41,432 nt of DNA, taken from assembly GCA_905479625.1 (NCBI GenBank), contig CAJQNF010000021.1:1-41432 (forward strand), written 5' to 3'. This stretch comes from an uncultured Flavobacteriaceae bacterium (lineage in GTDB: Bacteria > Bacteroidota > Bacteroidia > Flavobacteriales > Flavobacteriaceae). The notes below the pieces were generated by a model. That model was not told where the DNA came from and did no database searches. It saw only the letters and a list, made by a program, of their open reading frames with translations. Shown piece after piece: positions 1 through 41,432 of this stretch. Each line of letters begins with the position of its first letter. The first letter of the stretch is position 1. A program made the translations under genes and the position numbers.

Positions 1-896
1 GGAGATTGATAAAGTGCAATAATAGCGCACGTTTCTCCATTACTTCTGGGAATCATACTGTAGGTTTCTACTCCTAAATTAACGGAGGCTATATCTCCAA
101 TTTTCACTTGTGACCCATCTCGATTTGTCCTTATAACAATAGCCTCGAACTCTTCAGGCGAATTAAATCTTTCAGGTAATCTAACGGTATAGGTAAATTC
201 TGTGCCAGGAGGTGCGGGTTCAGCACCAAATTTTCCACCAGGAACAATTACGTTTTGCTCGTTAATGGCATCCATAATTTCAGGAACTGTTATCCCCATT
301 TGAGCTAAACGATCCGGCTTTACCCATATACGCATTGAATAATTGGCAGCACCCATCACGTCAACTCTGCCTATTCCTTTAACCCTTGCCAGCTGATCTT
401 TAATATTGATTAATGCGTAATTCCCAAGAAAATCCTGATCATAACGACCATCAGAAGTAAGCGTTAAAGCCAACATCATATTGGGTAAAGACTTCTTTGT
501 GGTAACTCCATATTTAGTAACAGAAGAAGGTAATTTCGCTGAGGCAGCTGAAACCCTGTTTTGAGACAAAACGGTATTCATATCAGGATCGGTCCCAACA
601 TCAAATGAAACCTGAACAACCATAGTACCATCATTGGCATTGGTAGATTTCATATAAATCATATTATCAACACCATTCACTTCCTGCTCAATAGGCGTTG
701 CTACGGATTCTTCAACACTAATCGCATTAGCCCCCGTATACGTCCCTCGAACCTCAACCATTGGAGGCGTTAAATTTGGATACTGTTCAACTGCAAGACC
801 TATCAAAGAAACTGACCCAACAATAACAATAACAATCGCAATTACCATAGCCACAATAGGACGATGTACAAAGAAATTTCCTTTATTATCTGCCAT
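1..896 (-). CDS. RND efflux permease, AcrB/HAE1 type (N-terminal part, cut by window edge)
   Basis: This is the inner-membrane, proton-driven pump subunit of a tripartite multidrug efflux system. About 298 N-terminal residues are present and the gene runs off the left edge. The protein starts MADNKGNFFVHRPIVAMVIA, a typical RND N-terminus that leads into transmembrane helix 1. It continues with QYPNLTPPMVEV and with porter-domain signatures (ATPIEQEVNG, VKPDRLAQMGIT, GAEPAPPGTEF) typical of the HAE1 family. The ATG at 896 lies 5 nt after the stop of the membrane fusion gene, so the two are co-transcribed. Substrate cannot be judged from this fragment. Confidence 0.93.
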   Translation of the reverse strand, partial: MADNKGNFFVHRPIVAMVIAIVIVIVGSVSLIGLAVEQYPNLTPPMVEVRGTYTGANAISVEESVATPIEQEVNGVDNMIYMKSTNANDGTMVVQVSFDVGTDPDMNTVLSQNRVSAASAKLPSSVTKYGVTTKKSLPNMMLALTLTSDGRYDQDFLGNYALINIKDQLARVKGIGRVDVMGAANYSMRIWVKPDRLAQMGITVPEIMDAINEQNVIVPGGKFGAEPAPPGTEFTYTVRLPERFNSPEEFEAIVIRTNRDGSQVKIGDIASVNLGVETYSMIPRSNGETCAIIALYQS

Positions 897-901
897 AATT
901 C

Positions 902-2053
902 TTAAGATTGAGGCGTTTGTTGACTCACAAAATCTGTAACCTGAGGAACAATTTCCATTCCGGACCTGGCTCTTTGAATTCCTTCCAAAATTATCCTATC
1001 GCCATTTTGCAATCCTTCTTTGATGATATAGTACTCACCAATCCTGTCGGTTACATCAACGCTTTTACTTTCTAAAACATTCTCATTATTTACAAAGATC
1101 ACTGAAAATTGACCTTGAAGTTCCTTGGCACATTTTTGAGGAATCAAAATAGCATCTTTTGCCACTCTAACTCTAATTTTTACTCTAGCAAATTGGCCGG
1201 GACGAATAAGACGTTCAGGGTTAGGAAATGTTGCCTGAACTAAAATTGACCCTGTTTCTGAATCAATATTTCGATCAATAAAATCGATTTTACCTTTTTG
1301 GTCATATAAACTGCCATCAGCCAAAATTAATTCTGTTTCAACCTTCTCATCTTCAGTTCTTTCAATTTTTTTATTGGTCTCCCCTATATATGATCTTGCC
1401 AACTTTAAATAATCCTGCTCTGTCAAAAAGAATTGAACTCTTATAGATCTTAGCTGTGATACCGTATTCAAAATTACCGGGTTTGGCTCTTTCCCGACAA
1501 ACTCTCCTTCCCTTGCCAGTGTTTTTCCAATAATTCCTTCTATAGGTGCATACATTTTTGCATATCCCAAATTTAATTCGGCTATTTTCAAATTGGCCTT
1601 GGCCGCCTCAAGACTCGAAATCGATGCATCTCTTTTAGAAGTGGACATGTCCAGTTCCTGTTCGCTCACTGCCGACATTGCAGCCAGGGGTTCTATTCTT
1701 TTCAAATCACTTTCGGCCTGAGCTAAAGCAGTTTGGGCCTGGGCAACCATACTTGTTTGTGCGGCAACTTCCTGCATTAATGGATCAGGATCAATAGAAT
1801 AAAGGAGCTGTCCTTGGTTTACTCTCTCTCCTTCTTCAAAATGAATCCCTTCCAAAAAACCGACTACACGAGCTCTTATTGGAATATCTTTTTCTCCATA
1901 AATTTGTCCTACAAATTCTTGGTAAATTGGCACGGACTTGGTCTTTATCTCATAGACTTCAAAAGGTTGAGGAGGCATGACAGCAGGCGTTTTATCCTTA
2001 CAGGATAAAAGTGTCATTACAAATAATCCAATTAGTAAGTATATTTTTCTCAT
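902..2053 (-). CDS. RND efflux periplasmic adaptor (membrane fusion protein), lipoprotein
   Basis: AcrA/MexA-type adaptor of 383 residues that links the RND pump to an outer-membrane channel. It has a lipoprotein signal (hydrophobic stretch, then LLSC with the lipidated Cys at residue 18). A split biotinyl-lipoyl domain follows (RARVVGFLEGIHFEEGERV early, MYAPIEGIIGKTLAREGEFV after the hairpin). Between them lies an alanine- and glutamate-rich coiled-coil hairpin (about residues 95-165), and beta-barrel and membrane-proximal parts follow (RPGQFARVKIRV, GLQNGDRIILEG). It is immediately upstream of the permease. No TolC-like gene is visible in the window. Confidence 0.93.
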   Translation of the reverse strand: MRKIYLLIGLFVMTLLSCKDKTPAVMPPQPFEVYEIKTKSVPIYQEFVGQIYGEKDIPIRARVVGFLEGIHFEEGERVNQGQLLYSIDPDPLMQEVAAQTSMVAQAQTALAQAESDLKRIEPLAAMSAVSEQELDMSTSKRDASISSLEAAKANLKIAELNLGYAKMYAPIEGIIGKTLAREGEFVGKEPNPVILNTVSQLRSIRVQFFLTEQDYLKLARSYIGETNKKIERTEDEKVETELILADGSLYDQKGKIDFIDRNIDSETGSILVQATFPNPERLIRPGQFARVKIRVRVAKDAILIPQKCAKELQGQFSVIFVNNENVLESKSVDVTDRIGEYYIIKEGLQNGDRIILEGIQRARSGMEIVPQVTDFVSQQTPQS

Positions 2054-2141
2054 AGGGTTAGATTAGGTTCTTTACGAAGGTTAAAAATAAAAAATCTTTT
2101 TACAACAATCGCTATTATCCCTCTAAAACTATGGAATATCT

Positions 2142-3587
2142 CTAGTAATATGCAAATCTCCTCACCTTTGAAATATACTTTGCCAATCCTAAAACCTGAT
2201 GACTGTAACCATATTCATTGTCATACCATACATAGATCAAGGCATTGTCACCTTCTTTGGAGACAATGGTAGCATGACTATCGAAAATTGCAGGTTCAAG
2301 CGTCCCTACGATATCTGAAGATACAAGCTCATTACTCATAGAGTATCTTATCTGTTCGACAAGATCACCTTCCAATGCGTATTTTTTCATAATGGCATTT
2401 AGATCCTCGCGGGATGTTTTACTTTGAAGATTCAAATTCAATATTGCTAGCGAACCGTTCGGAACCGGCACTCGAATAGCATTCGAAGTCAACTTACCTA
2501 TTAACTCAGGTACTGCTTTTGCTACGGCTTTACCCGCTCCTGTTTCGGTGATCACCATATTCAAGGCGGCTGCTCGTCCTCTTCTATATTTATCATGCAT
2601 ATTGTCTACCAGATTCTGGTCATTGGTATAGGCATGTATGGTCTCAATATGTCCGTGTTTCACTCCTAAGGTGTCGTTAATTACCTTTAAGACAGGCGTA
2701 ATTGCATTTGTAGTGCAAGAAGCAGCAGAGTAAATTCTGTGCTCATCCGGATCAAATTTATGCTGATTAACACCATAAACGATATTTGGAACATCGCCAG
2801 CTCCTGGTGCAGTAAGTAGTACTTTATCAGCTCCTTTTGCTTCCAAATGTCTTGATAACTCCTCTTCTGTTCTAAATGCCCCAGTATTGTCTATGATCAA
2901 GGCATCCTTGATCCCATATTTAGTATAATCCGGATCTTCAGGAGCATTTGCGGAAATCACAAAAACGGTAGTCCCATTAATGATTAGCGCCTGTTGTTCT
3001 ATATCAACTTTCACCGAACCTTTGAAATAACCATGTACGGAGTCCTTTCGCAACATTGAAGCCCTTTTTTCCAAAACCTCTCGGGTTACCTGACCTCTTG
3101 TCACAATAGCTCTAAGCCTCATCTGAACCCCTTTACCGGTTCTGGACATGAGCTCTCTTGCCAATAACCTGCCGATCCTTCCAAAACCATATAATACAAC
3201 GTCCTTTGGTTTTATTCCATTTCCGTATTTGGCATCTTTTAGTTTCTTCGATACAAAATCAGTAACATCTTTCTCAGCGGTTAAATGAAAAACATAGGCC
3301 AGTTTACCAATATCGATTTTTGATGGGTGTAAATCAATTTTCTGAATCTTTTTTGCAATCTGCAGCATGTGCTTCATTGAAATCGGTTTTTGAACAAATT
3401 CCTTTGAATAATCCAGTAAATTCAATATTTCACTTACATTCCTGTCAATAAGCTGATTTCTGAACAGAAATAACTCTATGTTGTTTTCATACCATAAATC
3501 ACTGATTATTTTAATCAGTTCTACAGTCATCCTTCTAAGTTCTACCTCTTTGGATAATTGCTCTTCATAACTATTCATTAATTTCAT
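2142..3587 (-). CDS. gap: glyceraldehyde-3-phosphate dehydrogenase, long form with N-terminal extension
   Basis: Phosphorylating GAPDH for glycolysis/gluconeogenesis: oxidises glyceraldehyde 3-phosphate to 1,3-bisphosphoglycerate with NAD(P). The Rossmann motif GFGRIGR is at residues 134-140, the catalytic Cys is 291 in SAASCTTN, and the catalytic His is 318 in HIETIHAY. At 481 residues it is about 145 longer than classical GAPDH (around 335). The extra part is an N-terminal, helix-rich extension of unknown function, and long GAPDHs of this kind occur in Bacteroidota. A -7 box (TATTTTTG on the minus strand, 3616-3623) lies 28 nt before the ATG. A second Met at residue 4 is an alternative start. 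Confidence 0.93.
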   Translation of the reverse strand: MKLMNSYEEQLSKEVELRRMTVELIKIISDLWYENNIELFLFRNQLIDRNVSEILNLLDYSKEFVQKPISMKHMLQIAKKIQKIDLHPSKIDIGKLAYVFHLTAEKDVTDFVSKKLKDAKYGNGIKPKDVVLYGFGRIGRLLARELMSRTGKGVQMRLRAIVTRGQVTREVLEKRASMLRKDSVHGYFKGSVKVDIEQQALIINGTTVFVISANAPEDPDYTKYGIKDALIIDNTGAFRTEEELSRHLEAKGADKVLLTAPGAGDVPNIVYGVNQHKFDPDEHRIYSAASCTTNAITPVLKVINDTLGVKHGHIETIHAYTNDQNLVDNMHDKYRRGRAAALNMVITETGAGKAVAKAVPELIGKLTSNAIRVPVPNGSLAILNLNLQSKTSREDLNAIMKKYALEGDLVEQIRYSMSNELVSSDIVGTLEPAIFDSHATIVSKEGDNALIYVWYDNEYGYSHQVLGLAKYISKVRRFAYY

Positions 3588-3615
3588 ATCTAAAGGCTCC
3601 TTTTTATTAAGAACG

Positions 3616-3623
3616 CAAAAATA
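3616..3623 (-). promoter_or_regulatory. -7 promoter element of the GAPDH gene
   Basis: Read on the minus strand this is TATTTTTG, matching the Bacteroidota -7 consensus TAnnTTTG. It lies 28 nt upstream of the GAPDH ATG and just downstream of the terminator hairpin of the preceding htrA gene. I saw no clear -33 box. Confidence 0.45.
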
Positions 3624-3649
3624 TGGGTTTATTATATGTGATTCATAAA

Positions 3650-3677
3650 AAAAACTACTCTTTGGGAGTAGTTTTTT
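3650..3677 (-). terminator. Rho-independent terminator after htrA
   Basis: Stem AACTACTC (3653-3660) pairs with GAGTAGTT (3666-3673) around a 5-nt loop. A-runs on the left and T-runs on the right flank it, so on the minus strand the hairpin is followed by a U-tract. It sits between the htrA stop (3727) and the GAPDH start (3587) and separates the two transcripts. The flanking runs would also let it work on the plus strand. Confidence 0.75.
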
Positions 3678-3726
3678 AACATATTGTTAATTTCTTTTAA
3701 AGTCACTCATTTAAAATCAAAAAATC

Positions 3727-5172
3727 TTAATCTGATCTCACCCTTATATAACCCTGCTTTCCGCTTTTTGTAAGGATCTGTAACTCAAAATATTCTTTAT
3801 TCTGGTATTTTTTTAACAATTGATCAACTTGCTCTGAACTATATACTTTTTGATCTTCGACAGCCAAAATAATATCTCCGTTTCCAACACCATAGGTCCT
3901 CTCGATCGCTGCATTTTTAAGGTCTACAATTTTCACTCCATGGTCAATATCAAACTTATTCGAATCACTCTTCTTTATGGGTTCCAATTCTCCGATAAAG
4001 TATTCTGAAAAATCTCTATTTTCAAATTTGTATTTACCAAACTGGTTTTTCAATTTTAAAGGCAAAGCCTTCTCAACCTCGTTTCTTAGAATTGTTACCT
4101 CCACTTCATCTCCAGGTCTCTTGGACCCCAAAAAGCCTTGGAGGTCAGAAAAATTGGCAATTTTCACATTATCCATTTTTATGATAATATCATTGACCAT
4201 TAAGCCTGCTTCTTTGGCAGCTCCCTGGTCTAACACTCTTGTGATCAACACCCCTTCTGTACTCCCAATACCAAACTCATTTGCCTTTTTACTATTGAGC
4301 TCTTCATAATTTATCCCAAGATAAGCACGCTGAACATTACCAAATTCCAAAATGTCTTCAATAACCTTCTTGGCTATATTTGACGGAACTGCAAAAGAAT
4401 ATCCTATATATGAACCGGTTTGAGAAGAAATCGCAGTATTGATACCAATTAAATTCCCTCTGGTATTCACCAGGGCCCCGCCACTATTACCTGGATTTAC
4501 AGCCGCATCAGTTTGAATAAATGATTCTATTACCTTATTATTATTCATAATATTGATATCTCTGGCTTTGGCACTTACAATTCCTGCTGTAACCGTTGAA
4601 GTTAGGTTGAATGGATTACCAACAGCCAAAACCCATTCTCCAACGTCCAAATGATCAGAATCTCCAAAAGGTAAATAAGGCAAATCTGATTTATTAATTT
4701 TTAGCAAAGCAATGTCTGTACTTTCATCAGCGCCTACGACCTCTGCCACATAAGACTCCTTGTTATTGAGGGTTACTTCCAGTTTTTTAGCACCTTTAAT
4801 TACATGGTTATTAGTTATGATATAGCCATCGGAAGAGATGATCACACCTGAACCTGAACCTACCACCTGTCTCTCGGCTCCTCCAGACTGACCATAAAAG
4901 AATTCCATCAAGGAATTGGACCTGGAGTTTGTTGTACTAAGACTCTTCACATGAACCACAGCGTGGATAGATTTTTCTGCAATAATCGTGAAGTCCGTTT
5001 TTTCAGCCGCTTCAATAGCAGAAGATTCATAACTTGAAGGAATGATACTGGGTATTTGAGTTTTTCCAATATCTCCTGTGACTTCCTGATGTTCAAAAAA
5101 TAAAATATATCCTCCTAAAGTAAGGACACCTCCCAAGGCGGATACAACGAGCATCTTAAAAAAGTTTTTCAT
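3727..5172 (-). CDS. htrA: HtrA/DegP-family periplasmic serine protease
   Basis: Trypsin-like protease/chaperone of envelope protein quality control. With the ATG at 5172 (MKNFFKMLVV) it has 481 residues, starting with an N-terminal signal anchor. The catalytic triad is His123 (NNHVIKGA), Asp153 (STDIALLK) and Ser230 (NPGNSGGAL). Two PDZ regions follow: PDZ1 contains YLGINYEE and GVLITRVLDQGAA, and a more divergent PDZ2 contains GDIILAVEDQKVY. An in-frame ATG at 5190 adds six residues (MLKSAI). It is less likely as the start because it comes only 6 nt after a -7 box at 5197-5204, although leaderless initiation there cannot be excluded. The protein is divergent from dapF. Confidence 0.93.
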   Translation of the reverse strand: MKNFFKMLVVSALGGVLTLGGYILFFEHQEVTGDIGKTQIPSIIPSSYESSAIEAAEKTDFTIIAEKSIHAVVHVKSLSTTNSRSNSLMEFFYGQSGGAERQVVGSGSGVIISSDGYIITNNHVIKGAKKLEVTLNNKESYVAEVVGADESTDIALLKINKSDLPYLPFGDSDHLDVGEWVLAVGNPFNLTSTVTAGIVSAKARDINIMNNNKVIESFIQTDAAVNPGNSGGALVNTRGNLIGINTAISSQTGSYIGYSFAVPSNIAKKVIEDILEFGNVQRAYLGINYEELNSKKANEFGIGSTEGVLITRVLDQGAAKEAGLMVNDIIIKMDNVKIANFSDLQGFLGSKRPGDEVEVTILRNEVEKALPLKLKNQFGKYKFENRDFSEYFIGELEPIKKSDSNKFDIDHGVKIVDLKNAAIERTYGVGNGDIILAVEDQKVYSSEQVDQLLKKYQNKEYFELQILTKSGKQGYIRVRSD

Positions 5173-5273
5173 AATAGCACTTTTTAGCATTTATCCCAAA
5201 AATAATAAGAAAAAAACCAAGTCAGAACTACTTTAACCTAACTTTAACAGGAAATATTTCCTGCAATAATTCC

Positions 5274-5281
5274 TACATTTG
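5274..5281 (+). promoter_or_regulatory. -7 promoter element of the dapF operon, 4 nt from the ATG
   Basis: TACATTTG matches TAnnTTTG. Only four bases (CAAT) separate it from the dapF ATG at 5286, so transcription should begin at or next to the A of the start codon and give a leaderless mRNA. The same TTTG-N4-ATG geometry occurs at trmD and queE in this window. Confidence 0.6.
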
Positions 5282-5285
5282 CAAT

Positions 5286-6071
5286 ATGAAATTAGATTTT
5301 GTTAAATATCAGGGAGCTGGAAATGACTTCGTGATCATAGATAATCGGACAAATGTTTTTCCAAAAGACGATTATGATTTGATCAGAGGCTATTGCGATC
5401 GGAAATTCGGAATCGGAGCAGATGGGCTCATGCTCATTGAAAAGGCAACTGATGCAGATTTCAATATGGTGTATTATAACGCCGACGGACGTCCCGGATC
5501 AATGTGCGGCAACGGAGGAAGATGTATTGTAGCCTATGCCAAAACCTTGGGACTTTTTGATACATCCACTTCTTTTAACGCTTTGGGCGAAAAATATGAA
5601 GCAAGCATAAACGAGGAACAAGTGAGCCTTAACATGCTGGCCGTAGAGCACATCGAAATCTACCCTGGTCACGTTTTTCTGGACACAGGATCACCTCATC
5701 ATGTCACTTTTACTGAAAATTTACCAACCTTTGATGTGGTAGGGCAAGGAAGAAAGATTCGATATGGCGCACCTTATTTTGAGACAGGCACCAATGTGAA
5801 CTTTGTTGAAAAAGTCAATGAGAACACCTTTAACGTAAGAACCTATGAGCGCGGTGTTGAAGACGAGACACTGAGTTGTGGCACAGGTGTCACAGCTGTT
5901 GCCCTGGCCAGTTTTCATTTGAATAAAACGAGTGAAAAAGAGGTCAATATTGAGACACAGGGAGGAAAATTAAAAATTGAGTTTGAAAAAGAAAATAATA
6001 CCTACAAGAATATTATTCTTACCGGACCGGCAACTTTTGTTTTTAAAGGAACTATAGAACTGTCAATATGA
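5286..6071 (+). CDS. dapF: diaminopimelate epimerase
   Basis: Converts LL- to meso-2,6-diaminopimelate, which is used for lysine and for peptidoglycan cross-links; cytoplasmic. The 261 residues show the two catalytic cysteines: Cys74 in GSMCGNGGRC and Cys198 in ETLSCGTGVTA. They also show the N-terminal signature GAGNDFVIIDN and the substrate loop DTGSPHHV. It is the first gene of an operon: its TGA overlaps the ATG of the next gene in an ATGA. Confidence 0.96.
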   Translation: MKLDFVKYQGAGNDFVIIDNRTNVFPKDDYDLIRGYCDRKFGIGADGLMLIEKATDADFNMVYYNADGRPGSMCGNGGRCIVAYAKTLGLFDTSTSFNALGEKYEASINEEQVSLNMLAVEHIEIYPGHVFLDTGSPHHVTFTENLPTFDVVGQGRKIRYGAPYFETGTNVNFVEKVNENTFNVRTYERGVEDETLSCGTGVTAVALASFHLNKTSEKEVNIETQGGKLKIEFEKENNTYKNIILTGPATFVFKGTIELSI

Positions 6072-6601
6072 CGCTGCTTGAAAATGATATTATAAAGCTG
6101 AGAGCTTTAGAAACAGGAGATCTGGATCTGCTGTTCTCTGTAGAAAATGATCCCCAGTTCTGGGAGGTCAGTAATACACTTGCTCCTTATTCGAGGGAAC
6201 TTCTTGGCCAATACCTTAAAAATGCACATCAGGATATTTTCGAAGCGAAACAGCTACGTCTTGTGATCACTGAAAAAAAAGACATGACAGTCTTGGGCTT
6301 GCTTGATCTTTTTGATTTTAACCCACAAGATAAAAGAGCAGGAATTGGCATTTTAATTTTAAAAAAACACCAGCAAAAAGGCTATGCCCTAAAAGCACTA
6401 GAGGTTTTTATCCGTTATGCGTTCGAACACCTTGATATCCATCAGCTGTATGCGAACATCCCTGTGTCAAATGAAAAGAGTTTACATTTGTTCCATAAAT
6501 TAAACTTTATCGAGGTTGGCATCCAAAAAGACTGGATTAAAGTAAAAGGAAAATTTCAGGATGTTGCCTTATTACAGATAATAAACCCAAATCATTTATG
6601 A
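6068..6601 (+). CDS. GNAT-family N-acetyltransferase (RimJ/RimL type)
   Basis: Small acetyl-CoA-dependent acyltransferase of 177 residues. The start LRALETGDLDLLFSVENDP and the acetyl-CoA-binding region GIGILILKKHQQKGYALKAL, followed by LHLFHKLNFIEVG, are characteristic of the RimJ/RimL/SpeG-like branch. The substrate is unknown. It is translationally coupled to both neighbours (ATGA overlap with dapF upstream and with mltG downstream), so it belongs to the cell-wall operon, but a wall-related substrate is only inferred. Confidence 0.85.
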   Translation: MTLLENDIIKLRALETGDLDLLFSVENDPQFWEVSNTLAPYSRELLGQYLKNAHQDIFEAKQLRLVITEKKDMTVLGLLDLFDFNPQDKRAGIGILILKKHQQKGYALKALEVFIRYAFEHLDIHQLYANIPVSNEKSLHLFHKLNFIEVGIQKDWIKVKGKFQDVALLQIINPNHL

Positions 6602-7626
6602 AAAAGAAACTAGCACTTGCTCTGGCAATCATCTTTCTTATTGCGGCTATTGTGGGATATTCCTTTTATCAAAAGATCTATCGACCCAACGTCCCTGCAT
6701 CAGCTTCAATTTTTATTCCAACTGATACAGATTTTGAGGGATTAATAAAGATCATAGAACCCTATGTAAAAGATATGAGCAGTTTTATATGGGTTGCTGA
6801 AAAGAAAAACTATCCGAATAAGATCAGAGCAGGTAAATTCAGGATCATAGAAGGAATGAATAACGAAACCCTTGTTGACCATTTGAGGGGTGGAAAACAG
6901 GAAACAGTAACACTCACCTTTAACAATCAAGATAGTTTTGAAAAACTGGCCGGAAGAGTGGCAAGTCAAATTGAAGCTGACTCTATTGCTTTGGTAAATA
7001 TTTTTCTTGATGTTGATTTTATGACAAAAAACGGTTTTGACGGTCAGACAGCTATTGCTATGTATATTCCTAATTCTTATGATTTTTACTGGAATACAGA
7101 TGCGGAAAAATTTCGTGACAAAATGTTAGCTGAGTATAAAAAATTCTGGACTAAGGAGAGAATCGATAAAGCCAAAAAACAACACTTAACGCCCTTACAG
7201 GCCGCTACCCTTGCGTCTATTGTACAAAAAGAGACGGCAGTTATCGCAGAGCGAAAAACGGTTGCCGGGCTCTACCTGAATCGTTTACACGATTTCTGGC
7301 CACTACAGGCGGACCCTACCATCATATTTGCCTTGAAACAAAAGTATGGTCAAGACAAGGAATATAAGAGAGTACTGAACAAAGACCTAAGTATTGATTC
7401 TCCTTATAACACTTACGCGAATTTTGGCCTGCCACCAGGGCCTATTGGCATGCCTGACATCTCTTCGATTGAAGCGGTTTTACAACCAGAAAAACATGAC
7501 TATTATTATATGTGTGCCAGTATAGAAAAAATTGGCTTTCACAAATTCGCTAAATCCCTGAGTCAGCATAATATCAACGCAGCTGCCTATCAGAAATGGG
7601 TCAGTCAACAAGGTATAAAAAGGTGA
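6598..7626 (+). CDS. mltG: endolytic murein transglycosylase MltG
   Basis: Membrane-anchored lytic transglycosylase that cuts nascent glycan strands and so sets their length. The 342 residues comprise one N-terminal transmembrane helix (about 5-25), a LysM-like region (RAGKFRIIEGMNNETLVDHL) and the YceG catalytic domain. The catalytic Glu is residue 212 in ASIVQKETA, and the motifs LYLNRL, LQADPTI, SPYNTY and GLPPGPI of the family are present. Its ATG overlaps the upstream stop (ATGA) and its TGA overlaps a GTG that probably starts the next gene. Confidence 0.95.
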   Translation: MKKKLALALAIIFLIAAIVGYSFYQKIYRPNVPASASIFIPTDTDFEGLIKIIEPYVKDMSSFIWVAEKKNYPNKIRAGKFRIIEGMNNETLVDHLRGGKQETVTLTFNNQDSFEKLAGRVASQIEADSIALVNIFLDVDFMTKNGFDGQTAIAMYIPNSYDFYWNTDAEKFRDKMLAEYKKFWTKERIDKAKKQHLTPLQAATLASIVQKETAVIAERKTVAGLYLNRLHDFWPLQADPTIIFALKQKYGQDKEYKRVLNKDLSIDSPYNTYANFGLPPGPIGMPDISSIEAVLQPEKHDYYYMCASIEKIGFHKFAKSLSQHNINAAAYQKWVSQQGIKR

Positions 7627-8552
7627 TTGGTTTAAAAAAAATATATCCCTGCTTATTGCTAGTGATTTTTCTCTTTTTTTCTGGAAAGGACTACCTGTTT
7701 GCGCAAAGTAAAACACCCTTTTTTCAACGATCCGACACGCTGAATAAAAAAAGGAGAAACGCAGTCTATATTACCGAAGCTGCATTAGCCACAGCAACAC
7801 TCATAGGGCTTAACGAGGCCTGGTATGCCCAATATGAACGATCCGGATTTCACTCATTGAACGACAATGCACAATGGATGCAAATGGACAAATTTGGTCA
7901 TACGTTTAGCGCATACTATATTGGTAAAATGGGAATGGATGCCCTTGCCTGGGCGGGCGAAACTAAAAAAAATCAATTGATCTATGGGGCTACTTTGGGT
8001 TTTGTTTTTTTGACAACCATTGAAGTTCTGGATGGTTTTTCTGAGGAATGGGGCTTCTCAACAGGAGATATCATGGCCAATGCTTTGGGAACTGGTTTAT
8101 TGATAGGACAGGAATTACTTTGGGATGAACAACGCCTTCAAATGAAATTTTCATTTATGACCAGTGAATATGCGGCTAATAATCCTGATAAATTGGGTAG
8201 CACTCCTTTGCAACAGGTTCTAAAAGATTATAACGGCCAAACCTATTGGCTATCCGCAAATCTTTGGTCATTTCACAAAGAAAGTAAGATTCCTAAATGG
8301 CTGAACCTAGCTATAGGTTATGGCGCAAACGGCTTACCTGAAGGTAGTTACGACAATTCAACGATCCCCAGACAACCCATAGAATCCTACAGACAATTCT
8401 TTGCAAGTATTGATGTGGATCTTACAAAAATAAAAACAAACTCTGATTTTTTAAAGACAGTTTTCAACATCTTCAACTTTGTCAAAATACCAGCTCCAAG
8501 CATAGAATACAGGAGCAACGGGGAATTTAAATTTCATTTTCTATATTTCTAA
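7623..8552 (+). CDS. DUF2279 family protein with signal peptide
   Basis: Exported protein of unknown function, about 309 residues from a GTG start at 7623. I prefer this GTG because it overlaps the mltG stop as GTGA, the same arrangement as the two upstream junctions, and because it puts the signal peptide (IYPCLLLVIFLFFSG to LFAQ) at the N-terminus. An ATG at 7596 in frame would add nine residues. The DUF2279 core is recognisable: MDKFGHTFSAYYIGKMGMDAL, then LTTIEVLDGFSEEWGFSTGD and MANALGT. The operon position suggests an envelope role. No catalytic residues can be assigned. Confidence 0.8.
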   Translation: MIGLKKIYPCLLLVIFLFFSGKDYLFAQSKTPFFQRSDTLNKKRRNAVYITEAALATATLIGLNEAWYAQYERSGFHSLNDNAQWMQMDKFGHTFSAYYIGKMGMDALAWAGETKKNQLIYGATLGFVFLTTIEVLDGFSEEWGFSTGDIMANALGTGLLIGQELLWDEQRLQMKFSFMTSEYAANNPDKLGSTPLQQVLKDYNGQTYWLSANLWSFHKESKIPKWLNLAIGYGANGLPEGSYDNSTIPRQPIESYRQFFASIDVDLTKIKTNSDFLKTVFNIFNFVKIPAPSIEYRSNGEFKFHFLYF

Positions 8553-8607
8553 GACCCTCAACTACAACGGTTTCTTAGCTTTTTTTAAGCATTTATTAAA
8601 AATGCCT

Positions 8608-8615
8608 TATCTTTG
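8608..8615 (+). promoter_or_regulatory. -7 promoter element before the muramidase gene
   Basis: TATCTTTG fits TAnnTTTG and lies 46 nt before the ATG at 8662, giving a leader of about 40 nt. The muramidase may therefore be transcribed separately from the dapF operon. Confidence 0.45.
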
Positions 8616-8661
8616 CCAAGCAATGTTTTTTTTAGGTACCCCCTAACTAAAAAATACAATT

Positions 8662-9291
8662 ATGAAAAAGAACCTATTATTTATCGTGACCCTCGCGATA
8701 GCATTAACTGCGTTTACACAGGACGATTCCTTATTCTTTAAGAAATATAAAAAAGTTCGGTACAATTTACCGAAAGCCAATGCTATTGTAACAGTCAACA
8801 AAAGTGTTGAACCATTTGAGTTCTATTATACACCAACAGTTGACAACCTTTATATTGGTTTTAAAGAAGCAATCGCTTTTAAGGAGTCAAGAGGTAATTA
8901 CAAAAAAGTCAATAGCCTCGGTTATCTTGGAAAGTATCAGTTCGGTGAATCTACCTTAAATCGTATCAGAATTTATGACACCCAGGACTTCTTAGATGAT
9001 CCTAAACTACAAGAGGATGCCTTTTACGCACTTTGTTCCCTTAATAAATGGATTCTCATCAGAGATATAAAAAGAAGTGTTGGTAAAACGATAAATGGGA
9101 TTGAAATTACTGAATCAGGTATTTTGGCAGCTGCTCATTTGGCTGGTGCCGGAAATGTAAAAAAATACCTGAGAAGTAATGGTGAAGCAAATGCACATGA
9201 TGCTTATGGAACGAACGTGCAGAATTACATGAAAAGGTTTGCGGGTTATGACACCTCTTTTATCAAACCGGTCAAAAATGCAAGGCTTTAA
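8662..9291 (+). CDS. lysozyme-like peptidoglycan hydrolase (transglycosylase SLT fold)
   Basis: Secreted protein of 209 residues with a signal peptide (LLFIVTLAIALTAFTQ, cut near residue 20). The fold signatures of a lysozyme-like muramidase are visible: a candidate catalytic Glu75 in AIAFKESRGNY, then GYLGKYQFGESTL, then AAAHLAGAGNVKKYL and DAYGTNVQNYMKRFAGY near the end. Expected role: cleavage of peptidoglycan glycan strands in the periplasm. It stands just after the dapF-mltG operon and converges with the next gene, overlapping its 3' end by 4 bp. Confidence 0.78.
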   Translation: MKKNLLFIVTLAIALTAFTQDDSLFFKKYKKVRYNLPKANAIVTVNKSVEPFEFYYTPTVDNLYIGFKEAIAFKESRGNYKKVNSLGYLGKYQFGESTLNRIRIYDTQDFLDDPKLQEDAFYALCSLNKWILIRDIKRSVGKTINGIEITESGILAAAHLAGAGNVKKYLRSNGEANAHDAYGTNVQNYMKRFAGYDTSFIKPVKNARL

Positions 9292-10004
9292 TACTTGTGG
9301 AAAATAAAAATACAAGGTCTTTTATGAAGGTCTATATTTTCCGTTTTCCAATCCTTTGCCGTTAAGGTTTTGATATACTCAGTACTTAATGTCAGGTCCG
9401 CAGCTACGCAAAGAAAAGTAGATGGGGTAAGCAAATTTTTTAACTCGTTTAAAAGGTTTTGATTTCGATAAGGTGTTTCGATAAATAACTGGGTCTGATT
9501 ATTTTGTTTGGACCATTTTTCGAGCTCTTTAATCTTTTTCTTACGCTCTCCTTTATCAATTGGCAGATAGCCGTTAAAAGCAAAATTCTGTCCGTTAAGC
9601 CCTGACCCCATCATAGCAAGTATAATCGAAGAAGGTCCTACAAGAGGCACGACTGGCACATTTTTCATATGAGCCAGCATGACAATACTGGCGCCCGGAT
9701 CTGCAATAGCAGGAACACCGGCGTCAGACAACAAGCCCACATTGATCCCCTGAAAACAAGGGTCGATAAACGATTTCGATTCAAAATCACTTGTATATTT
9801 ATCCAATACAAATAGCCTTAATGAAGGTTGCGATTTTCTAGGAGCAATCTTTTTTATAAATCTTCTCGCAGATTTTTCGTTCTCAACAATAAAGAAATCA
9901 ATGTCTTCTACTGTTTTCTTAACTGAAATGGGCAGTACCTCCAAGGGTTCATTTGCTCCTAAGGTAGTAGGAATCAGAAATAATTTACCAAAATTATTTT
10001 TCAT
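9288..10004 (-). CDS. RsmI-like SAM-dependent methyltransferase (tetrapyrrole methylase fold)
   Basis: Member of the tetrapyrrole/rRNA methylase superfamily, 238 residues. Family signatures are GKLFLIPTTLG at the N-terminus, GLLSDAGVPAIADPGASIV in the middle (the SAM-binding area) and VPLVGPSSIILAMMGSGL. RsmI 2'-O-methylates 16S rRNA C1402, but this protein is shorter than typical RsmI (about 280) and lacks the usual C-terminal part, so it may be the short paralogue of uncertain substrate. Its first 11 bp overlap the end of the upstream phosphatase gene. Confidence 0.82.
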   Translation of the reverse strand: MKNNFGKLFLIPTTLGANEPLEVLPISVKKTVEDIDFFIVENEKSARRFIKKIAPRKSQPSLRLFVLDKYTSDFESKSFIDPCFQGINVGLLSDAGVPAIADPGASIVMLAHMKNVPVVPLVGPSSIILAMMGSGLNGQNFAFNGYLPIDKGERKKKIKELEKWSKQNNQTQLFIETPYRNQNLLNELKNLLTPSTFLCVAADLTLSTEYIKTLTAKDWKTENIDLHKRPCIFIFHKY

Positions 10005-10455
10005 AGCTTAAGCTTTTCGCAATATGTTCACAGGCTTCATCTAAAAGGATAAATACTTTTTCAAAACCCCTTTCTCCACCATAATAAGGATCAGGGACCT
10101 CCATTGCACGTTCTCCTTCTTTGACATTGAGAATCATTTTAACTTTGTTACGATGGGTTTCCGTTTTGGCGAGTAAAAGGACATCCGACAAATTAGACCT
10201 GTCCATCACATAGATAAAATCAAAATCCTCAAAATCATTGACTTTGAATTTTCTGCAACGCTGATCACTAATATTGATTTGGTTTTGTTTTGCAATTTCT
10301 ATCGATCTGGCATCGGGAAGTTCTCCAATATGCCATCCTCCGGTTCCGGCAGAATCAACAAATATATTTGATTGATCTACTTTAGACCTAAGAATACCCT
10401 CGGCTAATGGCGACCTGCAAATATTTCCAAGACATACCATTAACACCTTAACCAT
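9994..10455 (-). CDS. low-molecular-weight protein-tyrosine phosphatase
   Basis: Cytoplasmic phosphatase of 153 residues. The CX5R active-site loop is at the N-terminus: Cys8 to Arg14 in VCLGNICRSPLAE. The general acid Asp lies in the late DPYYGG motif. Possible substrates are phosphotyrosine proteins such as polysaccharide co-polymerases, but no such gene is adjacent. It lies 14 bp downstream of dnaA on the same strand and overlaps the RsmI-like gene. Confidence 0.9.
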   Translation of the reverse strand: MVKVLMVCLGNICRSPLAEGILRSKVDQSNIFVDSAGTGGWHIGELPDARSIEIAKQNQINISDQRCRKFKVNDFEDFDFIYVMDRSNLSDVLLLAKTETHRNKVKMILNVKEGERAMEVPDPYYGGERGFEKVFILLDEACEHIAKSLSYEK

Positions 10456-10469
10456 AAAATAATGATTTT

Positions 10470-11897
10470 TTAAAATGTAAGCTTTTTTGTCAATTCATCA
10501 ACATACTTCCGGAACTGCTTATCTGTTTCAGTAAGGTTATCCACAGTTTTACAAGCGTGAAGTACAGTTGCATGGTCACGACTTCCAATCTGAGAACCAA
10601 TACTCGCCAAAGAAGCTTTGGTCATCCTCTTAGCAAAGTACATCGCTAGTTGCCTGGCCTGCACAATATGACGCTTTCTGGTTTTTGATTGAAGTGTTGT
10701 AACATCCATTTCAAAATACTTGGACACTACCTTTTGAATATAATCAATGGACACCTCTTTTTTCGTATTCTTAACAAACTTGTCTACAATTTGTTTGGTA
10801 AGCGATAGGGTGAATTCTTTTCTGTTAAAGGATGCTTGAGCAATTAAAGAAATCAGAACACCTTCCAACTCACGAACATTCGTTTTAATGTTCTTGGCTA
10901 TATATTCAACAATTTCCTCAGGAATCTCTACACCATCCCTGAACATTTTACTTTTTAAGATACTGATCCGCGTTTCAAAATCCGGAGCTATCAGCTCGGC
11001 GGAAAGACCCCATTTGAATCTTGACAACAAACGCTGCTCAATATCCTGCATATCAACAGGAGCCTTGTCAGAAGTAAGTATTACCTGCTTTCCATTTTGG
11101 TGTAAATGATTAAAAATATGGAAGAAGACATCCTGTGTTCCTGATTTCCCCGAAAGGAATTGGACATCATCCACGATCAATACATCAATCATTTGATAAA
11201 AATGAATGAAATCATTTCTCGTATTGGCTTTTACCGAATCTATAAACTGTTGGGTGAATTTTTCTGCTGAAATATATAGCACCGTTTTTTCAGGATACCT
11301 TTCTTTAATGCGCACACCTATAGCCTGGGCTAAATGAGTCTTACCTAGACCCACTCCTCCATAGATCAGTAAAGGGTTGAAAGAAGTCCCACCCGGCTTA
11401 TTAGAAACAGCCATACTCGCTGATCTTGCCAATCGATTTGAATCTCCTTCAATAAAATTTTCAAAATTATAATTAGGGTTTAATTGGGATTCGATCTTTA
11501 CCTTTTGAATTCCAGGAATCACAAAAGGGTTCTTTAATTCCCGTTTATCAATTTCGAGCGGAATAGTAACTCCTTGCGAGTTAAACGGTTTCTTATTTGA
11601 ACTTGGAAACTTAACGGTATGAGGATTTTTATTACTGTACGTATTTTCCATCCTTACATCATACACTAATTTAGCATGATCTCCCAATTCTCTTATCAAG
11701 GCAACCCTTAATAATTTAATGTAATGTTCTTCCAACCATTCAAAAAAGAATTTACTGGGAACCTGTATGGTTAAGACGTCTCCAGCTATCTTCATCGGCT
11801 TAATAGGTTCGAACCATGTTTTATAGGCTTGAGGTTTGATATTATCCTTTATAAAAAGCAGACAATTATTCCATACAGAAGAGGCTGTTCTCGTCAT
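10470..11897 (-). CDS. dnaA: chromosomal replication initiator DnaA
   Basis: AAA+ initiator that binds DnaA boxes at oriC and opens the origin. In 475 residues it has the N-terminal domain I (CLLFIKDNIKPQAYKTWFEPI), a variable linker, Walker A GGVGLGKTH (180-188), Walker B IVDDVQFL (241-248), and the domain IV helix-turn-helix with the signature IGSRDHATVLHACKTV. It has no dnaN neighbour; it is followed by the phosphatase and methyltransferase genes. Only one perfect DnaA box was noticed nearby, inside its own coding sequence, so the origin is not evident here. Confidence 0.97.
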   Translation of the reverse strand: MTRTASSVWNNCLLFIKDNIKPQAYKTWFEPIKPMKIAGDVLTIQVPSKFFFEWLEEHYIKLLRVALIRELGDHAKLVYDVRMENTYSNKNPHTVKFPSSNKKPFNSQGVTIPLEIDKRELKNPFVIPGIQKVKIESQLNPNYNFENFIEGDSNRLARSASMAVSNKPGGTSFNPLLIYGGVGLGKTHLAQAIGVRIKERYPEKTVLYISAEKFTQQFIDSVKANTRNDFIHFYQMIDVLIVDDVQFLSGKSGTQDVFFHIFNHLHQNGKQVILTSDKAPVDMQDIEQRLLSRFKWGLSAELIAPDFETRISILKSKMFRDGVEIPEEIVEYIAKNIKTNVRELEGVLISLIAQASFNRKEFTLSLTKQIVDKFVKNTKKEVSIDYIQKVVSKYFEMDVTTLQSKTRKRHIVQARQLAMYFAKRMTKASLASIGSQIGSRDHATVLHACKTVDNLTETDKQFRKYVDELTKKLTF

Positions 11898-11999
11898 TTA
11901 ATTAAAATATTTTGAATTAAGTATAGTTCCCTTTTTCCCGACAAATTAGGTCTCCCTTTTGCCTTTACAAATTTGTGAATAAAGTTTATTATAAAAAAA

Positions 12000-12007
12000 T
12001 ATATTTG
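12000..12007 (+). promoter_or_regulatory. -7 promoter element of the YbgC-like thioesterase gene
   Basis: TATATTTG fits the -7 consensus and lies 55 nt upstream of the ATG at 12063. A TTTG at 11972-11975 could be the -33 box, but its 24-nt spacing is long. That TTTG is part of the palindrome ACAAATTTGT (11967-11976) in the dnaA/thioesterase intergenic region. Confidence 0.4.
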
Positions 12008-12062
12008 CTATTGATTCTTATTTTTTTTTTGATTAAACTGTTCGACTACAAATTACAACAAA

Positions 12063-12470
12063 ATGATCAAAAACCAAACCAATATACGTGTAAGATACGG
12101 AGAAACTGACCAAATGGGATATGTCTATTACGGAAATTATGCTCAATTTTTTGAAGTGGGCAGGGTTGAATGGCTAAGAGCTTTGGGCGTGAGTTATAAA
12201 AGTCTTGAGGAGTCAGGTATCATGCTTCCCGTTATTCAGCTGAACATCAACTATATGAAGCCAGCTAAGTATGATGACCTGCTAACCATCACCACCATCA
12301 TGACTAAAAAGCCTCTCGTTAAAATTGAATTTGATTTTGAAGTTCACAATGAAAACAACGACTTACTAACCACCGGATTTACCAGTTTGGTCTTTATGGA
12401 CATGAAAAAAAATAAACCAATTAAAGCACCTGAATACCTGTTGGATCAAATTTACGCTCAATTCAATTAA
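12063..12470 (+). CDS. acyl-CoA thioesterase, YbgC/FadM (4HBT hot-dog) family
   Basis: Single hot-dog domain of 135 residues that hydrolyses acyl-CoA thioesters. The N-terminal signature is RVRYGETDQMGYVYYGNYAQ followed by FFEVGRVEWLR, with the conserved catalytic-loop Asp in ETDQMG. Chain-length preference is not readable from sequence. It is divergent from dnaA, with 165 bp between, and convergent with the YigZ gene, whose 3' end it overlaps by 8 bp. Confidence 0.9.
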   Translation: MIKNQTNIRVRYGETDQMGYVYYGNYAQFFEVGRVEWLRALGVSYKSLEESGIMLPVIQLNINYMKPAKYDDLLTITTIMTKKPLVKIEFDFEVHNENNDLLTTGFTSLVFMDMKKNKPIKAPEYLLDQIYAQFN

Positions 12471-13080
12471 CTTTTTTCACCTCAACACATCTAAGGTCTT
12501 CAAATAATGTGGCCACTTGTTCTATCATATTTTTTCGAACTGATAGTAAAAAAACACAATTCAGTTCCATTTTTTGGCTAAGAATGTCAATGGAATGATC
12601 CTTAATAAGACGCATCACTTTATCCATATGTTTATAATCAAATGTGAGATGCAATTCTCTTGTTAATGTTTTTTCGATCAATTTAGCATTTTCCAAAGCT
12701 AACTTGGCAGCTGATCTATAGGCCACAATCAAACCTCCAACTCCTAGTTTGGTCCCACCGAAATAACGCACCACTATGATCAAAACATTGGTTAGACCAA
12801 ATGATAGTATTTGACCGTAAATCGGTTTTCCGGCGCTATTATTAGGTTCTCCATCGTCATTATATCTAAAAACAGGGTTTTCAACTCCTGTTTGCCAGGC
12901 ATAACACCAGTGCCTTGCCTTGTGATGTGCTTTCTTTAAAAGTTGCATGTGATGATCTACCTGATCAATGCTGGTTAAGGGATATGCATAGGCGATAAAT
13001 TTACTACCCTTCTCCTTAAACACTTCTCCTTCAGCAGACTTACTGATTGTCAGATATACATCGTCATCACTATTTTCCAT
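12463..13080 (-). CDS. YigZ/IMPACT family protein (UPF0029)
   Basis: 205-residue protein of the YigZ/IMPACT family. Conserved segments are SKFIAYAYPLTSIDQV, ARHWCYAWQTG, DDGEPNNSAGKPI and VRYFGGTKLGVGGLIVAYRSAA. Eukaryotic relatives bind the Gcn1 regulator; the bacterial role is not settled and translation-related functions have been proposed. It begins 2 bp after the ribD stop on the same strand, so the two are likely co-transcribed. Confidence 0.9.
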   Translation of the reverse strand: MENSDDDVYLTISKSAEGEVFKEKGSKFIAYAYPLTSIDQVDHHMQLLKKAHHKARHWCYAWQTGVENPVFRYNDDGEPNNSAGKPIYGQILSFGLTNVLIIVVRYFGGTKLGVGGLIVAYRSAAKLALENAKLIEKTLTRELHLTFDYKHMDKVMRLIKDHSIDILSQKMELNCVFLLSVRKNMIEQVATLFEDLRCVEVKKVN

Positions 13081-13082
13081 TT

Positions 13083-14126
13083 CTATTTATGCTTATATAT
13101 GCGAAGAAGGTTATTGCCGATCTGCACTTCATCTATCTGATTGGCATGAATTACTGGTGCTTTTATACCTTTTTTAAAATACTGCTCTCCCTGAAAAACT
13201 CTCGCTTCATCCCAATAATCCGAATCAATAAAGGTATTTAGGGTATATGCACCTCCTTCTACAATCAAAGACTGTACTTCCTCCTCATGCAAATGTCTCA
13301 TGATCTGCGTAATGAGGTCTTTTGAAAAATCAAGTCTCACAAAACTTAACTGGTCTATTGTCTCATCTTTTAATTCATTATATATAATGGTTTCGTTTGA
13401 ACCATCAAAAAAGTTTAAAGACGTGGCCAATTCCAATTTCCTGTCTATGGCTATTCTTAGAATTGAATTTCCAGCAAAATCTCTTACGTTAAGTTTCGGG
13501 TTATCCAGCTGAACTGTATGTTTACCCACAAGTATTGATGCTTCTTCAGATCTCCACTGATGAACGCGTTGTAATGAGTAGCTGTTTGAAATCCAAAACG
13601 GAAGGCCTTTCTGAACACCGGCTGCATCAGGAAAAATATACCCATCGCTACTTTGAGCCCATTTTAAGATCACATAAGGCCTTTTCTTTTCATGAAATGT
13701 AAAAAACCTTTTGTTCAATTCTCTACCAGCATCTTCCAAGACCGAAACAACAACCTCCACTCCATGCTCTCGAAGTCTTTTAATCCCTTTTCCTCCAACT
13801 TGACTATTGGTATCTACTGTGCCGATCACAACCTTTTTTATCCCATTACTGATAATTAGATCAGCACATGGAGGTGTTCTGCCATGATGGGAGCAAGGTT
13901 CCAGGTTCACGTAAAGTGTTGATTCTAATAACAGTGCTTTACTTTTAACCGAATCAATGGCATTCACCTCTGCATGAGGACTACCTGCTTTTTGATGCCA
14001 GCCTTCACCAATAATAGTATCCTTATAAACGATGACGCTGCCTACCATAGGATTTGGATAAACCAGGCCCAAGCCGTTTTTTGCCAATTCAAGGCAACGT
14101 TTCATGAATTTTTTATGATCGTTCAT
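13083..14126 (-). CDS. ribD: bifunctional riboflavin biosynthesis protein RibD
   Basis: Performs the second and third steps of riboflavin synthesis: pyrimidine deaminase (N-terminal) and reductase (C-terminal). The deaminase zinc site is clear: His51 and Glu53 in HAEVNAI, with Cys78 and Cys87 in EPCSHHGRTPPC. The reductase half starts near residue 150 (RPYVILKWAQSSDGY) and carries a late glycine-rich segment (SLIVEGGAYTLNTFI). At 347 residues it has the usual length. No other rib gene is adjacent. Confidence 0.95.
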   Translation of the reverse strand: MNDHKKFMKRCLELAKNGLGLVYPNPMVGSVIVYKDTIIGEGWHQKAGSPHAEVNAIDSVKSKALLLESTLYVNLEPCSHHGRTPPCADLIISNGIKKVVIGTVDTNSQVGGKGIKRLREHGVEVVVSVLEDAGRELNKRFFTFHEKKRPYVILKWAQSSDGYIFPDAAGVQKGLPFWISNSYSLQRVHQWRSEEASILVGKHTVQLDNPKLNVRDFAGNSILRIAIDRKLELATSLNFFDGSNETIIYNELKDETIDQLSFVRLDFSKDLITQIMRHLHEEEVQSLIVEGGAYTLNTFIDSDYWDEARVFQGEQYFKKGIKAPVIHANQIDEVQIGNNLLRIYKHK

Positions 14127-14221
14127 TCAAGCTGTGTATCATGCGAAATTAAAAAGATTAATCTTCTTACAGACCACTTTGGTCAATTTTATCTTAGTAT
14201 ACTTTAATAAAGTCACCAGGT

Positions 14222-14229
14222 TAGGTTTG
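14222..14229 (+). promoter_or_regulatory. possible -7 element of prmC, inside an inverted repeat
   Basis: TAGGTTTG fits TAnnTTTG, 57 nt before the prmC ATG. It overlaps TTAGGTT (14221-14227), which is repeated inverted as AACCTAA (14258-14264), while CAGG (14217-14220) and CCTG (14252-14255) add a second matching pair. An operator or leader role is possible; no -33 box was found. Confidence 0.3.
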
Positions 14230-14286
14230 AGATTTATGCAGTATATTTCAGCCTGATAACCTAAATTTCAAAAAAGGGCCAATTCT

Positions 14287-15135
14287 ATGACAATAAAGGC
14301 TTTAAAAGAATCTTTTCAACATGAATTGGGAAGCATATACCCAAAAGAAGAGATCCTTAGTTTCTTTCACCTCCTCTGTGAAGCTTATCTCAACAAATCA
14401 AGAATTGAAATGATTATGACACCAATTATGGAGTTAAAGCCTAATCAGGAAGCTTCTTTTTTAAAAGCGATTCAGCAGCTTAAAAAGGAATACCCAATAC
14501 AATATATTATAGGCACTACAGAATTTATGGACCTTGCATTTGAAGTAAATGAGCAGGTGTTGATCCCAAGGCCTGAAACAGAAGAACTGATCCGCTGGAT
14601 TCTGGAAACCACTTCAGCAGATGTAAACAATACCCTGCTTGATATTGGAACAGGAAGCGGCTGCATACCTATTGTTCTGGCTAAACATCTGCCAAAATCA
14701 AGCATCGAGGCAATGGATGTTTCAGCAAATGCACTTAAAGTCGCAAAAAGAAATGCATTGAGCCATGAGGTTCAAATCAAATTCATTCATCAAGATATAC
14801 TCAACATGGATGCCCTGCAAAATGACTATGACATTATTGTTTCAAACCCACCATATGTAAGAGAAAGTGAAAAGAAACAGATGCATAACAATGTACTGAA
14901 ATACGAACCAGACCTTGCTTTATATGTTAGTGATAGCGATCCCTTACTATTTTACAAACAAATTGCAAAACTGGCAGCAAAAGGACTAAAGCCAAACGGA
15001 TACTTATACTTTGAGATCAATCAATATCTCGGAACAGCGCTTTGCGAACTTTTGAATAGTCAGGGTTTTAAAAATATTGAGTTAAAAAAAGATATTTATG
15101 GGGCTGACCGTATGATCAGAGCTGTTAAAAAATAA
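14287..15135 (+). CDS. prmC: peptide chain release factor glutamine methyltransferase
   Basis: N5-methylates the Gln of the GGQ motif in release factors RF1/RF2. In 282 residues there is an N-terminal helical release-factor-binding domain, the hallmark [11 protein letters not shown], the SAM-binding motif [14 protein letters not shown] (Gly-rich core at 121-125) and the catalytic NPPY at 187-190. It lies 13 bp upstream of trmD on the same strand, although trmD also has its own promoter, inside the end of this gene. Confidence 0.95.
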
Positions 15136-15136
15136 A

Positions 15137-15144
15137 TATATTTG
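15137..15144 (+). promoter_or_regulatory. -7 promoter element of trmD, 4 nt from the ATG
   Basis: TATATTTG followed by four bases (CCCC) and the trmD ATG at 15149. The predicted transcription start falls on the initiation codon, implying a leaderless mRNA. The element lies between the prmC stop and trmD. Confidence 0.6.
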
Positions 15145-15148
15145 CCCC

Positions 15149-15826
15149 ATGAGAATAGATATAGTTACGGTTTCTCCAGAATTGATAAAAAGTCCTTTTG
15201 AACATTCAATTCTTAAACGAGCTCAGGACAAAGGAAAGGTAGAAGTATTCTTTCACGATCTGAGAGATTATGCCATTAACAAATATGGTAAAATTGATGA
15301 CTACCAATTTGGAGGAGGAGCGGGAATGGTGCTCATGATCGAGCCAATTGACAAATGCCTCAGCGGATTGATGGAGCAGAGAAATTACGATGAGATCATC
15401 TATATGACTCCGGATGCAAAAACCTTAGACCAGGGAACCGCAAATATTTTATCCGCTAAGAAAAACCTACTTATTCTAACGGGCCATTACAAAGGAGTGG
15501 ACCAACGCATCAGGGATAAATTTATCACTATGGAGATGTCAATTGGTGACTATGTGCTCTCAGGAGGAGAACTTGCCGCTGCCGTTTTATGCGATGCAGT
15601 GATCCGATTAATACCCGGCGTCCTTGGAGATGAAACATCTGCCTTAACAGATTCCTTTCAAGACAACCTATTAGCGCCGCCTGTCTATACCAGACCCGCA
15701 GAATATAAAGGGATGAAAGTTCCTGACATACTTCTTTCTGGTAATTTTCCTAAAATTGATGACTGGAGACATGAAGAGGCGCTAAAAAGAACCAAATTGA
15801 TTCGCCCTGACCTTTTAAATAAGTAG
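15149..15826 (+). CDS. trmD: tRNA (guanosine(37)-N1)-methyltransferase
   Basis: SPOUT-class enzyme making m1G37 next to the anticodon, which prevents +1 frameshifting. The 225 residues show the N-terminal [11 protein letters not shown], the sequence [17 protein letters not shown], the trefoil-knot segment [12 protein letters not shown] and the SAM loop [20 protein letters not shown], followed by the linker and C-terminal domain with [12 protein letters not shown]. It precedes rplS, a common neighbour of trmD in bacteria, but a 314-bp gap separates them here. Confidence 0.96.
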
Positions 15827-15831
15827 CCTAA

Positions 15832-15869
15832 TGAAGGTTAAATAATACTTGTTTTTTTTAATCTTCATC
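15832..15869 (+). other. inverted repeat after trmD
   Basis: ATGAAGGTTAAA just past the trmD stop can pair with TTTAATCTTCAT about 14 nt later (one G-U pair). The T-run lies inside the loop and right arm and not after the stem, so it is not a classical terminator. The remainder of the 15827-16062 gap shows no gene and no other recognisable element. Confidence 0.35.
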
Positions 15870-16062
15870 ATTCAATTCATGTGATACGGACAAATGGACA
15901 GTATCCAGAAGGGTCCACCAAGGAAAACAAGATGTTTTTTTTAAAACCGTCAATTATACTTCGCTCACTTTTACACTAACCTTCAGTTTTAAAGTAATTT
16001 AGCCAATTTTTAAAAGAATGATATTTTTTTAAATCATGACTTTATTAATCAAAAGTTTTTTA

Positions 16063-16070
16063 TAGATTTG
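16063..16070 (+). promoter_or_regulatory. -7 promoter element of rplS
   Basis: TAGATTTG matches TAnnTTTG and lies 70 nt before the rplS ATG, predicting a leader of about 65 nt that contains the pairing elements described separately. No clear -33 TTG was found at the expected distance. Confidence 0.5.
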
Positions 16071-16075
16071 CAAAC

Positions 16076-16140
16076 TCAAAATCAACCTCTGACGAAAATC
16101 GTGAATGTTGATGATTGATCAACCATTTTAAAATATCATA
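16076..16140 (+). promoter_or_regulatory. putative L19 (rplS) mRNA leader with alternative pairings
   Basis: GTTGAT (16107-16112) can pair with ATCAAC upstream (16081-16086), enclosing a small hairpin ACGA-AAA-TCGT (16092-16102). It can instead pair with ATCAAC downstream (16118-16123) as a 6-bp hairpin with a 5-nt loop. The two pairings exclude each other, as in autoregulated ribosomal-protein leaders. Leader candidates upstream of ribosomal protein genes, I believe including L19, have been proposed for flavobacteria; that is from memory. The assignment is inference. Confidence 0.4.
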
Positions 16141-16491
16141 ATGGAAAATTTAGTAAATTTTGTACAGAAGGAATTCGTAGCAAAAAATGATATTCCTGAT
16201 TTCGCTGCAGGTGATACAATTACCGTTTACTTTGAAATTAAAGAAGGTGTTAAAACAAGAACTCAATTCTTTAAAGGTGTTGTAATTCAAAGAAGAGGTA
16301 GTGGAAGTTCTGAAACCTTCACTATCAGAAAAATGTCAGGTACTATTGGCGTAGAAAGAATCTTCCCAATTAACCTTCCTGCTATTCAGAAAATAGAGGT
16401 AAACAAAAGAGGAAAAGTAAGAAGAGCAAGAATATACTACTTCAAAAATCTTACAGGTAAAAAAGCACAAATCAAAGAGAAAAGATTTTAA
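16141..16491 (+). CDS. rplS: 50S ribosomal protein L19
   Basis: Ribosomal large-subunit protein at the 30S/50S interface. The 116 residues show the full family: FVAKNDIPDFAAGDTITVYF, KEGVKTRTQFFKGVVIQRRG, TFTIRKMSGTIGVERIFP and the basic C-terminus VNKRGKVRRARIYYFKN. It is followed by a strong terminator and appears to be a single-gene transcript. Confidence 0.97.
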   Translation: MENLVNFVQKEFVAKNDIPDFAAGDTITVYFEIKEGVKTRTQFFKGVVIQRRGSGSSETFTIRKMSGTIGVERIFPINLPAIQKIEVNKRGKVRRARIYYFKNLTGKKAQIKEKRF

Positions 16492-16515
16492 TCGAGTTTC
16501 TCAATCCAATAACGA

Positions 16516-16548
16516 CCCCTTTTATCCAATGATAAAAGGGGTTTTTTT
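16516..16548 (+). terminator. Rho-independent terminator of rplS
   Basis: Perfect 11-bp stem: CCCCTTTTATC (16516-16526) with GATAAAAGGGG (16531-16541), a CAAT loop and a 7-T tract. It begins about 25 nt after the L19 stop. Confidence 0.92.
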
Positions 16549-16605
16549 ATGAACAAAAGTTAATAAGAGTAGTTGATACAATGTTCAAAACATATTTTAC
16601 AATTA

Positions 16606-16637
16606 TTTGATAAAAAGCATCTTAGTACTTACATTTG
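16606..16637 (+). promoter_or_regulatory. consensus Bacteroidota promoter upstream of a gene-free region
   Basis: TTTG (16606-16609), a 20-nt spacer and TACATTTG (16630-16637) reproduce the flavobacterial -33/-7 consensus exactly. No protein gene follows; the next downstream terminator is at 16981-17030. A transcription start near 16643 is predicted. Confidence 0.6.
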
Positions 16638-16814
16638 AAACAGAAACGAAGGGGTGATTCTGATTTAAGTACCTCAGGGGATGCAAATCTTCCGTAGATA
16701 CGAAAAACAGAAAACGAACTTGGTTTTGCTAAGGCGAATGCTTTAGCGCAATTTGCTGATCATAAAATAAAATCAATGTATTTAGCATACAGATTTAAAC
16801 GTTAAGGTTAGTGG

Positions 16815-16845
16815 TTGCAATTAAATGTTTTGAATCTTATATTTG
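16815..16845 (+). promoter_or_regulatory. second promoter inside the gene-free region
   Basis: TTG (16815-16817), a 20-nt spacer and TATATTTG (16838-16845). Predicted start near 16851; with the terminator at 17030 this gives a transcript of about 180 nt. Confidence 0.5.
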
Positions 16846-16980
16846 AGGTTGTCGGCATTTCGGTGAAGGTAATCGCTATAAAAGACTCTAAATATTTAAA
16901 GAAATCAGCGCTTGAAATTTAATTATTGGAACATGAAAATGTGAGGATAAGTGATCAATTTTAAGCTAAATGTTTCGGCA

Positions 16981-17030
16981 AATACCCATGATAAATAAGG
17001 AAACTTTTTTATGATGGGTATTGTTTTTTT
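16981..17030 (+). terminator. terminator hairpin ending the candidate small RNA
   Basis: AATACCCAT (16981-16989) pairs with ATGGGTATT (17014-17022), extended by two further pairs after one mismatch; the loop is 18 nt and a 7-T tract follows (17024-17030). No coding gene lies between the rplS terminator and this one. Confidence 0.65.
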
Positions 17031-17463
17031 GGCAACTTCGAAATAAAATTTGCTCATTCATAAACCGAGATTGTCGTTGATAAACTAAAATGCCTACCGA
17101 TAACTAAAATTAAGCTTATTAACAAATGTTAATAAGCCATGTTTATAACCTGTTCACTTTTTTATTCTTGTTTTGTAATCTCTTGTGACTCTGTTCATTT
17201 AAATTTGTTTGAGTCTTTGAAACTTATGGAACGAACCCCTATTAATAGGTTATGAAAATTGTTTCATGAAAAGTAATTGACTTTAGATTAATTTCTAATG
17301 CTGTTTTTTGATGAAAAATACTGAAGTGTTTAGCGCAAATTATCTTTAGTTACGCGAGAAATAGCGATTTATAGGGTTATTAATGATATACTAAACATTA
17401 AGTCCCCCCTATTTTAAATCAAAGCGACATTTAAATACTATTAAGTGTTGTTAACCAAACCAG
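17031..17463. other. gene-free region with palindromes upstream of icd
   Basis: No credible gene. It holds a perfect 24-nt inverted repeat GCTTATTAACA-AA-TGTTAATAAGC (17114-17137), the palindrome CCTATTAATAGG (17238-17249), an inverted repeat ATGAAA-ATTG-TTTCAT (17252-17267) and a -7-like TAAATTTG (17200-17207) whose upstream TTTG is at a non-ideal 24-nt spacing. It ends at a strong terminator-like hairpin, so a second short transcript is possible. Confidence 0.35.
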
Positions 17464-17505
17464 AAAGCCATAATAAAGTTCATCTTTATTATGGCTTTTA
17501 ATTTT
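17464..17505 (+). terminator. strong terminator hairpin upstream of icd
   Basis: A 15-bp stem: AAAGCCATAATAAAG (17464-17478) with CTTTATTATGGCTTT (17484-17498), loop TTCAT, followed by T-rich sequence. Nothing coding lies directly upstream, so it must end either an unrecognised RNA or read-through. Confidence 0.75.
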
Positions 17506-17595
17506 GCAATACCCAGAGATATTCTTTAAAAACTCAGAGAATTACAAAAATTATATTTTTTGTTTTTCTAGCGCTAAAACTTTGCAATGGTTTAT

Positions 17596-17603
17596 TATAT
17601 TTG
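17596..17603 (+). promoter_or_regulatory. -7 promoter element of icd
   Basis: TATATTTG lies 21 nt before the icd ATG at 17625. It shows that an in-frame TTG at 17601 is part of the promoter and not a start codon. Confidence 0.55.
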
Positions 17604-17624
17604 CAGCAATTAAATCACAAGATA

Positions 17625-18851
17625 ATGACTAAAATAAAAGTAAGCAATCCTATCGTTGAATTAGATGGTGATGAAATGACAAGAATTATTTGGAAATTCA
17701 TTAAAGACCAATTAATCCTTCCATATATTGAACTTGACATCAAATACTACGACTTAGGTGTTGAATACAGAGATGAAACTGATGACCAGATTACCATTGA
17801 CGCTGCCGAGGCGATCAAAAAATATCATGTAGGTATCAAATGTGCTACTATTACACCTGATGAAGACAGGGTTGTCGAATTTGGTTTGAAAAAAATGTGG
17901 CGTTCTCCAAATGGAACCATCAGAAATATAGTTGGTGGTACGATCTTTAGAGAACCTATCATCATGAAAAATGTACCAAGATACGTACAAGGTTGGACAA
18001 AGCCGATTTGTATTGGAAGGCACGCTTTTGGTGACCAGTACAAAGCGACAGATCTTGTGACTAAAGGCAAGGGAAAATTGACCATGACATTTACGCCTGA
18101 AGACGGAAGCGAGCCTCGTTCATTTGAAGTATACAATTTTGAAGAAAACGGAGTTGCAATGGCCATGTATAATATAGACTCTTCTATTTATGGTTTTGCC
18201 CGTTCAAGTTTCAATCAAGCACTTAAAAAAGGCTGGAACCTTTATTTCAGTACAAAAAATACCATCCTAAAAGCTTATGATGGAAGGTTTAAAGATATTT
18301 TTGAAGAAGTCTATCAGAGCGAATTCAAAGAGAAGTTTGCTGACGCCGGGATTACTTATGAGCACAGATTAATCGATGATATGGTCGCTGCTGCGATGAA
18401 ATGGAATGGTGGATTTGTATGGGCCTGTAAAAATTATGATGGTGATGTTCAGTCAGATACTGTAGCTCAAGGATTCGGTTCTTTAGGTCTTATGACCTCT
18501 GTTTTGGTAACTCCTGACGGAAAAACCATGGAGGCTGAAGCTGCTCATGGAACTGTTACAAGACACTACAGACAACACCAGCAAGGAAAAGAAACCTCCA
18601 CGAATCCATTGGCCTCAATTTTCGCCTGGACCAGAGGTTTAGAGCACAGAGGCAAACTAGATAACAATCAGGAATTGATCAATTTTTGTCATACACTTGA
18701 AAAAGTATGTGTCGATACGGTTGAGGGTGGTCAAATGACCAAGGATCTCGCATTATTGATTCACAAGGACAAAATGACTTCAGATAATTATCTCAATACA
18801 CAGGATTTTTTAAATGCTTTAAAAGTAAATTTAGACAAAGCATTGGCCTAA
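17625..18851 (+). CDS. icd: NADP-dependent isocitrate dehydrogenase, eukaryote-type subfamily
   Basis: TCA-cycle enzyme that oxidatively decarboxylates isocitrate to 2-oxoglutarate. With the ATG at 17625 it has 408 residues. It belongs to the subfamily of human IDH1/IDH2, not to the E. coli Icd type. Key segments are [47 protein letters not shown] (Arg132 falls at the same number as the human IDH1 active-site Arg132) and [14 protein letters not shown]. The next gene is separated by a terminator, so it is monocistronic. Confidence 0.96.
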
Positions 18852-18871
18852 TAAATTGTCCACTTTAAAAC

Positions 18872-18907
18872 AAAGGCTTCAATATCGATTATTGAAGCCT
18901 TTTTTAT
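18872..18907 (+). terminator. Rho-independent terminator of icd
   Basis: AAAGGCTTCAATA (18872-18884) pairs perfectly with TATTGAAGCCTTT (18890-18902) around a TCGAT loop, followed by a T-rich tract, 20 nt after the icd stop. Confidence 0.9.
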
Positions 18908-18965
18908 TTGGTTAAGATAAATATCGCGTCTATATTTATCTTCATCCTATGAAGTAAAAATAAAT

Positions 18966-19232
18966 ATGAAAGACCAGCAGGACACAGATCAGCAAAATAA
19001 GATTTTTGACAATAAGGATACAAAAAAATTATTTCAAAAAGGATTGAAGTTTTTGGCCCTGGCTTTACCATTGTTATTTGCGTCTCCAATATTGATCACC
19101 GTTGGGTTTAAAGCCCTGAATAAAGGTGATGGCTATCTCATATTGGTTTTGGGATGTCTACTGTCTATATTCACCATTGGATTGGTTACTCAGGCGTTCA
19201 GATTGATACTAAAAGCACTTTTTAACAAATGA
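18966..19232 (+). CDS. small two-helix membrane protein, DUF6095-like
   Basis: 88 residues: a charged, Asp/Gln/Lys-rich N-terminus (1-28) followed by two hydrophobic helices (about 30-50, LALALPLLFASPILITVGF; about 58-82, GYLILVLGCLLSIFTIGL). This layout matches the flavobacterial DUF6095 family, to my recollection. Function is unknown. Its stop overlaps the ATG of the ATP-grasp gene (ATGA), so the two are translationally coupled. Confidence 0.7.
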   Translation: MKDQQDTDQQNKIFDNKDTKKLFQKGLKFLALALPLLFASPILITVGFKALNKGDGYLILVLGCLLSIFTIGLVTQAFRLILKALFNK

Positions 19233-20296
19233 AACGCAACCCTGCCTTTGTCAAACTTACGCAGTGGGAACACTGGCACACACTGGCATATTATATGCCG
19301 CTTTTTCCTTTTTTCATATGGCGTTCATTAAAAGCAGGCCACCCTATTTTTTACACCATAGCAAATCCCGCTATTCTTTTCGCTGGAAGCGGTACTGAAT
19401 CAAAATATAAAACGCTTGATCTTTTACCTAAATCACTGATTCCCAGGAGTTTTATTTTTACTTCAAATGATTCGGCATCAGAACTACATAATAGCATAAA
19501 AAAAATGGGGTTTGATTTTCCAATAATTGCAAAACCAGATATTGGATTCAGAGGCTATCTCGTTAAAAAAATAGATTGCTTACAAGGCTTAAAAAACTAC
19601 TTGCAGTATGTCAAAGAAGATGTGATCATCCAGGAATTTATTCCTTATGCTAATGAATTGGGTGTTTTTTATCATAGAATTCCAGGTCAAAAAAAAGGTA
19701 AAATCACCTCCGTGACTATTAAAAAATTTATCAAAATCAAAGGAGATGGCCAACTGAATATATCCGAATTAATTCAAAAAGATGACCGTGCGTTTTTATA
19801 TACCAACCTCTTTCATGCCATCCATAAGGAGAAACTAGAACATATTTTAAACAAGGGAGAGGAAATGACCCTTTCGGTTATTGGAAATCATTCCAAAGGA
19901 ACCCAGTTTATCAATGGTAATCATTTGATAAATGATGAATTAGAAGAATTTATAGACAAGATATGTCAACAGGTAGAAGGTTGGTATTACGGTCGATTAG
20001 ACATCAAATACAATAACTACGATAAACTATTAAAAGGAGAGGGTTTTAAAATTCTTGAAGTCAATGGAATCATTTCAGAACCTACTCATATCTATGATGC
20101 TTCCCATAAGGATGCCTCTTACTTTAAAGCTTTAAAATCAATAAATACACATTGGAATATCATGGGAAGAATCGCTCAAAAATTACATAAAGATGAGCAC
20201 ATCCCCTATCCCTCTGTACTAGCCTATTTTAAAAATATGCTTTGGCTGAGATCACATACCCAAAAACTAAAAAAACTGCATACAATGGATTTTTAA
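19229..20296 (+). CDS. ATP-grasp domain protein (D-Ala-D-Ala-ligase-like), substrate unknown
   Basis: 355 residues. The N-terminus (WEHWHTLAYYMPLFPFFIWRSL) is aromatic and hydrophobic and probably membrane-associated. The ATP-grasp core follows: FPIIAKPDIGFRGYLVKKID (phosphate loop and Lys), VIIQEFIPYANELGVFYHRI (nucleotide-binding segment), then YYGRLDIKYNN and KILEVNGIISEPTHIYD (metal-binding residues). Such enzymes ligate a carboxylate to an amine or thiol using ATP; the substrate here is not predictable. It is coupled to the small membrane protein upstream, which may help anchor it. Confidence 0.82.
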   Translation: MKRNPAFVKLTQWEHWHTLAYYMPLFPFFIWRSLKAGHPIFYTIANPAILFAGSGTESKYKTLDLLPKSLIPRSFIFTSNDSASELHNSIKKMGFDFPIIAKPDIGFRGYLVKKIDCLQGLKNYLQYVKEDVIIQEFIPYANELGVFYHRIPGQKKGKITSVTIKKFIKIKGDGQLNISELIQKDDRAFLYTNLFHAIHKEKLEHILNKGEEMTLSVIGNHSKGTQFINGNHLINDELEEFIDKICQQVEGWYYGRLDIKYNNYDKLLKGEGFKILEVNGIISEPTHIYDASHKDASYFKALKSINTHWNIMGRIAQKLHKDEHIPYPSVLAYFKNMLWLRSHTQKLKKLHTMDF

Positions 20297-20347
20297 GGCG
20301 TTGTCTATCGATTGATCATATCCGGCTTGGGAGTAGTCGCATTATTT

Positions 20348-20461
20348 TCAAAATCTCCATCCTAAAGATTGATTCCCATGTGTATGATGGTATAACCAAT
20401 TTTGTAAAATAATGTATGGCAAGACTATATGCATGAATCCGGGCAGCAGCAAGTGTATCAT
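20348..20461 (-). CDS. possible 37-residue hydrophobic small protein
   Basis: In the 215-bp gap between the converging ATP-grasp and LysE genes, an ATG at 20461 opens a short reading frame ending with TGA at 20348-20350. The product starts MIHLLLPGFMHIVLPYIIL, a single potential membrane helix, then has a polar His/Asn/Gly tail ending GWRF. No ribosome-binding site or promoter is evident. It could be chance; I list it because no other feature explains this gap. Confidence 0.22.
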   Translation of the reverse strand: MIHLLLPGFMHIVLPYIILQNWLYHHTHGNQSLGWRF

Positions 20462-20511
20462 TTGTTTTAATGATTAAATAGATTCTATTGCTTTGACATT
20501 CATTTTATAAA

Positions 20512-21153
20512 TTACTTTAAAAATTTAATTAAAGTCAAAATTCCAAGTATTAAAAAGAGAGCACTCAGAATGTAATTGATATTTCTTGCAATGAACTGAG
20601 CGCGTTTTACGATGATTTGAGCAAACTGAACATAGACAAAGAACAAGGCAAAAGCCCCCAAAAAGACACCACTCACAAATAAATTAATAAAGGGTTGCTC
20701 AGTATTCAGCAATCCTCTGTTCTCCAAAACCGAAGACAATACAAGATAAAATGGAATGGCGAGCATATTCATTACAGACATTAACATGCCTATCCAAAAG
20801 CTCTTACCCTGTCTTTTTGTTCCTTCTCCTTTGAATTTTTTTCTTGCCTGAAAAAAGAAAACAATTGATAAGCAGAACAATACAATAACTCCTGCGAATT
20901 GCAGGCGTTGAACAACTTCAGGATGTTCTGAAAAATAACGTGCAAAAACAAGGGCGATAAAGGCTTGAGGGATGACCATCAGAGCCGCTCCCAAAGCAAA
21001 CCAAATACCCTCTTTTCTATTTTTCTCAATAGTTGTTCTAACGGCAGTCATATTTAACATACCTGGCGGTATCAAACTTAAAAAAGCCATGGCAAAACCC
21101 AACGCTATATGTGAAAGATACGGCATGTTAATAATTAGAAAATGAGTACTCAA
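20512..21153 (-). CDS. LysE-family amino-acid exporter
   Basis: Inner-membrane protein of 213 residues with about six hydrophobic helices. Family signatures: AFLSLIPPGMLNMTAVRTTIEKNRKEG near the N-terminus (proline-rich motif after helix 1) and a later LNxxAIPFYL-type segment (VMNMLAIPFYLVLSS). Likely exports small amino acids; the substrate is unknown. Another Met (residue 10, ATG at 21126) places the hydrophobic start directly at the N-terminus and is an alternative initiation site. Confidence 0.82.
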   Translation of the reverse strand: MSTHFLIINMPYLSHIALGFAMAFLSLIPPGMLNMTAVRTTIEKNRKEGIWFALGAALMVIPQAFIALVFARYFSEHPEVVQRLQFAGVIVLFCLSIVFFFQARKKFKGEGTKRQGKSFWIGMLMSVMNMLAIPFYLVLSSVLENRGLLNTEQPFINLFVSGVFLGAFALFFVYVQFAQIIVKRAQFIARNINYILSALFLILGILTLIKFLK

Positions 21154-21187
21154 ATTTCGTAAATGTTTTTAAGAAAACTGGGGTTAC

Positions 21188-22645
21188 TTACTTAAAATAT
21201 CTGTCAATCATGAGATTTATATCCAATGACAATTTCAATTTGATCACCAGAAATAGAAAAACAACTGTGATAAGACTACTTTTTATTAAAATATTCAAAT
21301 AAGCATTGAATGGCAAGTCAATAAAATAGAAGATCATAAACATGATTGATATAATCAACAGAAGTAACATTGTTTTTGCAGTAAAAGGTTGCATCTTCAT
21401 TTTTTTACTGACATAGATGACCTTCAAAAGAGAAAATAAGGCGACAACCATAAGTGTGGCCAGCGCTGCCCCTTGTATACCCATAAAATCAATCAGAATC
21501 CTGTTAAGAACAACCACACTTATTGCCATGCCTATAGCGTAGTAAAACAATATTTTATAATACCTGGAATTAGTGAGAATGGCTCCGTTAGTTCCAATAG
21601 ACAACTTGATCAGTTCAGCGATAGAGATTACCAGGACCACATAAATTCCTACGGAATATTCCTCCCTATCAATAATCCTGTACAAATCTTCTATGTTTGT
21701 ATTGATCAGCAAAAACAGCAACCCCCCCACAATCAATAAATTCAAGGAACTTTTCTGATATAAGTTCTCCACCTCTACCATATTATTTTTGTTGAGTTCT
21801 CTTGCCGTGATAGGATTGATGATCTGCTGCATGGCTCTTGATGGTATTCCTATGACAGAGGCAATATAGACCCCTACAGAATAATAGGCAACCTCTGCAA
21901 TATGTTTCATTTGAGGAATCATAAACTTATCAATTTCCAATAAAACTGTTCCGGCAGAACCTGCCATAATGATGTATAAAGAAAAAGAAAGAATCTCCTT
22001 TATATTCTTGGGCAAACCCTTCCACTCAATTTTTGGAGCGTATAAATTAAGTGCATACACCTTCATGATGATCATTCGAAGCAAATACACAATAACAACG
22101 GCATAAATAAATTGTTCAGCGTCTATCCATCCAAAATACACCGCAAAAAGTAGTACGGAAACACATATCCTTGCAAATACCTCCTTAATGAAATTTCCGA
22201 AAACTGATTTCATCTGAACCCTGCTCCAGGCATAAAAGACTTCGAAATATCCCATAAAAATGGCGGTAAAAAATATGGTATAGGTATATTTCTCAATAAT
22301 CATATTCTCTCTGGCTAGAAACGTGGCAATCTGCTGATAAAAGATGACACCTAAAAAAGCCAAAGGAATAATAATAAGCATGGGTAACAACACGGCTGTC
22401 AACAAAAAATTATCCTGCTCCTGCTTATGCTGATATGCCGAAAAGAACTTAATAATGGTATGTTGCATTCCAAAAACAATTAGGGGCATAATCATGTTCG
22501 CCGTTGACAACAAAAAAGTGATCAAACCAAAATATTCTGCCTCTAAAAAATGTGTATATAAAAACAGCACATTAAGACCTCCAATGGTAAAACCCAAAAA
22601 TAGGATCAACGTATTATTAAATGACTGTTTAAAAACTATTCCCAT
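21188..22645 (-). CDS. polysaccharide-type flippase (MOP superfamily, Wzx-like)
   Basis: About 485 residues and 12-14 hydrophobic helices. The N-terminus GIVFKQSFNNTLILFLGFTIGGLNVLFLYTH and internal ARELNKNNMVEVENLYQKSS are typical of polysaccharide-synthesis or O-antigen flippases, which move lipid-linked sugars across the inner membrane. I chose the ATG at 22645 (MGIVFKQ); a start at 22660 would overlap the MATE gene by 14 bp and add MIKNK. No glycosyltransferases are nearby, so the substrate is open. Confidence 0.85.
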   Translation of the reverse strand: MGIVFKQSFNNTLILFLGFTIGGLNVLFLYTHFLEAEYFGLITFLLSTANMIMPLIVFGMQHTIIKFFSAYQHKQEQDNFLLTAVLLPMLIIIPLAFLGVIFYQQIATFLARENMIIEKYTYTIFFTAIFMGYFEVFYAWSRVQMKSVFGNFIKEVFARICVSVLLFAVYFGWIDAEQFIYAVVIVYLLRMIIMKVYALNLYAPKIEWKGLPKNIKEILSFSLYIIMAGSAGTVLLEIDKFMIPQMKHIAEVAYYSVGVYIASVIGIPSRAMQQIINPITARELNKNNMVEVENLYQKSSLNLLIVGGLLFLLINTNIEDLYRIIDREEYSVGIYVVLVISIAELIKLSIGTNGAILTNSRYYKILFYYAIGMAISVVVLNRILIDFMGIQGAALATLMVVALFSLLKVIYVSKKMKMQPFTAKTMLLLLIISIMFMIFYFIDLPFNAYLNILIKSSLITVVFLFLVIKLKLSLDINLMIDRYFK

Positions 22646-22646
22646 C

Positions 22647-23993
22647 TTATTCTTTATCAATTAATTTATGGGTCAAATAATTGAACCTCCAATATAACAA
22701 AATCGCAGAAACACTGAGTCCGGCAAGTAAACCAACCCAAATCCCCTGAGAGCCGTAACCCAACACCTTTCCAAGAATATAACTAATTGGGAACCCAACG
22801 ATCCAGTACGCTATAAAAGTGATATAGGTAGGGATTTTAACATCCTGCAAACCTCTTAAGGCCCCTAAAACAACAACCTGAAAGCCATCAGACAACTGAA
22901 AAAGCCCAGCGATGAGCAACAGTGAGGCAGCCGTATTGACCACTTCTTGATTGTCAATATATACGATTGGAAGAACGTCTTTGAATAAAATAAAAGCAAA
23001 GGCAAAAACACATTCAATAATTAAAACCTGTAAAAATATAGAAAGACTTACTCTTCTCAGCTCTGAGAAATTCTTTAAGCCCTTCTGATTACCAACCCTT
23101 ATGGTAGCTGTAACCCCCAAACCAACAGCAATCATAAATGTCATGGAAGATAAATTGAGGGCAATCTGATTCGCAGCCTGATCAATTGTACCCATCGTAC
23201 CCGCCAACCAAATAGCAGCCGTAAATACACCAACTTCAAACAACATCTGCATGGCTGTAGGAAATCCAAGGTTAATTATTTTTATAAAAAGACTCTTTTG
23301 AATTTCTTTAATACGCAACCATATAAAATAGGGTTTGAACTTTACTTTTGAATTCAAAATCCATACCATAAAGATCATCATCACGAACCTTGAAATCAAG
23401 GTACCATAAGCAGCTCCGACCAATTCAAGTCTGGGAAATATCCAAAAACCATAGATCAAAACAAAATTCAGCAAAACATTTACAATATTTGCCAATATAG
23501 TTGCGTGCATCCCATACTTGGTATTTGACATGCCATCCGTAAACTGCTTGTAGGCTTGAAAGATCATCAAAGGAATCATTGAAAAGGCTACTATCCCTAA
23601 ATAGGGCATCGCCAGTTCGACTACTTCCGGAGGTTGATCCATATAGCGCATCACAGGGCTTGCCAGCAATAGCAGAAGAAACATACTAACACCGAGAACG
23701 CTGCAAAGAATCAAACTGTGTTGGAATAATTTTCTTCCCTTATCCATATCCCCTTCACCATCAGACTCGGCAATTAAAGGGGTTATCGCAAATGAAAAAC
23801 CTATCCCTAAGGAAAATGCAATAAAAACAAAACTATTCCCGAGAGAAACAGCTGCCAGAGGAGCAGCACCAAGTCTCCCTACCATAATATTATCCGCCAA
23901 ACCCACCAATACATGACCTAAATGACCAATCATCACTGGAATGGCCAATTGGAAATTATACCGAAATTCTGAGGTGTATTTTTGAAGATTCAA
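22647..23993 (-). CDS. MATE-family efflux transporter
   Basis: 448 residues, 12 hydrophobic helices. Signature segments: FRYNFQLAIPVMIGHLGHVLVGLADNIMVGRLGAAPLAAVSLG at the N-terminus (given in parts: LAIPVMIGHLG, ADNIMVGRLGAAPLAA), and ATIRVGNQKGL in the second half. Cation-coupled export of drugs or metabolites is expected, NorM-like. A -7 box (TAAATTTG on the minus strand, 24022-24029) lies upstream. It directly precedes the Wzx-like gene, so two MOP-superfamily members are probably co-transcribed. Confidence 0.92.
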   Translation of the reverse strand: MNLQKYTSEFRYNFQLAIPVMIGHLGHVLVGLADNIMVGRLGAAPLAAVSLGNSFVFIAFSLGIGFSFAITPLIAESDGEGDMDKGRKLFQHSLILCSVLGVSMFLLLLLASPVMRYMDQPPEVVELAMPYLGIVAFSMIPLMIFQAYKQFTDGMSNTKYGMHATILANIVNVLLNFVLIYGFWIFPRLELVGAAYGTLISRFVMMIFMVWILNSKVKFKPYFIWLRIKEIQKSLFIKIINLGFPTAMQMLFEVGVFTAAIWLAGTMGTIDQAANQIALNLSSMTFMIAVGLGVTATIRVGNQKGLKNFSELRRVSLSIFLQVLIIECVFAFAFILFKDVLPIVYIDNQEVVNTAASLLLIAGLFQLSDGFQVVVLGALRGLQDVKIPTYITFIAYWIVGFPISYILGKVLGYGSQGIWVGLLAGLSVSAILLYWRFNYLTHKLIDKE

Positions 23994-24105
23994 AAGGATA
24001 AAATATATGATTTAATTCTTGCAAATTTATAGTATTCTTTAAGAGTGAAGAGATTGATCTGATTTATTTTCATTAAAGAGTATTTTTAATGGGATTCTAA
24101 ATTCT

Positions 24106-24113
24106 TATATTTG
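24106..24113 (+). promoter_or_regulatory. -7 promoter element of the Arg/Pro-rich protein gene
   Basis: TATATTTG fits the consensus and lies 37 nt upstream of the TTG start at 24151. No -33 box is obvious. Confidence 0.45.
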
Positions 24114-24150
24114 CGACTCAAAAGATTGCAACTCTAAAACACTCATAGTT

Positions 24151-25254
24151 TTGAATAAAAATGTTTTTTCTTTTTTCCTGTTGTTATTCATTTTTATAGG
24201 ATGGCAAAGTGCTGCTCAGGATGTAACCACGATTACGGCGAATAGCGATGATATTAGCGACAATCTTGATTTGGAGGCAGTTGCCTCTATTTTCGGAGAA
24301 TCCAAAGACCTTGAAGATTTTGAGAAAAGACTAAATGACCCAAAGACCCAAATATCAAACCTCGACCTGAACAATGATGGAGAAGTAGATTATTTAAGGG
24401 TCATGGAAACAGCAGAAAACAATGTGCACAGCATATCTATTCAATCAGTTCTGGGTAAAGATCAGTATCAGGAGGTTGCCGTTATAGATGTGCAAAAAGA
24501 TTCAAAGGGTGCAACCCAGGTACAAGTAGTTGGAAATGTGGATATGTATGGCCCTAATTATTATGTTACTCCTTATTATCCTGTTGTTCCAGTATTTTTC
24601 ACTTTATTTTGGGTAGCCGCTTACAGACCTTGGTATTCACCTTGGTATTGGGGATACAGACCTCCTTATTTCAGTCCATGGCGCCCTTACCCACCACATA
24701 TTTATCGCAGCAATGTGCATGTGCATGTGAACATTAACAATACCTATAATCGAAACAATGTCCGGATCAATAACAGGGCAACCATAAATACGAGAGATAA
24801 TTCTTATTTTAAGAATAATCCTGATAAATCCTTTAATAAAAGAAACCCGAATACAAGTAACAGAAATCAACTTGTGACAGACAGAAAATCAAGACCAGCT
24901 AATAAAGGGGTCAATACTGACCGAGGTTATAAATCATCTGGGCGACCGGTTCAAAAACCATCAACCAATCCGGCCCAAAGACCAAGTACAAAACCGAGCA
25001 CAAGACCTAGCACGAAGCCAAATACCAGACCTGGCACAAAGCCCTCTGGAACAAAACCAGGCACAAGACCTTCTTATTCGAAACCAAGTACAAGGCCTTC
25101 TACCAGGCCAAGTGCAAGGCCATCTGCTAAGCCGAGCACTCGCCCGTCAACGTCAAGACCTAGTGCGAGACGTTCTTCAACAAGGCCAAGCAGCAGACCT
25201 TCTGCCAGTCGAAAACCTGCATCTCGTGCGAGTCATACCAGAACAAGACATTAA
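24151..25254 (+). CDS. secreted protein with aromatic middle and long Arg/Pro/Ser/Thr repeat tail
   Basis: 367 residues from a TTG start; no in-frame ATG is available, and this TTG sits just before a good signal peptide (FSFFLLLFIFIGWQ, cut after SAA-Q). A mixed domain follows with an EF-hand-like calcium motif DLNNDGEVDYLRV. Next is a Tyr/Trp/Pro-rich stretch (YRPWYSPWYWGYRPPYFSPW). From about residue 250 to the end comes a low-complexity, strongly basic tail built on four-residue units of the type TRPS / TKPS / ARPS. No family is recognised. A basic tail of this kind could bind a polyanion such as surface polysaccharide or DNA; that is inference. An MscS gene follows 43 bp later. Confidence 0.75.
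   Translation: MNKNVFSFFLLLFIFIGWQSAAQDVTTITANSDDISDNLDLEAVASIFGESKDLEDFEKRLNDPKTQISNLDLNNDGEVDYLRVMETAENNVHSISIQSVLGKDQYQEVAVIDVQKDSKGATQVQVVGNVDMYGPNYYVTPYYPVVPVFFTLFWVAAYRPWYSPWYWGYRPPYFSPWRPYPPHIYRSNVHVHVNINNTYNRNNVRINNRATINTRDNSYFKNNPDKSFNKRNPNTSNRNQLVTDRKSRPANKGVNTDRGYKSSGRPVQKPSTNPAQRPSTKPSTRPSTKPNTRPGTKPSGTKPGTRPSYSKPSTRPSTRPSARPSAKPSTRPSTSRPSARRSSTRPSSRPSASRKPASRASHTRTRH
24940..25245 (+). repeat. coding tandem repeat, 12-bp period (xRPS/xKPS units)
   Basis: The 3' part of the gene is a degenerate 12-bp tandem array encoding four-residue units Thr/Ala/Ser-Arg/Lys-Pro-Ser/Gly/Asn. The codons differ between units (AGA, AGG, CGC, CGT for Arg; ACA, ACG, ACC for Thr), so the array is not freshly amplified, but it could still vary in copy number between strains. 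Confidence 0.7.
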
Positions 25255-25296
25255 TATCAAATTCAATCATAACTAATTTTTAATTATCTATTTACA

Positions 25297-26112
25297 ATGG
25301 AAATAAACATCAATAGTTTACTCGATCAACTCAGTAATGCTGTCTATACCTACGGACCAAAACTTCTAGGAGGAATTCTGGTTTGGATCATCGGTAGCTT
25401 AATTATTAAAATCCTCATGGGATCATTTTCAAAAATAATGGATAAGAGGGAAACAGATTCCTCGCTGAAGCCTTTTTTATTGAGTTTAACAGGTATCCTT
25501 TTAAAGACCATGCTGGCCATTAGTGTTTTAGGAATGCTCGGTGTTCAGATGACTTCCTTTATAGCTATTCTTGGTGCTGCAGGTCTTGCTGTGGGGATGG
25601 CATTATCAGGGACACTTCAAAATTTTGCAGGAGGTGTTATCATCTTATTGTTTAAGCCTTTTAAAGTGGGCGATTATATTAATGCCCAAGGTCATGCAGG
25701 AATTGTAAAAGAGATTCAGATTTTTAACACCATCTTGTTGGAACTAGACAATAAAACAGTCATCATTCCAAACGGTCCTTTATCAACTGGTTCCATGGTA
25801 AATTATTCAACTGAACCTACAAGAAGGGTTGATTTTACTTTTGGTATTGCTTATGGAGACAGTGTGGATAAAGCGCGTAAAATTCTTTTCCAATTATTTA
25901 AAGAAGACAAACGTATTCTAACTGATCCTGCCTGTTTTGTTGGTTTGTCTGAAATGGCAGACAGTTCTGTCAACCTAACGGCACGAGCTTGGGTAAAAGG
26001 TGAGGATTACTGGGGTGTGTTTTTTGACATTAATGAAAAAACCTATAATGCCTTTAATGCGGAAGGTATCAGTATTCCATTCCCTCAAATGGACGTACAT
26101 CTTCAAAAATAA
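25297..26112 (+). CDS. small-conductance mechanosensitive channel, MscS family
   Basis: 271 residues. Three transmembrane helices are followed by the pore-lining helix with the MscS glycine/alanine pattern (GAAGLAVGMALSGTLQNFAGG), then the beta domain signature PFKVGDYINAQGHAGIVKEI and NKTVIIPNGPLSTG, and a C-terminal alpha/beta domain. It releases solutes on hypo-osmotic shock in the inner membrane. The length is close to E. coli MscS (286). Confidence 0.94.
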   Translation: MEININSLLDQLSNAVYTYGPKLLGGILVWIIGSLIIKILMGSFSKIMDKRETDSSLKPFLLSLTGILLKTMLAISVLGMLGVQMTSFIAILGAAGLAVGMALSGTLQNFAGGVIILLFKPFKVGDYINAQGHAGIVKEIQIFNTILLELDNKTVIIPNGPLSTGSMVNYSTEPTRRVDFTFGIAYGDSVDKARKILFQLFKEDKRILTDPACFVGLSEMADSSVNLTARAWVKGEDYWGVFFDINEKTYNAFNAEGISIPFPQMDVHLQK

Positions 26113-26130
26113 TAGATCTGCTTACTGTAA

Positions 26131-26166
26131 GACCATAAGGGTGAACGCATTTGTTCACCCCAGGTC
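26131..26166. terminator. hairpin between converging mscS-like gene and lhgO
   Basis: GGGTGAAC (26139-26146) pairs with GTTCACCC (26153-26160), and outside them GACC (26131-26134) pairs with GGTC (26163-26166). There is no T-tract. It could slow polymerase from both sides; the right arm includes the lhgO stop codon (26155-26157). Confidence 0.5.
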
Positions 26167-27360
26167 TTCCAGAATTTCATCGGCAATAGCCATACAGGCT
26201 GTAGCCGCAGGAGATGGTGCATTGATCACATGTGTGATACCTTTATTTCTAATGATCTTAAAATCATCGATCATTTGTCCTTGAATCCCAACGGCTTGGG
26301 CCCTGACTCCCGAGCGGGTCGCCACAACATCAGCTTCAGTAATGGAAGGCATCATTCGCTGTAATTCCTTTACAAAAAGTTTTTTTGAAAATGCCCTTCT
26401 GTATTCTTCAATTCCCTTGGCCCAATTTTTCGCGAAAAGCCTTAAAGTTCCTTTATAACTGAGCGCTTGCAGACTGTCTTTCAAATTAAAACTCGTTTTG
26501 GTATATCCTTCCCGTTTAAAGGTGAAAACCGCATTAGGACCGCACTCCACTTCTCCCCCGATCATCGGTGTATAATGAACACCTAAAAATGGATATTTCG
26601 GATCTGGCACTGGATAAATCAAATTATTCACCTTATATTTTGCATGCTCCAGTAGTTGGTAATAATCTCCTCTAAATCCAACAATCTGCATATTGAGCTT
26701 AATGTCATCAATTTTGGCCAATCGATCCGAAAAAAGACCTCCGCAAACTATGACCTTACGGGCCTTGATGGTTTGTTTGTTGGTAAAAATATCGATCTCT
26801 TCACCCCTCCTTTTAAGATCAATGACATTTTCACTGAGAAAAAGCTGATTATCATCATTAGAAACAAGTACAAGTTCCATGAATTTCTTGGCGACCGCTA
26901 CGTAATCAATAATCCCGGCACTTGGCACCCAAATAGCCTTCAAACCTTTGACAGAAGGTTCCAGCGCCTCTATTTCAGCAGCATTAATATGTTTAATTCC
27001 TGGTGTTTTATTTTTGAGCCCGTTATCGAAAATTTCATCCAAAACTTGAACTTCGCGCTCATTTGTAGCAACTATCATTTTACCACATATACGATGAGCA
27101 ATTCCTTGATTCATTGAAAATTCAACCAATTGTTCACGACCTACCCTGCAATTTTCAGCCTTTAGAGATCCCGGTTTATAATAAATACCTGAATGGATCA
27201 CGCCTGAATTTCTTCCCGTCTGATGACTTGCCAAAGAGTTTTCCTTTTCAATAAGGGCAATGGTTTTTCCAGGAAATTTCAAACTTAATTTATAAGCGGT
27301 CGCAGTTCCAACGATGCCACCTCCTATCAAGACAAAATCAAAAGTATTTAAAGCACTCAT
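26155..27360 (-). CDS. lhgO: L-2-hydroxyglutarate oxidase
   Basis: FAD-dependent oxidase/dehydrogenase that converts L-2-hydroxyglutarate to 2-oxoglutarate, a metabolite-repair or lysine-catabolic role. 401 residues: the FAD-binding motif VLIGGGIVGTATAYKL at the N-terminus, SLASHQTGRNSGVIHSGIYY, a central VGFRGDYYQLLEH, and the C-terminal THVINAPSPAATACMAIADEI. I chose the ATG at 27360 because it overlaps the stop of the upstream MFS gene (TGATG) and starts exactly at the Rossmann fold; an upstream in-frame ATG at 27495 would add 45 unrelated residues from inside the MFS gene. Confidence 0.92.
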   Translation of the reverse strand: MSALNTFDFVLIGGGIVGTATAYKLSLKFPGKTIALIEKENSLASHQTGRNSGVIHSGIYYKPGSLKAENCRVGREQLVEFSMNQGIAHRICGKMIVATNEREVQVLDEIFDNGLKNKTPGIKHINAAEIEALEPSVKGLKAIWVPSAGIIDYVAVAKKFMELVLVSNDDNQLFLSENVIDLKRRGEEIDIFTNKQTIKARKVIVCGGLFSDRLAKIDDIKLNMQIVGFRGDYYQLLEHAKYKVNNLIYPVPDPKYPFLGVHYTPMIGGEVECGPNAVFTFKREGYTKTSFNLKDSLQALSYKGTLRLFAKNWAKGIEEYRRAFSKKLFVKELQRMMPSITEADVVATRSGVRAQAVGIQGQMIDDFKIIRNKGITHVINAPSPAATACMAIADEILEDLG

Positions 27361-28664
27361 CAGCGAACATATTTGGTTTTTTTCATAAAACTCAATACGA
27401 CAAAACTGGCAACAAAAAATATACAAAGTAGCAAAATTGACAACCTCATAGAAGCTGTGATCGAGATAGCAAGTCCAAAAATAAAAGTTCCCCAAACAAT
27501 GGCCACTTTTTCAGTAACGTCAAAAAAACTGAAATACGTTGTTGGATCAACCGTGTCTTCTGGTAGTAATTTTGAATAAGTAGATCGGGATAAAGTTTGA
27601 ATGGCTCCCAGAACCAATCCTATAAACCCACTGATCACATAGAACTTCAACTGTACATTAGGATCATCCTTCTCAAGAAAATAAGCACTTAAACTTGCCA
27701 GGGCCCATATAATAATAGTTATTTTCAAAGTTGTGATATTACCGATCTTTTTGGAAAGATTTGAAAACAAATAAGCCCCTGCGATCCCTAATAGCTGAAT
27801 CACTATAATGGTTAAAATCAAACTACTTGTTGATAGTCCAATCTCTGTTTTTCCATAAATCGTGGCAAGTAAAATAATCGATTGTACGCCCACACTATAA
27901 AGAAAAAATGCAATCAAAAAGTTTAGCATTACAGGCTGGTCCTTTAATTCACCAACAACTTTTTTTAGTTCCTCATAACCCTTAAAAATATAATTCCGTT
28001 TCTGCCTTTGTCTCTCTATTCCGTCAGGGAGTTTTTTAAAAGTAATCTGTGCAAATCCCATCCACCAGACACCAACGGTCAAAAAGGAAATCCGAGGTGC
28101 CATTCCTGGTTCTGTGATCCCATACCACTCTGGTTTCATTACCATCGTTAAATTAAAAATCAAAAGAATCACCGATCCTATATAACCATAAATAAACCCT
28201 AAAGCACTTACCTGATCCTGCTGATCACTATAAGCTACTTCCGGTAAATAGGCATTATAAAAAACCAGACTTCCCCAAAATCCAACGCTGGCCAAGACAG
28301 AAAAAACGATTCCAATCCATAATGTATCAATGCCTTCAAAGAAAAATAAACTAATTACGCTTATAGAACCTAAATAACAGAAAAACTGCATATATGTTTT
28401 CTTATTCCCTGCATAATCAGCGATCCCTGAAAGTAATGGCGAAATAAAAGCTACAATAAGGAATGAGAAAGACAAAGCGTAGGTATAAAGGGATGTGTTA
28501 TTAAACTGCATACCCAGAAAACTAACCATGCCACTTTCTGTTTGTGTTACCGTTTCATAATAAATTGGAAATATCGCGGTGCTAATAACGAGAGAATATA
28601 CGGAGTTCGCCCAATCGTAAAATGCCCAACCATGGGTGAGCTTTTTATCTCCTTTTTGGAGCAT
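27360..28664 (-). CDS. MFS transporter, UMF1/Atg22-like family
   Basis: 434 residues with about 12 hydrophobic helices. It begins KLTHGWAFYDWANSVYSLVISTAIFPIYYE, the hallmark start of the UMF1 family, which is related to vacuolar effluxer Atg22 proteins. Further motifs are LSFSFLIVAFISPLLSGIADYAGNKK and GLVLGAIQTLSRSTYSKLLPE. The substrate is unknown. Translational coupling to lhgO suggests a link to organic-acid or amino-acid turnover, but that is only suggestive. Confidence 0.88.
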   Translation of the reverse strand: MLQKGDKKLTHGWAFYDWANSVYSLVISTAIFPIYYETVTQTESGMVSFLGMQFNNTSLYTYALSFSFLIVAFISPLLSGIADYAGNKKTYMQFFCYLGSISVISLFFFEGIDTLWIGIVFSVLASVGFWGSLVFYNAYLPEVAYSDQQDQVSALGFIYGYIGSVILLIFNLTMVMKPEWYGITEPGMAPRISFLTVGVWWMGFAQITFKKLPDGIERQRQKRNYIFKGYEELKKVVGELKDQPVMLNFLIAFFLYSVGVQSIILLATIYGKTEIGLSTSSLILTIIVIQLLGIAGAYLFSNLSKKIGNITTLKITIIIWALASLSAYFLEKDDPNVQLKFYVISGFIGLVLGAIQTLSRSTYSKLLPEDTVDPTTYFSFFDVTEKVAIVWGTFIFGLAISITASMRLSILLLCIFFVASFVVLSFMKKTKYVR

Positions 28665-28872
28665 AGGTTGCTAGTTTAGAATTTTCGAACGTCAATGTAC
28701 AATTTTAAATCTTTTATAGAATGATGAAATCCATAAATGAGTAATTTTATTTCCATCTTAAAATGGTTAGATTTGCGGGGCTTATAAAGATCAGTATAAC
28801 CGGTGCTGAAAAAAATTTATTTGGAGTTAGCAGAAATAAAAGCTTATTATCTAAATTTATAAAAAAGAAAAG

Positions 28873-29739
28873 TTGTCCAAGAAAAAATCACCATCAAGAA
28901 ACCACAATTCCTTTGTCATCCCAAAGCATCTTATTCTTTTCGGGAAAATACTTCAATTCTTATCGAGCCGCGTGGCAACTTTATATGTGGTGAAATTATT
29001 CTCGACTCCAGTAAAATTTGCTGCTCCTGAGAGGGAGCTTGCCATGAGAAATAGTGCCAAAAAAGAAACTATTATAATCCCTGGGTGCAAAGCTGAGGTT
29101 GAGATGTATATCTACGGTTATTCCAAAAGAAAGGTGTTATTAGTGCATGGTTGGGCAGGAAGAGGAACCCAGCTATTTCAAATAGCAGATAAGGTTCTGG
29201 AAAACAGGATGATGGTGATAAGTTTTGATGGTCCTGCACACGGCCTTTCCTCAGGAAAAAGAACCAATATGATGGAGTTCCATGAAACCCTCCATGAGGT
29301 GAATAAAAAATATGGCCCTTTTGATGTAGCCATTGGACATTCTTTTGGTGCTATGTCACTGATCAACGCAGTAGCTGACGGCTTAAAAGTTGAGAAACTA
29401 GTCGTCATTGGAGCCGACAATTCTATTCCTAAGATATTTCAATATTTTGTAAAAAAAATGGAGTTAAAACCTACCATAGCTCAGAAAATGGAAAAACTAT
29501 TTGAGCAGAAATTCAAAACCAAATTGGATACTCTCACCTCTGAACACAAGGCTGGCAAAATAGATATTCCTACTTTGGTCATCCATGACAGTGACGATAA
29601 ATATGTGAATGTAAGTAGTGCCGTTTCTATACGTCAAAGTTTAAAAAATGGTGAGTTACTTATTACAAAAGGACTAGGTCATCATAAAATATTTAAAGAC
29701 AATTTTGTCATTCAAAGAATTATAGATTTCATCAAATGA
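28873..29739 (+). CDS. alpha/beta hydrolase
   Basis: 288 residues from a TTG start (no in-frame ATG exists between the upstream stop at 28852 and residue 58). The fold is clear: LLVHGWAGRGTQ (oxyanion loop), DVAIGHSFGAM with nucleophile Ser157, the acid in IHDSDDKYV and the His in GLGHHKIF. The exact substrate is unknown. A -7-like TAGATTTG lies at 28768-28775. Its stop overlaps the ATG of msrB (ATGA), so they are co-translated. Confidence 0.85.
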   Translation: MSKKKSPSRNHNSFVIPKHLILFGKILQFLSSRVATLYVVKLFSTPVKFAAPERELAMRNSAKKETIIIPGCKAEVEMYIYGYSKRKVLLVHGWAGRGTQLFQIADKVLENRMMVISFDGPAHGLSSGKRTNMMEFHETLHEVNKKYGPFDVAIGHSFGAMSLINAVADGLKVEKLVVIGADNSIPKIFQYFVKKMELKPTIAQKMEKLFEQKFKTKLDTLTSEHKAGKIDIPTLVIHDSDDKYVNVSSAVSIRQSLKNGELLITKGLGHHKIFKDNFVIQRIIDFIK

Positions 29740-30206
29740 AAGCATTAGCAATTTTAATATTGATTTTATTAAGCCCTGTAATTACAGCTCAAGAAAACAC
29801 TAGTATGAAGAAAAAAGTAAATAAAACAGACGAGGAGTGGAAAGAGGTTTTAAGTGCACAAGAATATTATGTGCTCAGAGAGAAAGGAACAGATCGCCCT
29901 GGTGATGGTGGTTATACCAAACACTTCGAAAAAGGAACCTATCACTGTGCAGCCTGTGATGCACAACTTTTTGAGTCCGGGACCAAATATGAATCCCATT
30001 GTGGATGGCCATCTTTTGATGACTCAATAGAAGGATCTGTTGAATTTATTTTGGATAAAACCCATGGTATGATTAGAACTGAGATCATTTGTACGAATTG
30101 CGAAGGACATCTGGGGCATATATTTGATGATGGTCCTGCTGAAACAACGGGAAAACGCTACTGTGTGAATACTACTTCTATCCGATTTGAAAAATCAAAG
30201 AGTTAA
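29736..30206 (+). CDS. msrB: peptide methionine (R)-S-oxide reductase MsrB, exported form
   Basis: 156 residues with an N-terminal signal peptide (LAILILILLSPVITAQ), so it probably repairs oxidised methionine in the periplasm. Zinc ligands Cys71/Cys74 (CAAC) and Cys119/Cys122 (CTNC), the motif HCGWPSF, and the catalytic Cys143 in RYCVNTTSIRF are all present. No MsrA is adjacent; the enzyme is coupled to the hydrolase upstream. Confidence 0.95.
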   Translation: MKALAILILILLSPVITAQENTSMKKKVNKTDEEWKEVLSAQEYYVLREKGTDRPGDGGYTKHFEKGTYHCAACDAQLFESGTKYESHCGWPSFDDSIEGSVEFILDKTHGMIRTEIICTNCEGHLGHIFDDGPAETTGKRYCVNTTSIRFEKSKS

Positions 30207-30251
30207 TAAATTATACAAGCCATTCTTAACAAAATCTTATTTGTAATTTAT

Positions 30252-30259
30252 TATCTTTG
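30252..30259 (+). promoter_or_regulatory. -7 promoter element of ffh
   Basis: TATCTTTG fits TAnnTTTG and lies 43 nt before the ffh ATG. No -33 box at the ideal spacing was seen. Confidence 0.45.
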
Positions 30260-30302
30260 CCTGCTGTAATTAGCAGCAATTTATATAATAGGATAAGAAA
30301 TT

Positions 30303-31631
30303 ATGTTCAATAATTTAAGTGATAAATTAGATAAAGCTTTTCATGTTCTTAAAGGGCATGGAAGTATAACTGAGATCAATGTAGCGGAGACCTTAAAAGA
30401 GGTCAGAAGGGCTTTATTAGATGCCGATGTCAACTTTAAAATCGCTAAAAAATTTACAAATACTGTAAAGGAAAAAGCGATGGGTCAGGATGTGTTAACC
30501 ACCCTTAACCCCGGCCAGTTAATGGTAAAGATCGTTAAAGACGAACTTACCGAATTAATGGGGGGTGATACCGTTGGAATTAACTTGAAGGGGGCTCCTA
30601 CCGTGATCCTTATGTCGGGCCTTCAGGGTTCTGGTAAAACAACTTTTTCTGGGAAATTGGCTAATTTCTTAAAGACCAAGAAAAACAAACAGGTATTGTT
30701 GGTAGGGTGTGACGTGTATCGTCCTGCGGCCATCAATCAGTTAAAGGTTGTTGGAGAACAAGTTGGGGTTGAAGTATATGCCGAAGAAGGCAATATGAAC
30801 CCGGTAGTCATTGCCGAGAATGCAGTGAAACATGCAAAATCTACGGGTAAAAACGTAGTCATTATCGATACAGCCGGTCGTTTGGCCGTAGATGAGGAAA
30901 TGATGAAGGAGATCTCCAACATTCATAAATCAGTAGCACCACAGGAAACTCTTTTTGTAGTTGATTCCATGACAGGTCAGGATGCGGTAAATACAGCCAA
31001 GTCTTTTAATGATATTCTTAACTTTGACGGAGTTGTATTAACCAAACTGGATGGAGATACACGGGGTGGAGCTGCGATCTCGATTAAATCAGTCGTGAAC
31101 AAGCCCATTAAGTTTATAGGAACTGGTGAAAAAATGGAGGCCATTGACGTATTCCACCCGGATCGTATGGCTGAAAGGATCCTGGGAATGGGTGATGTGG
31201 TTTCTCTTGTGGAGAGAGCTCAGGAACAATATGATGAGGAAGAAGCAAGAAAAATTCAGAAGAAGATCGCAAAAAATCAGTTCGGATTTGATGATTTCTT
31301 GAAACAAATCCAGCAGATCAAAAAAATGGGAAACATGAAGGATCTTGTTGGTATGATACCAGGAGCTGGAAAAATGATGAAAGATGTGGACATCGATGAC
31401 GATGCGTTTAAGGGTATTGAAGCCATCATTCATTCTATGACCCCGGCAGAAAGAAGTACACCAGCCATGATCAATGCAAGCAGAAAAAAAAGAATAGCCA
31501 AAGGATCCGGTACCAATGTTCAGGAAGTCAATCAATTGATGAAACAGTTTAATCAAATGAGTAAAATGATGAAAATGATGCAAGGCGGTGGTGGCAAAAA
31601 AATGATGCAAATGATGAAAGGAATGCAGTAA
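30303..31631 (+). CDS. ffh: signal recognition particle protein Ffh
   Basis: GTPase that, with 4.5S RNA, brings nascent membrane proteins to the translocon via FtsY. 442 residues: N domain, G domain with P-loop GLQGSGKTT (106-114), DTAGR and TKLDGDTRGGAA, then the methionine-rich M domain with MIPGAGKMM and a C-terminal Met/Gly/Lys tail (MMKMMQGGGGKKMMQMMKG). The length and all G motifs are intact. Confidence 0.97.
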   Translation: MFNNLSDKLDKAFHVLKGHGSITEINVAETLKEVRRALLDADVNFKIAKKFTNTVKEKAMGQDVLTTLNPGQLMVKIVKDELTELMGGDTVGINLKGAPTVILMSGLQGSGKTTFSGKLANFLKTKKNKQVLLVGCDVYRPAAINQLKVVGEQVGVEVYAEEGNMNPVVIAENAVKHAKSTGKNVVIIDTAGRLAVDEEMMKEISNIHKSVAPQETLFVVDSMTGQDAVNTAKSFNDILNFDGVVLTKLDGDTRGGAAISIKSVVNKPIKFIGTGEKMEAIDVFHPDRMAERILGMGDVVSLVERAQEQYDEEEARKIQKKIAKNQFGFDDFLKQIQQIKKMGNMKDLVGMIPGAGKMMKDVDIDDDAFKGIEAIIHSMTPAERSTPAMINASRKKRIAKGSGTNVQEVNQLMKQFNQMSKMMKMMQGGGGKKMMQMMKGMQ

Positions 31632-31694
31632 CAGCTTCCTTTTATGCAACTGACGTTGTAGAAATTTTTATTAAAATTCTTAATCTAACAGATC

Positions 31695-32573
31695 ATGATC
31701 ATACTGGATGGTAAAAAAACCTCTGACATTATTAAAGACGAAATCGCTGTAGCTGTTACCAAACGAAAGGAAGCTGGATTAAAAACGCCTCATCTCGCCG
31801 CGATCATTGTTGGAAGCGACGGAGCCAGTATGACTTATGTGAGTAGTAAAGTGAAGTCCTGTCAAAAAGTAGGTTTTAATTCTACACTTATCGATCTTCC
31901 GGAAGATACAACAGAAGAGCAGTTATTGCATGAGATCCAAGATCTTAACAAGGATAAGGATATAGATGGGTTTATTGTACAGCTTCCCTTGCCCAAACAA
32001 ATAGATGAACAAAAGGTGCTTATGGCGGTTGATCCCAATAAGGATGTAGATGGTTTTCATCCTGTCAATGTAGGTAAAATGACCCTTGATCTGCCTTCGT
32101 TTTTACCTGCTACACCCTATGGTATACTTGAATTACTGGAAAGATATGAGGTGGAAACCTCAGGGAAAAATGTAGTTGTGATCGGAAGAAGTCATATTGT
32201 AGGCAGACCGATGAGTATTTTATTAAGTCAAAAAAGAAAAGTGGGTAATGCAACTGTGACCATAGCACATAGCCGTACCAAGGATTTGGCTTCCATTACC
32301 AGAGAAGCTGATATCGTAGTAGCTGCTCTTGGAATTGCTGAGTTTTTGACCGGAGATATGGTCAAAGAAGGCGCCACTATTATTGATGTGGGTATTACCA
32401 GAGTTAAGGATGATTCGAAAAAAAGAGGGTATCGTTTGGCAGGTGATGTCGACTTTGAATCTGTGAGTAAAAAAGCTGCCTTTATAACACCCGTTCCCGG
32501 AGGTGTTGGTCCAATGACTATCGCGATGCTGTTGAAAAACACACTGCAAGCCTGCGAACAAAGAGATGCTTAA
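31695..32573 (+). CDS. folD: bifunctional methylenetetrahydrofolate dehydrogenase/cyclohydrolase
   Basis: Interconverts 5,10-methylene-, methenyl- and 10-formyl-tetrahydrofolate for purine and one-carbon supply. 292 residues: the catalytic Lys motif YVSSKVKSCQKVG, DGFIVQLPLPKQID, the NADP site VVIGRSHIVGRPMSILL and the C-terminal PVPGGVGPMTIAMLLKNT. It lies 63 bp downstream of ffh on the same strand. Confidence 0.96.
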   Translation: MIILDGKKTSDIIKDEIAVAVTKRKEAGLKTPHLAAIIVGSDGASMTYVSSKVKSCQKVGFNSTLIDLPEDTTEEQLLHEIQDLNKDKDIDGFIVQLPLPKQIDEQKVLMAVDPNKDVDGFHPVNVGKMTLDLPSFLPATPYGILELLERYEVETSGKNVVVIGRSHIVGRPMSILLSQKRKVGNATVTIAHSRTKDLASITREADIVVAALGIAEFLTGDMVKEGATIIDVGITRVKDDSKKRGYRLAGDVDFESVSKKAAFITPVPGGVGPMTIAMLLKNTLQACEQRDA

Positions 32574-32621
32574 GTCCTTCCGATACTCAATATATAGTAG
32601 GGAAAGTTTTCCAATGAATTA

Positions 32622-32984
32622 TTAAAGATCTTCTCTGTTGGCGAGATCAAATTGAAAGGGAGGCCTGCAAATAGCAATATATTCGCAAGGCTCTTCAAAT
32701 GGATTTGAATATTGTACTCTGGTTCCTTTAGCAATTTTTATTGATTGTCCGGCTTCCAAGATGACTTCATCATTTTCAATCATAAACTTTTTCTTTCCTT
32801 TGATGACATAAGTAAACTCGTCAAATTCTGGCGTTTGAAAAGGTTCACTCCAGCCTGGGGGAGCGATCATATGAGCCAAACTGAGGTCTGCTTCAATACT
32901 GGCCAGTCCAAAATGTTCTTCAATGAGCTTACCATCATCAGTAGGAACTACAAAGGGAGCCCGCTGTACCTTATAATTTTTCAT
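32622..32984 (-). CDS. single-domain cupin protein
   Basis: 120 residues forming a small beta-barrel: MIAPPGWSEPFQTPEFDEFTYVIKGKKKF, then LEAGQSIKIAKGTRVQYSNP. The first motif has lost the usual His-x-His metal pair, so metal-dependent catalysis is doubtful. It may be a binding or regulatory cupin. Its 5' end overlaps the 3' end of the flavin-binding gene by 14 bp on the same strand. Confidence 0.78.
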   Translation of the reverse strand: MKNYKVQRAPFVVPTDDGKLIEEHFGLASIEADLSLAHMIAPPGWSEPFQTPEFDEFTYVIKGKKKFMIENDEVILEAGQSIKIAKGTRVQYSNPFEEPCEYIAICRPPFQFDLANREDL

Positions 32985-33624
32985 CTTTTATGTTTAAAAC
33001 ACTTTGTGAAATTCTAGTATCTTTCTTCAATAAAGGGTCTGAAATAGGGGTGCCATATGTCCTTTCAATAGGAACAAGGCCAGCCCAAATATCCAGTTCA
33101 TAATCAACTTTATCATCTCCTACACCTTCATTTCTGATCTTTGCAGATCCTTCACCGATGGAAAACTTCAACACTTTGGTGACGTTTAATTCCTTTTGGT
33201 TAGGCTGTCTTACCTCTTCCCATCGGTCTTTTAGTATTTGATCAGAAATAATGTGCAGTGCCTCAATCTTTTCTGCCTGATCTTCAACTAATTCAGCTCG
33301 ACCAAATAGCGTAACCGATTCGTAATTTAAGGAATGATGAAAGGCCGATCTTGCGAGCACCAAAGCATTGGTTCGGGTCACATTGAGTGATAAATTTATT
33401 CCTCCTTCAAGAGACTGCAGCATCCTGCTCACATTGGCTCCATGAAAATATAAAGTATCGTTTTTTCGACCATATATAGTCGGTATGACTACCGGATGCT
33501 CCTTATGAACAAATCCTATCTGACAAATAAACTCCTTATCCAGAATTCTGTTTATGGTAGCAGCATCATAGGCTCCCCTTTTGGGAATTCTCTTTACTTT
33601 AGATCGATCTGTTTTCATAACCAT
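32971..33624 (-). CDS. pyridoxamine 5'-phosphate oxidase-like flavin-binding protein (NimA-type)
   Basis: 217 residues of the split-barrel flavin-binding superfamily. The N-terminal KRIPKRGAYDAATINRILDKEF and FVHKEHPVVIPTIYGRKNDTLYFHGA, with SRMLQ soon after, are the hallmark of the NimA-like group (5-nitroimidazole-resistance-related), and ITLN-type strands follow. It probably binds FMN or heme; no specific reaction can be assigned. It is co-transcribed with the cupin. Confidence 0.82.
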   Translation of the reverse strand: MVMKTDRSKVKRIPKRGAYDAATINRILDKEFICQIGFVHKEHPVVIPTIYGRKNDTLYFHGANVSRMLQSLEGGINLSLNVTRTNALVLARSAFHHSLNYESVTLFGRAELVEDQAEKIEALHIISDQILKDRWEEVRQPNQKELNVTKVLKFSIGEGSAKIRNEGVGDDKVDYELDIWAGLVPIERTYGTPISDPLLKKDTRISQSVLNIKDEKL

Positions 33625-33645
33625 AAAATATAATAAGGTAACTCC

Positions 33646-34179
33646 TTATTCAAACCACAAGCTGATGTACATGATACTGGCCTCATCCGGGATCCTACCC
33701 TGATTGATCTTTCCCATGTCAAATTCGTCGAGATTTAAATCTTGTTTGTTCAATGAAATCGTAGCATTGAGCTCGTTAACAAATAAGATGGCCGCACTAA
33801 AAGATGGCTCAATTTTATCTATTGAATAATTATCAACGACATCTTTAAAAGTAGCGTTGGTAGAAATCCCCTTTTCGGTTGTGTACTGGCTACTGTAAAT
33901 TTTTACAAGTTCCAATCCCTTGATCGAATCATTACGAACCCGTGGTATAAAAATTAATGAAGGTTTCCCTCCAACGCCAAACACTCTGTATTCACGCATG
34001 ATTTCTGACTGTGAAGTAAACTTTTCGACAGAGTCATTCTTAAAGATCTTGTCAAGTTCCTCGATAGTTGTGTTTTTATTTATTATCCCCAACTGATTTT
34101 TCATGATGAGTGTATCCTTATCCTGACCACATTGTATCAAGATCATTGATAGTAAAAAGAAACCAATTAACTTTTTCAT
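33646..34179 (-). CDS. lipoprotein of unknown function
   Basis: 177 residues with a lipoprotein signal: hydrophobic LIGFFLLSMILI followed by QCGQ, with lipidation Cys17. The rest is a mixed alpha/beta domain with no recognised family. No metal site or catalytic motif is visible. It lies between the flavin-binding protein and the HerA-like ATPase, all on the minus strand, with gaps of 21 and 86 bp. Confidence 0.65.
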   Translation of the reverse strand: MKKLIGFFLLSMILIQCGQDKDTLIMKNQLGIINKNTTIEELDKIFKNDSVEKFTSQSEIMREYRVFGVGGKPSLIFIPRVRNDSIKGLELVKIYSSQYTTEKGISTNATFKDVVDNYSIDKIEPSFSAAILFVNELNATISLNKQDLNLDEFDMGKINQGRIPDEASIMYISLWFE

Positions 34180-34265
34180 CTTTTTTTATTTATTTTTTTG
34201 ACTGCCCGCAATATATAGACACATTTCAAATTCTACAAATTTTAATTTCAATTTGCCTTGCAACA

Positions 34266-35768
34266 TTATTTCTTGAATACTTTATTCAAAATACCAAAAA
34301 CTCCTCTAATAAAAGTAGCGCTGGTCAAAACCTTCAATACCGGATTGATAGCAGTACGCTTATTGCTTTTTGAAGAGCCCGATTTACTTTTAACCTCTTT
34401 CTCTCTTTCTTGAGCGTTGGCTATTTTTTTATTTAAAATCTCATAAGCACTTTCACTATCAATGACTTCATTATATCTTCTGGCAATTTTTGATGTAGCA
34501 ATAAGTTCTTTTAGTTCCGAGTCAGAGAGTACATCCATCCTACTCATAGGAGCGCGAAGCATGGTTTTCACTAACGGAGTAGGTACACCTTTTTCATTTA
34601 GTGCCGAAACCAACGCTTCCCCAATTCCCAATTCCGTCAATACTTTTGCTGTGTCATAATAATCGGAATCAGGGTAGTTTTCCGCAGCTAGTTTAATGGC
34701 TTTACGGTCTTTTGCAGTAAAAGCCCTCAATGCATGCTGAATTTTAAGTCCTAATTGTGATAATACATCAGATGGAATATCTTTTGGGTTCTGGGTAACA
34801 AAATAGATCCCAATCCCTTTTGAACGAATCAGTTTTACGATACTCTCCAATTGATCCAATAATGATTTTGAAGCATTCTCGAAAACCAAATGTGCTTCAT
34901 CAATAAACAAGACCAGTTCAGGGCGATCACTGTCGCCTAGCTCCGGAAATGAATTATACACTTCTGCCAGTAACTGAAGCATAAAAGTACTGAACATTTT
35001 GGGCTTATCTTGCACATCTGTTAATCTCAAAACAGATATCATCCCACGCCCATCATCTGATACTCGGCAAAGGTCTCTCACCTCAAAAGAGCGCTCACCG
35101 AAGAACATATCTGCTCCTTGCTGTTCAAGTGCAACTATTTTTCTTAATATTGATCCTGTCGATGCTGTAGATATCCTGCCATAACTCGCTTCTAATTCAG
35201 CTTTACCTTCCTGAGTAGCAAATTGTAATACCTTTTTAAGGTCCTTTAAATCTAATAAGCCTAGTTGTTTGTCGTCACAGTATTGGAACAAAATAGCCAG
35301 AATACCTTCCTGAACTTCTGACAGCCCTAATATCCTCGATAATAATGTCGGTCCGAATTCAGATACTGTTGCCCTCAGTCTGGTTCCATTCTGTTCTGAA
35401 ATAGTCAAAATCTCAACCGGAAATTCTTTTGCCTCAAACGGAAAACCAATCTTCTCGTGTCTTTGGTCAATTTTTGGATGACCGGGACTTGCTTTGGCTA
35501 AACCGCTAAGATCTCCTTTTAAATCCATCAGTAAAACAGGTATGCCTTTCTCTGAAAGATTTTCAGCAAAAACCTGCAATGTTTTCGTCTTTCCTGTTCC
35601 TGTTGCCCCCGAAATAAGTCCATGACGATTAATGGTTTTTAATGGTATATTCACCAAAGATCCGGTAAGGGTTTCGTCCCCTAACATTGCTGCTCCCAAA
35701 GTGATCGACTCTCCTTTAGATTGATAGCCTTTCGCGATCAGGTCAACAAACTCTTTTTTACTAGCCAT
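34266..35768 (-). CDS. HerA-like ATPase, YjgR/DUF853 family
   Basis: 500 residues. Walker A GATGTGKT is at 54-61, followed by LLMDLKGDLSGLAKASPG; Walker B is LVLFIDEAHLVFEN, and the sensor region reads GIGIYFVTQNPKDIPSDVLSQLGLKIQHALRAFT. This matches the bacterial YjgR/DUF853 group of HerA/FtsK-type hexameric ATPases. Its cellular role is not known, unlike that of archaeal HerA in DNA-end processing. A charged Lys/Ser-rich linker near residue 460 precedes a hydrophobic C-terminus. Confidence 0.88.
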   Translation of the reverse strand: MASKKEFVDLIAKGYQSKGESITLGAAMLGDETLTGSLVNIPLKTINRHGLISGATGTGKTKTLQVFAENLSEKGIPVLLMDLKGDLSGLAKASPGHPKIDQRHEKIGFPFEAKEFPVEILTISEQNGTRLRATVSEFGPTLLSRILGLSEVQEGILAILFQYCDDKQLGLLDLKDLKKVLQFATQEGKAELEASYGRISTASTGSILRKIVALEQQGADMFFGERSFEVRDLCRVSDDGRGMISVLRLTDVQDKPKMFSTFMLQLLAEVYNSFPELGDSDRPELVLFIDEAHLVFENASKSLLDQLESIVKLIRSKGIGIYFVTQNPKDIPSDVLSQLGLKIQHALRAFTAKDRKAIKLAAENYPDSDYYDTAKVLTELGIGEALVSALNEKGVPTPLVKTMLRAPMSRMDVLSDSELKELIATSKIARRYNEVIDSESAYEILNKKIANAQEREKEVKSKSGSSKSNKRTAINPVLKVLTSATFIRGVFGILNKVFKK

Positions 35769-35918
35769 AGATTTGATTTTCGATAAAATTAACCCTTTTA
35801 AACAATAATTAAAAATCTATTCTACCTACATTTCTAGTATTTGTCACTATGTAATTATAATTGGATAAATGTTCTAATTCCTTTCATAAATAATGTCTGT
35901 TAATCTGAAATTCCTGAT

Positions 35919-35926
35919 TATATTTG
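35919..35926 (+). promoter_or_regulatory. -7 promoter element of queE, 4 nt from the ATG
   Basis: TATATTTG, then four bases (CGCC), then the queE ATG at 35931: the same arrangement as at dapF and trmD, predicting a leaderless mRNA. Confidence 0.6.
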
Positions 35927-35930
35927 CGCC

Positions 35931-36560
35931 ATGTTAAAAGAAACCGAAATATTGATCGGAAAAGGTGAAATGCTTCCGCTTATGGAAGAATTTTATACGA
36001 TCCAGGGAGAAGGATATCACACAGGAAAGGCCGCTTATTTTATTCGGATTGGTGGTTGTGATGTTGGATGCCACTGGTGCGACGTCAAAGAAAGTTGGAA
36101 TGCTGAATTACATCCGCCTACTTTAACAAAGCAGATCGTTGATAAAGCCAAACTATTCGCGAATACTGTGGTAATCACCGGAGGAGAGCCTTTGATGTGG
36201 AACATGGACTTTATCACAAAGAAATTAGCTGAAGCAGATATAAAAGTTCATATTGAAACTTCAGGGGCGTATAAGCTCTCTGGTCAGTATGACTGGATTT
36301 GCCTATCTCCTAAAAAAAATAAATTGCCACTACAAGAAGTTCACCATGCTGCGAATGAATTAAAAGTCATCGTTTATAACAAACATGATTTCAAATTTGC
36401 AGAAGAACAGGCGAAATTAGTTGGGAAAGAATGTGAATTGTACTTACAACCTGAATGGAGCAACCGTGAAAAAATGACTCCATTGATCGTGGATTATGTG
36501 ATGCAACATCCCAAATGGAAGATTTCGCTTCAAACACATAAGTATTTGAATATACCTTAG
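35931..36560 (+). CDS. queE: 7-carboxy-7-deazaguanine synthase QueE
   Basis: Radical-SAM enzyme of queuosine/preQ0 synthesis that contracts 6-carboxytetrahydropterin to CDG. 209 residues: the iron-sulfur motif CX3CX2C at Cys43, Cys47, Cys50 (GGCDVGCHWCDVK), the substrate loop EEFYTIQGEGYHTGKAAYFIR and the glycine-rich VITGGEPLMW. No other queuosine gene is in the window, so it stands alone and divergent from the HerA-like gene. Confidence 0.93.
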   Translation: MLKETEILIGKGEMLPLMEEFYTIQGEGYHTGKAAYFIRIGGCDVGCHWCDVKESWNAELHPPTLTKQIVDKAKLFANTVVITGGEPLMWNMDFITKKLAEADIKVHIETSGAYKLSGQYDWICLSPKKNKLPLQEVHHAANELKVIVYNKHDFKFAEEQAKLVGKECELYLQPEWSNREKMTPLIVDYVMQHPKWKISLQTHKYLNIP

Positions 36561-36642
36561 GTTATTGATCTAATGATTCTAGGTTGTAATGATGCTTTGA
36601 TGAAAATTACAATGGATTGAATTAAATCATCCTTATCTATTC

Positions 36643-37335
36643 CTACAATTTTTCTTTGACTAAGTTTATGGCCAGTGCATAGGTCTGCTCAACAGTCATG
36701 TCGCTATTATCGATTTCTATAGCATCGGCTGCTTTAACTAATGGTGAATCTGCCCTGGTCGTATCCAGGTGGTCCCTGGAAGTTACATTTTCCAAAACCG
36801 ATTCGTATTCAATTTTGACCCCATTGTCTATCATTTCTTTATACCTCCGGTGGGCTCTTTTTTCCGCGGATGCGGTCATAAATAGTTTGAGTTCCGCCTG
36901 AGGGAAAACAACGGTACCTATATCACGGCCATCCATTACAATGCCTTTTTCTATAGACATCATTTGCTGCTGTTCCACCAATTTTTCTCTTACTGCTGAA
37001 ATGCGCGCTACCTTACTTACCATATTGGAAACTTCAATTGACCTGATAAATGACTCTACATTTTTACCATTGAGAAAAATCTCTGAATAACCTAACGAAG
37101 CATTGAATTTAAAGCTGAGATTAATTTTATCTAAATCAGAAATTAAACCTTCTTTATCAAAATGATTTTCATCGATAAATCCTTGTTTCATTGCATAATA
37201 GGCTACCGTGCGATACATAGCGCCTGTGTCGACATAAACATAACCTATCTCCTTAGCCAAATGCTTGGCCAGGGTGCTTTTACCAGTAGAAGAGAAACCA
37301 TCAATAGCAATGATGATTTTTTTGTTCTGACTCAT
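36643..37335 (-). CDS. cmk: (d)CMP kinase
   Basis: Phosphorylates CMP/dCMP to the diphosphates. 230 residues: P-loop GFSSTGKST (13-21), YVDTGAMYRTVAYYA, the NMP-binding insert, and MDGRDIGTVVFPQAELKLFMTAS with RAHRRYKE. Its start lies 2 bp after the porQ stop on the same strand. Confidence 0.96.
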   Translation of the reverse strand: MSQNKKIIIAIDGFSSTGKSTLAKHLAKEIGYVYVDTGAMYRTVAYYAMKQGFIDENHFDKEGLISDLDKINLSFKFNASLGYSEIFLNGKNVESFIRSIEVSNMVSKVARISAVREKLVEQQQMMSIEKGIVMDGRDIGTVVFPQAELKLFMTASAEKRAHRRYKEMIDNGVKIEYESVLENVTSRDHLDTTRADSPLVKAADAIEIDNSDMTVEQTYALAINLVKEKL

Positions 37336-37336
37336 C

Positions 37337-38362
37337 TTAAAATCCTTTTCTTGTTAAATCAATATAGAGTGTAAAGGTACTTGAATTATCGACTGGATGG
37401 TATTTTGTAAAGGCATAATCCAATTTCAATCTTCCCATTTTTAATCCGAAGCCAGCAGAAACTCCTGCAAAGGTTCTGGTTTCTGTGAGTTTTAGTTCAG
37501 CAGCTCTTCTAAAATTATAGCCCAATCTCACACTGAACTTCTTTCTCGGAAAAAACTCTGCTCCTATTACAAAATGCCTGATGGCGTTTTCAAAGGCATT
37601 AATATCCTCTGAGTTTGTATTTCCGTCCAGATCCGTTTCATCGTTGGAGGGGTTAGCTACAGCAATATTCCATTGTTGTAAACTATTGATGGTGAGGTGC
37701 CATTTTAAAGGTACGTCTGACAATTCATAAGAGGCACCCACTGCAATATCATAGGCAATATCTTCTCTTTTCTCATCAAAAGGCGAAAACTGATAACCTA
37801 TATTTCTAATCACTGCTGTGAATGAATAAGGGCGTAGATCAGAATAGTACAAAATACCAAAATCCATAGCAGCGCCCTGAGAACTATAATTCTCAATTTT
37901 AGAGCTCAAAAATTTAAGATTTACGCCTGCATAAAAATCAGACCTGGGAAAATTATAGGCATATCCTATGGAAAAGGCCAAATCGCGGGCTCCAAAATTA
38001 CCTGTTTCCGTGCCATCTTCATCTGCCCCTATAAATTCTCCATAATTAATGTATTGAATACCTGCGTGCAAGGTTCCGAATCGGCGATTGATGGTATGCG
38101 CAAAAGTGGCTGATCCAATATTTACATCGGTCAAGTAGTTTACATAACTTACTGAAACCTGATTATCCATATACTTACTAATTGTAGAGGGATTCCATAA
38201 AGGTTGATTTACGTCGTCATTTAAGGTCAGGGTTTCTCCTCCCAAAGCTGCCTGAGGTGCTGATGTGGGAATATTCAAAAAATTATAGATCCTCTCCCCT
38301 CCAACTTGTGCTGAAGTTATTTGAAAAATAAGGAAGAATACTATTGAGAATCTAATTTTCAT
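37337..38362 (-). CDS. porQ: type IX secretion system protein PorQ
   Basis: 341 residues with a signal peptide (FSIVFFLIFQITSAQ). The start of the mature protein (GGERIYNFLNIPTSAPQAALGGETL, shown in parts: YNFLNIPTSA, AALGGETLTLNDDVNQPLWNP) and the end (LKLDYAFTKYHPVDNSSTFTLYIDL) are typical of PorQ, an outer-membrane beta-barrel of the PorV family needed for the Bacteroidota type IX system. Other T9SS genes are not in the window. Confidence 0.88.
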   Translation of the reverse strand: MKIRFSIVFFLIFQITSAQVGGERIYNFLNIPTSAPQAALGGETLTLNDDVNQPLWNPSTISKYMDNQVSVSYVNYLTDVNIGSATFAHTINRRFGTLHAGIQYINYGEFIGADEDGTETGNFGARDLAFSIGYAYNFPRSDFYAGVNLKFLSSKIENYSSQGAAMDFGILYYSDLRPYSFTAVIRNIGYQFSPFDEKREDIAYDIAVGASYELSDVPLKWHLTINSLQQWNIAVANPSNDETDLDGNTNSEDINAFENAIRHFVIGAEFFPRKKFSVRLGYNFRRAAELKLTETRTFAGVSAGFGLKMGRLKLDYAFTKYHPVDNSSTFTLYIDLTRKGF

Positions 38363-38432
38363 AGGTTCTACAAAGAAATGAAATAATGAGTGAATGATAT
38401 AATGAATTAATAATATAATGAGGTAGAGTCAC

Positions 38433-38502
38433 GAGGTGATCGGAGGTGAGGGTCTCAGCTCCGAGGTGATCGGAGGTGAGGTGATGGGAAATTAGACCTT
38501 CA
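38433..38502 (+). repeat. 70-bp repeat, left copy flanking the RAYT gene
   Basis: Matches the copy at 39186-39255 in the same orientation with about six differences in 70 bp. It contains the motif GAGGTGATCGGAGGTGAGG twice (from 38433 and 38463, a 30-bp step). The first half can fold: CGGAG.TGAG pairs with CTCA.CTCCG across one mismatch around a GGT loop, the imperfect hairpin expected of REP-type sequences. Confidence 0.85.
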
Positions 38503-38558
38503 CAAACATAAGTTAACTTCTATCAACCTCAAATCATCAATTTGAAAATAAGACTTAT

Positions 38559-39176
38559 ATGAATTTTGAGAAAGACAGAATTTACCATGTTTATAACCAA
38601 GGTAATAATCGGAAAAAAATATTCTTAACTAGAAGTAATTATCAATTGTTTTATCATAAAATAGATGAATTCATAAGCCCTTATGCAGATATTATAGCTT
38701 GGTGCTTAATGCCAAATCACTTTCATCTGATGATTTTAGTGAATGAAGTTGAACTCTTCTATGAGGAAAAATCAAAGAAGTTTTTAAACGAAAATGAAAT
38801 TGTGAATAAAAATATGTGTAAAAAACGAGCTCTAAACGAATCTATCGGCATTTTACTGCGGTCCTATACCAGAATCATTAATGCTGAAAATGAGTTTACT
38901 GGATCTTTGTTTAGAAAAAGATCTAAGGCAAATATCATAAACTCGTTTAAAGGACTGCAACCCAATTTCTGGAAATCGAAAATTGCAATATTTAATATGT
39001 TACCTGAAAATCAATATCCACAAATTTGCTTCAATTATATTCATCATAATCCTGTGAAAGCGGGATTAGTAAGTAAAGATATTGACTGGGAATTTTCATC
39101 TGCACAGGATTATGCAAATTTAAGAAATGGTGGTATTGTCAAAAAAGAACTTGCCAGAATATATGTTGATTTTTAA
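38559..39176 (+). CDS. REP-associated tyrosine transposase (RAYT, Y1/HUH family)
   Basis: 205 residues of the Y1_Tnp (IS200/IS605-type) fold. The HUH motif is His54-Phe-His56 in CLMPNHFHLMIL; the catalytic Tyr is probably Tyr160 in FNYIHHNPVKAGLV, both family hallmarks; SLFRKRSKANII matches the usual SLFQRRFK segment. Such single-copy enzymes cleave and mobilise REP sequences as single strands. The reading frame is intact, and 70-bp repeats flank the gene on both sides, as expected of RAYT/REP loci. Confidence 0.88.
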   Translation: MNFEKDRIYHVYNQGNNRKKIFLTRSNYQLFYHKIDEFISPYADIIAWCLMPNHFHLMILVNEVELFYEEKSKKFLNENEIVNKNMCKKRALNESIGILLRSYTRIINAENEFTGSLFRKRSKANIINSFKGLQPNFWKSKIAIFNMLPENQYPQICFNYIHHNPVKAGLVSKDIDWEFSSAQDYANLRNGGIVKKELARIYVDF

Positions 39177-39185
39177 AAGTTTAGT

Positions 39186-39255
39186 GAGGTGATCGGAAGT
39201 GAACCCCTCAGCTCCGAGGTGATCGGAGGTGAGGTGATGGGGAATTAGACCTTCA
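39186..39255 (+). repeat. 70-bp repeat, right copy flanking the RAYT gene
   Basis: Direct copy of 38433-38502, beginning 9 bp after the RAYT stop. Its last three bases (TCA at 39253-39255) are the reversed stop codon TGA of the S24 repressor gene, so the repeat ends exactly where that gene ends. The left half has diverged (GAACCCC instead of GAGGGTC), weakening its hairpin. Confidence 0.85.
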
Positions 39256-40026
39256 GCTAACCTTCTTCCTGATTGATTCGAGTTGTACACCAATATTGGT
39301 CAGCATCTGGGCAACACTTTCTGTATTGATCTCACTTTCATCATATTCGCTCAAATTGATGTGACAGGTAAATTCCCACAATTCAAGAATTTCGTTTATT
39401 GGAACATAATAAGGATCATACTTCCTGTTGTCTGAGACCATCGACAGGCATTGATGTTCCTCGATCTTATCATAAACCCTTTTATAAACAAGGCCGTCAT
39501 TATGCGTTAGTACGATATAGGTACTGCCATTATTCAAATGACGAATATCCTCAAGATACCGCGCAATAATAAAAGAACCACTTTTGATAGGAAGCATAGA
39601 ATCTCCCTTTATCGGAAAAGCCCTGTGCTTTCCTATGGGTAAAAAAGGCAGTTTTAAACTGTTCAGACTTTCAATATACTCAGGGTCGGAATAACCTCTT
39701 AAATAACCCGCCGAAGCACCGTCTGCTACAATCTCAACCATATCTTCATTATCTTCATTAACCTTAATGGGAAATAAAATACGCTGATTTCCTATATGAA
39801 TAAAAGAGGCATCCTCAGCTTTTGAAAGGTCATTCTTGATCAGGATATCGATAGGAAGGTTAAAATAATTGGAAAGCTCAATCAGAATCTCAACCGGTGG
39901 TGAAGACCTGCCTTGCTCATAAGAGGCCACACGCTCTCTGCTAATATTCAACTCATTGGCAAAAAATTCCTGGGTATGGTTTTTTAGCTCCCTGAGATGT
40001 TTGATGTTGTTTGCAATAAAATTCAT
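39253..40026 (-). CDS. XRE/S24 repressor (LexA/CI-like, self-cleaving type)
   Basis: 257 residues: an N-terminal XRE helix-turn-helix (about 5-60, LRELKNHTQEFFANELNIS), a linker, and a C-terminal S24 peptidase domain. The catalytic Ser143 is in PIKGDSMLP and Lys172 is in LVYKRV; a likely cleavage site is Ala106-Gly107 in GASAGYLRGY. Repressors of this build cleave themselves when activated by RecA. It is divergent from a DnaE-type polymerase across an 81-bp promoter region, suggesting it controls that gene and itself. Whether RecA triggers it here is inference. Confidence 0.9.
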   Translation of the reverse strand: MNFIANNIKHLRELKNHTQEFFANELNISRERVASYEQGRSSPPVEILIELSNYFNLPIDILIKNDLSKAEDASFIHIGNQRILFPIKVNEDNEDMVEIVADGASAGYLRGYSDPEYIESLNSLKLPFLPIGKHRAFPIKGDSMLPIKSGSFIIARYLEDIRHLNNGSTYIVLTHNDGLVYKRVYDKIEEHQCLSMVSDNRKYDPYYVPINEILELWEFTCHINLSEYDESEINTESVAQMLTNIGVQLESIRKKVS

Positions 40027-40029
40027 AAT

Positions 40030-40078
40030 GGTACATATTTTATCAAGGTGTGGTACAAATATAACCTAAATTTGTAAC
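40030..40078. promoter_or_regulatory. divergent promoters and operator-like motifs between the repressor and dnaE-type gene
   Basis: Two -7 boxes face away from each other: TATATTTG on the minus strand (40056-40063, with TTTG 21 nt upstream) and TAAATTTG on the plus strand (40067-40074). The motif GGTACAnAT occurs at 40030-40038 and 40052-40060 (22 bp apart), and a close relative, GTTACAAAT, lies on the minus strand (40070-40078). TACAAAT and ATTTGTA form an inverted repeat with a 9-nt spacer overlapping both -7 boxes, a position where a bound repressor would block both genes. Part of the symmetry follows from the two -7 boxes themselves. Confidence 0.5.
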
Positions 40079-40107
40079 ATATTCCAAAATTATCTTTTAA
40101 GACCTCG

Positions 40108-41432
40108 ATGTACCTGAATACACATACCTATTACAGCTTGAGATACGGCACGATAAAGCCAGAAAACCTATTGGCTCTGGCTAAAGGTAAGGGCCTGAAA
40201 AACTTTGCTTTAACTGACATAAACAGCAGTACGGCCTGCATTGATTTTGTACGCTTATCCTCCAAGTACCATATAGCTCCGGTTGTGGGAGTTGACTTTA
40301 GAAACGGTGTGCAGCAGGAGTTCGTTTTGCTCGCCCGAAACAACCAGGGCTTCCGCTATATCAATGAATACCTCAGTGGTTTACTCCATCAAAAAGAATT
40401 TATTGTAGCAACAGAGCCTCCTATCATGCCGGATGTATTTGTGATCTATCCCTTTTCAAAAGAACTAAATCGCCCTTTACATAAAAATGAGTTTCTGGGG
40501 GTGAGACCTGATGACCTGTCCAGATTAAAATTCTCCAAGCTCAAATGGCCCATGGAAAAACTGGTCATCCTGCAAACAGTTTCGTTTCAGAATAAAAAAG
40601 GCTTTAATACCCATCGCTTATTAAGAGCTATCGATAACAATACCTTATTGAGTAAACTTCCCCTTTCCGAACAAGGAGCGGAAACAGATATGATGCTGTC
40701 TGTTTCAGCATTATGTGAATTGTATAAAGAGTATCCCCAGATCATTCAAAATACCCAACAGGTCCTGGAACAATGTCATATTACATTTGATTTTGAGAAC
40801 AAGATTCCTAAAAATCAAAAAACGTACACCAATAATGAAGACCTGGATTTCAGATTCATGAAAAGGCTGGCTTACCAGGGACTGAAGTACCGATATAAAA
40901 AACTGGGAGCCCGTATTTTCAATCGCCTGGAAAAAGAATTGGAGATTATTCAACAAAAGCAATTTGTCTCTTATTTTCTGATTAACTGGAAGATCTTAAA
41001 ATATGCCAGAAGCAAAAATTATTACTATGTTGGCAGGGGTAGCGGAGCCAACAGCATTGTAGCATATCTCTTGCGAATTACAGATGTAGACCCCATAGAG
41101 CTTGATCTCTATTTTGAAAGATTCATTAACCTGTATAGAAAGAATCCACCCGATTTCGATATTGATTTTTCCTGGCGTGACCGGGATGATATCACCAATT
41201 TCATCTTTCGAACCTTTAAGAATACCGCTTTGATTAGCGTATACAATACCTTTAAGTTCAAGGCCTCAGTACGTGAACTCGGTAAGGTTTTCGGTTTACC
41301 CAAAGAAGAGATCGATAAACTCAGTAAAAGACAATTTCAGCTTGATCAATTGGATTTCTTATCAAAACTGGTCATTGCCTACAGTCAATTTATAGAAGGG
41401 TTTCCAAATTATCTGGGAATCCATGCCGGAGG
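40108..41432 (+). CDS. DnaE-family DNA polymerase III alpha subunit (DnaE2/ImuC-like), 5' part cut by window edge
   Basis: C-family polymerase; about 441 residues are present and the gene continues past the right edge. The N-terminal PHP domain reads LNTHTYYSLRYGTIKPENL, where the usual first metal-binding His of HSHYS is Asn, so PHP exonuclease activity is doubtful. The polymerase core follows: YYVGRGSGANSIVAYLL and PPDFDIDFSWRD, containing the catalytic Asp pair near residue 350. The degenerate PHP domain and adjacency to an S24 repressor point to the mutagenic DnaE2/ImuC group rather than the replicative enzyme, but the C-terminus is needed to decide. Confidence 0.9.
   Translation, partial: MYLNTHTYYSLRYGTIKPENLLALAKGKGLKNFALTDINSSTACIDFVRLSSKYHIAPVVGVDFRNGVQQEFVLLARNNQGFRYINEYLSGLLHQKEFIVATEPPIMPDVFVIYPFSKELNRPLHKNEFLGVRPDDLSRLKFSKLKWPMEKLVILQTVSFQNKKGFNTHRLLRAIDNNTLLSKLPLSEQGAETDMMLSVSALCELYKEYPQIIQNTQQVLEQCHITFDFENKIPKNQKTYTNNEDLDFRFMKRLAYQGLKYRYKKLGARIFNRLEKELEIIQQKQFVSYFLINWKILKYARSKNYYYVGRGSGANSIVAYLLRITDVDPIELDLYFERFINLYRKNPPDFDIDFSWRDRDDITNFIFRTFKNTALISVYNTFKFKASVRELGKVFGLPKEEIDKLSKRQFQLDQLDFLSKLVIAYSQFIEGFPNYLGIHAG

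Follow-up and report, generated by a model that had tools for sequence, protein, structure and literature searches.

Two predicted tandem RNA genes between rplS and icd of a flavobacterium and their recurrent four-box putative control element with a possible link to DnaA

The genes rplS (16141-16491) and icd (start around 17625) are separated by a noncoding gap of approximately 1.1 kb in the window, i.e., the whole 41,432-nucleotide stretch of DNA which we have analysed. The nearest named relatives of the host genome (assembly G000; 2.67 Mb, 84% complete) are Lutimonas; at the loci of L. halocynthiae (L032) and L. saemankumensis (L033) the downstream sequence is the same as in the genus members G004 and G014. 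Judged by sequence, the gap contains not one but two tandem structured RNA genes. Each predicted unit would consist of a 44-bp array of boxes, a sigma-A promoter, a structured RNA (about 390 and about 290 nt, here RNA1 and RNA2) and an intrinsic terminator. A preliminary description of this DNA had proposed a small-RNA gene between rplS and icd, and RNA1 with its conserved promoter, terminator and covarying helices bears this out as far as alignments go. RNA1 does lie inside the segment delimited then (16549-17033), which ends too early, however, and misses the second array, a third TAnnTTTG, RNA2 and its terminator. The upstream box array and its wide distribution had been overlooked. The features are as follows.

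10470-11897, minus strand: dnaA, the nearby replication initiator gene, given for context (Pfam Bac_DnaA, Bac_DnaA_C, DnaA_N).
16514-16548, plus strand: intrinsic terminator of rplS (terminator scan; stem and T-run there in most alignment rows).
16547-16590, plus strand: box array 1, TTATGAACA / AGTTAATAA / AGTTGATAC / TGTTCAAAA, box gaps 2, 4 and 2 bp (scan against control windows).
16606-16637, plus strand: RNA1 promoter of the flavobacterial sigma-A type, TTTG-N20-TACATTTG (TAnnTTTG in 18/18 loci).
16642-17030, plus strand: RNA1, predicted structured noncoding RNA of about 390 nt (start inferred from the promoter).
16678-16691, plus strand: hairpin H1 of RNA1, 16678-16682 with 16687-16691 (92% of cells paired; two-sided changes in 2/5 pairs).
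16728-16747, plus strand: hairpin H2 of RNA1 (two-sided changes in 7/8 pairs).
16753-16814, plus strand: helix H3 of RNA1, 16753-16761 with 16806-16814, around a conserved loop (two-sided changes in 4/8 pairs).
16778-16788, plus strand: GTATTTAGCAT, in the H3 loop of RNA1, a candidate contact site (exact in 16/18 rows, not in L013 and L014).
16977-17030, plus strand: intrinsic terminator of RNA1, stem-loop and T-run (two-sided changes in 6/15 pairs; 97.8% of cells paired).
17116-17159, plus strand: box array 2, TTATTAACA / TGTTAATAA / TGTTTATAA / TGTTCACTT (pattern search).
17200-17207, plus strand: RNA2 promoter element, TAAATTTG, at an offset of 84 bp from the array 2 start.
17212-17502, plus strand: RNA2, predicted structured noncoding RNA of about 290 nt (start inferred from the promoter; in 17/18 loci).
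17380-17451, plus strand: hairpins of RNA2 at 17380-17401 and 17424-17451 (two-sided changes in 10/17 pairs).
17463-17502, plus strand: intrinsic terminator of RNA2 (two-sided changes in 8/16 pairs).
17596-17603, plus strand: probable icd promoter element, TATATTTG (by inspection).

Relatives of RNA1 were retrieved by DNA search, with rplS directly upstream, from 17 of 22 genus genomes and from the MAG L083, which matches none of these genus genomes; together they form an alignment of 18 rows. The five genus genomes which gave no RNA1 locus are 61-77% complete. Four rows (L013, L016, L018, L026) remained below the inclusion threshold of a single-sequence nhmmer search (E 0.017-0.044), thus their assignment to the family is based on position, promoter, terminator and alignment. 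The span from TAnnTTTG to the terminator is 382-422 nt. The first of two promoters proposed in the preliminary description is present at the predicted place, with TTTG at 16606-16609 and TACATTTG at 16630-16637. Its TAnnTTTG, which in F. psychrophilum is the reported sigma-A consensus for positions -12 to -5 (PMC9723704), is conserved throughout, but the upstream TTTG is missing from some rows, e.g., L011, L013 and L026. The hairpin and T-tract taken for a terminator at that time recur in all 18 aligned loci.

RNAalifold predicts four helices for the RNA1 alignment. In the consensus structure 93.1% of cells pair, and the search for compensatory changes suggested earlier yielded two-sided changes in 19 of 36 pairs. 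The cells with two-sided changes number 81 vs 27.5 (sd 4.4) after shuffling, a level reached in 0/500 shuffles, where the structure is favoured by its derivation from the same alignment and the shuffles ignore relatedness. Pairing falls to 36-47% when the partners are slid by 1-3 columns. Single-sequence folding of the stretch, which was initially said to be hard to explain as spacer, is above chance (z = -4.8 for the 395 nt 16638-17032; z = -3.95 for 16638-16975, without the terminator). The promoter pattern taken alone is not: TTTG-N19..21-TANNTTTG has four matches in the window vs 1.5 expected, and 9/100 shuffles reach four. Altogether RNA1, with promoter, terminator and covarying helices, has the appearance of a genuine noncoding RNA gene.

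RNA2 was found, complete with its terminator, in 17 of the 18 loci with lengths of 277-294 nt, the exception being L014; in L008, of the possible promoters, the one located 84 bp from the array was chosen manually. The folding z-score is -5.8. Two-sided changes affect 23 of 39 pairs and 73 cells, compared to 20.9 (sd 3.7) in shuffled alignments (0/500 as high), counted on a structure to which one hairpin was added by eye. A motif like GTRTTTAGC is common to most rows of RNA1 and RNA2, and a motif related to GTATTTAGCAT occurs in RNA2 as well as in L037, L042, L063 and L094. A scan of the 18 rows for open reading frames of at least 20 codons found none in RNA1 or RNA2 which is conserved in position beyond a few rows; the most widely common place is shared by three related rows. 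With a promoter and a terminator of their own and no such conserved reading frame, RNA1 and RNA2 present themselves, by sequence and conservation, as putative trans-acting sRNAs.

Do these RNAs belong to a known family? The covariance-model search proposed earlier, 6S-Flavo included, returned no family at its gathering score in the gap; the sole match in the window is the L19-Flavobacteria ribosomal-protein leader (RF03130; 16083-16110, 47.8 bits) upstream of rplS. A permissive scan gave 21 matches, all under the gathering scores. When 20 loci of the family and 16 of other families were scanned with Rfam 15, none of the matches corresponded to these RNAs; they comprised only the L19 leader and Flavo-1, both outside RNA1, RNA2 and their relatives. 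The Flavo-1 RNAs (RF01705) are located near rplS at L043:2709-2855, L068:2788-2860 and L082:5756-5827, in L043 and L068 upstream of it. The absence of tmRNA and RNase P RNA signatures noted initially is corroborated, as both RNAs lie elsewhere in most genus genomes. For tmRNA (RF00023) there was no match in the window, ARAGORN reported none, and 17/22 genus genomes have above-cut-off matches elsewhere; the host assembly, 84% complete, has sub-cut-off matches only (best 32.3 bits). RNase P RNA (RF00010) was located elsewhere in 20/22 genus genomes, in the host on G000:C16. 6S-Flavo (RF01685) does not match in the gap; its match in the host genome, on G000:C117, scores 82.4 bits, just below the cut-off of 85. 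In the open-licence literature we found no report of an rplS-linked or DnaA-controlled RNA in Bacteroidetes.

Each RNA is preceded by an array of 44 bp with four 9-mer boxes starting at 0, 11, 24 and 35, that is, spaced by about one, or slightly over one, helical turn. The consensus reads TTATTAACA, TGTTAATAA, then two more copies of the second kind. Boxes 1 and 2 are inverted and constitute a 20-bp palindrome, boxes 3 and 4 are direct repeats. Both RNA promoters (TAnnTTTG) begin 83-84 bp after the array start. The exact palindrome TTATNAACANNTGTTNATAA is a single site in the 2.67-Mb host assembly, namely array 2; a slightly looser form is encountered in the window at the two arrays only (0.01 matches expected). 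With at most one mismatch the palindrome is confined to the rplS locus in 4/6 genus genomes, with additional sites in G004 (one) and G000 (two); with two mismatches 3/6 genus genomes are no richer than a reversed-pattern control. Since mismatch-tolerant palindromes match elsewhere, specificity is a property of the complete element only. In a 44-mer scan of about 1.1 Mb of G012 stretches the arrays scored 38.0 and 37.7 bits and the next site 10.2 bits, array 1 of G012 being part of the training set, array 2 not. Many arrays are followed by a single CTAA. Control by LexA was considered and rejected because the Bacteroidetes LexA-like motifs are GGA-N5-TCC and CTAA-N5-TTAG (PMC8565304).

The array extends far beyond the genus. 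We collected 92 distinct rplS loci, the 18 of the alignment and a further 74, mostly from Flavobacteriaceae or its genera, which were picked by rplS similarity, not by the array, and from which six duplicates had been removed beforehand. Behind rplS in 54 of the 74 an array is present which exceeds 99.9% of 1601 control windows, 16-68 nt past the end of the rplS match; in L080 it is found at 234 nt. No array was detected in the first 200 nt at the other 20 of these 74 loci, or within 3 kb at 19 of all 92, including both Flavobacterium loci (L070, L079). An exact TAnnTTTG is positioned at offset 83-85 in 39 of 91 arrays vs a total of four at other offsets between 40 and 159. Matches in five of six letters occur at offsets 83, 84 and 85 in 47, 28 and 12 of the 91 arrays, and at offset 56 in 24. 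A model of array plus promoter built on sequence only matches in 227 of 299 family genomes and 184 of 236 genera, and in 31/31 of its best family loci (L153-L183) rplS is directly upstream.

Behind the array, 71 of 73 loci have one or more terminator-like stems with a T-run, according to a scan with loose criteria and no shuffled control which failed to pick up the terminator of RNA1 in L013 and L014. RNAs of about 250-640 nt are implied; a length near 500 nt is common, and GCCATATCA..TGATATGGC is often present. In Tenacibaculum (L034, L054) the rplS-linked RNA is apparently shortened to about 250 nt. Common k-mers such as AACGTTCTT are found in 32/56 regions vs none in a reversed control. A model of the RNA1 core, R1 (alignment without L014 and L083), matched only the three genus genomes among the 299, with 10 candidates scored per genome, so that the case for homology of the RNA bodies across genera is built on short motifs and position. 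A consensus fold of 42 non-genus RNAs, restricted to those of 440-520 nt with a fitting terminator, gave no structure besides one short hairpin and the terminator; L014, L037, L038 and L060 were left out of a further alignment (A4). The module resides behind rplS in most sampled Flavobacteriaceae and apparently drives RNAs of about 250-640 nt.

Sequence matches indicate that the module recurs in other families of the class. Of 295 class genomes 63 match the array-plus-promoter model at E <=0.01, three of them from the own family; many of the 63 are close to the E limit and probably due to chance. At 1.2e-5 or better 15 genomes in six other families match. By inspection, about 10 other-family loci have an array, mostly a TAnnTTTG at the usual distance, and an RNA-like stretch of 500-650 nt; a 5' motif like GGGATAAAA is present in 7/44 other-family loci. 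A different arrangement emerges in one of these families, f35, where the model, trained only on rplS-linked arrays, matches in 29/100 genomes (30 loci). In 26 of the 30 the gene downstream of the array is dnaB (L186, L189, L190, L194, L273-L289, L292, L294-L297; Pfam DnaB confirmed on L189), compared to 0/14 loci of other families.

The consensus box TTATNAACA is identical to the DnaA box in its N form, TTATNCACA, except for one base; single boxes differ more. The arrays of the window contain no exact TTATNCACA, and among the 276 boxes of 69 rplS arrays it occurs in five. In the same 276 boxes 9/9 exceptions to the consensus at the differing position carry the DnaA base, three of these coming from related genus rows and two from one locus. 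In 42 arrays of other families, counted without two of 44 which were too weak (L200, L201; below the 8-bit limit), the DnaA base accounts for 10/17 exceptions, the remaining seven being five first boxes, which in our reading are shifted by one base, and two boxes with C. The 16 RNA2 arrays do not vary at this base (0/64). As a plain count, the DnaA base is present in a total of 19 of 26 boxes which vary there. A DnaA box has been given as TTATCCACA (PMC11317965); two f35 arrays contain it exactly, L279 before dnaB and L291 not before dnaB. Upstream of dnaA we find a single DnaA box, TTATTCACA (window 11974-11982), and the same box is in the matching stretch of G012 (2333319). In E. coli the pairs of boxes preferred by DnaA, situated at replication genes, have spacings of 2 or 3 bp (PMC11317965). 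In the array, with its gaps of 2, 4 and 2 bp, the pairs at 2 bp are boxes 1-2 (inverted) and 3-4 (direct).

We consider it highly likely that the gap carries two tandem RNA units whose transcription would be switched by the arrays, whose RNAs would act in trans and whose array protein is probably DnaA or another replication-tied factor. Relative to the inferred start site the array would cover about -95 to -50, the usual place of an upstream activator, thus the bound protein most likely activates transcription. The targets of the RNAs would then be mRNAs or an RNA-binding protein, contacted through motifs which are conserved and unpaired, e.g., GUAUUUAGCAU. On balance we see in them a new RNA class, regulated and probably acting in trans, for which DnaA may provide a tie to replication. 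That the protein reading the array is DnaA itself we regard as quite possible, at slightly less than an even chance. With the same reserve we propose that DnaA, probably in its ATP form and on deliberately weak boxes, activates class-wide large noncoding RNAs, and dnaB in another family, so that the RNA level would report initiation potential in Bacteroidia.

A dedicated activator other than DnaA, which binds the arrays and controls the RNA genes by a GacA-like logic, is a serious contender, if below even odds. The arrays are almost the sole good sites in the genus genomes tested, two neighbouring RNA genes have one element in common, and the 20-bp palindrome of boxes 1-2 is typical of dimeric regulators. 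Yet a factor serving these RNAs only leaves unexplained why dnaB follows this array and promoter in 26/30 f35 loci and why the boxes vary mostly toward the DnaA box. The nearby dnaA, about 4.6 kb away, the DnaA-like boxes and the presence of two arrays within 0.6 kb might also suggest a replication origin or a DnaA-titrating site with incidental transcripts. We deem this very unlikely: the spacing of the promoters is conserved, as are the covariation of the RNAs and the terminators, and the origin lies far from the locus in the single-contig genomes G012 (near 0 Mb vs rplS at 2.34 Mb) and G190 (near 1.0 Mb vs 0.03 Mb). These positions derive from strand-corrected GC skew, used because the raw skew from 20 samples was ambiguous; in neither genome is the minimum at the rplS locus. 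In G012 no such array was seen close to the origin defined by skew, and the stretches around the skew origins of both genomes showed no cluster of standard DnaA boxes, by criteria which must be called strict since they also failed to flag the G012 arrays. G190 has one loose cluster at 0.41 Mb, which is not near the origin of this genome, and the 44 sites of TTATCCACA in G012 showed no clustering. Titration of DnaA may take place in addition to transcription.

Flanked by rplS and icd, the gap could consist of untranslated parts of its neighbours, the 3' end of rplS and the leader of icd, or of small protein genes. This is most improbable, as rplS ends in a terminator of its own, the two RNAs are equipped with a promoter and a terminator each, in 6/18 loci (L011, L014, L015, L016, L018, L026; loci reaching about 1.5 kb past the match) no icd was found downstream of the RNAs, and positional conservation of reading frames of at least 20 codons ends after a few rows. 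The preliminary description envisaged two overlapping sRNAs made from two promoters with one shared terminator. Its second promoter, TTG-N20-TATATTTG at 16815-16845 on the plus strand, does exist as a sequence (TATATTTG at 16838-16845), yet 17 of the 18 aligned loci have no TAnnTTTG at this place and the match is ascribed to chance. Because this internal promoter is not conserved, the RNA of about 180 nt derived from it and the shared terminator fail together, and overlapping sRNAs have hardly any likelihood left; two separate tandem RNA genes are the predicted arrangement.

The two tandem units with their arrays follow a logic like that of known regulated sRNAs; what would be new is the RNA class with its unusual control element. 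RsmY and RsmZ titrate a protein. Pseudomonas genes of the rsmX/Y/Z type have in common an upstream activating sequence which is palindromic and may be bound by GacA (PMC2375449), and thus offer a precedent for several sRNA genes under one palindromic element; they differ in phylum and element, and the RNAs described here are tandem and longer. CcnA of Caulobacter is a cell-cycle noncoding RNA at the origin, presumably activated by CtrA (PMC8959179), and likewise ties an RNA gene to the control of chromosome replication, whereas the present locus is near dnaA, not at the skew-defined origin, and its box is DnaA-like. EcpR1 of Sinorhizobium modulates cell-cycle regulation (PMC4414408); it differs in being a stress-induced trans-sRNA. 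These likenesses are by description; sequence comparison was by Rfam scans only. In the E. coli DnaA regulon (PMC11317965) double boxes are 2 or 3 bp apart, comparable to the array pairs 1-2 and 3-4 at 2 bp, but they are modelled in tandem, whereas boxes 1-2 are inverted and TTATNAACA is one base off. The Rfp sRNAs of F. psychrophilum, e.g., Rfp18, are independent flavobacterial sRNAs with the same promoter type, but have a median of 176 bp, and rplS is unmentioned in the main text (PMC9723704); moreover, the two Flavobacterium rplS loci examined are without an array. 6S-Flavo (RF01685) shares the status of a flavobacterial noncoding RNA, a housekeeping one, but has 108 model positions and its match in the host genome is on another contig.

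Large, conserved and regulated noncoding RNAs outside the housekeeping set are rare. The RNAs considered here are without a match in Rfam 15 though the module is present in about three quarters of the sampled family genomes (227/299) and in further families. Should DnaA be the protein which reads the array, this would open a clear way to study the coupling of gene expression and replication in these bacteria. For such work the dnaB promoter of f35 is a ready test promoter for the array; in the f35 loci read by eye the leader before dnaB is very short.
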